Shown: piece by piece, positions 1-55,270 of the stretch
How the letters are laid out: the number at the start of each line of letters is the position of its first letter
Position numbering within the stretch: the first letter of the stretch is position 1
Source of the DNA: Thiorhodospira sibirica ATCC 700588
Lineage (GTDB): Bacteria > Pseudomonadota > Gammaproteobacteria > Ectothiorhodospirales > Ectothiorhodospiraceae
DNA length: 55,270 bases
Assembly (NCBI RefSeq): GCF_000227725.2
Contig: NZ_MU255056.1
Location: 593,171 to 648,440, forward strand
Reading direction: 5' to 3'
The notes under the pieces: model-generated
Database searches by the model: none
The model's input: the letters and a program-made list of their open reading frames with translations, nothing else
What the model was told of the DNA's origin: nothing
Translations under genes and position numbers: made by a program

Positions 1-533
1 CAAGGGTGTGCGAGAAGCGTATTTTCCGGGTGTGCGCCTGTTCGCCTCTGGGGTGGTGACCCACCTGGGAATTGTGCATGAATCCGGTCATCCGGAGCCG
101 TGGATGATTGCCATGGATGCGGATCCGACCCGTGCGCGCGTACTGGACTATGCCACGCGCTGGGGCATCGAGCCGATGTTCTCCGACTTCAAGGGGCGAG
201 GATTTGGCTTGGGGGATTCGCACCTGCGCCATGCGGATCGTTTGGAACGCCGGGTGTTGATCATGGCCTTGGCGATGTATGGGTGTGTGCGCATTGGGCG
301 CGAACAGGCGTGCCACCCTCCGACCCCGCTCGAAAAAAAACCAAGCACAGGACGATCCGAACCTCTGGAGCTTCCGCAAGCTTGCCCGCAGCCTAGTTTC
401 GTGGTTCACGCGTGGCTTGCGCTACTTGATGCGCTGTCTGCAAAACGACCTGCCGCTGCCGGCTTTTCGTGCCCGTGAGTAAATTGATAGGTGGTAAGCT
501 CGGCCACTTTTTGTCTTGACAATGGGATCCACC
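1..533 (+). mobile_element. Right part of an IS4-type insertion sequence
   Basis: The transposase reading frame enters from the left edge and stops at 480-482. The remaining ~50 bases up to the end of nuoC are non-coding and should contain the element's right end. I could not define the terminal inverted repeat because the left end lies outside the window, so the boundary at 533 is only the point where nuoC begins on the other strand. The element faces nuoC tail to tail and occupies the place where nuoD would be expected. Confidence 0.6.
2..482 (+). pseudogene. IS4-family transposase, C-terminal part, frameshifted
   Basis: DDE transposase of the IS4 type, cut by the left edge of the window. 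The visible part contains the family's C-terminal signature around WGIEPMFSDFKGRGFGLGD, which carries the last catalytic Glu, followed by the helical segment RRVLIMALAMYGCVRIG. The frame then changes at a run of eight A's (333-340): the continuation NLWSFRKLARSLVSWFTRG, typical of the family end, lies in another frame and stops at 480-482. Removing one A would restore a single frame. It is therefore either an inactivated copy, a slippage site, or a homopolymer sequencing error. The family call is firm from the motif, the element name is not known. Confidence 0.75.
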
Positions 534-998
534 TCAAACTTGTGGTTGTTCGCGCTGTTTGGGGTAATCTTTGCGCAGTGGATAGCCTTCAAAACCTTCA
601 TACAGCAGGATCGGACGCAGGTCGGGATTATCGCGAAAGCGGATACCGTACATTTCGTGGCACTCGCGCTCCATGATATTGGCCGAACCATAGAGCGAAC
701 GTAGGCTGTCAACCTCCGGGCTGGTCTCGCTGACCGCCGTTTTCAGACGCACCCGCACATGATCCTGGGTGCTGTAGAAATGATAAACCACGTCAAAACG
801 CGGCTGGCGCTGCGGCCAGTCTACGGCGGTGACATCCAGCAGCAGATCAAAGGCAAATTTGTGTTTCAGGGTCTGGGCGATGGCAAGCAGCTCATCGGGC
901 TTTTGTACCAGCACCAGCAGACCCTGGGAAAGAGTGGCGGCCAGTCCGGCCTCGACCGCAAGACGTTCGCGTAGGCGTTTGAGGATCGCATCATGCAT
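534..998 (-). CDS. nuoC: NADH-quinone oxidoreductase subunit C
   Basis: NuoC (30 kDa subunit) is part of the peripheral arm of proton-pumping complex I, which passes electrons from NADH to quinone. The 154-residue protein shows the family core: DVTAVDW, the stretch ERECHEMYGIRF, and the terminal LRKDYP motif near residue 145. It overlaps the nuoB stop by one base (shared base 998) and follows nuoA and nuoB in the same direction. It is short; the last residues QREQPQV and the stop lie close to IS-derived DNA, so the end may have been trimmed or recreated by an insertion. The Asp-Trp-Pro/DVVYHFYS style resembles the short, separate NuoC proteins of deltaproteobacterial-type complexes rather than NuoCD fusions; that is an impression from sequence only. 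Confidence 0.93.
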   Translation of the reverse strand: MHDAILKRLRERLAVEAGLAATLSQGLLVLVQKPDELLAIAQTLKHKFAFDLLLDVTAVDWPQRQPRFDVVYHFYSTQDHVRVRLKTAVSETSPEVDSLRSLYGSANIMERECHEMYGIRFRDNPDLRPILLYEGFEGYPLRKDYPKQREQPQV

Positions 999-1492
999 CA
1001 GAAATGCTCGTTAATCAGCGGGTGGCGGGCGGTGGCAATTTTGTCCTGCAATTGCATGATGCCGTCAATCACCATTTCCGGGCGCGGCGGACAGCCGGGA
1101 ATATAAACATCAACCGGGATCACCTTGTCGATGCCCAGCAAAACCGCGTAGTTTTGATAAAAGCCGCCGCTGATGGTGCAGGTACCAAAGGCGATCACCC
1201 ATTTAGGCTCGCACATTTGTTCATACACCTTGCGCAACACCGGGGCCTGTTTATGATTGATCGTCCCCACCACCATCATCAAGTCTGACTGACGCGGCGA
1301 AAAACGCGGCAAGGCTGCACCGAAGCGGTCTGTATCGTAAAGCGTGGAGCTGACCGACATGAATTCCATGCCGCAGCAGGCCGTAACGAAGGGATAGGGA
1401 AACAGGGAAAATTTGCGTGCCCAGCCGACCAGTTCATCTTTCTTGGTGGTCAGGTATTCAAAGGCGGCAGGTGATTGGCGAGGTGTATTCAC
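998..1492 (-). CDS. nuoB: NADH-quinone oxidoreductase subunit B
   Basis: NuoB (PSST) holds iron-sulfur cluster N2, the last electron carrier before quinone in complex I. The cluster ligands are visible: the adjacent pair Cys39-Cys40 in TACCGMEFM, Cys105 in FGTCTISGG and Cys134 in PGCPPRP (numbered from the chosen start). I chose the GTG at 1492 because a GGAG lies seven bases before it and it begins just after the nuoA stop at 1497. An in-frame ATG at 1510 would overlap nuoA by 14 bases and has no better ribosome-binding site; an ATG at 1537 is less likely. Length from GTG is 164 residues, normal for the family. Confidence 0.95.
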   Translation of the reverse strand: MNTPRQSPAAFEYLTTKKDELVGWARKFSLFPYPFVTACCGMEFMSVSSTLYDTDRFGAALPRFSPRQSDLMMVVGTINHKQAPVLRKVYEQMCEPKWVIAFGTCTISGGFYQNYAVLLGIDKVIPVDVYIPGCPPRPEMVIDGIMQLQDKIATARHPLINEHF

Positions 1493-1496
1493 AGAC

Positions 1497-1862
1497 TTAC
1501 TCCAGGACATCTTCCAGCAGGCGGCTGTTCCACACATAGAACATGATCAGGGCCAAAAGTGCCATGAAAAAGCCAAAAATCGCCAGCATCAGGCCATTAA
1601 GCGGCTGCGCACCCAAGGCCCAGAGAAACAGAAAAATGGTTTCCAGTTCAAACAAAATGAACACCACGGCAACGCCATAATACTTGACCGGGACAGCACG
1701 CACATTCACCGGGTCAGCGACCACCCCGCCGCATTCAAAAGGCTCTTGCTTGGCGGGTGTCGGCGCGGGCTTGGGACCCAGCAGACGATTCATGCCCAGG
1801 GTAATCCCGACAAAACCTAAAATCGCCAGCAGATAGAGCAAAAAACTTAGATACGGATCCAT
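1497..1862 (-). CDS. nuoA: NADH-quinone oxidoreductase subunit A
   Basis: NuoA is a small membrane subunit of complex I at the junction of the membrane and peripheral arms. The 121-residue protein has three hydrophobic helices (about residues 5-25, 60-80 and 90-110) and the conserved acidic loop with FECGG near residues 43-47 in the first large loop, the quinone-site region. It is the first gene of nuoABC and its end carries the nuoB ribosome-binding site (GGAG overlapping the stop). No promoter could be assigned in the 140 bases upstream, which are occupied by an inverted-repeat element. The rest of the operon (nuoD onward) is missing from this window. Confidence 0.95.
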   Translation of the reverse strand: MDPYLSFLLYLLAILGFVGITLGMNRLLGPKPAPTPAKQEPFECGGVVADPVNVRAVPVKYYGVAVVFILFELETIFLFLWALGAQPLNGLMLAIFGFFMALLALIMFYVWNSRLLEDVLE

Positions 1863-1903
1863 GAAAACCTCGTTTACCAGAACGCAGCTTGTGCATGGCA
1901 GCT

Positions 1904-1982
1904 CCCTGGGAGCGCGGAACTCCCGCTCCGCATGGTTTGATGCTTTTAAAAGATGCGCAGCCGGTGCTGCGCGCTCCCAGGG
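1904..1982. repeat. Inverted-repeat element between bchE and nuoA
   Basis: CCCTGGGAGCGCG at 1904-1916 is repeated exactly in reverse complement at 1970-1982, and the interior contains further partly complementary stretches (GCTCCGCAT against ATGCGCAGC). The ~79-base unit looks like a REP- or MITE-like palindromic element or a strong mRNA hairpin ending the bchE transcript. It lies between two minus-strand genes. There is no clear T run, so a Rho-independent terminator is not supported. Confidence 0.6.
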
Positions 1983-2002
1983 GGCTCGTGGTCTACGTTG
2001 GC

Positions 2003-3757
2003 TTAATGCGTCTTTGCGGTTTTTACGGCAACATCGCTGTCATCTTCATTCACCTGCAGGTCATTGGGGGCACCACAGGCGCTGACCGTACTGGATGAGG
2101 CGGGCTGTGCTTTGACATCCATGCGCGAAAGGGTTTGCACCTTGACCACCGGCTTGCCGTCATCATCAAGCTCCAGGTCATTAGGCGCGCCACAGGCCGA
2201 TACACTGCGCGAACCCATCGTACCCTGATGATGCATATCGGCCGCCAGGTCGGGACGTTCCTGCTTGAGCCGTTCGATGTCTTCGCGCTTGAGGATTTTG
2301 GTTTCATCAAAGCCCAGATCGACTTGCGCAGAGAAACCCTGATACTTCACGCGCTCAAGATCATAAAACTTCTTCGACCAGGTGGTTTTGGCAAAGGCTT
2401 TCAGACAGCCCATCATATAGCGGCGCTTGAATTTGTCCTTGATCCAGGGATAGGAGAAGAAGCTTTTGAGCATGTAAAAGCGGGCATAATTGCGCAACAC
2501 GCCTTTAAGTACCTGCTCACGCGACATCTCATTGGGCTGGATGATCGGCGTTACGAAATTATATTTGGAATAATCGCGCACCTCGACCTTATCGCCCAAT
2601 TCTTCAAACAGCTCGGCAAAGGGCCAGGGGGTGTACATATTCCAGTTGGCCATATCCACCTTCCAGTCACGGGCGAGACGGTAGGTTTCTTCGATGGTTT
2701 CCGGGGTTTCGTTTTCCAGCCCCATGATGAACTGAGCCTCGGCCACGATACCGGCATCGCGCAACAACTTGATCGCCAGCTTGTTTTGCTCGATGGTGGT
2801 TTCTTTGCGAAAGACATCCAGTTGCAACTGCGCAGCGGCCTCGGTGCCCAGCGAGACATGCACCAGACCGGCCTTGCGGTATAAGGGCAACAGATCGCGG
2901 TCGCGCAGAATATCGGTTACGCGGGTATTGATCCCCCAATACAGCGGCAATTTGCGGGCAGCGAGTTCTTCACACAGGGCAATGAATTTCTTGCGATGAA
3001 TGGTCGGCTCTTCGTCGGCGAGAATCATAAAGCCGACCTTGTGCTCGCGCACCAAGATCTCCACCTCATCGACAAACAACTTCGGCGAACGCACACGGTA
3101 TTTACGCCAGAATTTCCACTGTGAGCAGAAGCGGCAGGTAAACGGACAGCCACGGGCAAAATTAGGCACCGCCACGCGGGTATTGAGCGGGATGTAAATA
3201 TATTTATCCCATTCCAGCAGTGACCAGTCCGGCGTCAGGGTATCAAGATCTTCGATGACCGGTGCGGCCGGTGTGGCGACGATTTTATCGCCGTCCAAAT
3301 AAGCAATGCCCAGAATCTTATCCCGATCACGCTTATCGGTGCCATTTTCAATCGCCTTGAGCAGCTCAACCACAATGGTCTCACCCTCGCCGCGCACGAT
3401 GTAATCAATCCAGGGCGCCTCGTTGAGCACCTGACCGTACATAAAGGTCGGGTGAATACCGCCCAGCACCGTGACTACACCCGGAATCGCCTCTTTGGCC
3501 AGCTCCAGGGTTCTTTGTGCTTTATAGATCTGTGGGGTGATGGAGGTGGCCAGCACCACGTCGGGCTGATTGTGACGGATAATCTCGCGCAGGCGGTCGT
3601 CGGGAATATCATCGGTCATCGCATCCACAAAGCGGATGTTGCTAATCCCTGCGTGCTTTAATGCACCACCGATGTAGGCGACCCACCCCGGGGGCCAGTT
3701 TCCGGCAATTTCGGCTCCGCCGCAATGGTAGTTGGGTTGAATCATCATAACGCGCAT
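2003..3757 (-). CDS. bchE: Anaerobic Mg-protoporphyrin IX monomethyl ester cyclase (BchE-type radical SAM)
   Basis: BchE makes the isocyclic ring of bacteriochlorophyll without oxygen, using cobalamin and a radical SAM 4Fe-4S cluster. The 584-residue protein has the family's opening IQPNYHCGGAEIAGNWPP, a B12-binding-like domain to about residue 150, and the cluster motif CPFTCRFC with Cys204, Cys208 and Cys211. The start is ATG at 3757 with GGAG eight bases upstream. The C-terminal tail after about residue 510 is low-complexity and holds VSACGAPNDL twice (519-528 and 558-567). It sits alone, not in a photosynthesis cluster. B12 radical SAM enzymes are a broad family, but the N-terminal match makes BchE by far the likeliest; oxygen-independent expression is expected from the enzyme class. 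Confidence 0.88.
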   Translation of the reverse strand: MRVMMIQPNYHCGGAEIAGNWPPGWVAYIGGALKHAGISNIRFVDAMTDDIPDDRLREIIRHNQPDVVLATSITPQIYKAQRTLELAKEAIPGVVTVLGGIHPTFMYGQVLNEAPWIDYIVRGEGETIVVELLKAIENGTDKRDRDKILGIAYLDGDKIVATPAAPVIEDLDTLTPDWSLLEWDKYIYIPLNTRVAVPNFARGCPFTCRFCSQWKFWRKYRVRSPKLFVDEVEILVREHKVGFMILADEEPTIHRKKFIALCEELAARKLPLYWGINTRVTDILRDRDLLPLYRKAGLVHVSLGTEAAAQLQLDVFRKETTIEQNKLAIKLLRDAGIVAEAQFIMGLENETPETIEETYRLARDWKVDMANWNMYTPWPFAELFEELGDKVEVRDYSKYNFVTPIIQPNEMSREQVLKGVLRNYARFYMLKSFFSYPWIKDKFKRRYMMGCLKAFAKTTWSKKFYDLERVKYQGFSAQVDLGFDETKILKREDIERLKQERPDLAADMHHQGTMGSRSVSACGAPNDLELDDDGKPVVKVQTLSRMDVKAQPASSSTVSACGAPNDLQVNEDDSDVAVKTAKTH

Positions 3758-3959
3758 TGAGGGGTCTCCACTGGTGGGAATGGTCTGCGTAGTTTTTCGG
3801 CTGTTAATTTCGGATAAACCGATGTTGAATTAGCTAAACTTGTGAGAATACCAGATACCCGATACCAAGGCCATGGAAAATGCGCCATCATGATCAGGAT
3901 GCTCTTATCGCCTCATCATTCAGCGGAGACAGCCTAAGCCACGGCCTTGGGAACACCGC

Positions 3960-4718
3960 TTAGGGGGTGGTGTTTTGGGGGTGCCATTGAATGGATTGAA
4001 TTTCGAGCACCACGCGCTCGCCATTTTCGATTTGTTCAACCCGCACCGGGATGTAGTGCAAGTCTGGGGCAAACCAGATGCTGACGGTCATGTCGCGTTG
4101 TTTGTTGTAGCGTTGCACTTCGATGGCCTCCAGTTCGCCCAGTGCGGTGCGGATGGTACGGGCACCGGCAAGGGTGAAGTCGTAGGTGACGATGCGGTTG
4201 CGATCGACGAGGGTGCGAGAGATCTGGCGTTGTTGGCTGATGATGTCGTTGATTAAGGCGATTTGCAGGGCAAAGCGGTCTACCATGCCGTCTTTGAGCG
4301 TCAAACTGAAGGGGCGTCCGCGATGCATGCCACTGACCTGGTAGCGTTGCCAATCAAAGTGTGCCTCGGTGAGGCGGTCGCGGCGGCTGCTGCGGTGATG
4401 GTACCGATAGCTTTCAGAGCGCAGTCCGTGCGGGGTGATGCGAATCGTGGTGCGTTCGGTGATTTCATCATCACGCACTCGTGCCAGCATTCCGGCGGGG
4501 CGTAGATCGGCTTGATAGTGCAGCCGGTCACCGTCGCGTCGCAGGGTGATTTCCCCCACCACGGCCATGCCCATACGTTGGGCGCGATAGTGTGCGGTAT
4601 AGTCGGGGGGGATGTAGGGGGCAGCGGCAAGGGGTAGCGTCCACCCCAGCAGCAACAGCCCGGTGATGAGCCATGTGCTGTTGACAAAGCGGGGGCGGTG
4701 GTGACGAAGCGGATACAT
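3960..4718 (-). CDS. DUF3108 family exported protein
   Basis: A 252-residue protein starting at ATG 4718, which has GAGGAG eight bases upstream; an earlier in-frame ATG at 4880 would run into the pump gene and lacks a good site. Residues ~13-33 form a hydrophobic signal sequence ending in LAAA. The remainder is the beta-rich DUF3108 pattern: YTAHYRAQRMGMAVVGE near the start, then a middle segment with YDF and a late segment DMTVSIWFAPDLHYIPVRVE. The family is periplasmic or outer-membrane associated and of unknown biochemical role. It lies ~100 bases downstream of the RND pump gene on the same strand and may share its transcript. Confidence 0.82.
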   Translation of the reverse strand: MYPLRHHRPRFVNSTWLITGLLLLGWTLPLAAAPYIPPDYTAHYRAQRMGMAVVGEITLRRDGDRLHYQADLRPAGMLARVRDDEITERTTIRITPHGLRSESYRYHHRSSRRDRLTEAHFDWQRYQVSGMHRGRPFSLTLKDGMVDRFALQIALINDIISQQRQISRTLVDRNRIVTYDFTLAGARTIRTALGELEAIEVQRYNKQRDMTVSIWFAPDLHYIPVRVEQIENGERVVLEIQSIQWHPQNTTP

Positions 4719-4815
4719 GGCGGCGACTCCTCGGTAACAGCCCGCGCCAGGGCGCGGGGTTAAGCCAAAGCGGGCAGCGGGGCCCTGGCAGAATCGCAAA
4801 GGTCCGCTACAAGCA

Positions 4816-7800
4816 CTAGGCGCTGGGTGTGGTGGCCTGATGTTCTTTGGCAAGATACAGGTAAATAGCTGGCACCACAAACAAGGTAAACAGGGTACCG
4901 ATGGTCATGCCGGAGGCAATCACCAGCCCCATGGCAAAACGCGAAGCGGCACCGGGGCCGCTGCTGATGAGTAACGGCACCATCGCAATCACGGTGGCGG
5001 CGGTGGTCATCAGGATCGGGCGCAGACGCAAGGCGGCAGCTTCTTCAATCGCCTGTAATTTGCTGCGGCCCTGGCGTTGTAGCTGGTTGGCAAATTCGAC
5101 AATGAGAATGCCATGCTTGGCAATCAGGCCGATCAGCGCCAGCAGGCCAATCTGGGTGTAGATATTGAGCGAGGCGATGCCCAGGCTGATAAATAACAGT
5201 GCCCCGGCAATGGACATCGGTACACTCATCAACATGATCAACGGGTCGCGGAAGGATTCAAACTGTGCCGCCAAGACCAGATAAATCACAATCAGGGCAA
5301 AAAAGAAGGTGATTACCAGCTGCGCCCCTTCCGTTTTGAACTGGCGCGACTGACCGGCATAGTCCACGCTATAGCCTTGCGGCAATACCTCGGCGGCAAT
5401 GCGGTCAAGCAGATCCAGGGCCTGGCCCAGGGTAACGCCGGGCATCGGCACCCCGGACAGGGTGACGCTGTTGAGCTGCTGGAAGCGTTTGAGGCTTTGC
5501 GGTTGCACCGTATCGACCAGGGTGACCACATTGGATAGCGGAATCAGCTCGCCCGAACGGGTGCGGGTGTACAGATTGGCCAGCTGCTCGGGATTGAGGC
5601 GCTCGGTGCGTTCCAGTTGCGGGATTACCCGATAGGAGCGATTATCCATCGCAAAGCGCCCGGCATAGCCACCCGACAGCAAGGGCGCGAGATCGCCCAC
5701 CAGCGATTGCATGTCAATCCCCAGCAAGGCGGCCTTATCGCGGTCGATGACCAGTTCGGTACGCGGTTTGTCGATTTTGAGATCGGTGTCGATAAAGATG
5801 AAGCGCCCGCTGGCCTGGGCCCGTTTTAATACCTCTTGGGCAATGGCTTGCAGGTTCTCCACCGGCGCGGTTGAGCCAATGACAAACTGCACCGGCGGAC
5901 CACCCCCGGCGCTGGGCAAGGAGGGCGGTTGTACGGCAAACGCATTAAGACCCGGCAGACGGCTCAAGGCCGACTGCAAATCCTGCTCCAGAATCTCCTG
6001 GGTTGAGCGGCTGCGTTCATTCCAGGGGGCCATTACAAAACCGGCAATGGCCTGATTGGTAACACCCATCGCGCCCCCCCCAAAGCCGTTGACGATGAAT
6101 ACATTGCGCAGCTCCGGGACCTCATCGAGCAGGTGTTCGATCAAAGCGGTGTTGTGTTCCAGCTGATCCAGCGACATTGCTGCATCCCCTTCCGCGATGG
6201 AGAAAACAAAGCCTTGATCTTCCATCGGTTCGAGTTCGCTGCTGCTGCTGACAAAGAGAAAATAGCAGGAGGCCAGCACGATCAGGCCAAAGACCAGCAC
6301 CACCGCACGGGTACGCAGGGCACCATCCAGACGGCGTTGATAGCGCGCCTGCAGGCCGGCAAAGCGGCGATCCAGCCAGCCTTCAAACCCATGCGCCGGG
6401 GCATTGGGGGCGTGGCCTTTGAGAATCTTGGCGCACATCATCGGCGATAGGGTCAGCGCCACAATCCCGGAGATGATGACCGAGGCGGCCAGGGTGAAGG
6501 CAAACTCGACAAACAAGGTGCCGGTCAGGCCGCCCACAAAGCCCAGCGGTAAAAATACCGCGATCAAGGTGGTGGACATGGCCACAATCGGCCAGGCCAG
6601 TTCACGCGCCCCCTGAATCGCGGCATCAAAGGGTGCCATGCCTTCTTCAATGTGGCGGTGGACGTTTTCCAGCATGATGATGGCATCATCAACCACAATG
6701 CCAATCGCCAGCACCATCGCCAGCAGGGTCAGCAGATTGATGGAAAAGCCCATCAACAGCATCAGCAGCAGCGTGCCCATCAAGGACAACGGCACGGCCA
6801 CCGCCGGAATGATGACGCTGCGTAAAGAACCCAGAAACAGATAAATCACCACCACCACAATTAGCAAGGCAATGACGATGGTGATGATCACCTCGTTGAT
6901 GGCGCTTTCGATGTATTCGGTGGAATCGTATACGATGTCGCCGTTCAGACCCTGCGGCAGCTGCGGCTGGATGCGTTCGCTAAAGGCGCGGCGGACCCGC
7001 TCAATCACCTCCAGGGCGTTGGCATCCGGGGAAAGCTCCACACCGATAAAGGTTGCCGCCAGACCATTAAAGCGCACCGAGGCATCATAGCTTTCCGAAC
7101 CCAGCTCAATGGTGGCGACATCTTTCAGGCGTACTACATTCTCTTGGTCAGCAAACACCACCAGATGGGCAAACTGCTCCGGGCTGGATAAATCGGTATC
7201 GGCGCTTAGATCAATGATGCTGATCTGCCCTCGGGTGCGTCCCAGGGTGGCCTGCACATTATTGGCGCGCAAGGCACGGGCAATGTCTTGACCGGTTACG
7301 CCCAAGGCCGCCATGCGTTCAGAATCCAGCCAGATGCGCATGGCAAAGGTGCGATCTCCCAGAATCTGCGCCCGCTGTACCCCCGGCAGGGTGCTTAGCT
7401 CGGGTTCCACGACGCGCACCAGATAGTCCGTGATCTGGTTGTTGTTGAGGATATCGCTGTAAAAGGCCATGTACATGGCCGCCACCGTTTCCCCGACGGC
7501 TAGATCAACAATCGGCTCTTGCGCCTCCTCGGGCAGATCACCGCGCACCTTGTTGACCTGGGCGGCAATCTGGGTCAAAGCCTCGTTGGGTTCATAGTCC
7601 ATGCGCAGATAAGCCTGCACGGTACTGACCCCGGCCAGGCTGGTAGACACCAGATAATCAATGCCCTCCGCCGCCGCAATGGCGCGCTCCAGCGGCGTGG
7701 TGATAAAGCCTTGTATCAGGTCGGCATCGGCGCCGATATACACCGTGGAGACCGTGACCACGGCGTTTTTGATCTCGGGAAATTGGCGTACATTCAGTTC

Positions 7801-7890
7801 AAAGGCGGCGCGCAGCCCCAACAGCAGAATAAACAGGCTCAGCACCACCGCCAGCACGGGCTTATGGATAAAAAGATCAGTAAAACGCAT
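4816..7890 (-). CDS. RND multidrug efflux pump, inner-membrane transporter
   Basis: Proton-driven RND (HAE1/AcrB-like) transporter of 1024 residues, the usual length. It begins MRFTDLFIHKPVLAVVLS, the N-terminal helix of the family, and resembles the MexI branch in its opening. The proton-relay aspartates are Asp401-Asp402 in the fourth membrane helix (VVDDAI), equivalent to Asp407/408 of AcrB. Large periplasmic porter loops follow helices 1 and 7, and the C-terminal half repeats the first. It starts 29 bases after the adaptor gene stop, so the two form an operon. No outer-membrane channel gene accompanies them; a TolC-type protein elsewhere is presumably used. Substrate is not predictable. 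Confidence 0.95.
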   Translation of the reverse strand: MRFTDLFIHKPVLAVVLSLFILLLGLRAAFELNVRQFPEIKNAVVTVSTVYIGADADLIQGFITTPLERAIAAAEGIDYLVSTSLAGVSTVQAYLRMDYEPNEALTQIAAQVNKVRGDLPEEAQEPIVDLAVGETVAAMYMAFYSDILNNNQITDYLVRVVEPELSTLPGVQRAQILGDRTFAMRIWLDSERMAALGVTGQDIARALRANNVQATLGRTRGQISIIDLSADTDLSSPEQFAHLVVFADQENVVRLKDVATIELGSESYDASVRFNGLAATFIGVELSPDANALEVIERVRRAFSERIQPQLPQGLNGDIVYDSTEYIESAINEVIITIVIALLIVVVVIYLFLGSLRSVIIPAVAVPLSLMGTLLLMLLMGFSINLLTLLAMVLAIGIVVDDAIIMLENVHRHIEEGMAPFDAAIQGARELAWPIVAMSTTLIAVFLPLGFVGGLTGTLFVEFAFTLAASVIISGIVALTLSPMMCAKILKGHAPNAPAHGFEGWLDRRFAGLQARYQRRLDGALRTRAVVLVFGLIVLASCYFLFVSSSSELEPMEDQGFVFSIAEGDAAMSLDQLEHNTALIEHLLDEVPELRNVFIVNGFGGGAMGVTNQAIAGFVMAPWNERSRSTQEILEQDLQSALSRLPGLNAFAVQPPSLPSAGGGPPVQFVIGSTAPVENLQAIAQEVLKRAQASGRFIFIDTDLKIDKPRTELVIDRDKAALLGIDMQSLVGDLAPLLSGGYAGRFAMDNRSYRVIPQLERTERLNPEQLANLYTRTRSGELIPLSNVVTLVDTVQPQSLKRFQQLNSVTLSGVPMPGVTLGQALDLLDRIAAEVLPQGYSVDYAGQSRQFKTEGAQLVITFFFALIVIYLVLAAQFESFRDPLIMLMSVPMSIAGALLFISLGIASLNIYTQIGLLALIGLIAKHGILIVEFANQLQRQGRSKLQAIEEAAALRLRPILMTTAATVIAMVPLLISSGPGAASRFAMGLVIASGMTIGTLFTLFVVPAIYLYLAKEHQATTPSA

Positions 7891-7918
7891 ATTATCGAGA
7901 GTCCCTTGAGTTGTGCCG

Positions 7919-9031
7919 CTATTGATTGCGCGGCTGAGGATTTAGATCCTCACTGGGGCGCGCCTTGTCTGACAGGGTGACGGGGGTGTTGTTTTGCAAT
8001 TTCAGCAGACCGCTGGCAGCAATGCGCTCGCCGGCCTGTAGACCCACGGTGACGCGGATCATGTCGCCGCGCCGCTCGCCGGTTTGCACAAAGCGCTGCA
8101 TGACGCGCAACTGGCCGCTGTCATCTTCGTTGATCACAAACACGGAGTTGCCATAAGGGCTATAACGCATCCCGCTTTGCGGGATGACGAATGCGGCCTG
8201 CGGCTCGCCCGTCTCCAGGGTCACGCGGGCAAACAGACCGGCGCGCAGCAGCTCATCGGGATTGGCAAGGGTGGCTTGTACCTCGAAGGTGCGCGTGGTC
8301 GGACTGATGCGCGGTTCTATGGCGCTGATACGCCCGGAAAAGACCTGATCCACGGCATCCACCTCGACCTGGATCGTTTGCCCCACCTGCACATTCATCA
8401 GGCGGCGTTCTGGCAAGGTGAACTGGACAAACAGGGGGTTGAGCGATTCCAGCGACACCAGCGGATCACCCGCCGAGATAAACTGGCCTAAATTGACCCG
8501 GCGAATCCCGGCAATGCCGTCAAAGGGGGCTTTGATGGTTTTTTGCGCAATGCGGGCCTGCTGCGCCCCCACGGTGGCCTTGGCCTGCTCGGCCTCGCTT
8601 TGGCGGCGTTGCCATTCGGCCTCCGAGATGGTTTTTTGCTCAAACAAGCGCCGTGCCCGTTGCAGCTCAAGCTCAGCCAGGCGTGCGACTGCCTTGAGTC
8701 GTTGCAAATCCGCCTCATCGGTTTCGGTATCCAGCTGAATCAGGGTTTGACCCTTGCGCACCCGGCTGCCGTTGTCAAAATGAATGGACTTGACCACCCC
8801 GGCGACCTCAGAGGCAATGTCTGCGCCGTTGACCGGGGTCAGGGTGCCGATGGCCAGTACCTGCTCAACCCAGCGCACTTCGCGCACCTCGCTGGCATTG
8901 ATCGTGACGACTTCCTCGGGGATATTGGCAAAATAATCGGCAATCTGCTGATTAATAAACGCCTTGAAGCCAAACACCGCGCCAAAAAACAGCCCGGTCA
9001 ATAACAGCATGATGACCATGCGTTTGATCAT
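7919..9031 (-). CDS. RND efflux periplasmic adaptor (membrane fusion protein)
   Basis: A 370-residue HlyD/AcrA-type adaptor that links the inner-membrane pump to an outer-membrane channel. The N-terminal helix (residues ~4-24) anchors or exports it. It is followed by a lipoyl half-motif (SIHFDNGSRVRKGQTLIQLD, around residues 92-111), an alpha-helical hairpin rich in Glu, Ala and Arg, the second half-lipoyl segment (TIKAPFDGIAGI) and beta-barrel domains. The start ATG at 9031 has AGGAAGG about a dozen bases upstream. It is the first gene of the pump operon. No regulator gene lies next to it. Confidence 0.94.
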   Translation of the reverse strand: MIKRMVIMLLLTGLFFGAVFGFKAFINQQIADYFANIPEEVVTINASEVREVRWVEQVLAIGTLTPVNGADIASEVAGVVKSIHFDNGSRVRKGQTLIQLDTETDEADLQRLKAVARLAELELQRARRLFEQKTISEAEWQRRQSEAEQAKATVGAQQARIAQKTIKAPFDGIAGIRRVNLGQFISAGDPLVSLESLNPLFVQFTLPERRLMNVQVGQTIQVEVDAVDQVFSGRISAIEPRISPTTRTFEVQATLANPDELLRAGLFARVTLETGEPQAAFVIPQSGMRYSPYGNSVFVINEDDSGQLRVMQRFVQTGERRGDMIRVTVGLQAGERIAASGLLKLQNNTPVTLSDKARPSEDLNPQPRNQ

Positions 9032-9055
9032 GATAATGACAACCTTCCTAAAAAA

Positions 9056-9127
9056 TGCCCCTCCTCGATCTGTTTTTATAGAGAGGGGGTTGCAACGCGG
9101 TGGGACTCCCCCTGTCAGGGGGAGGGT
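9056..9127. repeat. Hairpin repeat pair between map and the efflux operon
   Basis: Two hairpins in tandem: an imperfect one (CCCCTCCTC at ~9059 against GAGAGGGGG) and a strong one, CTCCCCCTGTCAGGGGGAG, followed on the plus strand by GGTC and seven T's. The second has nearly the same sequence as the last hairpin before skp (20147-20173). On the plus strand it looks like a Rho-independent terminator although no plus-strand gene ends here; for the minus-strand map gene it lies just past the stop and could end or protect the mRNA by its stem alone. A member of a dispersed repeat family is the simplest reading. Confidence 0.6.
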
Positions 9128-9133
9128 CTTTTT

Positions 9134-9889
9134 TTAGCCAGAGACGGTGAGGATTTCACAGCCGCTATCTGTCACCAGTACGGTATGCTCCCATTGGGCA
9201 GACAGGCTGTGATCCTTGGTGACGACCGTCCAGCCATCATTCATCAGGCGGGTGTGGCGTTTGCCGACATTGATCATCGGCTCAATGGTAAAGATCATGC
9301 CGGGCTTTAGCGCGATGCCTTCGCCCGGAGTGCCATAGTGCAGGATTTGCGGCTCTTCATGAAATTCCCGGCCTATGCCGTGGCCACAGTATTCCCGCAC
9401 CACGCTATAGCGATGCCCCTCCACAAAGGATTGAATCGCATACCCCAGATCACCCAGGCGCACGCCAGGGGCCACGGCGTTGATGCCAATCATCAGCGCC
9501 TCATGGGCAATATCCACCAGACGCGAGGCCATGATGGAAGGCTTGCCGATCAAGAACATGCGGCTGGTATCCCCATGAAAGCCGTCTTTGATAACGGTGA
9601 TGTCGATATTGAGAATATCGCCATTTTTCAGGCGGCGCTCACTGGGAATGCCGTGGCAGACCTGGTGATTGAGGGAGGTGCAGATTGACCGTGGAAAGCC
9701 GCGATAGTTCAGTGGCGCAGGCGTGGCCTGCTGTACATTGACAATGTAGTCGTGACAGCGTTGATCGAGCTCAAGCGTGGTGACCCCTGCCTGGACATGC
9801 GGGGTGATCATGTCCAGAACCTGCGCCGCAAGACGGCCTACAATGCGCATTTTTTCGATTTCTTCGGGGGTTTTGATAATGACGGCCAT
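9134..9889 (-). CDS. map: Methionine aminopeptidase, type I
   Basis: Removes the initiator methionine from new proteins. The 251-residue sequence has all five metal ligands in register with the E. coli enzyme: Asp96, Asp107, His170, Glu203 and Glu234. There is no N-terminal zinc-finger extension. The start ATG at 9889 has AGGAAA a dozen bases before it. map is divergent from rpsB, the arrangement found in many gammaproteobacteria, so both translation genes are driven from the shared 273-base region. Confidence 0.97.
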   Translation of the reverse strand: MAVIIKTPEEIEKMRIVGRLAAQVLDMITPHVQAGVTTLELDQRCHDYIVNVQQATPAPLNYRGFPRSICTSLNHQVCHGIPSERRLKNGDILNIDITVIKDGFHGDTSRMFLIGKPSIMASRLVDIAHEALMIGINAVAPGVRLGDLGYAIQSFVEGHRYSVVREYCGHGIGREFHEEPQILHYGTPGEGIALKPGMIFTIEPMINVGKRHTRLMNDGWTVVTKDHSLSAQWEHTVLVTDSGCEILTVSG

Positions 9890-9974
9890 AAGTGCGTGTT
9901 TCCTGATCCGGGTGATGCAGTTCCAGCACGACGGCAGAAGCGCCCATCATGTATACCGGTCTGCGATTAGGCGT

Positions 9975-10004
9975 TTGTCGTAACGCGGGTGTTTATGGTA
10001 TAAA
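9975..10004 (+). promoter_or_regulatory. Likely sigma-70 promoter of rpsB-tsf with GC-rich discriminator
   Basis: TTGTCG (9975-9980) and TATAAA (9999-10004) are separated by 18 bases. The bases right after the -10 box are GCGCCCGCGC, a GC-rich discriminator as in stringently controlled ribosomal promoters. A transcript starting near 10011 would have a ~150-base leader before rpsB, long enough for an S2-binding autoregulatory structure as known in gammaproteobacteria. I could not fold that structure, so the leader function is inference. Confidence 0.55.
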
Positions 10005-10162
10005 GCGCCCGCGCATCGCGCAAACTAAAGTGCCTGTATTAAACAGCATTTTGCAAAATACATTCCACACACGCGTCGGCACATTGAGCTGGGTGCCCTT
10101 TGGGGTCACTGAATGGGGCGCGTGGAGGCTCAAAACCCACACATCAGGAGAAATCCCCGATT

Positions 10163-10939
10163 ATGTCAAATATTAGCATGCGCCAGATGCTTGAGGCCGG
10201 TGTGCACTTTGGTCATCAGACCCGCTACTGGAACCCCAAGATGGCGCCGTTTATTTTCGGCGACCGCAACAAGATTCATATCATCAATCTGGAAAAGACC
10301 CTGCCGCTTTTCAATGATGCGATGAACTATCTGGGCAAGCTGGCTTCCAATGGCGGTCGTGTGCTGTTTGTCGGCACCAAGCGCTCGGCGCGTGACTGTA
10401 TCGCCGAGGAAGCCAAACGGTGCAAGATGCCTTATGTGAATCATCGCTGGCTCGGCGGGATGCTCACCAACTTCAAGACCGTGCGTCAGTCCATCAAGCG
10501 CCTCAAGGATCTGGAAACCATGCGCGATGACGGCACCTTTGCCCGTCTGAGCAAAAAAGAAGTGCTCATGCTGACCCGTGAAATGGAAAAGCTTGAGCGC
10601 AGTCTGGGCGGCATCAAGGATATGCCGGCTCTGCCTGATGCTCTGTTTGTCATTGATGTAGGCTATGAGCGCATTGCCATCAACGAGGCCAAAAAGCTGG
10701 GCATTCCGGTGGTTGCCGTCGTGGATACCAACAACTCGCCGTTGGGCGTAGATTATGTCATTCCCGGTAATGATGATGCCATGCGGGCGATCCAGCTGTA
10801 CGTCTCGGCGGCGGCGGATGCGGTGCTGGAAGGGCGCACCACCGCCCGGGCCGGTTCCGTGCGCGCCGATGAGTTTGTCGAAGTGGACGACGACAGCGCC
10901 GCACTGGATGCCAGCGATACCGCAACGGCCTCTGCCTGA
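10163..10939 (+). CDS. rpsB: 30S ribosomal protein S2
   Basis: Primary ribosomal protein of the small subunit platform, needed for S1 binding. The 258-residue product begins [25 protein letters not shown], the universal S2 opening, and contains [15 protein letters not shown] and the segment [21 protein letters not shown]. The ATG at 10163 has AGGAG at 10146-10150; an upstream in-frame ATG at 10100 would add 21 non-homologous residues and is rejected. It is followed by tsf in the standard rpsB-tsf order. Confidence 0.98.
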
Positions 10940-11059
10940 ACACAGGCATTCTGTGGTGTCCGGGCGAATGCTCTGGACACCCGGCCTGTCAGGGATGACG
11001 GGCATCCACCCTTCATTTTTTAAAGAATCTCGTTATCGTTGATTTAAGGAGTTTTTGTT

Positions 11060-11944
11060 ATGCAGATTTCTGCAGCCATGGTCAAAGAGCTGCGTGAGCG
11101 CACCGGGGCCGGTATGATGGAGTGCAAAAAGGCACTGTCCGAGGCTAACGGGGATATGGAAGCCGCCATTGAAGCCATGCGTAAATCCGGTCAGGCCAAG
11201 GCCGTGAAAAAGTCCTCGCGGGTCGCCGCCGAGGGGCAGATCGTCGTGAGTATGAGTGATGATGGCAGCCGGGCTGCCATTGTCGAGGTCAATTGCGAAA
11301 CCGATTTTGTCGGCAAGGATGAAAACTTCAAGGGCTTTGCGCAAGACGTTGCCGCACTGGTGCTCAAGCAGGCCCCGGCGGATGTCAACGCTCTGATGGC
11401 GCTGCCCAGTGCTCATGGTGCCAGTCTGGACGAGGCCCGTGCCGAGCTGATTTCCAAGGTCGGGGAAAATGTGCAGGTGCGTCGTTTTGATGTGCTCAAT
11501 GCCCAGGCCGGTCAACTGCTGATGCATTATCTGCACGGCAGCCGCATCGGTGTACTGGTGCACCTGCAAGGCGGCAATGCTGATCTGGCCAAGGATCTGG
11601 CGATGCACATTGCAGCCTGTCGGCCCGTTTGCCTGGATGAAAGCGGGGTGCCCGTAGAATTGCTGAACAAAGAACGCGATATTTTCAAGGCTCAGGCCGA
11701 GGAAAGCGGCAAGCCTGCTGAAATCGTGGAAAAAATGGTCGAAGGGCGGATTAGAAAATATCTGGCCGAGATCACCTTGCTGGGTCAGGCCTTTGTCAAG
11801 GATCAGGACAAGACCGTGGCCGCGCTGGTCAAAGACGCCAATGCACAAGTTTTGAGCTTTGTGCGTTATGAAGTCGGCGAAGGCATCGAGAAGAAAACCG
11901 AAAATTTCGCCGAAGAAGTGATGGCCCAGGCGAAAAATGTTTAG
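11060..11944 (+). CDS. tsf: Elongation factor Ts
   Basis: Nucleotide exchange factor that releases GDP from EF-Tu. The 294-residue protein has the N-terminal UBA-like domain ([19 protein letters not shown], residues 5-23), the conserved core [15 protein letters not shown] that inserts next to the EF-Tu nucleotide site, and the coiled-coil segment in the C-terminal half. The start ATG at 11060 is preceded by AAGGAG. It lies 120 bases after rpsB, presumably on the same transcript. Length is normal for the family. Confidence 0.98.
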
Positions 11945-12108
11945 GCTTTAGTTGATTAGCGGGGTGGTGGGGTGGCGTGTGCATCGACAGATTCACACAA
12001 GACCCTACCGCCTCATCCGCCGGTCTGACACAGGCAGGTCGGCGGCTATGCCCGGTTCGCCCTCTGGCGCACAGTCCTCCATTCTTCATCAATGTCTGTA
12101 TATTTTCC

Positions 12109-12843
12109 ATGAGCGAATCACAGCGTCCCTCTTTTAAGCGCATCCTCCTCAAGCTCAGCGGTGAAGCACTGATGGGCGAGCAGGATTATGGCATTGATCC
12201 CGATGTGATCTCGCGGGTGGCCCGCGAAGTGGCCGACCTCAGTCGCCTGGGTGTGGAAGTGGCTATCGTGATTGGCGGTGGTAATATCTTTCGCGGTGCC
12301 GGGCTGGCGCAGGCCGGAATGGATCGCGTCACTGCCGATCACATGGGCATGTTGGCCACGGTCATGAATGGCCTGGCCATGCAGGATGCCCTGGAAAATG
12401 TGGGCAAGTTTTGCCGGGTCATGTCGGCGATCAAGATCAATCAGGTCTGCGAGGACTACATCCGTCGGCGTGCCTTGCGGCACCTGGAAAAAGGGCGGAT
12501 TGTGGTGTTTGCTGCCGGGACCGGCAACCCTTTTTTCACCACCGATACAGCAGCCAGCCTGCGGGCCATTGAAATCAATGCCGATATCATGATCAAAGCC
12601 ACCAAGGTCGATGGTGTCTATGACCGCGACCCCAAGCGTTATGCCGATGCACAACGCTTTGAGCGACTGAGCTATGATGAAGTCCTCACGCGGCGTCTGG
12701 AAGTCATGGACGCCACCGCCATTGTCATGTGTCGCGATAATAACCTGCCGCTGCGCATCTGTAATATCTTCAAGGAAGGAGATCTAATGCGGCTGATTAT
12801 GGGCGAACCCATCGGAACCCTTGTTGAACGGAGCCAAACCTAA
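12109..12843 (+). CDS. pyrH: UMP kinase
   Basis: Phosphorylates UMP to UDP in pyrimidine synthesis. The 244-residue amino-acid-kinase-fold protein shows [15 protein letters not shown] at its start, IGGGNIFRG for phosphate binding, and [15 protein letters not shown] followed by [14 protein letters not shown] chose the ATG at 12109 because the sequence upstream in frame (from 11977) is not family-like; the ribosome-binding site is weak. The stop TAA at 12841-12843 shares its last base with the frr start, so the two are translationally coupled. Confidence 0.97.
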
Positions 12844-13400
12844 TGGCGCAAGACATCAAAAAAAATACCGCTGCCCGCATGGGTAAAACCATTGAATCCT
12901 TACAGCATGAGCTGGCCAAAATCCGTACCGGACGCGCTCACACCAGCCTGCTTGATCATGTCATGGTGGAATACTACGGCAGCGACGTGCCGATCAACCA
13001 GGTCGCCAATGTGGCGGTGGAAGATTCGCGTACCCTAAGCGTCACCCCGTGGGAAAAGACCATGGTCGCCAAGGTGGAAAAGGCCATCTTGACCTCCGAT
13101 CTGGGGCTCAATCCCTCCAGTGCCGGAACGGTGATCCGTGTGCCAATGCCGCCATTGACCGAGGAACGCCGCCGCGAACTGATCAAGGTGGTGCGCCATG
13201 AGGCCGAAAATGCCCGCGTGGCGGTGCGCAATATCCGCCGCGATGCCAATAACGAGCTCAAGCATCTGGTGAAAGACAAGACCATTTCAGAGGATGATGA
13301 GCGCCGTGGGCAGGATGAGGTGCAAAAGCTCACCGACAGCTATGTCGCAGAGGTTGATCGCCTGCTCGCCGAAAAAGAAAAAGAATTGCTGGAAATCTAA
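12843..13400 (+). CDS. frr: Ribosome recycling factor
   Basis: Splits post-termination ribosomes together with EF-G. The 185 residues match the family length exactly and contain the hallmark [21 protein letters not shown] near residues 28-48 and [18 protein letters not shown] in the head-proximal region. The long terminal helices of domain I follow. Its ATG overlaps the pyrH stop by one base. pyrH-frr-uppS is the conserved order. Confidence 0.98.
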
Positions 13401-13424
13401 GCCCATTACCGGTTGTTGAGTTTC

Positions 13425-14174
13425 GTGAGTCTGACTGAAAAAGCAAGTCCGATCGCCCCCGGCATCACCCCTCCGCGCCATGTAGCCATCGTCATGGATG
13501 GCAATGGACGCTGGGCGCGGGCGCGTCATTTGCCGCGTACCGAGGGGCATCGCCAGGGGGTGGGTGCGGTGCGCCGCACGGTGCGCTTTTGTGCCGAACA
13601 GGGGGTGGAGGTGCTGACCCTGTTTGCCTTGAGCAGCGAGAATTTACAGCGCCCCAAGGTCGAGATTGCCACCCTCTTTGAGCTGTTTTTATCGGTGGTC
13701 GATCAGGAATTGCCACAGCTGGAAAAGGCCGGGGTGCGGCTGCGCTTTATCGGCGATATTCACGCGTTTTCCAGCCGTCTGCAGGGCTATATCCACCGTG
13801 CGCAGGAACGCACCCGCGACAATACCGGCATGACCTTAGTGATTGCAGCGGGCTATGGCGGACGCTGGGATCTCACGCAGGCCATGCAGCGTCTGGCCTT
13901 GCAGGTGCAGGCGCAGGCCTTGCGCCCCGAACAGATTACCCCGCAACTCATGGAAGAGCAGCTTACCACCGTGGGGCTGGCTGATCCGGATCTGTTTATC
14001 CGCACCGGAGGGGAGCAGCGTTTGAGTAACTTTTTGCTATGGCAACTGGCGTACACGGAATTGTTTTTCAGCGAGGTCTTGTGGCCCGATTTTGATGAGA
14101 CCGAATTGCAGCGCGCCTTTGAATTTTATGCCAAGCGCGAACGCCGTTTTGGCCGGATCACCGAGGCAAAGTAA
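13425..14174 (+). CDS. uppS: Undecaprenyl diphosphate synthase
   Basis: cis-Prenyltransferase that makes the C55 lipid carrier for peptidoglycan and O-antigen. The motif HVAIVMDGNGRWARAR carries the catalytic Asp25 and diphosphate-binding Gly/Arg (numbered from GTG 13425). LFALSSENLQRP and the C-terminal DLFIRTGGEQRLSNFLLWQ complete the active site. The start is uncertain: GTG at 13425 gives 249 residues and a family-like N-terminus, while TTG at 13413 would add four residues; neither has a strong ribosome-binding site. It lies 24 bases after frr. Confidence 0.96.
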   Translation: MSLTEKASPIAPGITPPRHVAIVMDGNGRWARARHLPRTEGHRQGVGAVRRTVRFCAEQGVEVLTLFALSSENLQRPKVEIATLFELFLSVVDQELPQLEKAGVRLRFIGDIHAFSSRLQGYIHRAQERTRDNTGMTLVIAAGYGGRWDLTQAMQRLALQVQAQALRPEQITPQLMEEQLTTVGLADPDLFIRTGGEQRLSNFLLWQLAYTELFFSEVLWPDFDETELQRAFEFYAKRERRFGRITEAK

Positions 14175-14195
14175 TAAAGTGATTATGAGTACCTC

Positions 14196-15014
14196 ATGCT
14201 AAAACAGCGCATCATCACCGGGACCGTGCTGGGACTTGCCACGCTGGGTGCCATTTTGTATCTGCCCGAGACCTGGCTTGCGCTGGTGCTGTTTGCCGTG
14301 ATTCTTGTCGGTGCCTGGGAGTGGTCGTATTTAAGCGGTTTGCGGGAGCGCCGCTGGCGTTGGGTGTATCTGGGCGTATTTGCACTGACGGCGGCGCTGT
14401 GCTGGTATCTGGTGTTTTGGCAACATCAGCTATGGCCGTTATTACTGGGCGTGCTGTGGTGGGTGGTGGTGCTGTTTTTGCTGGCGCTGTATTCACCCGA
14501 CATCAAGCCAGGACGCTGGGTGCGTGCCATCTTTATCGGCGCAGGTTTTTTGACCCTGATTCCGGCCTGGCTGGCGCTGCTGTTGATCCATGATTATCGC
14601 CCGGAATTATTGCTGTTTTTGATTCTGCTGACGGCCAGTGCCGATACAGCGGCCTATTTTAGCGGCAAGCGTTTCGGCAAACGCCGTCTGGCCCCCAGCA
14701 TCAGTCCCGGCAAAACCCGTGAAGGTCTGTGGGGGGCGCTGGCGGTGATGGTGCCCGTGGCTTTGGTCGGGGTGTGGCTGTTTACGATTGAGACGGGTTT
14801 TTGGTTTTATTTTCTGGCGCTGTGCATGATCACTGCCCTGGCCTCAGTGATGGGCGATTTGTTTGAGAGTATGCTCAAGCGCTCCGCACGGGTCAAAGAC
14901 AGTGGACGCCTCTTGCCGGGGCATGGTGGCGTCCTTGACCGCGTGGATAGCCTCACCGCTGCTGCGCCGGTGTTTTTTGTCGGCCTGTTTTGGGTCGGCA
15001 TTCTGGTTCGCTAA
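14196..15014 (+). CDS. cdsA: Phosphatidate cytidylyltransferase
   Basis: Makes CDP-diacylglycerol, the branch point of phospholipid synthesis, in the inner membrane. The 272-residue protein is mostly hydrophobic with about eight helices. The C-terminal signature SARVKDSGRLLPGHGGVLDRVDS holds the metal- and CTP-binding Asp residues. The N-terminal MLKQRIITGTVLG is a common family start. It follows uppS by 21 bases in the standard order and precedes dxr. Confidence 0.96.
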   Translation: MLKQRIITGTVLGLATLGAILYLPETWLALVLFAVILVGAWEWSYLSGLRERRWRWVYLGVFALTAALCWYLVFWQHQLWPLLLGVLWWVVVLFLLALYSPDIKPGRWVRAIFIGAGFLTLIPAWLALLLIHDYRPELLLFLILLTASADTAAYFSGKRFGKRRLAPSISPGKTREGLWGALAVMVPVALVGVWLFTIETGFWFYFLALCMITALASVMGDLFESMLKRSARVKDSGRLLPGHGGVLDRVDSLTAAAPVFFVGLFWVGILVR

Positions 15015-15035
15015 TGATTTCAAGGCTATCCGACC

Positions 15036-16280
15036 ATGGGAGCATCCCCCTACATGCCATCTGATCACCGCCTTTCCTCGGGCTCGTCTTCTGCCTCCAT
15101 TGGTGTGACCGTTCTGGGGGCCACCGGCACCATCGGTGTGAATACCCTCGATGTGCTGGCACGCCATCCGGGGCGTTTTCATGTGGTTGCCCTGACCGCA
15201 CAGCGCAATCATCAGCGCCTGCTGGAGCAGTGTCAGGTGCATCAGCCTGAGTATGCGGTCATGACCGATCGTGCGGCGGCTGAACAGCTGCGCACTGAGT
15301 TACGTCGCCTAGGACTGCCAACCGAGGTGCTGGTCGGTGAACAGGGCCTGTGTGAGGTGGCTGCGCTGCCACAGACACACTATGTCATGGCGGCGATTGT
15401 CGGTGCGGCCGGGCTGTTGCCCACGCTGGCGGCGGCCAGAGCCGGCAAGCGGGTGTTGCTGGCCAATAAAGAGGCGCTGGTGATGTCGGGGCAATTGTTC
15501 ATGGATGAAATAGCCCGCAGCGGCGCTGAGCTGTTACCCATCGACAGCGAACACAATGCCGTTTTTCAATGTATGCCGCCGAATTTTGCCCAGGGACTGG
15601 AGAGCGTTGGGGTTGAGCGGATTTTATTGACCGCCTCCGGCGGGCCATTCCGTAATCTGCCCCTGGAACAGATGCACGAGGTCACGCCGGAGCAGGCCTG
15701 CGCGCATCCCAACTGGGTGATGGGGCGCAAGATCTCGGTGGATTCAGCCACAATGATGAACAAAGGCCTGGAAGTGATTGAGGCCTGCTGGCTTTTTGCC
15801 ACGACGACCGCACATATCGAGGTGGTGTTGCATCCACAAAGCGTGATTCATTCACTGGTATCCTATACCGACGGCTCGGTGCTGGCGCAGTTAGGCAATC
15901 CCGACATGCGCACCCCCATTGCCCACGCTCTCGCCTGGCCAGAACGCTTGAGTTCCGGAGTAGCGCCACTGGATTTGATCGCCACCGGACGGCTGGATTT
16001 CCATTACCCGGATCGTGACCGCTTTCCCTGTCTGCGTCTGGCCTTTGAAGCCTTCGAGACCGGCGGTACCGCCACGGCGGTGCTCAATGCCGCCAATGAA
16101 ATTGCCGTGGAGGCTTTCTTGGCGCGCAGCATCCGCTTTACTGACATTGCCCGCATCATCGAACACACCCTGGCTGAACTCACCCCCGGCCCTGCCGACA
16201 CGCTGGAGCGCATCCTGCAGGCGGATCAGCAAGCCCGCGAGCAGGCCCGTCGTCTGGTGCATGACATTGGCCATCATTAA
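15036..16280 (+). CDS. dxr: 1-deoxy-D-xylulose 5-phosphate reductoisomerase
   Basis: First committed enzyme of the MEP isoprenoid pathway, converting DXP to MEP with NADPH. The Rossmann motif [17 protein letters not shown] lies near residues 24-40. [13 protein letters not shown] and [10 protein letters not shown], then [21 protein letters not shown], form the metal and substrate site. Two starts are plausible: ATG 15036 (414 residues, AAGG ten bases upstream) or ATG 15054 (408 residues, GGGAG ten bases upstream). Either fits, since the first ~20 residues are not conserved. ispD of the same pathway is at 51154. Confidence 0.97.
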
Positions 16281-16324
16281 ATGATGCAAGGCTGGTTGAT
16301 GCCAAACCTTCCGGATACCTTAAC

Positions 16325-17686
16325 GTGACCATTGCCATCAGTATTGCTGCCTTTTTGCTGGTTATCGGCATCCTGGTGACCGTGCATGAATTCGGTCATT
16401 ATCTTGTGGCTCGCCTGGCCGGGGTCAAGGTGGTGCGTTTTTCCGTAGGCTTTGGCCGCCCCTTGCTGTGTTTTCGGGCCGGCAAGGATCGCACCGAGTA
16501 TGTGCTGGGCGCGGTGCCTTTGGGCGGCTATGTACGCATGCTTGATGAACGTGAAGACGAGGTGGCTGTCCATGAACGCCACCGCGCCTTTAATCGCCAG
16601 CCGGTGGGGCGGCGCATGGCCATTGTCGCCGCTGGACCGGCCGCGAATTTTTTATTTGCCATTGTCGCCTATGCCGCGATGTTCATGGTCGGGGTGAATG
16701 GGCTAAAACCCATCGTCGGTGAGATTGCGCCGGGTTCTTTAGCCGCCCAGGCCGGTTTACAGACCGGTGAGCGCATTATCGCCGTCGAACATCGCCCGGT
16801 GCATACCTGGGAAATGACGGCCATTGCCTTATTGGAACAGGGGATGGATGGTGGTCAGGTGGCGGTGCAGGTGGTGGACGCCCAGGGCCGGGAATACACG
16901 CGCTGGCTGGATCTAAGCGATACTCGCCAGTTGCTCGACGAAGGGCCACTGCTGGACAAGCTGGGCATTGGCATCTGGCGACCAGTGCCTCCGGCGGTTT
17001 TGGGGGAGTTGTTAGACGATGGCGCGGCGCAGCGTGCCGGTCTAAAGCCCGGTGATCGTATTGTGCGCGCCAATGGACAAAGCATTGCCCATTGGCATGA
17101 CTGGGTGGCGGTAGTGCAGGCGCATCCGCAGCGCTGGCTGTCGGTGGAATTCGAGCGCGAAGGCTCACGCCATTTTGTGCGCATTCTGCCCGATGCCCGC
17201 GACCAGGATGGGCAGACCGTGGGGCAGATCGGCGCGTATCCGGCCGTGGATCAAAGTGCCTATGATGAACTCTGGACCACGGTGCGTCATGGCCCCTGGA
17301 CGGCATTGCTGGCCGGAATGGTCAAGACCTGGGATATGACGGTATTGAGTCTGCGCATGATGTGGCGCCTGGTGACGGGCGAGGCCTCGGTCAAAAATAT
17401 CGCCGGCCCGATTGGCATTGCAGAACATGCCGGCATGTCGGCGGTCATTGGTCTGGCCGCGTTTTTAAGCTTTCTGGCCATTGTCAGCATCAGTCTGGGG
17501 ATTATCAATTTGCTCCCCATTCCGGTACTCGACGGCGGACATTTGGTGAATTACTGTATTGAAATCATCAAGGGCAGTCCGGTCTCTCCGCAGGCTGAGG
17601 CCATTGCGCAGCATCTGGGTCTGGTCATGATTGCCCTGCTGATGACGCTGGCTTTTTATAACGATATTATGCGTTTCTTGGGCTAG
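16325..17686 (+). CDS. rseP: Site-2 intramembrane zinc protease RseP
   Basis: Cuts anti-sigma factor RseA within the membrane in the envelope stress response. The 453-residue protein begins with a membrane helix containing the zinc motif His21-Glu22-x-x-His25 (VHEFGH). Two PDZ domains follow in the periplasmic middle (about residues 125-200 and 215-300). The second metal motif NLLPIPVLDGGHLV sits near residue 400. The start is GTG at 16325. The gene lies between dxr and bamA as in other gammaproteobacteria, three bases from the bamA ATG. Confidence 0.97.
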   Translation: MTIAISIAAFLLVIGILVTVHEFGHYLVARLAGVKVVRFSVGFGRPLLCFRAGKDRTEYVLGAVPLGGYVRMLDEREDEVAVHERHRAFNRQPVGRRMAIVAAGPAANFLFAIVAYAAMFMVGVNGLKPIVGEIAPGSLAAQAGLQTGERIIAVEHRPVHTWEMTAIALLEQGMDGGQVAVQVVDAQGREYTRWLDLSDTRQLLDEGPLLDKLGIGIWRPVPPAVLGELLDDGAAQRAGLKPGDRIVRANGQSIAHWHDWVAVVQAHPQRWLSVEFEREGSRHFVRILPDARDQDGQTVGQIGAYPAVDQSAYDELWTTVRHGPWTALLAGMVKTWDMTVLSLRMMWRLVTGEASVKNIAGPIGIAEHAGMSAVIGLAAFLSFLAIVSISLGIINLLPIPVLDGGHLVNYCIEIIKGSPVSPQAEAIAQHLGLVMIALLMTLAFYNDIMRFLG

Positions 17687-17689
17687 TCT

Positions 17690-19969
17690 ATGCGAACGGT
17701 ATTGATGCTTTTGTGCCTATTGGGTGTTGCGCTGCTGCCGGTAGCGCAGGCGGCGGATTTTGTCATTGACGACATTGAGGTCGAGGGCTTGCAGCGTATT
17801 GCGCCCGGTACCGTTTTTACCTATCTGCCGGTGCGGGTGGGGGATCGCTTTGAAGCGACCCGCAGCGCCGAGATTGTGCGGGTCTTGTTTCGCACCGGCT
17901 TTTTCTCTGATGTCTCGCTACAGCGCCGCGATAATATCTTGATCGTGCGCGTGGTGGAACGCCCGGCCATCAACGAGATCCGCATCAGCGGCAATCGCGA
18001 TATCAAAACCGAACAACTCACCGATGCCCTGCGCCAGGTCGGCATTGCGCGTGGCCGGGTGTTCAACCGCACGGCGCTGGAACGCATGGAAAGCGAGCTG
18101 TTGCAACAATACTTTGCCCGTGGCAAATACAATGTCAATGTTGAGGTGGCGGTTGAGGACTTGCCGCGCAATCGCGTGGATATTGTCATCGATATCAACG
18201 AAGGGCAGGTGGCGCGCATCCAGCGCGTCAACATCGTCGGCAATCAGGCCTTTAGTAACGATGCGCTGCTGCGCCGCTTCAGCTCCGGGGTGCCGCCGTG
18301 GTACGCCTTTTTCAGTCGGCGTGATCATTATTCCAAGCAAAAGCTGGCCGGGGATCTGGAAGCCTTGCGCTCGCGCTATCTCGACGAGGGTTTTGTCAAT
18401 TTCACCATCGACTCCACCCAGGTGACCCTGACCCCGGATCGTCGCGATTTATATATCACCATCAACATCAATGAAGGTGAGCGGTATACCATCAGCGATG
18501 TGCGCCTGGCCGGTGAGCTGGTGGTCGAGGCCAGCGAGTTGCAGGAACTGCTAGAGGTCAGTCCCGGCGATACCTTCTCGCGGGCGCGTATCACCGCCAG
18601 CATTGAGGCGCTGACCCGCCGTCTGGGCAACGAGGGCTATGCCTTTGCCAGCGTCAACCCGATTCCCGAGGTGGATGATGAACGCCGCCGCATTGAGCTG
18701 ACCTTTTTTGTCGATCCGGGGCAGCGGGTGTATGTCCGGCGTATCAACTTCAGCGGCAATCAGCGCACCCGCGATGAGGTGTTTCGCCGTGAAATGCGCC
18801 AGATGGAAGGCGGCTGGTATTCCGCCTCGGCGATTGAACGCTCCAGAGTCCGCTTACAGCGCCTAAGCTTTGTTGAGTCTGTGGATCTGCAAACCCGCCG
18901 CGTGCCGGGCCTAAGTGATCAGGTGGATTTAGACATTGCCATCACCGAACGCCTCTCGGGCAGCTTTGTTGTGGGCGCGGGATATGCACAAAGCCAGGGG
19001 GCGCTGTTTAACATGAGCCTGTCGCAGGAAAATTTCTTTGGCACCGGCAATCGCGTGTCTTTGGCCTTCAATAACAGCCGTATCAATCGCATCTACAGCC
19101 TGTCATATACCAACCCCTATTACACCCTTGATGGTGTCAGTCGCGGCTTTAATCTGTATTACCGCGAAACCGATGCCAGCCGCGCCGAGATTTCGCGCTA
19201 TTCCTCCAATCGGCTGGGCGCCGATCTGAGCTACGGCATTCCTCTGACTGAATATGACAGTCTGCGCTTTACCCCCGGTTTTGAGCGCATCGAGATTCTC
19301 ACCTCGGAACGCACGCCCGGCGAGATTCTGGATTTTCTTGACCAGCATGGGCGCACCTTTAATATCTATTCCCTGAATGCTGCCTTTGCCCACGACACCC
19401 GCAACCGTATCGTCTTTCCCGATTACGGAAATTTACAGCGCGTCGTGCTGGAAAGCGCCGTACCCGGCAGTGATCTGGAATATTACAAGGCCAGCTATCA
19501 GCATCAGCATTATTTTCAGCTACGCCCGGCGCTGACCTTGGGGATGACCGGTGAGGTGGGCTATGGCAAACATTATGGCGATACCAGCGAATTACCCTTT
19601 TTTGAAAAATATTTTGCCGGAGGTACCCGTTCGGTACGCGGCTACAAGGACTACAGTTTAGGCCCGCGTGACAGCAATAATGATCCCTTTGGCGGAGACT
19701 TTCGGGTGATCGGTGGCGCGGAGCTGTTTTTCCCGCCGCCGTTTATGGATGAATCCCCGAATCTGCGCATGAGCTTTTTCCTGGATGCCGGTCAGGTCTT
19801 TGCCGGTTATGATGATTTTGCCGCAGATGATATCCGTGCCTCTACCGGCGTGGGCTTATCCTGGCTTTCACCGGTGGGTGCATTGACATTCAGCATGGCG
19901 CACGCGTTAAATGACAAGCCCCAGGATCGCTTGCAGGCCTTTCAATTCACGATCGGCGCATCCTTTTAA
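17690..19969 (+). CDS. bamA: Outer membrane protein assembly factor BamA
   Basis: Central beta-barrel of the BAM complex that folds outer-membrane proteins. Of 759 residues, the first ~21 are a signal peptide ending AQA. Five POTRA domains occupy about 22-420: repeats such as VEGLQRIAPGTVF, ISGNRDIKTEQL, IVGNQAFSNDALL and FSGNQRTRDEVF mark four of their beta-helix starts. The 16-strand Omp85 barrel follows, with the loop-6 motif VRGYKDYSLGPRD. The last residue is Phe, as required for outer-membrane insertion. It begins three bases after rseP. Confidence 0.98.
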   Translation: MRTVLMLLCLLGVALLPVAQAADFVIDDIEVEGLQRIAPGTVFTYLPVRVGDRFEATRSAEIVRVLFRTGFFSDVSLQRRDNILIVRVVERPAINEIRISGNRDIKTEQLTDALRQVGIARGRVFNRTALERMESELLQQYFARGKYNVNVEVAVEDLPRNRVDIVIDINEGQVARIQRVNIVGNQAFSNDALLRRFSSGVPPWYAFFSRRDHYSKQKLAGDLEALRSRYLDEGFVNFTIDSTQVTLTPDRRDLYITININEGERYTISDVRLAGELVVEASELQELLEVSPGDTFSRARITASIEALTRRLGNEGYAFASVNPIPEVDDERRRIELTFFVDPGQRVYVRRINFSGNQRTRDEVFRREMRQMEGGWYSASAIERSRVRLQRLSFVESVDLQTRRVPGLSDQVDLDIAITERLSGSFVVGAGYAQSQGALFNMSLSQENFFGTGNRVSLAFNNSRINRIYSLSYTNPYYTLDGVSRGFNLYYRETDASRAEISRYSSNRLGADLSYGIPLTEYDSLRFTPGFERIEILTSERTPGEILDFLDQHGRTFNIYSLNAAFAHDTRNRIVFPDYGNLQRVVLESAVPGSDLEYYKASYQHQHYFQLRPALTLGMTGEVGYGKHYGDTSELPFFEKYFAGGTRSVRGYKDYSLGPRDSNNDPFGGDFRVIGGAELFFPPPFMDESPNLRMSFFLDAGQVFAGYDDFAADDIRASTGVGLSWLSPVGALTFSMAHALNDKPQDRLQAFQFTIGASF

Positions 19970-19974
19970 AGACG

Positions 19975-20173
19975 TGGTCAAAAACTCCCCTCTTTTTTAG
20001 GGAGGGGTGGCGCGCAGCGCCGGGGTGGTTTAAAAAGCCTTAAAACCAACCCCTGGACTCCCCTCCTTTTCAAGGAGGGGTGCCCCGTCAGGGACGGGGT
20101 GGTTATGTGTTTAAAAAATAAGATCCACTCCCCGCCTGCGGCGGGACTCCCCCTTGGCAGGGGGAGAGTTTTT
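19975..20173. repeat. Array of hairpin repeats between bamA and skp
   Basis: About 200 bases hold at least five hairpins in tandem: ACTCCCCTC...GGAGGGG near 19984; GGCGC-GCA-GCGCC near 20010; the perfect CCCCTCCTT/AAGGAGGGG at 20060-20080; CCCCGTC/GACGGGG at 20083-20099; CCCGCC/GGCGGG near 20131-20145; and CTCCCCC/GGGGGAG at 20147-20166. The units share a CTCCCC...GGGGAG design and resemble the pair at 9056-9127, so this is a dispersed palindromic repeat family, not coding DNA. Confidence 0.7.
20147..20173 (+). terminator. Possible Rho-independent terminator after bamA
   Basis: Stem CTCCCCC (20147-20153) and GGGGGAG (20160-20166) with a six-base loop, followed after AG by five T's (20169-20173). 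It could end the rpsB-to-bamA transcripts, in which case skp needs its own promoter in the short stretch to 20266. It is also the last unit of the hairpin array, so its role is uncertain. Confidence 0.5.
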
Positions 20174-20266
20174 GTCGTGCCGTGGCGGCATCTTCCAGAT
20201 GTCGCACAAACTACTCGAACGCAAGATGCGTCCGCCACATTCTTTTAACTGTTGGAGAGCAAGGCG

Positions 20267-20797
20267 TTGAACAGCTTACGCACGGCACTCAGTGCCGTTT
20301 TGCTGATGTTCGTATTTGGCATGATGACCACGGCACACGCCCAGTCAAAGATTGCCTTTGTCAATATTACCCAGGTGATGGAAGAATCCCCCCAGGCGGA
20401 TGCGGCGTTGCGCGCCCTGGAAAGAGAATTTTCCGCCCGTGATAATGCGTTGGTGGCCGAACGCGATGCCCTGCGCCAACTGCAGGAGCGACTGGAGCGC
20501 GATGCGGATGTCATGGCAGCGGATCGGCGCGCCGAGATGGAGCGCAATTTGCGCAATCGCACCCGTGAATTCAAGCGCTCCCAGGAGATCTTTAACGAGG
20601 ATCTCAACCTGCGTCGCAATGAAGAACTGGCCAAGCTGCAGCGTACCGTTAACAGCGTGATTGTAGAGATTGCGCAAAAAGAGGGCTTTGATGTGGTATT
20701 GACCGAGCGCAATGTGTTATTTGCCAGTGAACGCATCAACATCACTCTCCGGGTGCTGGAGCGCTTGCAGCAGCAAATGCCCGCACCGCGCCGCTAA
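20267..20797 (+). CDS. skp: Periplasmic chaperone Skp/OmpH
   Basis: Trimeric chaperone that carries unfolded outer-membrane proteins across the periplasm. The 176-residue product has a signal peptide (residues 1-25, ending AHA before QSKIAFVN), then the family start [17 protein letters not shown], and a long charged coiled-coil tentacle region rich in Arg, Glu and Leu (about 50-120). The start is TTG at 20267 with GGAG nine bases upstream; the TTG at 20252 lies before that site and is less likely. It follows bamA as in E. coli, here separated by a repeat array. Confidence 0.92.
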
Positions 20798-20817
20798 ACC
20801 ACGGCATCACCTGGCTT

Positions 20818-21816
20818 ATGCAGCTTGGACAGCTGGCGCAGACGCTGGATCTGCAGTTTGTGGGGGATGCCACGCTACCGATTGACAGCATTGCTGCCCT
20901 GCGCACCGCCTGCCCCGGACAGTTGAGCTTTCTGCAAAAGCGCAACCATGCCCCGGCATTGGCCCAAACGCGGGCCAGTGCGGTTATTGTGCGCCCTGCG
21001 GATGTTCCCCTGTGTCCGTGTGCGGCCTTGATCAGTGATGACCCTTATCTGGCCTTTGCCCGCGCTGCCCAGCTTTTGCACCCCCCCAAGCCCGTCTGTC
21101 CCGGCATTGATCCCAGTGCGCAGATCAGCCCGGATGCCCGCATTGATCCCAGCGCCCGTATTGAAGCCCATTGCGTCATCGGGCCGGGATGTGTGATCGG
21201 TGCGCAGGTTTTGCTCGGGCCACAGTGTCTGCTGGATGCAGGCTGCGAGGTTGGCGCGCAGTCGCGCCTGCTGGCCCGGGTCACCCTCGGCCCGGCGGTA
21301 CGTCTGGGGCAGCGCTGTCTGCTTCATCCGGGGGCGGTGATCGGTGCGGATGGCTTTGGTTTTGCCCCGAGTCGCGATGGTTGGGTTAAAATCCCCCAGC
21401 TGGGTTCAGTGCTCATCGGCGATGATGTGGAGATTGGTGCCAATACCACCATTGATCGCGGTGCGCTGGAGGATACCTGCATCGAAACCGGAGTCAAAAT
21501 CGATAATCTGGTGCAGGTTGCGCATAATGTGCATATCGGTGCGCATACCGCCATCGCGGGCTGCGTTGGCATTGCAGGCAGTGCGCGGATCGGCAGACAT
21601 TGTGCCATTGGCGGCGGGGTGGGGATTCTTGGGCACATCACCATCACCGATCACGTTACCGTTACCGGCATGAGCTTTGTGAGCGCCTCCATTGATACCC
21701 CCGGCGTGTATTCCTCCGGTATGCCACATCAAGCGGCACGCCAGTGGAATCGCAGCGTGGCCCATCTGCGCAGGCTCGATGAGCTGGCCCAGCGGGTGCG
21801 CCAACTTGAAAAATAA
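20818..21816 (+). CDS. lpxD: UDP-3-O-acylglucosamine N-acyltransferase
   Basis: Third enzyme of lipid A synthesis, adding the N-linked hydroxyacyl chain. The N-terminal uridine-binding domain ([14 protein letters not shown]) precedes a left-handed beta-helix of hexapeptide repeats ([IV]-G-x-x-x-x) from about residue 100 to 300. The segment [21 protein letters not shown] and the catalytic His in QVAHNVHIG (near residue 240) are clear. A short C-terminal helix ends the 332 residues. It lies 20 bases after skp, in the conserved skp-lpxD-fabZ-lpxA order. Confidence 0.97.
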
Positions 21817-21900
21817 TTAGATAACCGAGGGTGTCTGTCGTTGTCCGCACACGGTCGGACAGTGCATCCTGTGCTTTTAGGGGAATCCATCTTGGAGCCT

Positions 21901-22350
21901 ATGTCCATTCATGAGGTGATGCGCTATCTGCCTCACCGCTATCCTTTTTTGCTGGTTGATCGGGTCATTGATTTTAAACCGGGGGAATCTCTGGACGCGA
22001 TCAAAAACGTCACCTTTAACGAGCCGTTTTTTCAAGGCCATTTCCCGATCCGCCCGGTCATGCCGGGGGTGCTGATTCTGGAAGCCCTGGCACAGGCCAC
22101 GGGATTGCTGGCTTTTAAAACCCAGGAATACCGCAATGAAAGCCCTGACAAGCAGCAGCTGTATCTGTTTGTGGGCATTGACGAGGCGCGTTTCCGTCGT
22201 CCGGTCGAGCCGGGTGATCAACTGCATCTGCATGTTGAGTTTGTCCGGGCCATGCGCGGTATCTGGCGTTTCAAAGCGGTGGCCAAGGTCGGCGAAGAGA
22301 TTGCCGCAACCGCCGAGCTGATGTGTGCCGGGAAGGAAATTGACGGATGA
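21901..22350 (+). CDS. fabZ: 3-hydroxyacyl-ACP dehydratase FabZ
   Basis: Dehydrates 3-hydroxyacyl-ACP in fatty acid elongation and competes with lipid A synthesis for the same precursor. The hot-dog fold motifs are [14 protein letters not shown] and the active-site [19 protein letters not shown], whose His and a later Glu form the dyad. I give ATG 21901, 149 residues; a TTG at 21892 has a better-spaced AGGGG eight bases upstream and adds three residues, and a TTG at 21841 would add twenty non-conserved residues. Its TGA overlaps the lpxA ATG. Confidence 0.96.
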
Positions 22351-23138
22351 TTGATCCGCGTGCCGTGGTCGATCCCAAGGCACAGCTTGATGAACAGGTC
22401 AGCATCGGGCCGTACAGCATTATCGGCCCGCAGGTGCGTATCGGCAAAGGCACGCGCATCGGCCCGCATGTGGTGATCACCGGGCAGACCACCCTGGGGC
22501 AATACAATGAGGTATTTCAGTTTGCCTCATTGGGTGAGGCCCCGCAGGATGTCTCTTATCAGGGCGAACCCACCCGCCTGCAGCTGGGTGATCATAATGT
22601 GGTGCGCGAATCGGTCACCATCAGCCGGGGTACCCAGCGCGGTGGCGGTCTGACGCGCCTGGGGGATCATAACTTCATCATGGCCTATGTGCATATTGCC
22701 CACGATTGCCTGATTGGCAATCACTGCATTTTTTCCAATGCCGCTTCGCTGGCCGGGCATGTGCATATTGAGGATCATGCGATTCTCGGCGGTTTTACCC
22801 TGGTGCATCAATATTGCCGCATCGGTGCCCATGCCTTCACCAGTATGGGGGCGGCACTCAATCGTGATCTGCCGCCCTACACCCTGGCCTCGGGAAATTA
22901 TGCCCGCGCCATCGGGATCAACAAATTGGGACTGAAGCGACGCGGCTTTAGCGCCGCCAGTATTCAGGCCCTGCATCGTGCGTTTAAATATCTGGTGCGT
23001 ACCCACGACCGAACGCGAGGCTTTGAGGCGGTGCAGGCACTGCAACAGCAATACCCCGAGGTCTTGCATTTTGTCACCTTCATCCGGCAAAGCCAGCGCG
23101 GCATCGTGCGCACTGGCCGACGACATAGCGAAAGCTGA
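22347..23138 (+). CDS. lpxA: UDP-N-acetylglucosamine acyltransferase
   Basis: First enzyme of lipid A synthesis, transferring hydroxyacyl from ACP to UDP-GlcNAc. The 263-residue protein is a beta-helix of hexapeptide repeats from [13 protein letters not shown] to about residue 190, with the catalytic His in [15 protein letters not shown] (near residue 122). The C-terminal helical domain contains [12 protein letters not shown]. Its start overlaps the fabZ stop (ATGA). Downstream one expects lpxB, but pepN follows five bases later. Confidence 0.97.
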
Positions 23139-23142
23139 CCCC

Positions 23143-25854
23143 ATGCCTGTTGCACCGGCTCAACGCATCTATCTCAGCGATTACAGCCCGCCGCCGTGGT
23201 GGGTCGATCAGATCACGCTCAATATTGCCCTGGATGCGCAGCAAACCCGCGTGCTTGCCACGCTCAGCCTGCGCCGCAATCTGGAGGTGCCTGCCGCCCC
23301 GCTGCATCTGGATGGTCAGGCCATGCGTTTGGGCCAGCTCTGGCTGGATGGACAGCCGCTGCCGCCGGCTGCCTATACGCAGACGCCGGATGCATTACTC
23401 ATTCCTGCGCTGCCCGATGGCTGTACCCTGGAGATCGAGACCTTGGTGTGTCCGGCAGACAATACCGCCCTGGAGGGTCTGTATCTGTCGGGGGGTAATC
23501 TGTGTACCCAATGCGAGGCCGAGGGCTTTCGCCGCATCACCTACTTTCCCGACCGTCCGGATGTGATGGCAGTTTACACCGTGCGTCTGGAAGCCGATAA
23601 ACGCCGCTATCCGGTGCTGTTATCCAACGGCAATCTGCAGGCCGCCGGTGAGCTGCCCGGTGGGCGCCACTTTGCCCTGTGGCATGATCCCTTTCCCAAG
23701 CCCTGCTATCTGTTTGCCCTGGTCGCCGGGGATCTGGTGTATCAGCAGGATCAGTTCATCACCGCCTCCGGGCGCGAGGTCACGCTGCGGGTGTATGTGC
23801 AGGCGCATAACCTGCACCAGTGTGACCATGCCATGCGTTCCTTAAAAAAGGCGATGCGCTGGGATGAGCGCCGCTTTGGCTGTGAATATGATCTGGACAT
23901 CTACATGGTCGTTGCCGTCGATGATTTCAATATGGGCGCCATGGAAAACAAGGGGCTGAACATTTTTAATGCGCGTTATGTGCTGGCCCATCCCCAGACC
24001 GCCACCGATGAAGATTTCCTCAACGTCGAAAGCGTCATCGCCCATGAATACCTGCACAACTGGTCGGGCAATCGCATCACCTGCCGCGACTGGTTTCAGC
24101 TCTCGCTCAAGGAAGGTCTGACGGTGTTCCGTGATCAGGAATTCAGCACCGAGCAAACCCTGGGCGCGGTCAAGCGCATCGACGATGTCCAGCATCTGCG
24201 GGATGCGCAATTTGCCGAGGATGCCGGCCCCATGGCGCATCCGGTACGCCCGGACAGCTATATCGAGATCAATAACTTCTACACCCTGACCGTCTATGAA
24301 AAAGGCGCCGAGCTGGTGCGCATGTTGCAAACTCTGCTTGGCCCGGCGGTGTTTGATGCCGCACTCAGACGTTATTTTCACGACTGCGACGGCCAAGCCG
24401 TCACGGTGGAGGATTTTATCCAGGCCCTGGAGACCGAGAGTCAACGCGATTTAAGCCCGTTCATGCCCTGGTATACCCAGGCGGGCACGCCGCGTCTGGA
24501 GATTCACGGAGTCTATGAGGCCGACCGCCGCCGCTATTGCCTGCACATCACCCAGCATCCCGCTGACAATCCCAGCCTGCAGGATATGCCCGCCCAGCCG
24601 CTGCTGATTCCGCTACGTTTGGCGCTATTTGATCTCCAGGGCCAGGCGTTGCCCTTACGCCTGCACAATGAGCCCCCCCACAGCGGCTACGCCACCGAGC
24701 GCGTGCTGGAGGTCCATGCAAAACAGCAGCAGTTCTGCTTTGAAGATATTCCAACGCCGCCGGTTCCTTCGCTGTTACGGGGGTTTTCCGCCCCGGTACA
24801 TCTGGCATTTGCCTACAGCGATGCGCAACTCGCCTTCCTGCTGACCCATGACAGCGACCCCTTCAACCGCTGGGAGGCCGCCCAGCGCTATGCCTTGCGG
24901 CTGCTGCAGGCACAGCTGGCAGACCCGGCGCAAGACATCACGGCAGAACGCTCCGCCTGGACTAAAGCCATTGCCAGCTTATTGACACCCCATCAGCTCA
25001 CGGATGCCGCCTGGCTGGCCAAGACCTTGACGCTGCCCAGTGAGGTGTATCTGATCGAACAGTGGCGACATCTTTCCGCTGTCGCCGTAAACCGGCCGCC
25101 GTTAGCAGCGGCTGCCACCGATGTCGAGGCCATTCACCGCGTCCGCGAACAGCTACGCCAGCATCTGGGCCGGGCCCTGGAAAGCCACTGGCTGAGCCTG
25201 TACCAGGCGACACAGCGGGCCAATTCCACCGCACTGGACCCGCAGCACATGGGCCAGCGGCGCCTACGCAACCTGTGTCTGAGCTATCTGTGTACCCTGC
25301 CCAAAGCCACCTGGCGCGAACTGGCATATACCCACTATCAGCACGCCGCCAACATGACCGAAGGTCTGGGTGCCTTGCAGGCGGTGCGTGACATCGACTG
25401 CCCGCAGCGCAGCGCCATGCTCGCCGATTTTGCCACGCGCTGGGCAGATGACCCGCTGGTCATGGATAAATGGTTCGCGATGCAGGCGGCCTCCAGCCTG
25501 CCGCAGACCCTGCACACCGTGCAGACACTGCTGCACCATCCCGCATTTACCCTGAAAAACCCCAATCGGGTACGCGCCCTGATCGGCACCTTTGCCAATG
25601 CCAACCCGCTGCATTTTCATGCCCAGGATGGCAGTGGCTATGCTTTTGTCGCTGAACAGATCATCGCACTTGACCCGCGCAACCCGCAGATTGCCGCCCG
25701 CCTGACCCGTCCCCTCACCCGCTGGCAGTGCTTCGACACACAGCGCGCCCACTTCATGCAAGCCGCGCTGCAACGCATCCTGGCACAGCCCAAACTGTCC
25801 AATGATGTCTATGAAGTCGCCAGACTCGGCCTGCAAAGCCCCAGCGCTGTCTGA
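23143..25854 (+). CDS. pepN: Aminopeptidase N (M1 family)
   Basis: Broad zinc aminopeptidase of the cytoplasm that finishes protein breakdown. The exopeptidase motif GAMEN is at residues 265-269 and the zinc motif HEYLH at 301-305, with the distal Glu in LKEGLTVFRDQEF; these positions are four residues from those of E. coli PepN. Length is 903 residues with the C-terminal alpha-helical domain complete. ATG 23143 was chosen because residues upstream in frame overlap lpxA and are not family-like. It directly follows lpxA, an unusual neighbour, and may be co-transcribed with it. Confidence 0.96.
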   Translation: MPVAPAQRIYLSDYSPPPWWVDQITLNIALDAQQTRVLATLSLRRNLEVPAAPLHLDGQAMRLGQLWLDGQPLPPAAYTQTPDALLIPALPDGCTLEIETLVCPADNTALEGLYLSGGNLCTQCEAEGFRRITYFPDRPDVMAVYTVRLEADKRRYPVLLSNGNLQAAGELPGGRHFALWHDPFPKPCYLFALVAGDLVYQQDQFITASGREVTLRVYVQAHNLHQCDHAMRSLKKAMRWDERRFGCEYDLDIYMVVAVDDFNMGAMENKGLNIFNARYVLAHPQTATDEDFLNVESVIAHEYLHNWSGNRITCRDWFQLSLKEGLTVFRDQEFSTEQTLGAVKRIDDVQHLRDAQFAEDAGPMAHPVRPDSYIEINNFYTLTVYEKGAELVRMLQTLLGPAVFDAALRRYFHDCDGQAVTVEDFIQALETESQRDLSPFMPWYTQAGTPRLEIHGVYEADRRRYCLHITQHPADNPSLQDMPAQPLLIPLRLALFDLQGQALPLRLHNEPPHSGYATERVLEVHAKQQQFCFEDIPTPPVPSLLRGFSAPVHLAFAYSDAQLAFLLTHDSDPFNRWEAAQRYALRLLQAQLADPAQDITAERSAWTKAIASLLTPHQLTDAAWLAKTLTLPSEVYLIEQWRHLSAVAVNRPPLAAAATDVEAIHRVREQLRQHLGRALESHWLSLYQATQRANSTALDPQHMGQRRLRNLCLSYLCTLPKATWRELAYTHYQHAANMTEGLGALQAVRDIDCPQRSAMLADFATRWADDPLVMDKWFAMQAASSLPQTLHTVQTLLHHPAFTLKNPNRVRALIGTFANANPLHFHAQDGSGYAFVAEQIIALDPRNPQIAARLTRPLTRWQCFDTQRAHFMQAALQRILAQPKLSNDVYEVARLGLQSPSAV

Positions 25855-26063
25855 ATCGCTAAAAACACCCGCTGCTGTGCCCAGTGAGATAAGCACAGTA
25901 GGGGTGAGGGCATTTTCAACAAATCACGGCATGTAATGTGCATAATGCTCAAGGTAAGTCTCCTGCCATTATTGTGCAAGGGAAGGGCCTGCTTTGATGG
26001 CATATACAGCGCGCCCTGTTTTTATCACTATAAAACCTCTTTGTCCGTTTCTTGGCGCATACC

Positions 26064-28067
26064 ATGTCAACAAAACTCGCTGATAAGCTGTACCCGGTCA
26101 GCGAGCTTGAGCCAGCGTACCGTGAGCAACTGGTACAAAAGGGATCAACGCTCGTTTTAAGGCCAGGGGAAAAATACAATGGCGCCCAGGCCCATCGCTG
26201 GCTGCTGTATCTGCTGTCTGGCAAACTGACACTGTTTGGCGCAGACACGCCCACCATCATTGAGGCCGCCACGGAGCGCGCCCACTCGCCGGTATTTGGG
26301 GAAAACAGCCTCAAAGAACACATCGTCGCCATCTATGCCTGCCGTTTTCTGCGTCTGGATCGTAACTTTTACGAAACCCTGCGCCAGGAACAAAGCCAGG
26401 CGGGCTATGAGGTGCGTGAGCTGCTGCTGGATGAAAACGAAGGCATTGTGTTTGATCAGGTCTATCAGGCCTATCTGGACAAAAAGATCAAACTGCCCAG
26501 CCTGCCAGAGATAGCTGTCAAAATCCGCCTGCTGACCAATGACCCCACCATCAACTCAGCACGCCTGGCGCGCCTGATTCAGACAGACCCCGGAACCGCC
26601 GGGATTTTGCTCCATGCCGCCAACAGCGCCATGTATACCGGCTTATATCCAGTCACGCATATTCGCGATGCGATTGTGCGTCTGGGGCTGGAAAAAACCC
26701 GCACATTGATCTTTACCACTGCGATGCGCCATGTCTTCAAAGGCAAATCCGAGCTGTTTAAACACTATCTGCACCAGCTCTGGGACCGCAGCGTCCACAT
26801 TTCTGCCTTAAGCTATGTGATTGCCCGCCACTGCCACGGTTTTGATCCGGAACGGGCCATGCTGGCCGGCCTGATCAGCGATGTCGGCCAGCTCCCCATC
26901 CTCAACTACCTGGATGAGGCACAGCTTGAACCCTCCGAAGAGGAATTGCTGAAAATTCTCGCCAAGCTGCAAGCACCCATCGGCGAGATTGTTATTCGCT
27001 ACTGGGGGCTGGAGCACAGCATTGCCACGGTGGTGCGTGAATCCAGTGACTGGCGACGCCAGACCGACAATGACAAAGCCGATTATTGCGATATTGTGCT
27101 GGTGGCTAAACTCTACCCCTATGCCCCGCCACTAGCGGGCACGGACGAGACCCCTCGCTATGATCAAGTGCCCGCCTTTAACCGCTTACCCTTGGGCATC
27201 CCGAATGAAACCCTGAAACTCAAGCTCCTGGAAGAGGCTCGCGAGGAACTCGACGGGGTGATGCGCATGCTCAAAACCGGCCATTCGCAGACAAACACAC
27301 CGGCCAAACCCGCGCCGCCGCTGCAAATACCCAGCGCACAGCCAGCCCCCGCCAGCGACAGCACGCTGGTGGCCTCACGCACACTGCCCCCGGCGAACCT
27401 GCCTGCCGCGACGCACGCGGCGCAGGCAGGTGCCAACGAGGCCCCGCCGCTGCGTGCCAAATCCTTGCGACACACCGAAATCCCCCTACAGATCGCCCCC
27501 CCATCCGTGCGCCCGGATACCCAGGATGCAGACGCGCATCCGGCCCGGCAAACGCTGGTATTGCACCCCTCCTGGCTTGGCGGCTGGGGATTTTTCCTCA
27601 CCGGCCTGGGCGGACTATGGCTCACTATCAGCGGCCTGCTCGCGCAGGCTCCCTTAACGGCCTGGCTTGCAAATGCCGCCCTCCCCGCATTTTTAAGCAT
27701 CATCCCGCTGCTACTTGGCGTTGCCATACTGCTCGCCTCTGCGGGCCTGCTCAGCGTGCTGCGTTATCGCCAACGCTACCACATCACCCCGTACGGCATC
27801 GAGGTACGCAACGGCCTGCTGCGTGTGCAGCGTCTCCACATCCCCGCCAAACACATTCGCGGCATCAGCATCCAGCAATCCACCGTACAACGCTGGCTAG
27901 GTCTGGGCAACCTGGAATTTGACAACGGCAACCACGCCAGCAGCATCCGCTTCTGCGACATCCCAAACCCCGCCCAAGCCCGCCGCCGCATCCATCAATG
28001 CCTGCGCCAACATTCCCAAACACAAGCCCCAGCCCCAACGGAAACACGATTTTCCGCCGATCACTAA
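26064..28067 (+). CDS. HDOD-domain protein fused to two membrane helices and a PH-like (DUF304) domain
   Basis: A 667-residue multidomain protein of unknown function. Residues ~20-115 resemble a cyclic-nucleotide-binding beta-barrel (LRPGEKYNGAQAHRWLLYLLSG...FGENSL), with weak conservation. Residues ~142-345 form an HDOD domain (KLPSLPEIAVKIRLL; TDPGTAGILLHAANSAMY; RDAIVRLGLEKTR; AGLISDVG, where a true HD hydrolase would have His-Asp). Residues ~405-500 are a Pro/Ala-rich linker. Two hydrophobic helices follow (~504-527 and ~535-566). Residues ~570-645 match the bacterial PH-2/DUF304 style (YHITPYGIEVRNGLLRVQRLHIPAKHIRGI). HDOD proteins are signalling or regulatory scaffolds; DUF304 domains are normally in small membrane proteins. 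Start ATG 26064 has only a weak ribosome-binding site. A stand-alone gene by spacing (209 bases from pepN). Confidence 0.85.
   Translation: MSTKLADKLYPVSELEPAYREQLVQKGSTLVLRPGEKYNGAQAHRWLLYLLSGKLTLFGADTPTIIEAATERAHSPVFGENSLKEHIVAIYACRFLRLDRNFYETLRQEQSQAGYEVRELLLDENEGIVFDQVYQAYLDKKIKLPSLPEIAVKIRLLTNDPTINSARLARLIQTDPGTAGILLHAANSAMYTGLYPVTHIRDAIVRLGLEKTRTLIFTTAMRHVFKGKSELFKHYLHQLWDRSVHISALSYVIARHCHGFDPERAMLAGLISDVGQLPILNYLDEAQLEPSEEELLKILAKLQAPIGEIVIRYWGLEHSIATVVRESSDWRRQTDNDKADYCDIVLVAKLYPYAPPLAGTDETPRYDQVPAFNRLPLGIPNETLKLKLLEEAREELDGVMRMLKTGHSQTNTPAKPAPPLQIPSAQPAPASDSTLVASRTLPPANLPAATHAAQAGANEAPPLRAKSLRHTEIPLQIAPPSVRPDTQDADAHPARQTLVLHPSWLGGWGFFLTGLGGLWLTISGLLAQAPLTAWLANAALPAFLSIIPLLLGVAILLASAGLLSVLRYRQRYHITPYGIEVRNGLLRVQRLHIPAKHIRGISIQQSTVQRWLGLGNLEFDNGNHASSIRFCDIPNPAQARRRIHQCLRQHSQTQAPAPTETRFSADH
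27397..27430. repeat. Copy of a genomic hairpin repeat inside the HDOD-PH gene
   Basis: These 34 bases are identical to 35269-35302 in the non-coding region after ftsI. The core is CCGCG-ACGCA-CGCGG flanked by CCTGCCTG and CAGGCAGG arms. Here the repeat is read in frame as part of the Pro/Ala linker (residues 445-456, NLPAATHAAQAG). The other copy has longer arms (20-base stem). Confidence 0.85.
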
Positions 28068-28243
28068 CTTGGTCCGGCAAGCAAATCCTCAAAAGGTCGT
28101 GATGAGCGCACATCTGGCACATGGCAAAACGGCCTGCACGCAGTCTTTACTATTATTTTCAGGCGCAGATGCCCAGCCGATGGCAAATAGCGATTCGTTT
28201 CTTGCGCAATGTGGCTGGAAAACTGTTTTGCCGGGCGGGCTAG

Positions 28244-28252
28244 TGTTATGAT
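28244..28252 (+). promoter_or_regulatory. Possible extended -10 promoter of purD
   Basis: TGTTATGAT fits the extended -10 form (TG, one base, then TATGAT at 28247-28252), about 95 bases before the purD start. No good -35 box is present at 17 bases. The rest of 28068-28347 shows no reading frame or hairpin that I can support. Confidence 0.35.
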
Positions 28253-28347
28253 TTTGCATTAAGGCGGTTTTGAAGCTCGCTGAATTGTTTCGGGCTTTTG
28301 GACGGTCAACGATTGATGCGCAAGCCATTCATGAGGATAGTGCAGCA

Positions 28348-29628
28348 GTGAAGGTGTTAATTATCGGAGGCGGAGGGCGTGAGCACGCTCTGGCCTTTAA
28401 AGTGGCCGCCAGCAGCCGCGTCGAGCAGGTGTTTGTGGCGCCGGGCAATGCGGGTACGGCGCGTGAACCTAAATGCGAGAATGTGGCGATTGCCGCAGAT
28501 AATGTTGCAGCGCTGTGTGCCTTTGCCCAGGCGCAGGCGGTGGCGCTGACCATTGTCGGCCCGGAGGTGCCGTTGGTGGCGGGCGTGGTGGATGCCTTTG
28601 AGGCGCTGGGGCTGAGGATTTTTGGCCCCACGGCACAGGCGGCACGTCTGGAAGGTTCTAAGCAATTTTGCAAGGATTTTCTGAGCCGTCACGCCATCCC
28701 CACGGCGGCTTATCAGGGGTTTACGGATTTAAATGCCGCGCTGGATTATATCCGCACCCAGGGGGCGCCGATTGTGGTCAAGGCCGATGGTCTGGCGGCG
28801 GGCAAGGGGGTGATTCTGGCGATGACGGTTGAGGAGGCCGAGGATGCGGTGCGCGATATGCTCGCCGGGAATCAGTTTGGTGCGGCCGGGCATCGGGTGG
28901 TGATTGAGGAGTTTTTGCACGGCGAAGAGGCCAGCTTTATCTGCATGGTCGATGGCGTGCATGTGCTGCCCCTGGCCAGTTCACAGGATCATAAGGCGCG
29001 TGATGAGGGGGATATCGGCCCCAATACCGGTGGTATGGGGGCTTATTCACCCGCGCCGGTGGTGACCCCTGAGATCCATCAACGCATTTTAGATGAGGTG
29101 ATTTTGCCTACGGTGCGTGGTATGGCGGCGGAAGGGCATCCCTATAGCGGTTTTTTATATGCCGGACTGATGATTGATGCCCACGGTACGCCGAAGGTGC
29201 TTGAGTTTAACTGTCGCATGGGGGATCCTGAAACCCAGCCGATTTTGATGCGTCTGCGTTCTGATTTGGTGGAACTGGTGGAGGCGGCGCTGGATAAACA
29301 GCTGGATCAGGTGGAGGCGCATTGGGACCCGCGTGCGGCTTTGGGTGTGGTGTTGGCGGCCAAAGGCTATCCCGATACCTATCGCAAGGGGGATATGATT
29401 TATGGCCTGGCAGCCCCGATGGGTGAGGATGCCAAAGTGTTTCATGCTGGCACACAAATCCAGCAAGGTCAGGTGGTGACCGCAGGGGGGCGGGTATTAT
29501 GTGTGGTGGCGTTAGGCGAGACTGTCAAACAGGCCCATGCTAACGCCTATTTTTTGGCGGACCAGATACATTGGGAGGGGCTGTTCTACCGCAAAGACAT
29601 TGGACACCGTGCGATGGCGCGTGAATAA
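28348..29628 (+). CDS. purD: Phosphoribosylamine-glycine ligase
   Basis: Second step of purine synthesis: joins glycine to phosphoribosylamine with ATP. The 426-residue ATP-grasp enzyme opens KVLIIGGGGREHALAFK, includes KADGLAAGKGV and VLPLASSQDHKARDEGDIGPNTGGMGAY, and ends its ligand site with EFNCRMGDPE. The start is GTG 28348 with GAGG about eleven bases upstream; the longer frame from 28270 adds non-family residues. purH, its usual partner, is not upstream; the neighbours are the HDOD-PH gene and glgP. Confidence 0.97.
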   Translation: MKVLIIGGGGREHALAFKVAASSRVEQVFVAPGNAGTAREPKCENVAIAADNVAALCAFAQAQAVALTIVGPEVPLVAGVVDAFEALGLRIFGPTAQAARLEGSKQFCKDFLSRHAIPTAAYQGFTDLNAALDYIRTQGAPIVVKADGLAAGKGVILAMTVEEAEDAVRDMLAGNQFGAAGHRVVIEEFLHGEEASFICMVDGVHVLPLASSQDHKARDEGDIGPNTGGMGAYSPAPVVTPEIHQRILDEVILPTVRGMAAEGHPYSGFLYAGLMIDAHGTPKVLEFNCRMGDPETQPILMRLRSDLVELVEAALDKQLDQVEAHWDPRAALGVVLAAKGYPDTYRKGDMIYGLAAPMGEDAKVFHAGTQIQQGQVVTAGGRVLCVVALGETVKQAHANAYFLADQIHWEGLFYRKDIGHRAMARE

Positions 29629-29737
29629 ACTGGCGCTTTTTTTGCATGAGTTTGCATAGAACAGCTTGATCTCCTGTAATCGTCAGGATGCTTGAAGCGG
29701 TGGCTCTACATCGCTTGGGCACCTGACCAGAACCTGT

Positions 29738-32215
29738 ATGGTGGTCCCCATGGACATCAACCGTGAATTGGCACATCGCCCTATGGCAAGTGATAAAGAA
29801 TCCTTCAAGAAGTCTATTCGCGAGGCCCTGATTCATATCATTGGCAAAGACCCGCTTAATGCCACGCAGCGTGACTGGCTGCTGGCCGTTTCCTATGCAG
29901 TGCGTGAGCGCCTGATTGAACGACGGATGTATACCAAGCGCCTGTTTAATCAGGAGCACGTCAAGCGGGTTTATTACCTGTCGATGGAATATCTGATCGG
30001 ACGGATTCTGATCAACAGTCTGCTGAATATGGGCTGTTATGAGGCCTGCGTTGAGGCGCTGGCGGATTTTGGCATTCAGCTTGATGAGATTTCCGAGCTG
30101 GAATCAGACGCGGCTCTGGGCAATGGCGGCCTGGGACGGCTGGCGGCCTGTATTCTGGATTCGATGGCCACCCAGTGTATGCCCGGCTATGGCTATGGCA
30201 TTCGCTATGAATATGGCATGTTCCGTCAGGGGATTGTCAATGGCGAGCAGATCGAACACCCGGATAACTGGCTGCGCTATGGCAATCCATGGGAATTCCC
30301 GCGCCCGGAAAAAATCTTTCCGGTGCATTTTTACGGTCATGTGGTGACCCATCGGGAAAAAGGCCAGACTCGTTATTATTGGGAAGGGGCGGAGGAGGTC
30401 ATTGCTATGGCCAATGACTATCCCACCCCTGGGTATAGCTCGAAAAACGCCAATAATCTGCGTCTGTGGTCTGCCAAGGCCACGCGGGATTTTAATCTGG
30501 AGTATTTCAACGAAGGCGATTACATCCGTGCGGTCAAGGAAAAGGCCGAATCCGAGACCATCTCGATGGTGCTCTATCCCAATGATGCGACGGCTTCCGG
30601 GCGTGAGCTGCGGCTTAAGCAGGAATATTTCTTTGTTTCCGCCTCCATTCAGGACATCATCGACCGGCACGAGCATCTGGGCTATCCGATCACGGAATTG
30701 CCTGAAAAAATTGCGATTCATCTCAATGATACGCATCCGGCCATCGCCGTTGCCGAGTTGATGCGCCTGTTGCTGGATGCCTATCGTCTGGATTGGGATA
30801 CGGCCTGGAAGGTCACTCAAGGGGTGTTTGCCTACACCAATCACACGCTCATGCCCGAGGCGCTGGAAACCTGGCCGGTTTCCTTGCTGGAGCGGGTTTT
30901 GCCGCGCCACATGCAGATCATCTATGAAATCAATTTTCAGTTTTTGCTGCATGTCCGCCGGACCTTCCCCGGTGATAATGACCTCGTGCGGCGCCTGTCC
31001 CTGATTGATGAAGACGGCGGGCGGCGGGTGCGGATGGCGCATCTGGCGGTGGTGGGCAGCCATAAGATCAATGGCGTGGCGGCCTTACACACGCAGTTGC
31101 TCAAAGAAACCCTGTTTGCGGATTTTTACCGTCTGTGGCCGGAGCGCTTTGTCAATATCACCAATGGCATCACCCCCCGGCTGTGGCTCAATCAAGCCAA
31201 CCCTAAACTGGCAAAGTTGATCTCCACGCACATTGGCCAGGACTGGTGCATTGATCTTGGGCAGCTCAGGCGCTTGGAGCCTCTGGCGCAGGATCGTGAG
31301 TTTCTGGCACGTTTTCGTGAAGTTAAACGCCAAAACAAGGTTCGCCTGGCCCGCTTGATTCACAAAACCACGGGCATTCAGGTGGATACCAACGCCTTGT
31401 TTGATGTGCAGATCAAGCGTATGCATGAATACAAGCGGCAGTTATTGAGTCTGTTGCATGTGGTACATCTGTACAACCGCATCCGCTTTGCCCCTGAAGA
31501 GCCGCATGTGTCGCGGGTGGCGATTTTTGCCGGCAAGGCTGCACCCTCGTATGTGCGCGCCAAGCAGATCATTCGCCTGATCAATGATGTGGCCGAGTTC
31601 ATTAATCACGATCCTGCCGTGGCTGGGCGGCTGAAGGTGGTGTTCATTCCCAATTATGATGTCAGCACCGCCTCGGTGATCATTCCAGGGGCTGATCTGT
31701 CTGAGCAGATTTCCACGGCAGGCACCGAGGCCTCCGGCACCGGCAATATGAAGCTGGCGCTGAATGGGGCGCTGACCATCGGTACGCTGGATGGCGCCAA
31801 TATCGAGATCCGCGAGGCCGTCGGTGAAGACAATATGTTCATTTTTGGACTGCGCACCGATGAGGTCAGTCAATTGCGGGCAGCGGGATACACCCCGCGT
31901 GAGGTGTATGAGCACAACGCCCACCTGCGGTTGTGCATTGATATGATCCGCGATGGCTTTTTCTCGCCGTCTGAGCCACAGCGCTATCGTGACCTGAGCC
32001 ATCATCTGCTGAGCGTGGATCACTACATGATTCTGGCGGATTTTGCCTCCTATGTTGCGGTGCAAGAACAGGTCGATGCACTGTATCGTGATCAGGAAGC
32101 CTGGTCACGCAAAGCCTTGTTCAATACCGCCCGCATGGGGTATTTCTCCATCGACCGCACCGTCAGGCAATATGCTGAACACATCTGGGACGTGGTGCCG
32201 GAGTGCTGGATTTAG
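29738..32215 (+). CDS. glgP: Glycogen/starch phosphorylase
   Basis: Releases glucose 1-phosphate from stored alpha-glucan. The 825-residue protein has the family's RVYYLSMEYLIGR and ALGNGGLGRLAACILDSMA near the start. The PLP-binding signature EASGTGNMKLALNGALTIGT carries Lys672, and DVQIKRMHEYKRQLL precedes it. The start is uncertain among ATG 29738, 29750 and 29783; none has a strong ribosome-binding site and the first ~20 residues vary in this family. No other glycogen gene lies nearby. Confidence 0.97.
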   Translation: MVVPMDINRELAHRPMASDKESFKKSIREALIHIIGKDPLNATQRDWLLAVSYAVRERLIERRMYTKRLFNQEHVKRVYYLSMEYLIGRILINSLLNMGCYEACVEALADFGIQLDEISELESDAALGNGGLGRLAACILDSMATQCMPGYGYGIRYEYGMFRQGIVNGEQIEHPDNWLRYGNPWEFPRPEKIFPVHFYGHVVTHREKGQTRYYWEGAEEVIAMANDYPTPGYSSKNANNLRLWSAKATRDFNLEYFNEGDYIRAVKEKAESETISMVLYPNDATASGRELRLKQEYFFVSASIQDIIDRHEHLGYPITELPEKIAIHLNDTHPAIAVAELMRLLLDAYRLDWDTAWKVTQGVFAYTNHTLMPEALETWPVSLLERVLPRHMQIIYEINFQFLLHVRRTFPGDNDLVRRLSLIDEDGGRRVRMAHLAVVGSHKINGVAALHTQLLKETLFADFYRLWPERFVNITNGITPRLWLNQANPKLAKLISTHIGQDWCIDLGQLRRLEPLAQDREFLARFREVKRQNKVRLARLIHKTTGIQVDTNALFDVQIKRMHEYKRQLLSLLHVVHLYNRIRFAPEEPHVSRVAIFAGKAAPSYVRAKQIIRLINDVAEFINHDPAVAGRLKVVFIPNYDVSTASVIIPGADLSEQISTAGTEASGTGNMKLALNGALTIGTLDGANIEIREAVGEDNMFIFGLRTDEVSQLRAAGYTPREVYEHNAHLRLCIDMIRDGFFSPSEPQRYRDLSHHLLSVDHYMILADFASYVAVQEQVDALYRDQEAWSRKALFNTARMGYFSIDRTVRQYAEHIWDVVPECWI

Positions 32216-32314
32216 GGACACGCTAAACGGGTGACGGCAGCATTAGCCGTCGCCTGTTGGATGACCCGGTATCGGGAAGATGCCACCACGCCACCTTTGC
32301 AGATTAGCCTATCC

Positions 32315-33262
32315 ATGCCCACGTCCCCTGTTCATATCCCGGTTTTATGCAACGAAGTCTTGAGCGCGCTGTTGCCCGATACCCCACCCGGCGCGGGCGT
32401 TTATGTGGATGCCACTTTTGGGCGCGGCGGTCATAGCCAGGCCCTGCTGGCACGCCTGCCACCCGATAGCCGTCTGCTGGCAATCGATCAAGACCCTGAG
32501 GCCGCCAAAGCCGCGCAGTCGCTGTGCGCCCAAGATCCCCGCTTACAGTTTGTCGCCGGTTCATTTAGAGATTTGCATAGCATCTGTGCCGACCTGGGCC
32601 TGCTCGGTCAGGTACGCGGTCTGCTGCTGGATCTGGGCGTATCTTCGCCGCAGCTCGACGATCCGGCACGCGGCTTTAGCTTCATGCACGATGGCCCACT
32701 GGATATGCGCATGAACCCAACCGCCGGACAATCCGTCGCGCAATGGCTTGCACAGGTGGAGGAAAGCACCTTAAGCAAGGTGCTATTTGAGTTTGGCGAG
32801 GAGCGTCAGGCGCGCCGGATTGCGCGGCGCATTGTGCAACAGCGCACCGAGACACCGCTGCTGCGTACCCGGCAACTGGCGGAACTGATTGCCGAGTGTG
32901 TGCCGGTGCATCCGCGTGAGCGCCACAAACACCCGGCCACCCGCAGCTTTCAGGCCCTGCGCATTTATATCAATGATGAACTGGGCGCCCTGGCGCAATG
33001 CTTGGCAGGCGTTCCGGCGCTGCTGGCGCCCGGTGGGCGTCTGGCGGTCATCAGCTTCCATTCACTCGAAGACCGTCTGGTGAAGCGGTTCATTCGTCAG
33101 CAAGAACACGGCCAGCCTATCCCGCGTCATTTACCCATCACGGGCACCCCCAATGCGCCGATTTTGCGTCACCTCGGCAAAGCCATCTTTCCCAGCGAGG
33201 CGGAGGTGAGTACCAATCCCCGCGCCCGCAGCGCGGTCTTGCGCATTGCCGAGCGGGCCTGA
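32315..33262 (+). CDS. rsmH: 16S rRNA (cytosine-1402-N4) methyltransferase
   Basis: Methylates C1402 in the ribosomal decoding centre with SAM. The 315-residue protein starts HIPVLCNEVLSAL and has the SAM-binding DATFGRGGHSQALL near residues 31-44, LLLDLGVSSPQLDDPARGFSF, and the C-terminal AVISFHSLEDRLVKRF. ATG 32315 is chosen since the upstream in-frame stretch is not family-like. It begins the dcw division cluster fragment; mraZ, which usually precedes it, is replaced by glgP. ftsL follows after two bases. Confidence 0.97.
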   Translation: MPTSPVHIPVLCNEVLSALLPDTPPGAGVYVDATFGRGGHSQALLARLPPDSRLLAIDQDPEAAKAAQSLCAQDPRLQFVAGSFRDLHSICADLGLLGQVRGLLLDLGVSSPQLDDPARGFSFMHDGPLDMRMNPTAGQSVAQWLAQVEESTLSKVLFEFGEERQARRIARRIVQQRTETPLLRTRQLAELIAECVPVHPRERHKHPATRSFQALRIYINDELGALAQCLAGVPALLAPGGRLAVISFHSLEDRLVKRFIRQQEHGQPIPRHLPITGTPNAPILRHLGKAIFPSEAEVSTNPRARSAVLRIAERA

Positions 33263-33264
33263 TC

Positions 33265-33534
33265 ATGCTGTTGCGTATCCTGCTGCTTTCATGCCTGCTG
33301 CTGGCTTTGACCATCAGCGCATTAGGCGTGGTTTATAGTAAACATGAGAGTCGGCGCCTGTTTATCGCCTTGCAAAGCGAGATCGCCGCCCGCGATGAAC
33401 TCAACGTCGAATGGGGGCGTCTGCAACTGGAACAAAGCACCTGGCAGGCCCATGCACGCCTTGAAGACGAGGCCCGCGAACGTCTGCGCATGGTGATGCC
33501 AGGGGTTCAATCGACGGTAATCATAAGACCATGA
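33265..33534 (+). CDS. ftsL: Cell division protein FtsL
   Basis: Small single-pass inner-membrane protein that binds FtsB and FtsQ to activate septal wall synthesis. The 89 residues have one N-terminal helix (about 2-23) and a periplasmic leucine/charged coiled coil (RRLFIALQSEIAARDELNVEWGRLQLEQS). The end RLRMVMPGVQSTVIIRP is typical. The gene is tucked between rsmH and ftsI, which fixes its identity; its TGA overlaps the ftsI ATG. Its partner ftsB is at 50870-51157. Confidence 0.93.
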   Translation: MLLRILLLSCLLLALTISALGVVYSKHESRRLFIALQSEIAARDELNVEWGRLQLEQSTWQAHARLEDEARERLRMVMPGVQSTVIIRP

Positions 33535-35243
33535 GAAAAAAAGAATACAACAGCACACGCCGCCGCCAGTTTGTGCTGATCTGCTTTGCGGTGTGCGCTG
33601 TAGTGCTGGTGGTGCGCGCCGTTGACCTGCAAATCCTGCAACAGGATTTTCTGCGCACCGAAGGCGATGCCCGCCATCTGCGTGTGGTGTCCCTGCCAGC
33701 GCATCGCGGCATGATCATGGATCGCAACGGCGAACCCGTGGCCATGAGCACGCCGGTAGACTCCGTGTGGGCGAATCCTCGCGAAACCATCCACGTTGAA
33801 CGCCAGCGGCTGGCCGCCCTGGCCAGACTGCTGGGGATTGGGGAAGAGGATTTATATCAGCGCATCGCCCAGCGCGCCGAACGTGAATTTGTCTACCTGC
33901 GCCGTCACATCAATCCCGATGTCGCCCAACAGGTGCGCGCCCTGGGGATTCCGGGGGTTGCACTGCAACGCGAATATCGCCGCTATTATCCGATGGGAGA
34001 AACCAGCGCGCATATCCTGGGCTTTACCAATATTGATGATCGCGGTCAGGAAGGCGTTGAACTGGCCTATGAGGATTGGCTGGCCGGTCGACCGGGTGCC
34101 AAGCGCGTCTTGCGTGACCGCCTGGGGCGTACCATTCGTGATGTGGAAAATATCCGCCCGGCCCAACCCGGACGCGATTTAATGCTCACCATTGACCAGC
34201 GTCTGCAATATGTGGCCTATCGCGAACTCAAGGCCGCCGTACAGGCGCGCAATGCCCTGGCGGGGACGGCGGTGATTCTTGATGCACGCAATGGCGATGT
34301 GCTGGCCATGGTCAATCAGCCCTCCTATAATCCGAATAACCGCAGCTCCCTGCGCGGCGATGCCTCACGCAACCGGGCTGTGACTGACCTGTTTGAGCCC
34401 GGCTCCACGATCAAACCCTTCACCGTTGCCGCCGCGCTCGACAGCGGCGCCATTAGCCCCGATATACGCATCGAAACCTCGCCCGGCCAGATCCGCGTCG
34501 GGCGCCACACCATCCGCGATGTGCGCAACTATGGCAACGTTGACCTGACCACCATGATGGTCAAATCCTCCAACGTGGCGATGGTCAAAATCTCCAATCA
34601 AATGGAGCCTAGCGCCTTATGGACGATCTACCATCGCGCCGGTTTTGGCCGCCTGACTGGTTCTGGCTTTCCCGGCGAAGCCACCGGCGTGCTGCGTGAT
34701 TTTATCCTCTGGCGTCAGGCCGAACGCGCCACCCTAAGCTTTGGCTATGGCTTATCCGTTACCGCCCTGCAACTGGCCCAGTCCTACCTGGCTATAGCCG
34801 GTGATGGGCTGGTTTACACCCCGCGCCTGATTCAAAGCAATGACCCGCGCTATGCCGAACAGGTCATGCAACCAGCCACTGCCCGGGCGCTTCGCCTGAT
34901 GCTCGAAGGCGCGACCCGCGATGGCACCGGCACCCGGGCGCGGGTCGAAGGGTACCGCGTTGCCGGCAAAACCGGCACGGTGCGCAAATCTGCCGCCGGA
35001 GGCTATGCCCAGGATCGTTACCTGGCCTTGTTTGCCGGCTTTGCTCCGGTGTCTGATCCACGCCTGGTTATGATCATCATGATCGACGAACCGCGCACCG
35101 GGGAATATTACGGCGGTCAGGTCGCCGCCCCGGTCTTCTCGCGGGTTATGCATGACGCCCTGCGCCTGCTCAACATCGTCCCCGACGACCTGCCCGGCCT
35201 GGAAGCTGCCCAATCCAGAACCCGCCCACGCGGCGGCGCATAA
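33531..35243 (+). CDS. ftsI: Peptidoglycan transpeptidase FtsI (PBP3)
   Basis: Septum-specific transpeptidase that crosslinks peptidoglycan at division. A membrane helix lies at about residues 15-35, then the pedestal domain with RGMIMDRNGEPVA. The active-site serine is Ser292 in the motif STIK (Lys295), followed by Ser346-Ser347-Asn348 (SSN) and Lys480 in KTGT. Length is 570 residues, normal. It is the last gene of the division block; murE and the rest of dcw do not follow, and a 20-base-pair stem hairpin begins 17 bases after the stop. Confidence 0.97.
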   Translation: MRKKEYNSTRRRQFVLICFAVCAVVLVVRAVDLQILQQDFLRTEGDARHLRVVSLPAHRGMIMDRNGEPVAMSTPVDSVWANPRETIHVERQRLAALARLLGIGEEDLYQRIAQRAEREFVYLRRHINPDVAQQVRALGIPGVALQREYRRYYPMGETSAHILGFTNIDDRGQEGVELAYEDWLAGRPGAKRVLRDRLGRTIRDVENIRPAQPGRDLMLTIDQRLQYVAYRELKAAVQARNALAGTAVILDARNGDVLAMVNQPSYNPNNRSSLRGDASRNRAVTDLFEPGSTIKPFTVAAALDSGAISPDIRIETSPGQIRVGRHTIRDVRNYGNVDLTTMMVKSSNVAMVKISNQMEPSALWTIYHRAGFGRLTGSGFPGEATGVLRDFILWRQAERATLSFGYGLSVTALQLAQSYLAIAGDGLVYTPRLIQSNDPRYAEQVMQPATARALRLMLEGATRDGTGTRARVEGYRVAGKTGTVRKSAAGGYAQDRYLALFAGFAPVSDPRLVMIIMIDEPRTGEYYGGQVAAPVFSRVMHDALRLLNIVPDDLPGLEAAQSRTRPRGGA

Positions 35244-35259
35244 CCGCAATTGACATCCT

Positions 35260-35316
35260 CCCCGCCCTACCTGCCTGCCGCGACGCACGCGGCGCAGGCA
35301 GGCAGGTAGGGCGGGG
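35260..35316. repeat. Long hairpin repeat after ftsI
   Basis: CCCCGCCCTACCTGCCTGCC (35260-35279) pairs perfectly with 35297-35316, and the enclosed 17 bases hold a further CCGCG/CGCGG stem with loop ACGCA. Bases 35269-35302 recur exactly at 27397-27430. It probably ends or stabilises the rsmH-ftsL-ftsI mRNA, but there is no T run. Confidence 0.75.
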
Positions 35317-35561
35317 ATTCCCAGCATTGCTGCTGAGCGCTTTCTGCTTCGCCGAGACCTGCCAAATGCCTCAAAGAGACACCGGACTTACAGTTTCTCC
35401 ACAGACTAACCCCGCCAGCCCGGCGGTTAAAATATAGATAGCATCCATGTATAAAGAGAGCAAGCTACCAAAGAGGAGGCGTCGGGAACAGGAGGCTTGC
35501 TTCGCAAGCCGCGCTATCCCTCCTTGGCCTTGCGGCCGGGGTTTCCCGCGCAAACTGATAA

Positions 35562-35589
35562 ATGGCGGCATCTATAAAGATACCGCCAT
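35562..35589 (-). terminator. Hairpin just beyond the SapC-like gene
   Basis: ATGGCGG (35562-35568) pairs with CCGCCAT (35583-35589), and inside it ATCT-ATAA-AGAT extends the stem after one mismatch. It begins six bases past the stop of the minus-strand gene. No strong T run follows, so it may be a Rho-dependent end or a stabilising hairpin. Confidence 0.4.
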
Positions 35590-35595
35590 CACCAC

Positions 35596-36315
35596 TCACG
35601 CCTCGCTGCCTGGCGAATATTGACACTTTTCTGCCAGCGTGTTGATGTGATGCGTAGACAATAATTGCAGATGGATCAGCCCCAAAGCCCCAGCCCGATG
35701 CAAGGCGATAATGGATTTATCATCCAGCACTTTCAGGATCTGCTCGCTGAAGGAATACAGCCCCTCTATTTTGATCAACCGCCCATTTTCCGGAACTGCC
35801 ACATGCCACGGCTGAATCAAACGATTTTTTGCCAACATGGCCAATAAATTGCGCGTCAGCAGCATGTTTTTTTGCAAATCAGTCAAAAAATTGACCATCT
35901 TCTTGAATTCAGCGCTATGTTCGCCGTGTTCATCAAAAAAACGCTGCTTCCCCTCCGGGTGAACCAGGCCGGAATCTACGTCGATGGACACAAAAAACTG
36001 CGTATCCCCTTCCCGCGAAACCTCAAAAACGCGAAACGGATGCCCTTGCAACAGGGACGGAAGATAACCCCCTGACCATGTACCGGCTTCATCAATATGC
36101 ACATTGCGCTGAGTTTCAAAGCTCATCAGCGCCACACATTGCCAATGCTGCTCGGCATCCTGCATCAACGCCACCGGATGACTTAAAACCGCCTTGGGCA
36201 GCTCGGTTCCCGCAATCGGGATAAACCCCTGATCTGCAGCAAAACTCAAATCAGCAGGCACATCCCAGCCTTGATCCTGGTATTTTTCATTGGTAAACGC
36301 TTCATATCTAGGCAC
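35596..36315 (-). CDS. SapC family protein
   Basis: A 239-residue protein of the SapC family (named after a Campylobacter surface-layer gene cluster; role elsewhere unknown). Family-like stretches are FIPIAGTELPKAVLSHPVAL, SGGYLPSLLQGHPFRVFEV, LVHPEGKQRFFDEHGEHS and the C-terminal LLSTHHINTLAE. The start is GTG 36315, which has AGGAG seven bases upstream; an ATG at 36351 would lie upstream of that ribosome-binding site. No signal peptide is visible. It is flanked by hairpin DNA on one side and aat on the other, with no surface-layer genes nearby. Confidence 0.82.
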   Translation of the reverse strand: MPRYEAFTNEKYQDQGWDVPADLSFAADQGFIPIAGTELPKAVLSHPVALMQDAEQHWQCVALMSFETQRNVHIDEAGTWSGGYLPSLLQGHPFRVFEVSREGDTQFFVSIDVDSGLVHPEGKQRFFDEHGEHSAEFKKMVNFLTDLQKNMLLTRNLLAMLAKNRLIQPWHVAVPENGRLIKIEGLYSFSEQILKVLDDKSIIALHRAGALGLIHLQLLSTHHINTLAEKCQYSPGSEA

Positions 36316-36424
36316 AGCAATTCTCCTGGGTTCAAGTAAAATGACTCGCATAGATTAAGCACAAACCGCGCCATCCTCACTGTTGCCGTGGGATTGTACA
36401 GTCAGGAAATGCGCTGTCCTATTT

Positions 36425-37132
36425 TCAGGGCTGAAGTTCTACCTGCCAGGGACTGGGGTGGGGTGGTTGTTTACACAGTTCATCGAGGTGGCGGCTGAAG
36501 CGGGAGCGTGCCATGGGTTGGGCGCCCATGCGCAGCATGTGGGGTGAAGGGGTCTGGCTGTCAATCAGCGGATAGCCCCAATGGTGCAGATGACGGCATA
36601 GCGTGATCAAGGCGATTTTGGAGGCGTCGGGGACCTGGGTGAACATGGATTCTCCGTAAAACATGCGCCCTAAAGCTGCGCCATATAAGCCGCCAACCAA
36701 AGTTTGCGCTTGCCAGACTTCGACGGAATGGGCATAGCCATGCTGGTGCATCTGGATGAATGCCTGCTGCATGCCATAGGTAATCCAGGTGCCATGCGCC
36801 CCGCGTCGTGGGCCGGCACAGCGTTTAACCACTTCGGCAAAGGCCTGATCGAAGGTGACGTGGTAAGGTCGTTGGCGCAGCGTTTTTGCCAGACTTTTGC
36901 TGATGCGCACTTGATCGGTGTACAGGATCGTGCGTGGGTCAGGACTCCACCACAGAATCGGTTGACCGGCTTCGTACCAAGGAAAGATGCCCTGGCGATA
37001 GGCACGCAGCAGGCGCGGTAAACTGAGGTCTCCACCTGCTGCCAGCAGGCCATTGGGTTCGTGCAGGGCATGTTCCAGCGGCGGGAAGGGTTCGTCCATC
37101 TGGCCGGGGTGTAGCCAGGTCAGCGGATACAT
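36425..37132 (-). CDS. aat: Leucyl/phenylalanyl-tRNA-protein transferase
   Basis: Adds Leu or Phe to proteins with N-terminal Arg or Lys, marking them for ClpAP (N-degron pathway). The 235 residues include GLLAAGGDLSLPRLLRAYRQ, GIFPWYEAGQPILWWSPDPR and the catalytic-region SVEVWQAQTLVGGLYGAALG followed by FYGESMFT. ATG 37132 has AAGGAA twelve bases upstream. aat close to trxB and ftsK is a familiar gammaproteobacterial neighbourhood. clpS/clpA are not in the window. Confidence 0.96.
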   Translation of the reverse strand: MYPLTWLHPGQMDEPFPPLEHALHEPNGLLAAGGDLSLPRLLRAYRQGIFPWYEAGQPILWWSPDPRTILYTDQVRISKSLAKTLRQRPYHVTFDQAFAEVVKRCAGPRRGAHGTWITYGMQQAFIQMHQHGYAHSVEVWQAQTLVGGLYGAALGRMFYGESMFTQVPDASKIALITLCRHLHHWGYPLIDSQTPSPHMLRMGAQPMARSRFSRHLDELCKQPPHPSPWQVELQP

Positions 37133-37248
37133 GATTCAGGATTCCTTTGCATAAAAACACGCAAACAGGCGTGCTGGGCGGACCCTAGCACCGCGCCAGC
37201 GCAGCGGTGATAGGGCCCCTTTCCTCCTGTCCGTGCGTGCTCGACAGC

Positions 37249-38253
<1,005 letters not shown>

Positions 38254-38886
38254 TTAACGCGAGTGGCCGATAATATCGGTGGTGGCGGGTGCATTGAAAT
38301 GAAAGGCATCGTGCGCAAAGTCGGGGTTGGCAACGAACTGGTCAAAGCGGATACGGGTTTGCTGTTCAAAATGGTCAAACAGCACCATGGCCCGCACATA
38401 GCGCTCGTCCATACCGATCAGGACGCGGCTGAAATCGCTGTCCTGGCTGCGGGGGCTGAGTTCAATCCAGCTCAAGCCCTCATGTTCGCCAAACGGCTGT
38501 ACGTAAAAATCCCGCTCAATCGGGCGAGATTCCGACAGCAGCAAAATCGGGGCGCTGTCCCAGAGTTGCTCCATCGGCTGTACGGTGGCCTGTGCCAGAT
38601 CTGCGTCATAGGTCCAGAGGTGTTCACCATCGGAGAGAATCAGTTGACGGTAGGGGGTGTGATAATCCCAGCGAAACCGCCCCGGACGCTGTACCTTGAC
38701 CTGTCCATGCGCCACTTGCAGGACTTCATTGTCATCATTGACCACGTTTTGGGTAAATTGGGCCTCAAAGGCGGCGACCTCATGGAGAAACTGCTCTAGC
38801 CTTTGTTGAATGTCATCAGCCAGCAATAGCCCCGGCAGGCCCCAAAAAAACCATATACCCACACAGTATTGACTTAGTTTGCGCAT
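38254..38886 (-). CDS. lolA: Outer-membrane lipoprotein carrier LolA
   Basis: Periplasmic chaperone that ferries lipoproteins from LolCDE to LolB. The 210-residue precursor has a hydrophobic signal peptide ending LLLA before DDIQQRL. Family features are FEAQFTQNVV, VQRPGRFRWDYHTPYRQLILSDGEHLWTYDADL and the C-terminal FDHFEQQTRIRFDQF. It follows ftsK by 86 bases, the common ftsK-lolA arrangement. rarA, often next, is replaced by trxB. Confidence 0.95.
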   Translation of the reverse strand: MRKLSQYCVGIWFFWGLPGLLLADDIQQRLEQFLHEVAAFEAQFTQNVVNDDNEVLQVAHGQVKVQRPGRFRWDYHTPYRQLILSDGEHLWTYDADLAQATVQPMEQLWDSAPILLLSESRPIERDFYVQPFGEHEGLSWIELSPRSQDSDFSRVLIGMDERYVRAMVLFDHFEQQTRIRFDQFVANPDFAHDAFHFNAPATTDIIGHSR

Positions 38887-38972
38887 TATCTGGGATGACC
38901 TCGGATATCAATCAGTGGCGGATGGGCCGTTTATTATATGGTGCATGTGCTATGGTGAGGTTTGGCACCACC

Positions 38973-41381
38973 TTAAACATCATCGACAATGCCAGAGACA
39001 TACTCAGGATCACCCTGGCTTTTGATGAACGCGGTCACGGCCTGTATCTCATGTTCGGCCACAAAGGCACCGTGAACCCGACGAGGTGGGCGCCCACCCG
39101 GCGAAAGATAGAGCATATCACCACAGCCCAAAAGCTGCTCTGCGCCGTTGCGATCAAGGATATTGCGCGAATCCACCCGGGCCGATACTTTCAGGGCAAT
39201 CCGGTTGGGGATGTGCGCCTTGATGGCCTGGGTAATCACATGCATGGTCGGGCGCTGGGTGGACAGCATCAGATGCACACCCGCTGCACGGGCCTTTTGT
39301 GACAGGCGCACAATCAAATCTTCCACTTCCTTGCCGCCTAGCACCATCATGTCCGCCAGTTCATTGATGGTGATGACGATATATGGCAGCGGCTTTTGGG
39401 TTGCGCTGCTGCCATCGGCATTCAAGGGGGCATCCGGATCATCCAGTTCCACACCGCGATGCTGCGCCTTGCGCAGGATTTCGTTATATTCGGCAAGATT
39501 ACGCACACCCTGCTTGGCGACCAGTTGATAGCGCCGCTCAACCTCCTGAATGCACCAGCGCAGCGCGGCAGTGGCATTGTCCATATCGGTGACCAGGGGG
39601 ATCAGCAGATGCGGCAGATCCTTATAGGCTGCGAGTTCGGAAAGCTTGGTATCAATCAGGATCAGCCGCAGATCAGCCGGTGTGGCTTTGAATAAAAGCC
39701 CCATCAGCATGGCATGAATGGCCACCGATTTGCCCGAGCCACGCGCACCTGCCATCAATAGATGGGGCATGCGGGCCATATCGGCGGTCATCACCCGTCC
39801 GGTGGCATCCTTGCCCAGGGCCAGGGTTAACGGCTCCCTGCCGCGTTGGTAGGTATCACTTTGCAAGATTTCGGCAAGCAGGATGGCCTCACGGATTTCG
39901 TTGGGGACTTCCAGCACCAGTTTGCTGAACGGCAGTATCGGCTCAATGATACGCACCGCATCAACGGCCAAAGCCTCTGCCAGCGGAACCGCCAGCTCTG
40001 CTAACGAGACGCGGGTAGATGTGGCCAGCGATAATTCAAAATGGGTGACCACCGGCCCCATGCAGACATCATCGACCGTCACATTGAGGCCTAAATGGAC
40101 GAAGGCCAGCTCGACCTGCTGCGATAAAGCTTGAAGATTTTCCTTGGCATGGCCTTTCTCGCGCACCGGCACGGTATCCAGCAGCGTAAGGCTCGGGCGC
40201 TTATAGTTTTTGGTCTTGGGCAGCAAGGGCTGTGGTGGCTCCAGCGGTGCCTGCGCGAGTGGCGGTAGCTGCGGCGCGGCTTTAGCAGCCCGGGGCGTCG
40301 GCAGAGGATCAAGCAAGGGCGGCAGGGGTGTTTTGCCGTATGCCGAAGCCCCGGATGGCATGGGCTCAATGGGCTGCAACATCTCATGATCCCGCCCTTC
40401 CATCAGCGATGGCGACAGTTCTGTCGGAGCCTCGGTGGTTTTTGCATCCAGAGAAAAGGGCCTAAAAGGCGGTGGCGCGGTGACGGTGCCTTGTTGCACA
40501 AACATGGGAATCACCGGCTCAATGCGCTGTCCTTTGCGGCTGGCCGTTTCTGCCGCTGAAGCCTCGGGCGGCGTCGGCGTATCGGGCAAGGGCTCATCCT
40601 CGGCAGCACTGAAGATGGGCGCGGGCTTTGCGTCGGCGCGATGGGGTGGATTGTTCCGAGGCGGGGCGTCAAATAGCGCATCATCCGGATGAATAGGCGG
40701 CGGGGCGGGCCGGGCCTTGGGTTCTGGCAAAAAGCGCAGGCACTGCGCACCCAGGCGATCCATGAGCTGCAACCAGGAAAATTGCAAAAGCCAGGTCAAG
40801 CCCAGCAAAAACACGGCCAGCAGTACGAGCGTGGCACCATCCAGCCCTAACAGCGCGGCACTGAGATCCCCAAACACTTGCCCAAGGATACCACCGGCGC
40901 TGATGGGCAGATTACCGGGCAGAAAATGCAGGGCTGCCAACATGCAACCGCTCAGCAACAGCAATGCAAGTCCCAGCATCCGCAGCCAGAGACGCTGCAA
41001 ACTCAGCGCAGCATCTTTGGTGCGCTGTCGGTGTTTTCTGCGGCGCGAGACCAGCCAGGCGGCATACATCACCACCGCCGGCGCCAAATACGCAAGATAG
41101 CCCACCAGGAACAAGGAGAAATCAGCCAGCCATGCGCCAAAACGCCCGCCCCAGTTGGCCACAGCGAGATTGCTGCCGGTGTGTGACCAGCCCGGATCCG
41201 TGGGCTGGTAACTGAACAGGATGATCAGCAAATACACGGCAAGCGCGGCGGCCAGCAAGAGCACACCATCGTGCATCGCCTGCAGCACCGGCTTGATCCA
41301 ACGCTGAACGGCACGCGCCTTGCTCAATTCATGCCAGGCCTGTGACAGTGCGTTGCTTTTTTTTGGAGTCGCTTGTGTCAA
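38973..41381 (-). CDS. ftsK: FtsK-type DNA translocase, atypical: altered Walker B and no gamma domain
   Basis: FtsK anchors at the septum and pumps chromosome ends to activate XerCD. This 802-residue protein has four N-terminal membrane helices (about residues 38-175), a Pro-rich linker (~230-400) and the translocase motor with DVCMGPVVTHFEL. Walker A is GARGSGKS with Lys551. The Walker B segment reads IVITINELADMM, so Asn673 (codon AAT, 39363-39365) stands where nearly all family members have Asp. The protein stops right after SQGDPEYVSGIVDDV; the ~65-residue winged-helix gamma domain that reads KOPS and contacts XerD is absent, and only 86 bases separate it from lolA. The locus (ftsK-lolA) is the normal one. 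It may be a specialised or decayed FtsK with another copy elsewhere. Confidence 0.9.
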   Translation of the reverse strand: MTQATPKKSNALSQAWHELSKARAVQRWIKPVLQAMHDGVLLLAAALAVYLLIILFSYQPTDPGWSHTGSNLAVANWGGRFGAWLADFSLFLVGYLAYLAPAVVMYAAWLVSRRRKHRQRTKDAALSLQRLWLRMLGLALLLLSGCMLAALHFLPGNLPISAGGILGQVFGDLSAALLGLDGATLVLLAVFLLGLTWLLQFSWLQLMDRLGAQCLRFLPEPKARPAPPPIHPDDALFDAPPRNNPPHRADAKPAPIFSAAEDEPLPDTPTPPEASAAETASRKGQRIEPVIPMFVQQGTVTAPPPFRPFSLDAKTTEAPTELSPSLMEGRDHEMLQPIEPMPSGASAYGKTPLPPLLDPLPTPRAAKAAPQLPPLAQAPLEPPQPLLPKTKNYKRPSLTLLDTVPVREKGHAKENLQALSQQVELAFVHLGLNVTVDDVCMGPVVTHFELSLATSTRVSLAELAVPLAEALAVDAVRIIEPILPFSKLVLEVPNEIREAILLAEILQSDTYQRGREPLTLALGKDATGRVMTADMARMPHLLMAGARGSGKSVAIHAMLMGLLFKATPADLRLILIDTKLSELAAYKDLPHLLIPLVTDMDNATAALRWCIQEVERRYQLVAKQGVRNLAEYNEILRKAQHRGVELDDPDAPLNADGSSATQKPLPYIVITINELADMMVLGGKEVEDLIVRLSQKARAAGVHLMLSTQRPTMHVITQAIKAHIPNRIALKVSARVDSRNILDRNGAEQLLGCGDMLYLSPGGRPPRRVHGAFVAEHEIQAVTAFIKSQGDPEYVSGIVDDV

Positions 41382-41452
41382 CGTTTAACTCGACCATTGT
41401 CATTTGCCAGCCCTTGGCTTTGCCACCGCCAAGCCGGAAGATCAACACCTCA

Positions 41453-41947
41453 TCAGGTGTTTGGCATACTATACATTCCGCGCTTATGCGATGTCAGGCG
41501 ATGGGTGTTTTTAAGGTAGGACAGGGTCTGATTGATGTTGCTGACATCTTCACCCTGGGCGGCCAGCGTATCGCGGATCACCTGGGTGGACAGCTCACGA
41601 TTGTCGGCACTGGCGATTAGGTCCAGCACTTTTTGACTGATCCGGCCTTTACCCGTGCGCATTTTTTTCGTCGATTTGACCACCGAGGTCAGCTCTCTGA
41701 GTTCTTCGATCTTCTTATTGATCTCGCGGATCTCTGCTTTGTGGCGCAGCCGCATATTACGGCGCTCTTTGCGCAAGGCACTTATTTCCGCCCGCTTTTC
41801 TTCCTTGATCTGCGAGACTTCATAAATTTTTTGCTCATGAGCAAGCCTGAAAAGCTCCTCGGCGGAGAGTTTCAGTTCATCCAAAATCTTGCGCGTACCA
41901 TTGCCGCTTGGATTGGCTTTGCTTTTTTCATTACTTGCTTTGGCCAT
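41453..41947 (-). CDS. Small coiled-coil protein with a possible winged-helix C-terminus
   Basis: I do not recognise this 164-residue protein. Residues ~22-100 are strongly helical and charged (Lys, Glu, Arg), with KRAEISALRKERRNMRLRHK typical of a coiled coil. Residues ~103-160 look like a small DNA-binding fold: ISQKVLDLIASADNRELST, a helix QVIRDTLAAQ, a second helix NINQTLSYLKN, then a turn with HKRGMYSM. ATG 41947 has GGAG twelve bases upstream. It lies 71 bases upstream of ftsK on the same strand and so is probably co-transcribed. No signal peptide or membrane segment. Confidence 0.7.
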   Translation of the reverse strand: MAKASNEKSKANPSGNGTRKILDELKLSAEELFRLAHEQKIYEVSQIKEEKRAEISALRKERRNMRLRHKAEIREINKKIEELRELTSVVKSTKKMRTGKGRISQKVLDLIASADNRELSTQVIRDTLAAQGEDVSNINQTLSYLKNTHRLTSHKRGMYSMPNT

Positions 41948-42296
41948 GGGTTTGCTTACTCCAGAAATAAGTTTACAGACTGCATTTTGATCAGTGCCGG
42001 AGCGCGTTATCTACTCCCCAGATAAATACGCTCCTGGCGATGAGTGTTTGATTTTAGCATTATCCTGCGCTAAATCATATAATCATTCTGCCATTTTTTA
42101 GGCCATGGTCGTGGCTATGCTAGAATGATAGCGATGTGATTTCACTCCAGCAACGCACATGGGGGTGTGGTCACTCCCCCTTGCAAAGGAATGCACAGGC
42201 TAGAGATACCCCGCCATTGCAGTGCAAAGACCGCGCATCGGGGTTTTGCTACAGCACGGACTTTCTTATAAAAACAAGCGATAAGGAAACACGATT
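41948..42296. other. Divergent intergenic region before gshA
   Basis: No gene seen. On the plus strand TGCTAGAAT (42118-42126) is an extended -10 candidate for gshA. On the minus strand TGCTAAAAT (complement of 42051-42059) is a matching candidate for the small coiled-coil gene and ftsK. Neither has a good -35 box. The rest, 42127-42280, is unexplained leader sequence. Confidence 0.35.
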
Positions 42297-43865
42297 TTGT
42301 ATTCCATTTTTGCACAACGCCTCAATGCCCTGCTCGACCATCATGGCACGGCTGTGTTACATGGCGGCTTGATGGGCCTGGAAAAAGAAACCCTGCGGGT
42401 GGCCGAGGATGGCAGCATTGCACAAACACCGCATCCGCCCGCGCTGGGATGTGCGCTCACCCATCCTTGGATTACTACGGATTACTCCGAGGCCTTACTG
42501 GAATTCATTACCCCGCCGTTTGCTCAGGCATCTGCGGCGCTGGATTTTTTACATGCGCTGCACAGTTTTACCTATCCACGACTGCAACAGGAGCTGCTAT
42601 GGTCTACCAGTATGCCGTGTGTGCTCAAAGGAGAAGCCGGTATTCCCGTGGCCTATTATGGTCAATCCCATGCCGGGCGCATGAAAACCATCTATCGTTT
42701 GGGCCTGGGGCATCGCTACGGGCGCATCATGCAGGTCATTTCCGGGATTCATTTTAATTACTCCCCGCCAGACGCTTTCTGGCAGGGATTGCATGGCATC
42801 GTGGCAGCCGACATGCCGATGCGTGCGTTTAAAGACCAGTATTATTTTGCCATGCTGCGCAATCTTCAGCGCCTGGGCTGGCTGATTCCTTATTTATTCG
42901 GGACATCACCGGCGGTGTGTAAATCTTTTTTGGCCGGTAAACCCACCACGTTGGCGGAGTTTGATGAAGGCACTTACTACGAAGCCTATGCCACCTCATT
43001 GCGCATGGGGGATATCGGCTATCAAAACCGCAAAGAAGAGGAAACCGGGGTTAAGGCCTGCTATGACGATCTGGATCGTTATATCGCGTGTCTTTCTCAG
43101 GCCATCAATACGCCGTGCCCTGAATACGAGCGCATTGGGGTGATGCAAAATGGCGAATATCAACAACTCAATACGCACATTTTGCAGATAGAAAACGAGT
43201 ATTACAGCAGCGTGCGTCCCAAGGCCATCCCGCAGGGCAATGAGCGCCCCACCAAGGCCTTGCGCCGCGAAGGGGTGCGCTATGTTGAACTACGCTCGCT
43301 GGATGTCAATCTCTTTGAACCCTTGGGGATCGGTCTGTCGCAGCTGTATTTTCTGGAGGCCTTTTTATTGTTTTGCGTGCTGCATGAAAGCCCGCTGATC
43401 AATCCATTGGAGCGGTTGCAGATTGATCATAATCAAAGTGCCAGCGCGCACCGGGGACGCGATCCCGCCCTGTTATTGCTGCGGGGTGATGCACAGATTC
43501 CGCTGCGCACCTGGGCCAACGAGGTATTGGCCGCGATGGCACCGCTGTGTGGGACTCTGGATACCGGGCAACCCGCGCCGTGTTACCAACCCGCGCTGCT
43601 GGCCCAGCAAGAAAAAATCGACCAGCCCGAGCACACCCCCTCGGCGCGCTTGTTGGCGGCGATGGCCGAGCAGGAAATGGGCTTTCATGAATATGCCTGG
43701 CAGCTGTCTGCGCAACATCAGCAATATTTCCAGCAGCAGACCATTGCCCGCGAGTCGCTGGCGCGCCTAAGCCAGGAAGTGGACGCCTCCTGCGAGCGCC
43801 AGCGGGTCATGGAAGCAAACAGCCAGGGGTCTTTTGAAGACTACCTTGCCGCTTATTTTGCCTGA
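42297..43865 (+). CDS. gshA: Glutamate-cysteine ligase
   Basis: First step of glutathione synthesis. The 522-residue class I (gammaproteobacterial) enzyme shows MGLEKETLRV near residue 27, TTDYSEALLEFITPP, the ISGIHFNYS segment and RYVELRSLDVNLFEP. The start is TTG 42297, with AAGGA nine bases upstream; this is a clear non-ATG start fixed by homology at MYSIFAQRLN. gshB is not adjacent. It converges with the binding-protein gene 37 bases downstream. Confidence 0.96.
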   Translation: MYSIFAQRLNALLDHHGTAVLHGGLMGLEKETLRVAEDGSIAQTPHPPALGCALTHPWITTDYSEALLEFITPPFAQASAALDFLHALHSFTYPRLQQELLWSTSMPCVLKGEAGIPVAYYGQSHAGRMKTIYRLGLGHRYGRIMQVISGIHFNYSPPDAFWQGLHGIVAADMPMRAFKDQYYFAMLRNLQRLGWLIPYLFGTSPAVCKSFLAGKPTTLAEFDEGTYYEAYATSLRMGDIGYQNRKEEETGVKACYDDLDRYIACLSQAINTPCPEYERIGVMQNGEYQQLNTHILQIENEYYSSVRPKAIPQGNERPTKALRREGVRYVELRSLDVNLFEPLGIGLSQLYFLEAFLLFCVLHESPLINPLERLQIDHNQSASAHRGRDPALLLLRGDAQIPLRTWANEVLAAMAPLCGTLDTGQPAPCYQPALLAQQEKIDQPEHTPSARLLAAMAEQEMGFHEYAWQLSAQHQQYFQQQTIARESLARLSQEVDASCERQRVMEANSQGSFEDYLAAYFA

Positions 43866-43902
43866 TGCCAATGAACGCACAGGGAAAAGCCTGCCAATGT
43901 TT

Positions 43903-44718
43903 TCAAAGCCCATTGCGCAATAACGGCAGGAGATTGTTGCGCTGGGCCGCCTCGCGCAGACGGCCATCTGCTTTTATGGCGGCGACAAACTGCTCCATGC
44001 GTTGATGCCAGCGGTCGTCGCCATGTTGCATGGCGTAGGCGTATGGAGTGATGTGATATGGCTCCTCCGGGGCAATCAGGCGCGCCCAGTCGGCTGTATC
44101 GAGCATCCGCTGGCTGTATGGATAATCGGTCATGAAGACATCGGCCCGCCCGGAGCGCACCTCCTGTTCGCGGGTGAACGGGGTATCAAAGGCCACCAGC
44201 TCGGCATGGCGCAGTCTTGCGCGCATCACCGGCTCATGCCATGTATCTTTAACCACAGCGACCACCACCCCCTCCTGATCAATATCCGCCCAGCGCTGGA
44301 TGCGCCGGTTGCTTTTGGTGGTGATGGCATAGATGTCACTGGCCAGGTGCGGCTGGGTGAAGCGCAGCGCCTTGACCCGCTCTGCGGTAATACCAATGGC
44401 AAACATGGCCACATCACAGCGATCTTCCAGAATATCATCGATCAGGTGGGCAAAGTGGCTGTCCACAAATGCCACCGTAACCCCCAGCTCCTTGCCCAGT
44501 TCCAGCGCCATTTCATAGTCAATGCCGGAAAGCGTCCGGGTTCTGGGGTTGCGATAGCTGATGCCGTAGTATTCCGGCCAGATGCACACCCGCACTTCGC
44601 CGCGCTCTAGCACCTGATCCAAACGGCTTGGCAAATCTGCTTGCACCTGCGCAGACAGGGGGAAAGACAGCATCCAAACAAGGACGCACAGCAAGCCGAC
44701 GCGCTGATAAGTCATCAT
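43903..44718 (-). CDS. Periplasmic solute-binding protein, family 3
   Basis: A 271-residue family 3 binding protein, the kind that feeds amino acids to ABC importers or senses ligands. An N-terminal signal peptide ends near VQADLPS. The domain starts RLDQVLERGEVRVCIWPEY, continues GIDYEMALELGKELGV and has RCDVAMFAIGITAERVKALRFTQPHL. No permease or ATPase gene is nearby, so it is an orphan; cyclohexadienyl-dehydratase-like or sensor roles are also possible. Its ATG (44718) overlaps the phrB stop (TGATG) with GGAGG upstream, so the two are translationally coupled. A TTG at 44721 is an alternative start. Confidence 0.85.
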   Translation of the reverse strand: MMTYQRVGLLCVLVWMLSFPLSAQVQADLPSRLDQVLERGEVRVCIWPEYYGISYRNPRTRTLSGIDYEMALELGKELGVTVAFVDSHFAHLIDDILEDRCDVAMFAIGITAERVKALRFTQPHLASDIYAITTKSNRRIQRWADIDQEGVVVAVVKDTWHEPVMRARLRHAELVAFDTPFTREQEVRSGRADVFMTDYPYSQRMLDTADWARLIAPEEPYHITPYAYAMQHGDDRWHQRMEQFVAAIKADGRLREAAQRNNLLPLLRNGL

Positions 44719-46160
44719 CAAGTATCACCTCCAAGGGTTTTCCAGTCACGCAGCACCTGTTCGCGGCTATGGCGCAAATCCACCATGGGCGGCGGATACG
44801 GTGGCAGCGCCGGTTCGCTCAACAACGCGGGCGACGATCCTGCGGTGTATTGCCAGGGTTGATGGCGATATTTTAGCGGGATTGTACGCAGCTCTGGCAC
44901 AAAGCGCGTCACATATTCGCCTTTGGGGTCAAAGCGTTGCCCCTGCAGCACAGGATTGAACACCCGGAAAAAGGGCGCAGCATCGGCTCCGCATCCGGCG
45001 GTCCATTGCCAGCCCAGGGTATTGCTGGCAAGATCGGCATCCACCAGGGTGTCCCAAAACCAGCGCGCCCCACAGCGCCAATGAATCTTGAGATTTTTGG
45101 TGAGAAATGAAGCGCAGATCATCCGCACCCGGTTGTGCATCCAGCCGGTATGCCACAGTTCACGCATCCCCGCATCCACCAACGGAATCCCGGTTTGTCC
45201 CTGTTGCCAGCGTGTTAATGCCGGATCATCGCAATCCGCCCAGGGAAAATCGGCAAATTTGGGGTACAACGGCAGCTGCGGGGTGCGTGGAAAATGATGC
45301 AGGATATGATGGGCAAACTCGCGCCAGCCCAGTTCGCGGATAAAGCTTTCGATACCGCTGTGCGCTGCACCCTGATCCAGCAGGGGCTGACAGGCGGCAT
45401 GAATCTGGCCGGGGCTGATTTCGCCAAAATGCAGATGCGCCGAAAGTCTCGCCGTGCCCGGCTGTGCCGGATAGTCCCGGCCTTGGGCATAGTGCTTGAC
45501 GGGTTCTTTCAGAAAATCGTGCAAGCGGTGCCAGGCCCCCGCCTCCCCCGGCGTCCAGCTGGCTTTAAGCCCCTGATCCCAGGGCTGGCGCGGGAGTAAA
45601 TCAAGTGCTGCAAGCTCAAGGCTGTCAGGCCAGTGGCTTGGTGCGAGCAAGCTCGCCGGGCGCGGTAGACAGGGACGCGCCAAGCCGGTCTGCAGGCAAC
45701 GCTTCCAGAAGGGGGTAAACACCCGATAGGGCTCACCGTCGGCCTTACACAAGGTGCCCGGCGCAAACCACACGGTCGCATTAAATTGATGCACCGCAAC
45801 CCCGTATTGCTGCAAGGCCGTAGCTACTTGCTGATCGCGTTGCTGCAAATGCGGTTCATAGCGCCGGTTCCACACCACCTGCACCGCTCCGGTTTCGCGC
45901 ACTAAGGACAGCAACTGCGCCAGGCTGTCCCCCTGGCGGATCACCAGGCGACTGTTGATCCGCTCAAGATCATGCATCAGGGCACTCAGGCTATGATGCA
46001 GCCACCAGCGCGAAGCCGCGCCCGGCGCCCACGGCGCTTCTTCATGCTGGGCATGCAGATACACCGGAATCACCGGCAAACCGCTGTGCAGCGCATGATA
46101 CAAGGCCGGATGATCCGCCAGGCGCAAATCCCGCGAAAACCAGCACAACACGCTATGCAT
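44718..46160 (-). CDS. phrB: Deoxyribodipyrimidine photolyase
   Basis: Uses blue light to split cyclobutane pyrimidine dimers. The 480-residue protein has the antenna-domain start LCWFSRDLRLADHPAL and the FAD-domain signatures HNRVRMICASFLTKNLKIHW and NTLGWQWTAGCGADAAPFFRVFNP followed by FDP. ATG 46160 is chosen; the frame continues upstream but that part overlaps the dciA coding region and is not family-like. It overlaps the dciA stop by eight bases and the next gene's start. Useful for a light-exposed phototroph. Confidence 0.96.
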   Translation of the reverse strand: MHSVLCWFSRDLRLADHPALYHALHSGLPVIPVYLHAQHEEAPWAPGAASRWWLHHSLSALMHDLERINSRLVIRQGDSLAQLLSLVRETGAVQVVWNRRYEPHLQQRDQQVATALQQYGVAVHQFNATVWFAPGTLCKADGEPYRVFTPFWKRCLQTGLARPCLPRPASLLAPSHWPDSLELAALDLLPRQPWDQGLKASWTPGEAGAWHRLHDFLKEPVKHYAQGRDYPAQPGTARLSAHLHFGEISPGQIHAACQPLLDQGAAHSGIESFIRELGWREFAHHILHHFPRTPQLPLYPKFADFPWADCDDPALTRWQQGQTGIPLVDAGMRELWHTGWMHNRVRMICASFLTKNLKIHWRCGARWFWDTLVDADLASNTLGWQWTAGCGADAAPFFRVFNPVLQGQRFDPKGEYVTRFVPELRTIPLKYRHQPWQYTAGSSPALLSEPALPPYPPPMVDLRHSREQVLRDWKTLGGDT

Positions 46161-46611
46161 CGTGCGTGTCCTTATGCGCGTCAAGCGCATTTTTCTCACA
46201 GCGCCGCCCAAAGCGTTCCAGGGTTTTGGCCAGTTCCGGATCAGAGACACAGCGCGCCGCCAGTAACAGCGCCTTGGCCGCCTCTTTGCCCGGCTTGGGA
46301 TGTTTTTGTGGGGGCCTCGGCGCTTGGTGTACTGCCGCTGGCGGTTCAATCAAGCGAATCTCGATGCGATTCAATTCCAGATGATACAACTGATTGATGT
46401 GCGCCAGAATATCGCGCTGCTGATAACGCAGGCGCAAAGCCCAGCTGCTATTGTCCACCAACACTGTCAGGCGATTCTCCGCAATGCGCCCCGCCCAGCA
46501 ATGGCTTGCCATCTCGCTGGGCAACACCACACGCACCGCATGGGTCAGCGCCTCGCGCTGCTCCATCCGATGTAACAAGGCCGGATTGATGAGTTGTTTA
46601 AGCGTTTGCAT
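46153..46611 (-). CDS. DUF721/DciA-like protein
   Basis: A 152-residue protein of the DUF721 family; DciA members load or activate the replicative helicase in bacteria without DnaC. The N-terminal ~95 residues show the KH-like pattern: VRVVLPSEMASHCWAGRIAENRLTVLVDNSSWALRLRYQQRDILAHIN. The C-terminal part is a basic, Pro-rich linker and a helix. It heads a three-gene minus-strand unit with phrB and the binding protein. The ribosome-binding site is weak. The usual neighbours secA or lpxC are not here. Confidence 0.78.
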   Translation of the reverse strand: MQTLKQLINPALLHRMEQREALTHAVRVVLPSEMASHCWAGRIAENRLTVLVDNSSWALRLRYQQRDILAHINQLYHLELNRIEIRLIEPPAAVHQAPRPPQKHPKPGKEAAKALLLAARCVSDPELAKTLERFGRRCEKNALDAHKDTHDA

Positions 46612-49471
<2,860 letters not shown>

Positions 49472-49517
49472 CCTATTTCATCACTGGATGGCGGGATGCC
49501 ATCCGCTTGCTTTTTGA

Positions 49518-50813
<1,296 letters not shown>

Positions 50814-50869
50814 GCTGCTTGAACATTGAGCCCACATCCTCAGGATCGGCCATACCCTGGTTTTGGGGG

Positions 50870-51157
50870 ATGATCGTTGTGTTATTGCTGCTGCTCGCCG
50901 GACTACAGTACAAACTGTGGTGGGGCGAGGGCAGCCGCGCCGAAATCCGCCAGTTGCAGCAAACCCTGGCAGCCCAGCGCGCCGAAAATGACCGCCTGCG
51001 CGGTCGCAACGAGGCCCTGGCGGCCGAGGTCACCGACCTCAAAGAAGGTCTGGAAGCCCTGGAAGAGCGCGCCCGCTGGGAGATGGGCATGATCCGGCAA
51101 GAGGAAAAATTCTTTTTATTGCTGGAAGCCGAGACACCACAAGGGGAAATGCGTTGA
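50870..51157 (+). CDS. ftsB: Cell division protein FtsB
   Basis: Small divisome protein that forms a coiled coil with FtsL. From ATG 50870 it has 95 residues: a membrane helix (MIVVLLLLLAGLQYKLWW, as in E. coli FtsB), then a coiled coil (EIRQLQQTLAAQRAENDRL) and the conserved EGLEALEERARWEMGMIR. A TTG at 50819 would add 17 residues and is an alternative; neither has a good ribosome-binding site. Position between eno and ispD is diagnostic. The end overlaps the ispD start. Confidence 0.92.
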   Translation: MIVVLLLLLAGLQYKLWWGEGSRAEIRQLQQTLAAQRAENDRLRGRNEALAAEVTDLKEGLEALEERARWEMGMIRQEEKFFLLLEAETPQGEMR

Positions 51158-51861
51158 AACATATGCGTTACTGGGCGGTTATTCCGGCCGCCGGGGTGGG
51201 CAGTCGCATGAAAGCCGACCGCCCCAAGCAATACCTGTCACTGGCCGGGCGCACCGTACTGGAACAGACCCTGAATATCTTTTTCGCGCATCCGGCCATT
51301 CATGGCATCGTGGTGGCCATCAGCGCCGATGATCCTTACTTTGCCCAGCTCCGCCTGCACGACAATAAACCGCTGCGGGTCGTCGAAGGGGGCCGCGAAC
51401 GCTGCCATTCCGTGGCCAATGCCCTGGCGTGTCTGCAACAGGAGGCCGAGCCACAGGATTGGGTACTGGTACACGACGCCGCCCGCCCCTGCCTGACCCA
51501 GGCCGAACTCACCCAGCTTATTGACCAACTGCAGGATGACCCGGTCGGCGGCATTCTCGCCACCCCGGTGCGTGACACCAAAAAACGCGCCGCTGCGGAT
51601 GGGCGCATTGCGGCCACCGTTGACCGCACCGATTTATGGCGCGCCCTCACCCCGCAGATGTTTCGCCTGGGAATGCTTGCCGATGCCCTGCAGCAGGCAT
51701 TAGCCGCCGAGGCCACCCTTACCGATGAAGCCTCCGCCCTGGAATTTATCGGTCAGGCCCCGCGCCTGATCGAAGGCAGTGTGCGCAATATCAAAATCAC
51801 CCAGCCTGAGGATCTGGCGCTGGCGGAGTTTTATCTGCGTGAGCTTACACCTAGGTTTTGA
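51154..51861 (+). CDS. ispD: 2-C-methyl-D-erythritol 4-phosphate cytidylyltransferase
   Basis: Third step of the MEP pathway, making CDP-ME from MEP and CTP. The 235-residue protein has the nucleotide loop VIPAAGVGSRMKADRPKQYL near residues 9-28, VLVHDAARPCLT and DTKKRAA, and the late segment TDEASALEFIG. The likely start is TTG 51154 (AAGGGGA about seven bases upstream, overlapping the ftsB stop); ATG 51163 is possible. ispF, which normally follows or fuses, is absent: IS-derived DNA begins 65 bases on. Confidence 0.96.
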   Translation: MKHMRYWAVIPAAGVGSRMKADRPKQYLSLAGRTVLEQTLNIFFAHPAIHGIVVAISADDPYFAQLRLHDNKPLRVVEGGRERCHSVANALACLQQEAEPQDWVLVHDAARPCLTQAELTQLIDQLQDDPVGGILATPVRDTKKRAAADGRIAATVDRTDLWRALTPQMFRLGMLADALQQALAAEATLTDEASALEFIGQAPRLIEGSVRNIKITQPEDLALAEFYLRELTPRF

Positions 51862-51925
51862 TTCGCTAACATTTACAGATAAACCCTCCTAGACCGTTCA
51901 GTTAGAAATAGGTGTCAACCCAATT

Positions 51926-53346
51926 CAGAAAAGTCCCCTTTTGTGCAAAGCAGAAGTGTCCCCCGTAGAATGCGTGGTTATGGTGTTTGGGCTGGTGCCG
52001 GAGTGATGTTGCCCCGACCTCTCCAAGGGTGGTCCGGCGCCGGTTTGTAGGTTGGCTTGGCGGTCTGTTTTGCCTTGGCCTGGTCGACGCTGTGGTGGAC
52101 ACTTTTTTCATCATCCAGCGGTGTGGGCGGTTCGCCCTCAGCCAACAGACGGTAAGGCATGATGTGCCCCTGGTGCAGGAGGGTGATGGTGCCGTCGAAG
52201 GCCTCGCAGACGGTGAGGGTGGCACCCCGCAGGCGGTAGCCCTTGCCCTGTCCCTGAAGCTGATATTCCCGGTTCTTGAACTGGAAGCAAAGGTTCTTGG
52301 AGAGCTTACGGGTATGGTGCAGGCAAAGGATGAGGGCCTGCTCCTCGGGGCTGTGCAGCACCGGTCGGTGGGCATCCTGGGGGCTTTGTGGCTCGACGGC
52401 GAAGCGGGCGTTGAAGTCGGCCATGAAGGTGGGGAGGAAGGCGTTGGCGGCGTCGATGTCCGAGATCTCACGCAGGCGCAGCTCCTTGACCAAACGGTCT
52501 TGCAGGGTCTGGTTGGCCCGCTCCACCCGCCCCTTGGCCTGAGGCGTGTTGGCATGAATGGCGGCGATGTCGAGGGTCTTGAGGGCGCGGGAAAACTGGG
52601 TCAGCTCCCCGTCGTGCTCAGGATGATTGACACGGAAGATGCTGTGTTTGTCTGAGTAGAGGGCCACCGGACGTCCGTGCTGATCCAGGTATTGCTGTAG
52701 GGTCTCCATGTAGGCCTGGGTGGTTTCGGCGGGCACGAAGCGCAGGGCCATCAGGCGCCCTGTGGCGTCGTCGATGAACACCATGAGGGTACAGCGCGGG
52801 CCGCGCACCTCAAACCAGTCATGGGGCGAGCCGTCGATTTTGAATGAGCTCCCCCAGGCAGGGGCGGCCGTGGACGGCGCTGATGAATGCGGGCTTGCTT
52901 GCGTTGCTTGGGCTGCCATAGCCCATCGGCCACCATCCACTGGGCCAGGGGTCTCGACCGAGAGATGATGACCATGGCGCTCGGCCAGCTTTTCGCAGGC
53001 CAGGGTGGGGCCAAAGTCGGTGTAGTGCGTCTTGACCAAGGCGAGCACCTCCTGGCGTACTGTCTCGGCAATGGCGTTATTGGGACGTCGGCCACGGTGG
53101 CCACTGCGTAGCCCTGTCGCCCCATGCTCACGATAGCGGCGAACCAGGCGCTTGACCTGGCGCACGCTCAACCCCAGGCGCTGGGCCGCCTCGGCCTGCC
53201 GCAGATGCTTGTTCGCCACCGCCTGAATCATCTCTAGTCGGTCAATTTCTTTGTGACTCATCGTAATGTGCTCCTTCGTCATGCGTGCCCCTCCCGCTTA
53301 AATATAAAGGGGACATTTTAGAATTGGACGAAGGGGACATTACTGC
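51926..53346 (-). mobile_element. ISNCY-type insertion sequence with doubled end motifs
   Basis: The transposase gene is bracketed by related ends. Left: AGAAAAGTCCCCTT at 51927-51940 and AGAAGTGTCCCC at ~51952-51963. Right, as reverse complements: AAATGTCCCCTT from 53308-53319 and AATGTCCCCTT from 53331-53341. Each end thus has two copies of an AARTGTCCCCTT motif, probably transposase-binding sites. Exact tips and a target duplication could not be fixed. The right end abuts a broken IS5 transposase, so this element probably jumped into it. Confidence 0.7.
51978..53261 (-). CDS. ISNCY-type transposase with an out-of-frame internal segment
   Basis: DDE transposase with an N-terminal helix-turn-helix (LRQAEAAQRLGLSVRQVKRLVRRY) and catalytic motifs KIDGSPHDWFE, YSDKHSIF and KGRVERANQTLQDRL. 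ATG 53261 has AAGGAG nine bases upstream. The frame is open throughout, but residues encoded by 52842-52949 do not look like the family; the expected sequence (QWMVADGLWQPKQRKQARIH) is in the neighbouring frame. Two compensating indels, at about 52950 and 52842, therefore bracket it. The encoded protein is probably inactive unless these are sequencing errors. Confidence 0.8.
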   Translation of the reverse strand: MSHKEIDRLEMIQAVANKHLRQAEAAQRLGLSVRQVKRLVRRYREHGATGLRSGHRGRRPNNAIAETVRQEVLALVKTHYTDFGPTLACEKLAERHGHHLSVETPGPVDGGRWAMAAQATQASPHSSAPSTAAPAWGSSFKIDGSPHDWFEVRGPRCTLMVFIDDATGRLMALRFVPAETTQAYMETLQQYLDQHGRPVALYSDKHSIFRVNHPEHDGELTQFSRALKTLDIAAIHANTPQAKGRVERANQTLQDRLVKELRLREISDIDAANAFLPTFMADFNARFAVEPQSPQDAHRPVLHSPEEQALILCLHHTRKLSKNLCFQFKNREYQLQGQGKGYRLRGATLTVCEAFDGTITLLHQGHIMPYRLLAEGEPPTPLDDEKSVHHSVDQAKAKQTAKPTYKPAPDHPWRGRGNITPAPAQTP

Positions 53347-53352
53347 TTTGGG

Positions 53353-53826
53353 CTAACAGTCGCCAAATACGCGCTTGATGTATCGAAACGGATGCTCTAC
53401 CTTGGCGCGAATCTGAGCCTTGAGCTTTTCAAGCTTTGCGTGAGCGCTGTCTGGGTCAAATTCCTTGCGCTTACCCGCTCGCTCAGCGATATACCAATCC
53501 ACTGAGCGCTCGCTGTGTTTTGCGCGTTTTTCAATACCGCGCTAGCCTGCCTCACCAAAGACACGACGCTCGTGTCCGTGAAGTAGCTTATGGCTGACTT
53601 CACGGTCATGCGTATTGGCGGCGGTGGTTTCCAAGCGGTGAATCAGCCCAATTTCATCGTCAACACCGATATGCACCTTCATGCCGAAGTGCCACTGATT
53701 GCCCTTCTTGGTCTGATGCATCTCCGGGTCGCGCTTGTTGTCGGTGTTTTTGGTCGAGCTCGGTGCAGCAATCATGCTGGCGTCCACAATACGGCCTTCA
53801 CGCAGCATCAGATCATGATCGCCAAG
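53353..53826 (-). pseudogene. IS5-family transposase remnant with in-frame amber codon
   Basis: Fragment of an IS5 transposase. The upstream part reads [46 protein letters not shown], with the second and third catalytic regions. At 53542-53544 a TAG stop stands where the family has Tyr (GEAG-stop-RGIEKRAKHSERSVDWYIAE). The frame then continues intact to HPFRYIKRVFGDC at 53353, where the ISNCY element cuts it off. The N-terminal third is missing and replaced by ISL3 DNA. Not functional. Confidence 0.85.
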
Positions 53827-54578
53827 GGAAAGGTCTGCACGATATGAAACCCGTCGACCGTCACCGAGGCGTTGGGCAACTCTTTGGCGACCCCGCTGAG
53901 AAAGGCCGGGGACATGTCGCAGACCACTTCGACGATGTGCTGCGCGTCGCCACCATGGTCTTTCAGAAAGGTGCTGAACGGCTCCAGGGTAGCCTTGCCC
54001 TTGCCGGGCACGGCAAAGAGAACGGGTTCCTTGCTGCGCGCCATGTCGATGAAGACGGTGACGTAGTTATGTCCCCGCTTGGAGGCTGTCTCATCTAGGC
54101 CGATGGCTTGTACCGCCGAGAGGTCGAAACAGCCAATGGCCTGTGCGATAGAGTGTTTGACGATGCGCCACAGCCGGGTATCGGTGATCTCCATCAGGCG
54201 GGCAGCGGCCAATACCGGCATCTCGCGTACCAAAGCCATGGCGGCCTGCTCAAAGAGCAAGGTGAAGGCGCTGCCCTCACGTGCCCACGGCACCGCGATC
54301 AGTCGCACACCGTGCTTGGGGCCACTGGGTGCGCGGGACACGGGCGGTGATGTAGCAGTGGTGCTTGAAGAAGTTCAGATGGCGCCAACGCTTCTCGACA
54401 AAGTCGTGGGCAGCGCACAGCTCGCCGCACTCTGGACAGGGGTAGCGGGTGCCTCGGTCAGCCTTGACCTCAAGGTGCAGCTCATGCGGCTGTTTATCCA
54501 TGTCCAGGCGCTGCTCCACCAAATTCCAGGGATGCCAATACCAAGAAGAAGGATCTGATTACCGTCCATCGCGTTCAC
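53808..54578 (-). pseudogene. ISL3-family transposase remnant, frameshifted and truncated
   Basis: Pieces of one ISL3 transposase in three frames. The N-terminus (GNQILLLGIGIPGIW, near 54560-54520) shifts into a frame with the zinc-ribbon CPECGELCAAHDFVEKRWRHLNFFKHHCYI, then shifts again near 54335 into GPKHGVRLIAVPWAREGSAFTLLFEQ and the DDE region ([33 protein letters not shown]). It ends abruptly at ~53825 where IS5 sequence begins. At least two frameshifts and loss of the C-terminal third show that it is dead. Confidence 0.8.
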
Positions 54579-54718
54579 CTGTACTGTTCGAACCAGCCCT
54601 ATCGTATCTCAACGTTTTGTTGAAGGATTCCACTTAATGTGACGAGGAGCCCAATTTATTCACCTGGCCTTCCTGGGCATCTTGCTTAAGAGACTTTGAA
54701 CAGGTTCTTAATAAAACA

Positions 54719-54738
54719 GGGAGAGCTGGAGCTCTCCC
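54719..54738. repeat. Perfect hairpin downstream of the Rpn-type gene
   Basis: GGGAGAGCT (54719-54727) and AGCTCTCCC (54730-54738) form a nine-base-pair stem with a two-base loop (a real loop would open a pair or two). It may end the minus-strand gene that stops at 54788. No T run on the minus strand was seen. The rest of 54579-54787 shows no gene. Confidence 0.5.
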
Positions 54739-54787
54739 ACCCCTAATGCACAGCGGGAGCTGCGTGCGCCGGGGGGGCGGACTGTTG

Positions 54788-55270
54788 CTAACACGCTGAA
54801 CCCGCCTGATGTGTTTGCTGTGCTTTGATGGCTGCCAGTTCGTCAGCCGTGATCTGGGCAATGTGCATTACCTGGTCATCCGGCAGACCGGCTTGCAGCA
54901 TATTGAGTACCATTTCATTTCTGCCTTCCTGTCTGCCTTTTTCTAAGCCGACTTTTTCACCATCCCCCCAAGCGGTATCAATCACATTGGTCAAATCACG
55001 ATAGTATTTCAGGCTGGATTCGTAGGCGATGCGCTCTTCAGGTTTAAAACGGGCGATGCTGGCGTGTTTGAACAGGCTGGTAAAGATGCGTTCTTGCAGT
55101 TTTTGCGGCTGCTCTTGCAAGCGGTGCAAGTGCCGAAACAGGTAGAACCATTTGTCTTGCAGGGTTTGCAGTTCTTCTTCGGTTTTGCGGAAGTTGGGCA
55201 AGGTCAGGTAAATGAAGGTGAGTTTGTCGTAAAACACCTGATTGTGCTGATTTTTCAGTTGTACCTGATG
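54788..55270 (-). CDS. Rpn-type PD-(D/E)XK nuclease/transposase, C-terminal part
   Basis: The frame is open to the right edge, so the gene starts outside the window; 160 codons are visible. It has the later part of the Rpn/PF12784 pattern: VFYDKLTFIYLTLPNFRKTEEEL, DKWFYLFRHLHRLQE, then AYESSLKYYRDLTNVIDTAWGDGEKVGLEKGRQEGR and a C-terminal MLQAGLPDDQVMHIAQIT-type helix. The nuclease active-site residues lie upstream, outside the window. Rpn proteins act on recombination and horizontal transfer and are often present in many copies. It adjoins the IS pile. Confidence 0.85.
   Translation of the reverse strand, partial: HQVQLKNQHNQVFYDKLTFIYLTLPNFRKTEEELQTLQDKWFYLFRHLHRLQEQPQKLQERIFTSLFKHASIARFKPEERIAYESSLKYYRDLTNVIDTAWGDGEKVGLEKGRQEGRNEMVLNMLQAGLPDDQVMHIAQITADELAAIKAQQTHQAGSAC

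Follow-up and report, generated by a model that had tools for sequence, protein, structure and literature searches.

Two diverged genes of Thiorhodospira sibirica combine a CNB-like and HDOD protein with a predicted membrane hairpin and a bPH_2 domain

Organization of the gene and of its product

The window analysed here is a stretch of 55,270 nucleotides from Thiorhodospira sibirica ATCC 700588 (contig NZ_MU255056.1, positions 593,171 to 648,440 of the forward strand). Its positions 26064–28067 (+ strand) are occupied by a genuine gene, a single unbroken frame that encodes a polypeptide of 667 amino acids (P0001). The likely start codon is the ATG at 26064; a TTG is found 12 bases upstream. 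The gene is preceded by lpxD-fabZ-lpxA-pepN and followed by purD and a glycogen phosphorylase gene. Residues 1–130 (26064–26453) form a degenerate cyclic-nucleotide-binding-like (CNB-like; cupin) domain, assigned by homology to relatives and by the family profile, as Pfam makes no call there in P0001. The HDOD domain covers residues 144–327 (26493–27044; PF08668, E 7.5e-36, 123.9 bits for a cut-off of 22.9), its best relative of solved structure being 3i7a (E 6.7e-23). It is followed by the conserved C-terminal extension of the HDOD protein family, with its DYCD and VPAF motifs in the alignment (residues 328–405; 27045–27278), and by a Pro/Ala-rich linker at about residues 406–497 (27279–27554). 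The linker was delimited from the alignment and from the lengths of 152 relatives, since proteins without the fusion stop before or near its start. A predicted membrane hairpin (27576–27764) leads to the bPH_2 (DUF304) domain at residues 569–643 (27768–27992; PF03703, E 1.9e-13, 50.9 bits for a cut-off of 22). The Pfam placements agree with a sequence-only reading of this DNA, which had described an HDOD domain, a Pro/Ala linker and a DUF304-type domain in one frame. The architecture is supported as sequence anatomy; its biology is a matter of prediction.

The same reading had proposed a sensor-like N-terminus, an HDOD domain lacking the HD catalytic pair and two membrane helices, each of which needs some adjustment. 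P0001 itself has no match to PF00027 even at E values up to 1, and therefore its N-terminus is termed only “CNB-like”. The sensor assignment comes from the relatives, 19 of 49 of which match PF00027 (E up to 0.01), and from the family profile, which retrieves Crp/Fnr-type and PycTIR chains weakly (E 0.016–0.09). The R-[ST]-A motif carrying the phosphate-binding arginine of the cassette is not clear after FGEN in P0001, as read from the alignment. The HD pair is degenerate but only half lost, S272-D273 taking its place in the residue table. Such loss is ordinary in the family, as H-D is kept in 68 of the 123 aligned relatives and the others vary. The S-D pair is consistent with, and does not prove, absence of phosphohydrolase activity. 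For the membrane segment, hydropathy of P0001 alone reveals a clear second helix at 537–567 (Kyte-Doolittle up to 2.5) and a weak first one at ~505–530 (up to 1.4). The average over 11 related C-terminal tails shows two humps, which fits the predicted hairpin.

Distribution of the fusion and of its soluble relatives

The first 405 residues of P0001 correspond to a widespread base family of soluble CNB-like + HDOD proteins of ~400 amino acids (Ectothiorhodospiraceae, Chromatiaceae and other Gammaproteobacteria), with 41–47% identity to the closest members. These differ from P0001 in the C-terminal fusion, as a PH tail is found in none of the 152 N-terminal relatives (a set in which some matches are one gene fetched twice and four are shorter than 390 amino acids). 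The few long sequences among them result from over-long start choices and terminate where the family normally does. In the host's order, most genomes encode the base family as two adjacent genes for proteins of ~405–410 amino acids without PH domain. The tandem pair (L035:6314–8777 in the host) is conserved across the family and its genes overlap slightly, with neighbours that vary and among which no conserved ones were seen, an organization that suggests a heteromeric pair. T. sibirica has five copies in all: this pair, a fifth copy elsewhere (L036:5057–6316) and two fusion genes, the one in the window and the paralog described in the next section. The fifth copy is fast-evolving, with an end branch of 1.12 in the N-terminal tree.

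The order of the host is represented in the dataset by 47 genomes of one family and five genera; the fusion was found in none of the other 46. Scanning 369 genomes of the class for bPH_2 yielded no other single-PH frame of the size of P0001. The frames above 500 amino acids in that scan either contained multiple PH domains in the manner of YdbT or came from genomes whose frame shows this pattern again. The family and phylum scans gave one long single-PH frame each (for the phylum, among the matches listed). The 728-amino-acid frame of the family scan (genome G010) corresponds to a bPH_2 gene of the type neighbouring lpxA, lying inside a long open frame. The 639-amino-acid frame of the phylum scan (G594) is no fusion, as it consists of a frame antisense to lysC followed by a short gene of YdbS type. 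A single-sequence search of genome contigs retrieved nothing, and an alignment-based scan of named genomes recovered 80 loci (Ectothiorhodospira, Thioalkalivibrio, Thiorhodococcus, Thiodiazotropha and others), none with the fusion. Within the genomes searched the fusion is confined to the host lineage and is known from one genome only. The host also carries bchL-, bchM-, puhA- and puhB-like genes (L037; bacteriochlorophyll and reaction centre, read from sequence) and is thus probably a phototroph.

A second fusion gene in the same genome

The paralog lies at another locus of the T. sibirica genome (G000:C4 434838–437021, equivalent to L034:6839–9022) and codes for 727 amino acids. Its Pfam domains, HDOD (E 1.1e-40) followed by bPH_2 (E 3.2e-6), are arranged as in P0001. 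Identity between the two proteins is 50% over the N-terminal part and 33–37% over the C-terminal tail. Neighbours of the paralog are maf, a gene for an ankyrin-repeat protein and mnmE; no conserved neighbourhood suggesting a pathway was found at either fusion locus. The tree built from 69 N-terminal parts has the two fusions as sisters (support 99/98), the pair standing next to host gene B and the fifth copy (89/86). Their tails also pair in the PH tree (93/92), less firmly than the N-terminal parts do. As the two are sisters in both trees, the simplest reading is that a single fusion event was followed by duplication and by a long period of divergence during which both copies would have been retained.

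This second gene bears directly on the question of whether P0001 is real. An architecture seen in no other genome searched is what a sequencing or assembly artefact, or a recent loss of the stop codon between two genes, would also produce, and the sequence-only reading had named a lost stop or frameshift as what would overturn it. A diverged sister gene elsewhere in the genome, with the same order of parts, speaks against such an accident. GC content at third codon positions is ~0.6–0.8 throughout the supposed junction, and this evenness across the linker gives no indication of a frameshift. An artefact is in effect already refuted and retains hardly any probability. The expectation that relatives would share the architecture was borne out by the paralog of the same genome, but not by the other genomes of the order nor by the N-terminal relatives.

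Origin of the PH tail

The tail of P0001 is most similar to a stand-alone small membrane protein (L039), with which it aligns over 184 amino acids (E 2.5e-18); other proteins of this type match more weakly. The paralog aligns end to end with a stand-alone protein of a conjugative element (E 5e-18), including a small N-terminal domain upstream of the hairpin that recurs in further stand-alone relatives. The set of small domain, hairpin and bPH_2 is thus complete in the paralog, while the window copy has no small domain and can be at most a derivative of the conjugative-element type. One such stand-alone gene (L148:2201–3037) is located between genes of the STY4528 and PFL_4669 families. Its counterparts in L038 and L039 adjoin a PFL_4669/AcaB-type gene, and L038 also has TopB and an ICE-type ParB nearby. 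Neighbours of this kind mark PFGI-1/SPI-7-type integrative conjugative elements. A further stand-alone bPH_2 relative (L133) adjoins a TraH-like gene, a marker of a conjugation system. Such company makes it likely, not certain, that the donor of the tail was of the conjugative-element kind. The element proteins share the predicted membrane hairpin and the bPH_2 domain with both fusions and the small N-terminal domain with the paralog, but unlike the fusions they are separate chains of ~240–280 amino acids. The stand-alone gene (L148, also L038, L039 and L150) has no NCBIfam name. Searching plasmids with the tail gave only two weak matches, both to plain PH proteins; PADLOC gave no match, and PHROGs a single weak one (“membrane-flanked domain”).

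In Ectothiorhodospira a YdbS-like bPH_2 gene adjoins fabZ-lpxA (L149:2293–3156, L146, L147), and this chromosomal gene offers another possible source of the PH module. It is not present in T. sibirica, which has only three bPH_2 genes, and lpxA is two genes away from the fusion in the window. The PH tree is compatible with this origin (AU test with the lpxA-neighbour genes as sister, p 0.50). However, the pairwise similarity of the P0001 tail to the YdbS-like gene is far weaker than to the L039 protein (79 amino acids only, E 0.001), and the additional small domain of the paralog has its counterpart in the stand-alone proteins of mobile-element type. We consider a chromosomal origin next to lpxA rather improbable, and a conjugative-element protein is retained as the likely donor in what follows.

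Possible role of the fused proteins

P0001 is a lineage-restricted new combination of known parts. HDOD domains have been described as devoid of phosphodiesterase activity, and proteins carrying them influence motility and attachment (PMC6543031). In SadB of Pseudomonas (YbaK + HDOD) the domain stands behind a different N-terminal domain, and it serves as a regulatory module in SadB as in GsmR and HdpA of Xanthomonas. Descriptions of these three proteins mention no PH module; to their general plan P0001 adds the predicted C-terminal membrane hairpin and the PH domain. The bPH_2 domain of YdbS/YdbT (DUF304) in Bacillus and relatives follows membrane helices, an order also predicted for P0001, and is predicted to be cytoplasmic (PMC2817789); those proteins, unlike P0001, have no signalling domain, and their long members carry several PH domains per chain. 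The sequence-only reading knew of no system that joins HDOD to DUF304, and none was found described in the literature searched, the coverage of which was incomplete.

We favour, with moderate confidence, an interpretation in which P0001 is a membrane-tethered HDOD adaptor whose tail is a co-opted mobile-element module. The ancestral state in Ectothiorhodospiraceae would be the tandem pair of soluble proteins of ~405 amino acids, each with a CNB-like sensor and an HDOD domain. In the host lineage one copy of the second tandem gene would have been duplicated, and the duplicate fused with a small, previously separate membrane protein of the conjugative-element kind (small domain, hairpin and bPH_2). 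The fused gene would then have been duplicated again, the paralog retaining the small domain and the window copy losing it. The CNB-like/HDOD part would have no enzyme activity and would bind partners, perhaps its own soluble paralogs. Hairpin and PH domain would hold the signalling complex at the cytoplasmic face of the inner membrane, to which the PH domain may add an oligomerization of its own or a contact with lipid or protein. A tethered adaptor whose sensor and HDOD domains are cytoplasmic at the inner membrane is the simplest mechanism suggested by these predictions. That the fusion places an HDOD module on the membrane, as first proposed from the sequence, fits the predicted hairpin and domains, the location being itself a prediction.

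A less constructive reading takes the PH tail for a passive membrane anchor and both fusions for drifting relics without a role. It would account for the absence from the window copy of the small domain still present in the paralog, for an HD pair that is degenerate in all five host copies and for the lack of a conserved operon. Relics would hardly be expected to keep open frames of ~2 kb in both copies despite long divergence, nor PH domains that are both still above the Pfam cut-off, and we judge this reading unlikely. Going beyond the tethered adaptor, we tentatively raise the possibility that the mobile-element membrane module was domesticated into a membrane-bound HDOD hub in this one, probably phototrophic Ectothiorhodospiraceae lineage, in which the two diverged copies would assemble with the soluble paralogs.

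HDOD proteins occur commonly and are little understood. A membrane-pinned HDOD fusion made by nature, with its soluble tandem paralogs present alongside it as built-in controls, would open the site of action of these adaptors, and their partners, to testing. It would moreover clearly exemplify the co-option of a conjugative-element gene into an anchor module of host signalling.

Follow-up and report, generated by a model that had tools for sequence, protein, structure and literature searches.

FtsK combines two jobs, the assembly of the divisome and the pumping of DNA. In E. coli the N-terminal domain is the essential part of the protein, and Sivanathan and colleagues have described an ATPase-mutant allele, ftsK[WalkerB], that carries D1121N, as well as a delta-gamma allele that lacks residues 1248-1329 (PMC2680272). 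All four ftsK alleles grew in Muk+ conditions, and ftsK[WalkerB] was inviable on MukF withdrawal, an outcome that the authors ascribe to lost translocation (PMC2680272). In 2009 dif and Xer were reported to be absent from 12% of proteobacterial species, some of them with large genomes, and the question was raised of how bacteria without XerCD resolve chromosome dimers (PMC2731167). The Legionellales use XerL, and the role of FtsK in that system is stated to be undetermined (PMC9765430).

The ftsK gene of Thiorhodospira sibirica ATCC 700588 resembles a natural D1121N delta-gamma double mutant. It was studied in a stretch of 55,270 nucleotides (the window; Table 1), where the order trxB-ftsK-lolA is that of E. 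coli and the gene upstream of ftsK is unrelated. Its product shares with the FtsK proteins of E. coli and P. aeruginosa this genomic context, the 4TM domain, the linker, the alpha domain, the RecA-like motor, Walker A and the arginine finger; it differs from them in having no gamma domain, Asn in place of D1121, no XerCD to activate, and changes at 45 of 173 near-invariant motor positions. The best match in the PDB is P. aeruginosa FtsK (2iuu, E 3e-122), and at about 50% identity to the solved FtsK the fold is not in doubt. The membrane domain retains 31 of 37 near-invariant positions. The gene starts with TTG at 41381, two codons after an in-frame stop; the ATG that lies close upstream belongs to another frame.

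Table 1. Features of the ftsK locus and of the recombinase gene (positions are those of the window unless a contig is named)
Feature	Position	Strand	Remarks
ftsK	38973..41381	-	802 aa; 4TM, linker, alpha and RecA-like motor, without gamma
FtsK_4TM membrane domain	40749..41276	-	residues 36-211; PF13491, 149.8 bits
FtsK alpha domain	39900..40196	-	residues 396-494; PF17854, 55.8 bits; strongly diverged
FtsK_SpoIIIE motor domain	39249..39878	-	residues 502-711; PF01580, 194.6 bits
Walker A GARGSGKS	39726..39749	-	GTTGSGKS in relatives; Lys and Ser retained
Walker B Asp codon	39363..39365	-	AAT, Asn673; column of E. coli D1121; Glu674 retained
Stop codon TAA	38973..38975	-	last residue V802 aligns with E. 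coli S1250
ftsK-lolA gap	38887..38972		86 bp; without gamma remnant
lolA	38254..38886	-	ordinary evolutionary rate
trxB	37249..38202	-	ordinary evolutionary rate; neighbour of ftsK as in E. coli
Cre/TnpS-like tyrosine recombinase	L041:3261-4427 = G000:C4:2208260-2209426	-	sole one in the genome; beside lolCD

An earlier note, made by reading the letters of the window, had claimed that this FtsK lacks the gamma domain and that the Walker B Asp is replaced by Asn, and both claims are borne out. Pfam finds no FtsK_gamma in the product, though FtsK_4TM, FtsK_alpha and FtsK_SpoIIIE are all matched; the point at which the protein ends in the alignment with E. coli means that gamma is absent, and since the gap before lolA is too short for a gamma domain, there is no room for one there. 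No gamma-like peptide was found in the flanks of ftsK, this gap included. The Walker B stretch reads INELADMM, against VDEFADMM in P. aeruginosa, so that the Asp-Glu pair has become Asn673-Glu674; in Walker A, K551 aligns with E. coli K997. Thus, of the features of the FtsK translocase group, the protein has the 4TM and alpha domains, the motor fold and the Walker A Lys and Ser, and is without gamma and the Walker B Asp-Glu pair. Could these features have arisen by sequencing or assembly error? In favour of error, the scaffold of the assembly has gaps in other places. The window is free of N, and the frame is open along its full length to the stop. The motor differs at more than 40 positions and not at a single one, the space before lolA cannot hold gamma, and XerC, XerD and dif are missing too; we give error a negligible chance.

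The state of the motor is a matter of degree. Among the residues of P. aeruginosa FtsK named in PMC7321959, the arginine finger R620 is retained and the basic DNA-contact and pore residues R632, K643, K657 and R661 are retained or replaced by Arg; S634, V635 and G640 of the DNA loop have become Thr, Met and Gln. The earlier note had described the rest of the motor as intact, which is right for Walker A and the arginine finger and wrong for the domain at large, where only 128 of the 173 near-invariant positions are retained. Its suggestion that the motor may be weakened fits the comparison with E. coli, in which the same change, D1121N, defines the ATPase-mutant allele (PMC2680272): the motor is probably weakened or dead. 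Judged by that allele, the ATPase would be dead, and FtsK probably no longer pumps DNA. With Walker A, the arginine finger, the catalytic Glu and the basic DNA contacts retained or conservatively replaced, the protein may still bind some ATP or move slowly along DNA without direction.

One might go further and suppose that FtsK keeps a working pump, with Asn allowing some magnesium binding and sequence-blind translocation clearing septal DNA. The retention of Walker A, the catalytic Glu, the arginine finger and the pore residues is what such a pump would need, and E. coli muk cells benefit from sequence-blind translocation (PMC2680272). However, D1121N acts as a loss-of-translocation allele in E. 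coli (PMC2680272), and the three DNA-loop substitutions also tell against a pump, which we judge improbable. The open frame and RecA-like fold, which have not decayed to a pseudogene, imply some retained role for the motor domain, perhaps a structural one in oligomerisation or DNA binding. The E. coli alleles show the identical residue change and a nearly identical truncation point, and since each is tolerated there, the natural gene combines two tolerated alleles; it differs from the laboratory alleles in being natural, in carrying both changes together with many more, and in standing in a genome without XerCD and dif.

T. sibirica is an exception within its family. Neither Asn673 nor the early stop is common to its relatives: the Walker B Asp is invariant in E. 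coli and in all 29 relatives aligned (24 within the family and five from families elsewhere in the class), gamma is present in 34 of 36 same-family genomes, and every one of these 36 has an XerD match of at least 289 bits. Of the two same-family genomes without gamma, one is 81% complete and has no FtsK match, and the other has an FtsK match over the membrane part only. The motor of T. sibirica FtsK is 56-58% identical to those of same-family relatives, which are 80-91% identical among themselves; the corresponding values are 43-46% against 71-84% for the alpha domain and 45-51% against 49-83% for the membrane domain. Other genes have kept an ordinary pace: identities to relatives, against those among relatives, are 80% and 85% for TrxB, 73% and 68% against 71% for DapF, 87% and 88% for HslV, and 55% and 59% for LolA, so that, among the genes tested, the acceleration is particular to ftsK. 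DUF484, the neighbour of the lost xerC, is somewhat low (53% against 70%). With ftsK evolving so fast in its neighbourhood, the argument that an otherwise intact motor speaks against decay is weak, all the more so as other families with the same loss, described below, carry the decay of the motor further, as far as the loss of Walker A.

The genome (3.2 Mb, 98% complete, with no other member of its genus in the comparison set) is a scaffold assembly with gaps, in which two short contigs read as N. The assembly holds one FtsK. A second FtsK, which the earlier note had offered as a candidate to do the job, was not found; the weaker motor matches were identified as HerA_C (702.8 bits) and a T2SSE/PilT-type ATPase, and the candidate was rejected. 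No gamma domain occurs in any frame of the genome. Nor is there an XerD left to be activated in some different way, as the same note had proposed: neither XerC nor XerD was found in the genome (best match 21 bits), and a scan of this genome alone gave no dif site within 3 mismatches of the gammaproteobacterial consensus, so that XerC, XerD and a recognisable dif are all gone. Relatives carry xerC after dapF-DUF484 and xerD next to dsbC. In T. sibirica the dapF-DUF484 junction is free of N and runs into another gene without xerC, hslVU likewise lacks xerC, and dsbC stands without its xerD neighbour; the sole N gap near dsbC falls inside a transposase gene. One transposase gene is broken by a 100-N gap in both L095:11520-12134 and L096:5760-6386, which indicates that the assembly gaps fall in repeated insertion sequences.

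RecA (70% identical to that of E. coli) and RuvC are encoded in the genome, so that chromosome dimers should still form, and a loss of homologous recombination, which we had considered, is rejected. A linear chromosome was considered as a possible reason for the loss of dimer resolution; no terminal inverted repeats were seen at the contig ends, the main contig being a gapped scaffold. The orientation of KOPS (GGGNAGGG) was uninformative, because the octamer is not clearly skewed in gamma-bearing relatives either. A 20-kb stretch (G000:C4:1960001-1980000) has a GC skew of -0.211, far outside the other stretches sampled.

Enzymes of the Cre/TnpS type resolve dimers or cointegrates of plasmids and transposons, and dimer resolution systems with a single recombinase exist (XerS, XerH and XerL). 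The only tyrosine recombinase of any kind in the T. sibirica genome is of this type. This stand-alone protein is about 340-389 aa long, the likelier start being an ATG near 4283 (L041), which would give about 341 aa; it matches Cre in the PDB (E 6e-7), its catalytic Arg, Lys, His-x-x-Arg, His and Tyr appear by eye to be intact, and it shares 39% identity with plasmid recombinases whose genes diverge from one for a DNA-binding protein in a TnpS/TnpT-like arrangement. It is a plausible candidate for a replacement of XerCD, and one can imagine that it took over dimer resolution at a site of its own without FtsK, removing the need for XerCD, dif and gamma alike. Its catalytic residues, its kinship with Cre and TnpS, the single-recombinase precedents and the reported ability of Cre/loxP, when placed at the E. 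coli terminus, to do the work of XerCD/dif (PMC2731167) would suit that role. Against it, KilA-N- and HNH-like genes lie nearby, so that the gene may be a remnant of a mobile element, and no candidate recombination site was found beside it. We consider such a takeover possible but unlikely. The dif/XerL system of the Legionellales offers a parallel in that canonical XerCD/dif has been lost and RecA kept; there, however, a replacement recombinase and its site are proven (PMC9765430), whereas T. sibirica has only this candidate.

The same set of losses recurs in two other families. Gamma is present in 356 of 377 genomes drawn evenly from the class, and among 18 gamma-less genomes examined a full-length gamma-less FtsK is found in eight, which belong to three families: T. 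sibirica, five genomes of a family here called f31, and two (G199 and G396) of another, f58. All eight lack both XerC and XerD, and in all eight the Walker B Asp is absent and the Glu retained; the column holds Asn in T. sibirica and G199, Ser in G396, and Ser, Ala, Gln, Pro and Ser in f31. The Asp is present in each of 33 gamma-bearing FtsKs inspected. In Fisher tests, in which related genomes are counted separately, gamma is associated with the Asp at 1e-8 and with XerCD at 2e-6, and the eight genomes are not eight independent events but perhaps three.

With gamma, the Asp and XerCD missing throughout, the cases differ in how far the motor has gone. G199 is otherwise nearly intact (157 of 173 near-invariant motor positions retained); G396, with 128 as in T. 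sibirica, no longer has the Arg of loop II or either basic residue of loop I; and in the f31 genomes (97-109 retained) Walker A is destroyed in all five and Tyr or Phe stands in place of the loop II Arg. That no gamma-less FtsK of the eight keeps the Asp, and that five have lost Walker A as well, also counts against a working undirected pump. The normal pattern of conservation is inverted among the f31 proteins, which share 64-76% identity with one another in the membrane domain and 45-56% in the motor. We infer from gene content that f31 is Beggiatoaceae; Legionellaceae was rejected, since methanol dehydrogenase, phasin, a sulfide-quinone-reductase-like protein and filamentous haemagglutinins point to Beggiatoaceae. 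In a further genome, of 1.1 Mb and with no Xer match, the membrane part of ftsK is open and the motor region holds several stop codons (G377:C6:125536-127478); this is a further stage of the same loss. The gamma-less genomes that have XerD are not counter-examples, since their FtsK match is absent or cut by a contig end. Three genomes (G040, G052 and G056) have a gamma-bearing FtsK with the Asp and no convincing XerC or XerD, which tells us that XerCD loss does not force gamma loss; they may use single recombinases of an unfamiliar kind.

The full-length FtsK tree places T. sibirica with f31 (support 0.988), as it might if the gene had been acquired from another lineage with a motor-dead FtsK and not altered in place. 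These are, however, the longest branches, for which attraction is expected, and we put the grouping down to them because similarity is higher to T. sibirica's own family (motor 52-54%, membrane part up to 54%) than to f31 (40-44% and 36-43%). The retained order trxB-ftsK-lolA is a further point against acquisition, which we consider very improbable.

We favour, at a probability of roughly three in four, the reading that FtsK lost gamma and the Walker B Asp after the loss of XerCD/dif, and that it has since served chiefly as a divisome component in the membrane, with its motor under relaxed selection. A comparison of living genomes suggests the order: chromosome-dimer resolution by XerC, XerD and dif would have been lost from the lineage first, gamma (which reads KOPS and activates XerD) and the Walker B Asp would have followed, and Walker A would be the last of the series to go. 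We infer that what remains to FtsK is its role in division; selection for that role would maintain the membrane part, leaving a divisome membrane protein with a disused motor. A more sweeping version holds that XerCD/dif loss repeatedly turns FtsK into a motor-dead scaffold, that gamma and the Asp always go before Walker A, and that here a domesticated Cre/TnpS-like recombinase resolves dimers without FtsK; as a whole we find it doubtful. In the literature searched, the coverage of which is incomplete, we found no earlier publication that connects the loss of XerCD with a gamma-less, motor-dead FtsK.

Laboratory alleles of E. coli can separate the two jobs of FtsK; a wider question is whether free bacteria can live without the pump. 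In T. sibirica evolution appears to have run the D1121N delta-gamma experiment in a genome of 3.2 Mb that has RecA, and the parallel cases make up a series of stages of decay. With such a natural series at hand, the separability of the two roles of FtsK is directly testable with these natural motors.
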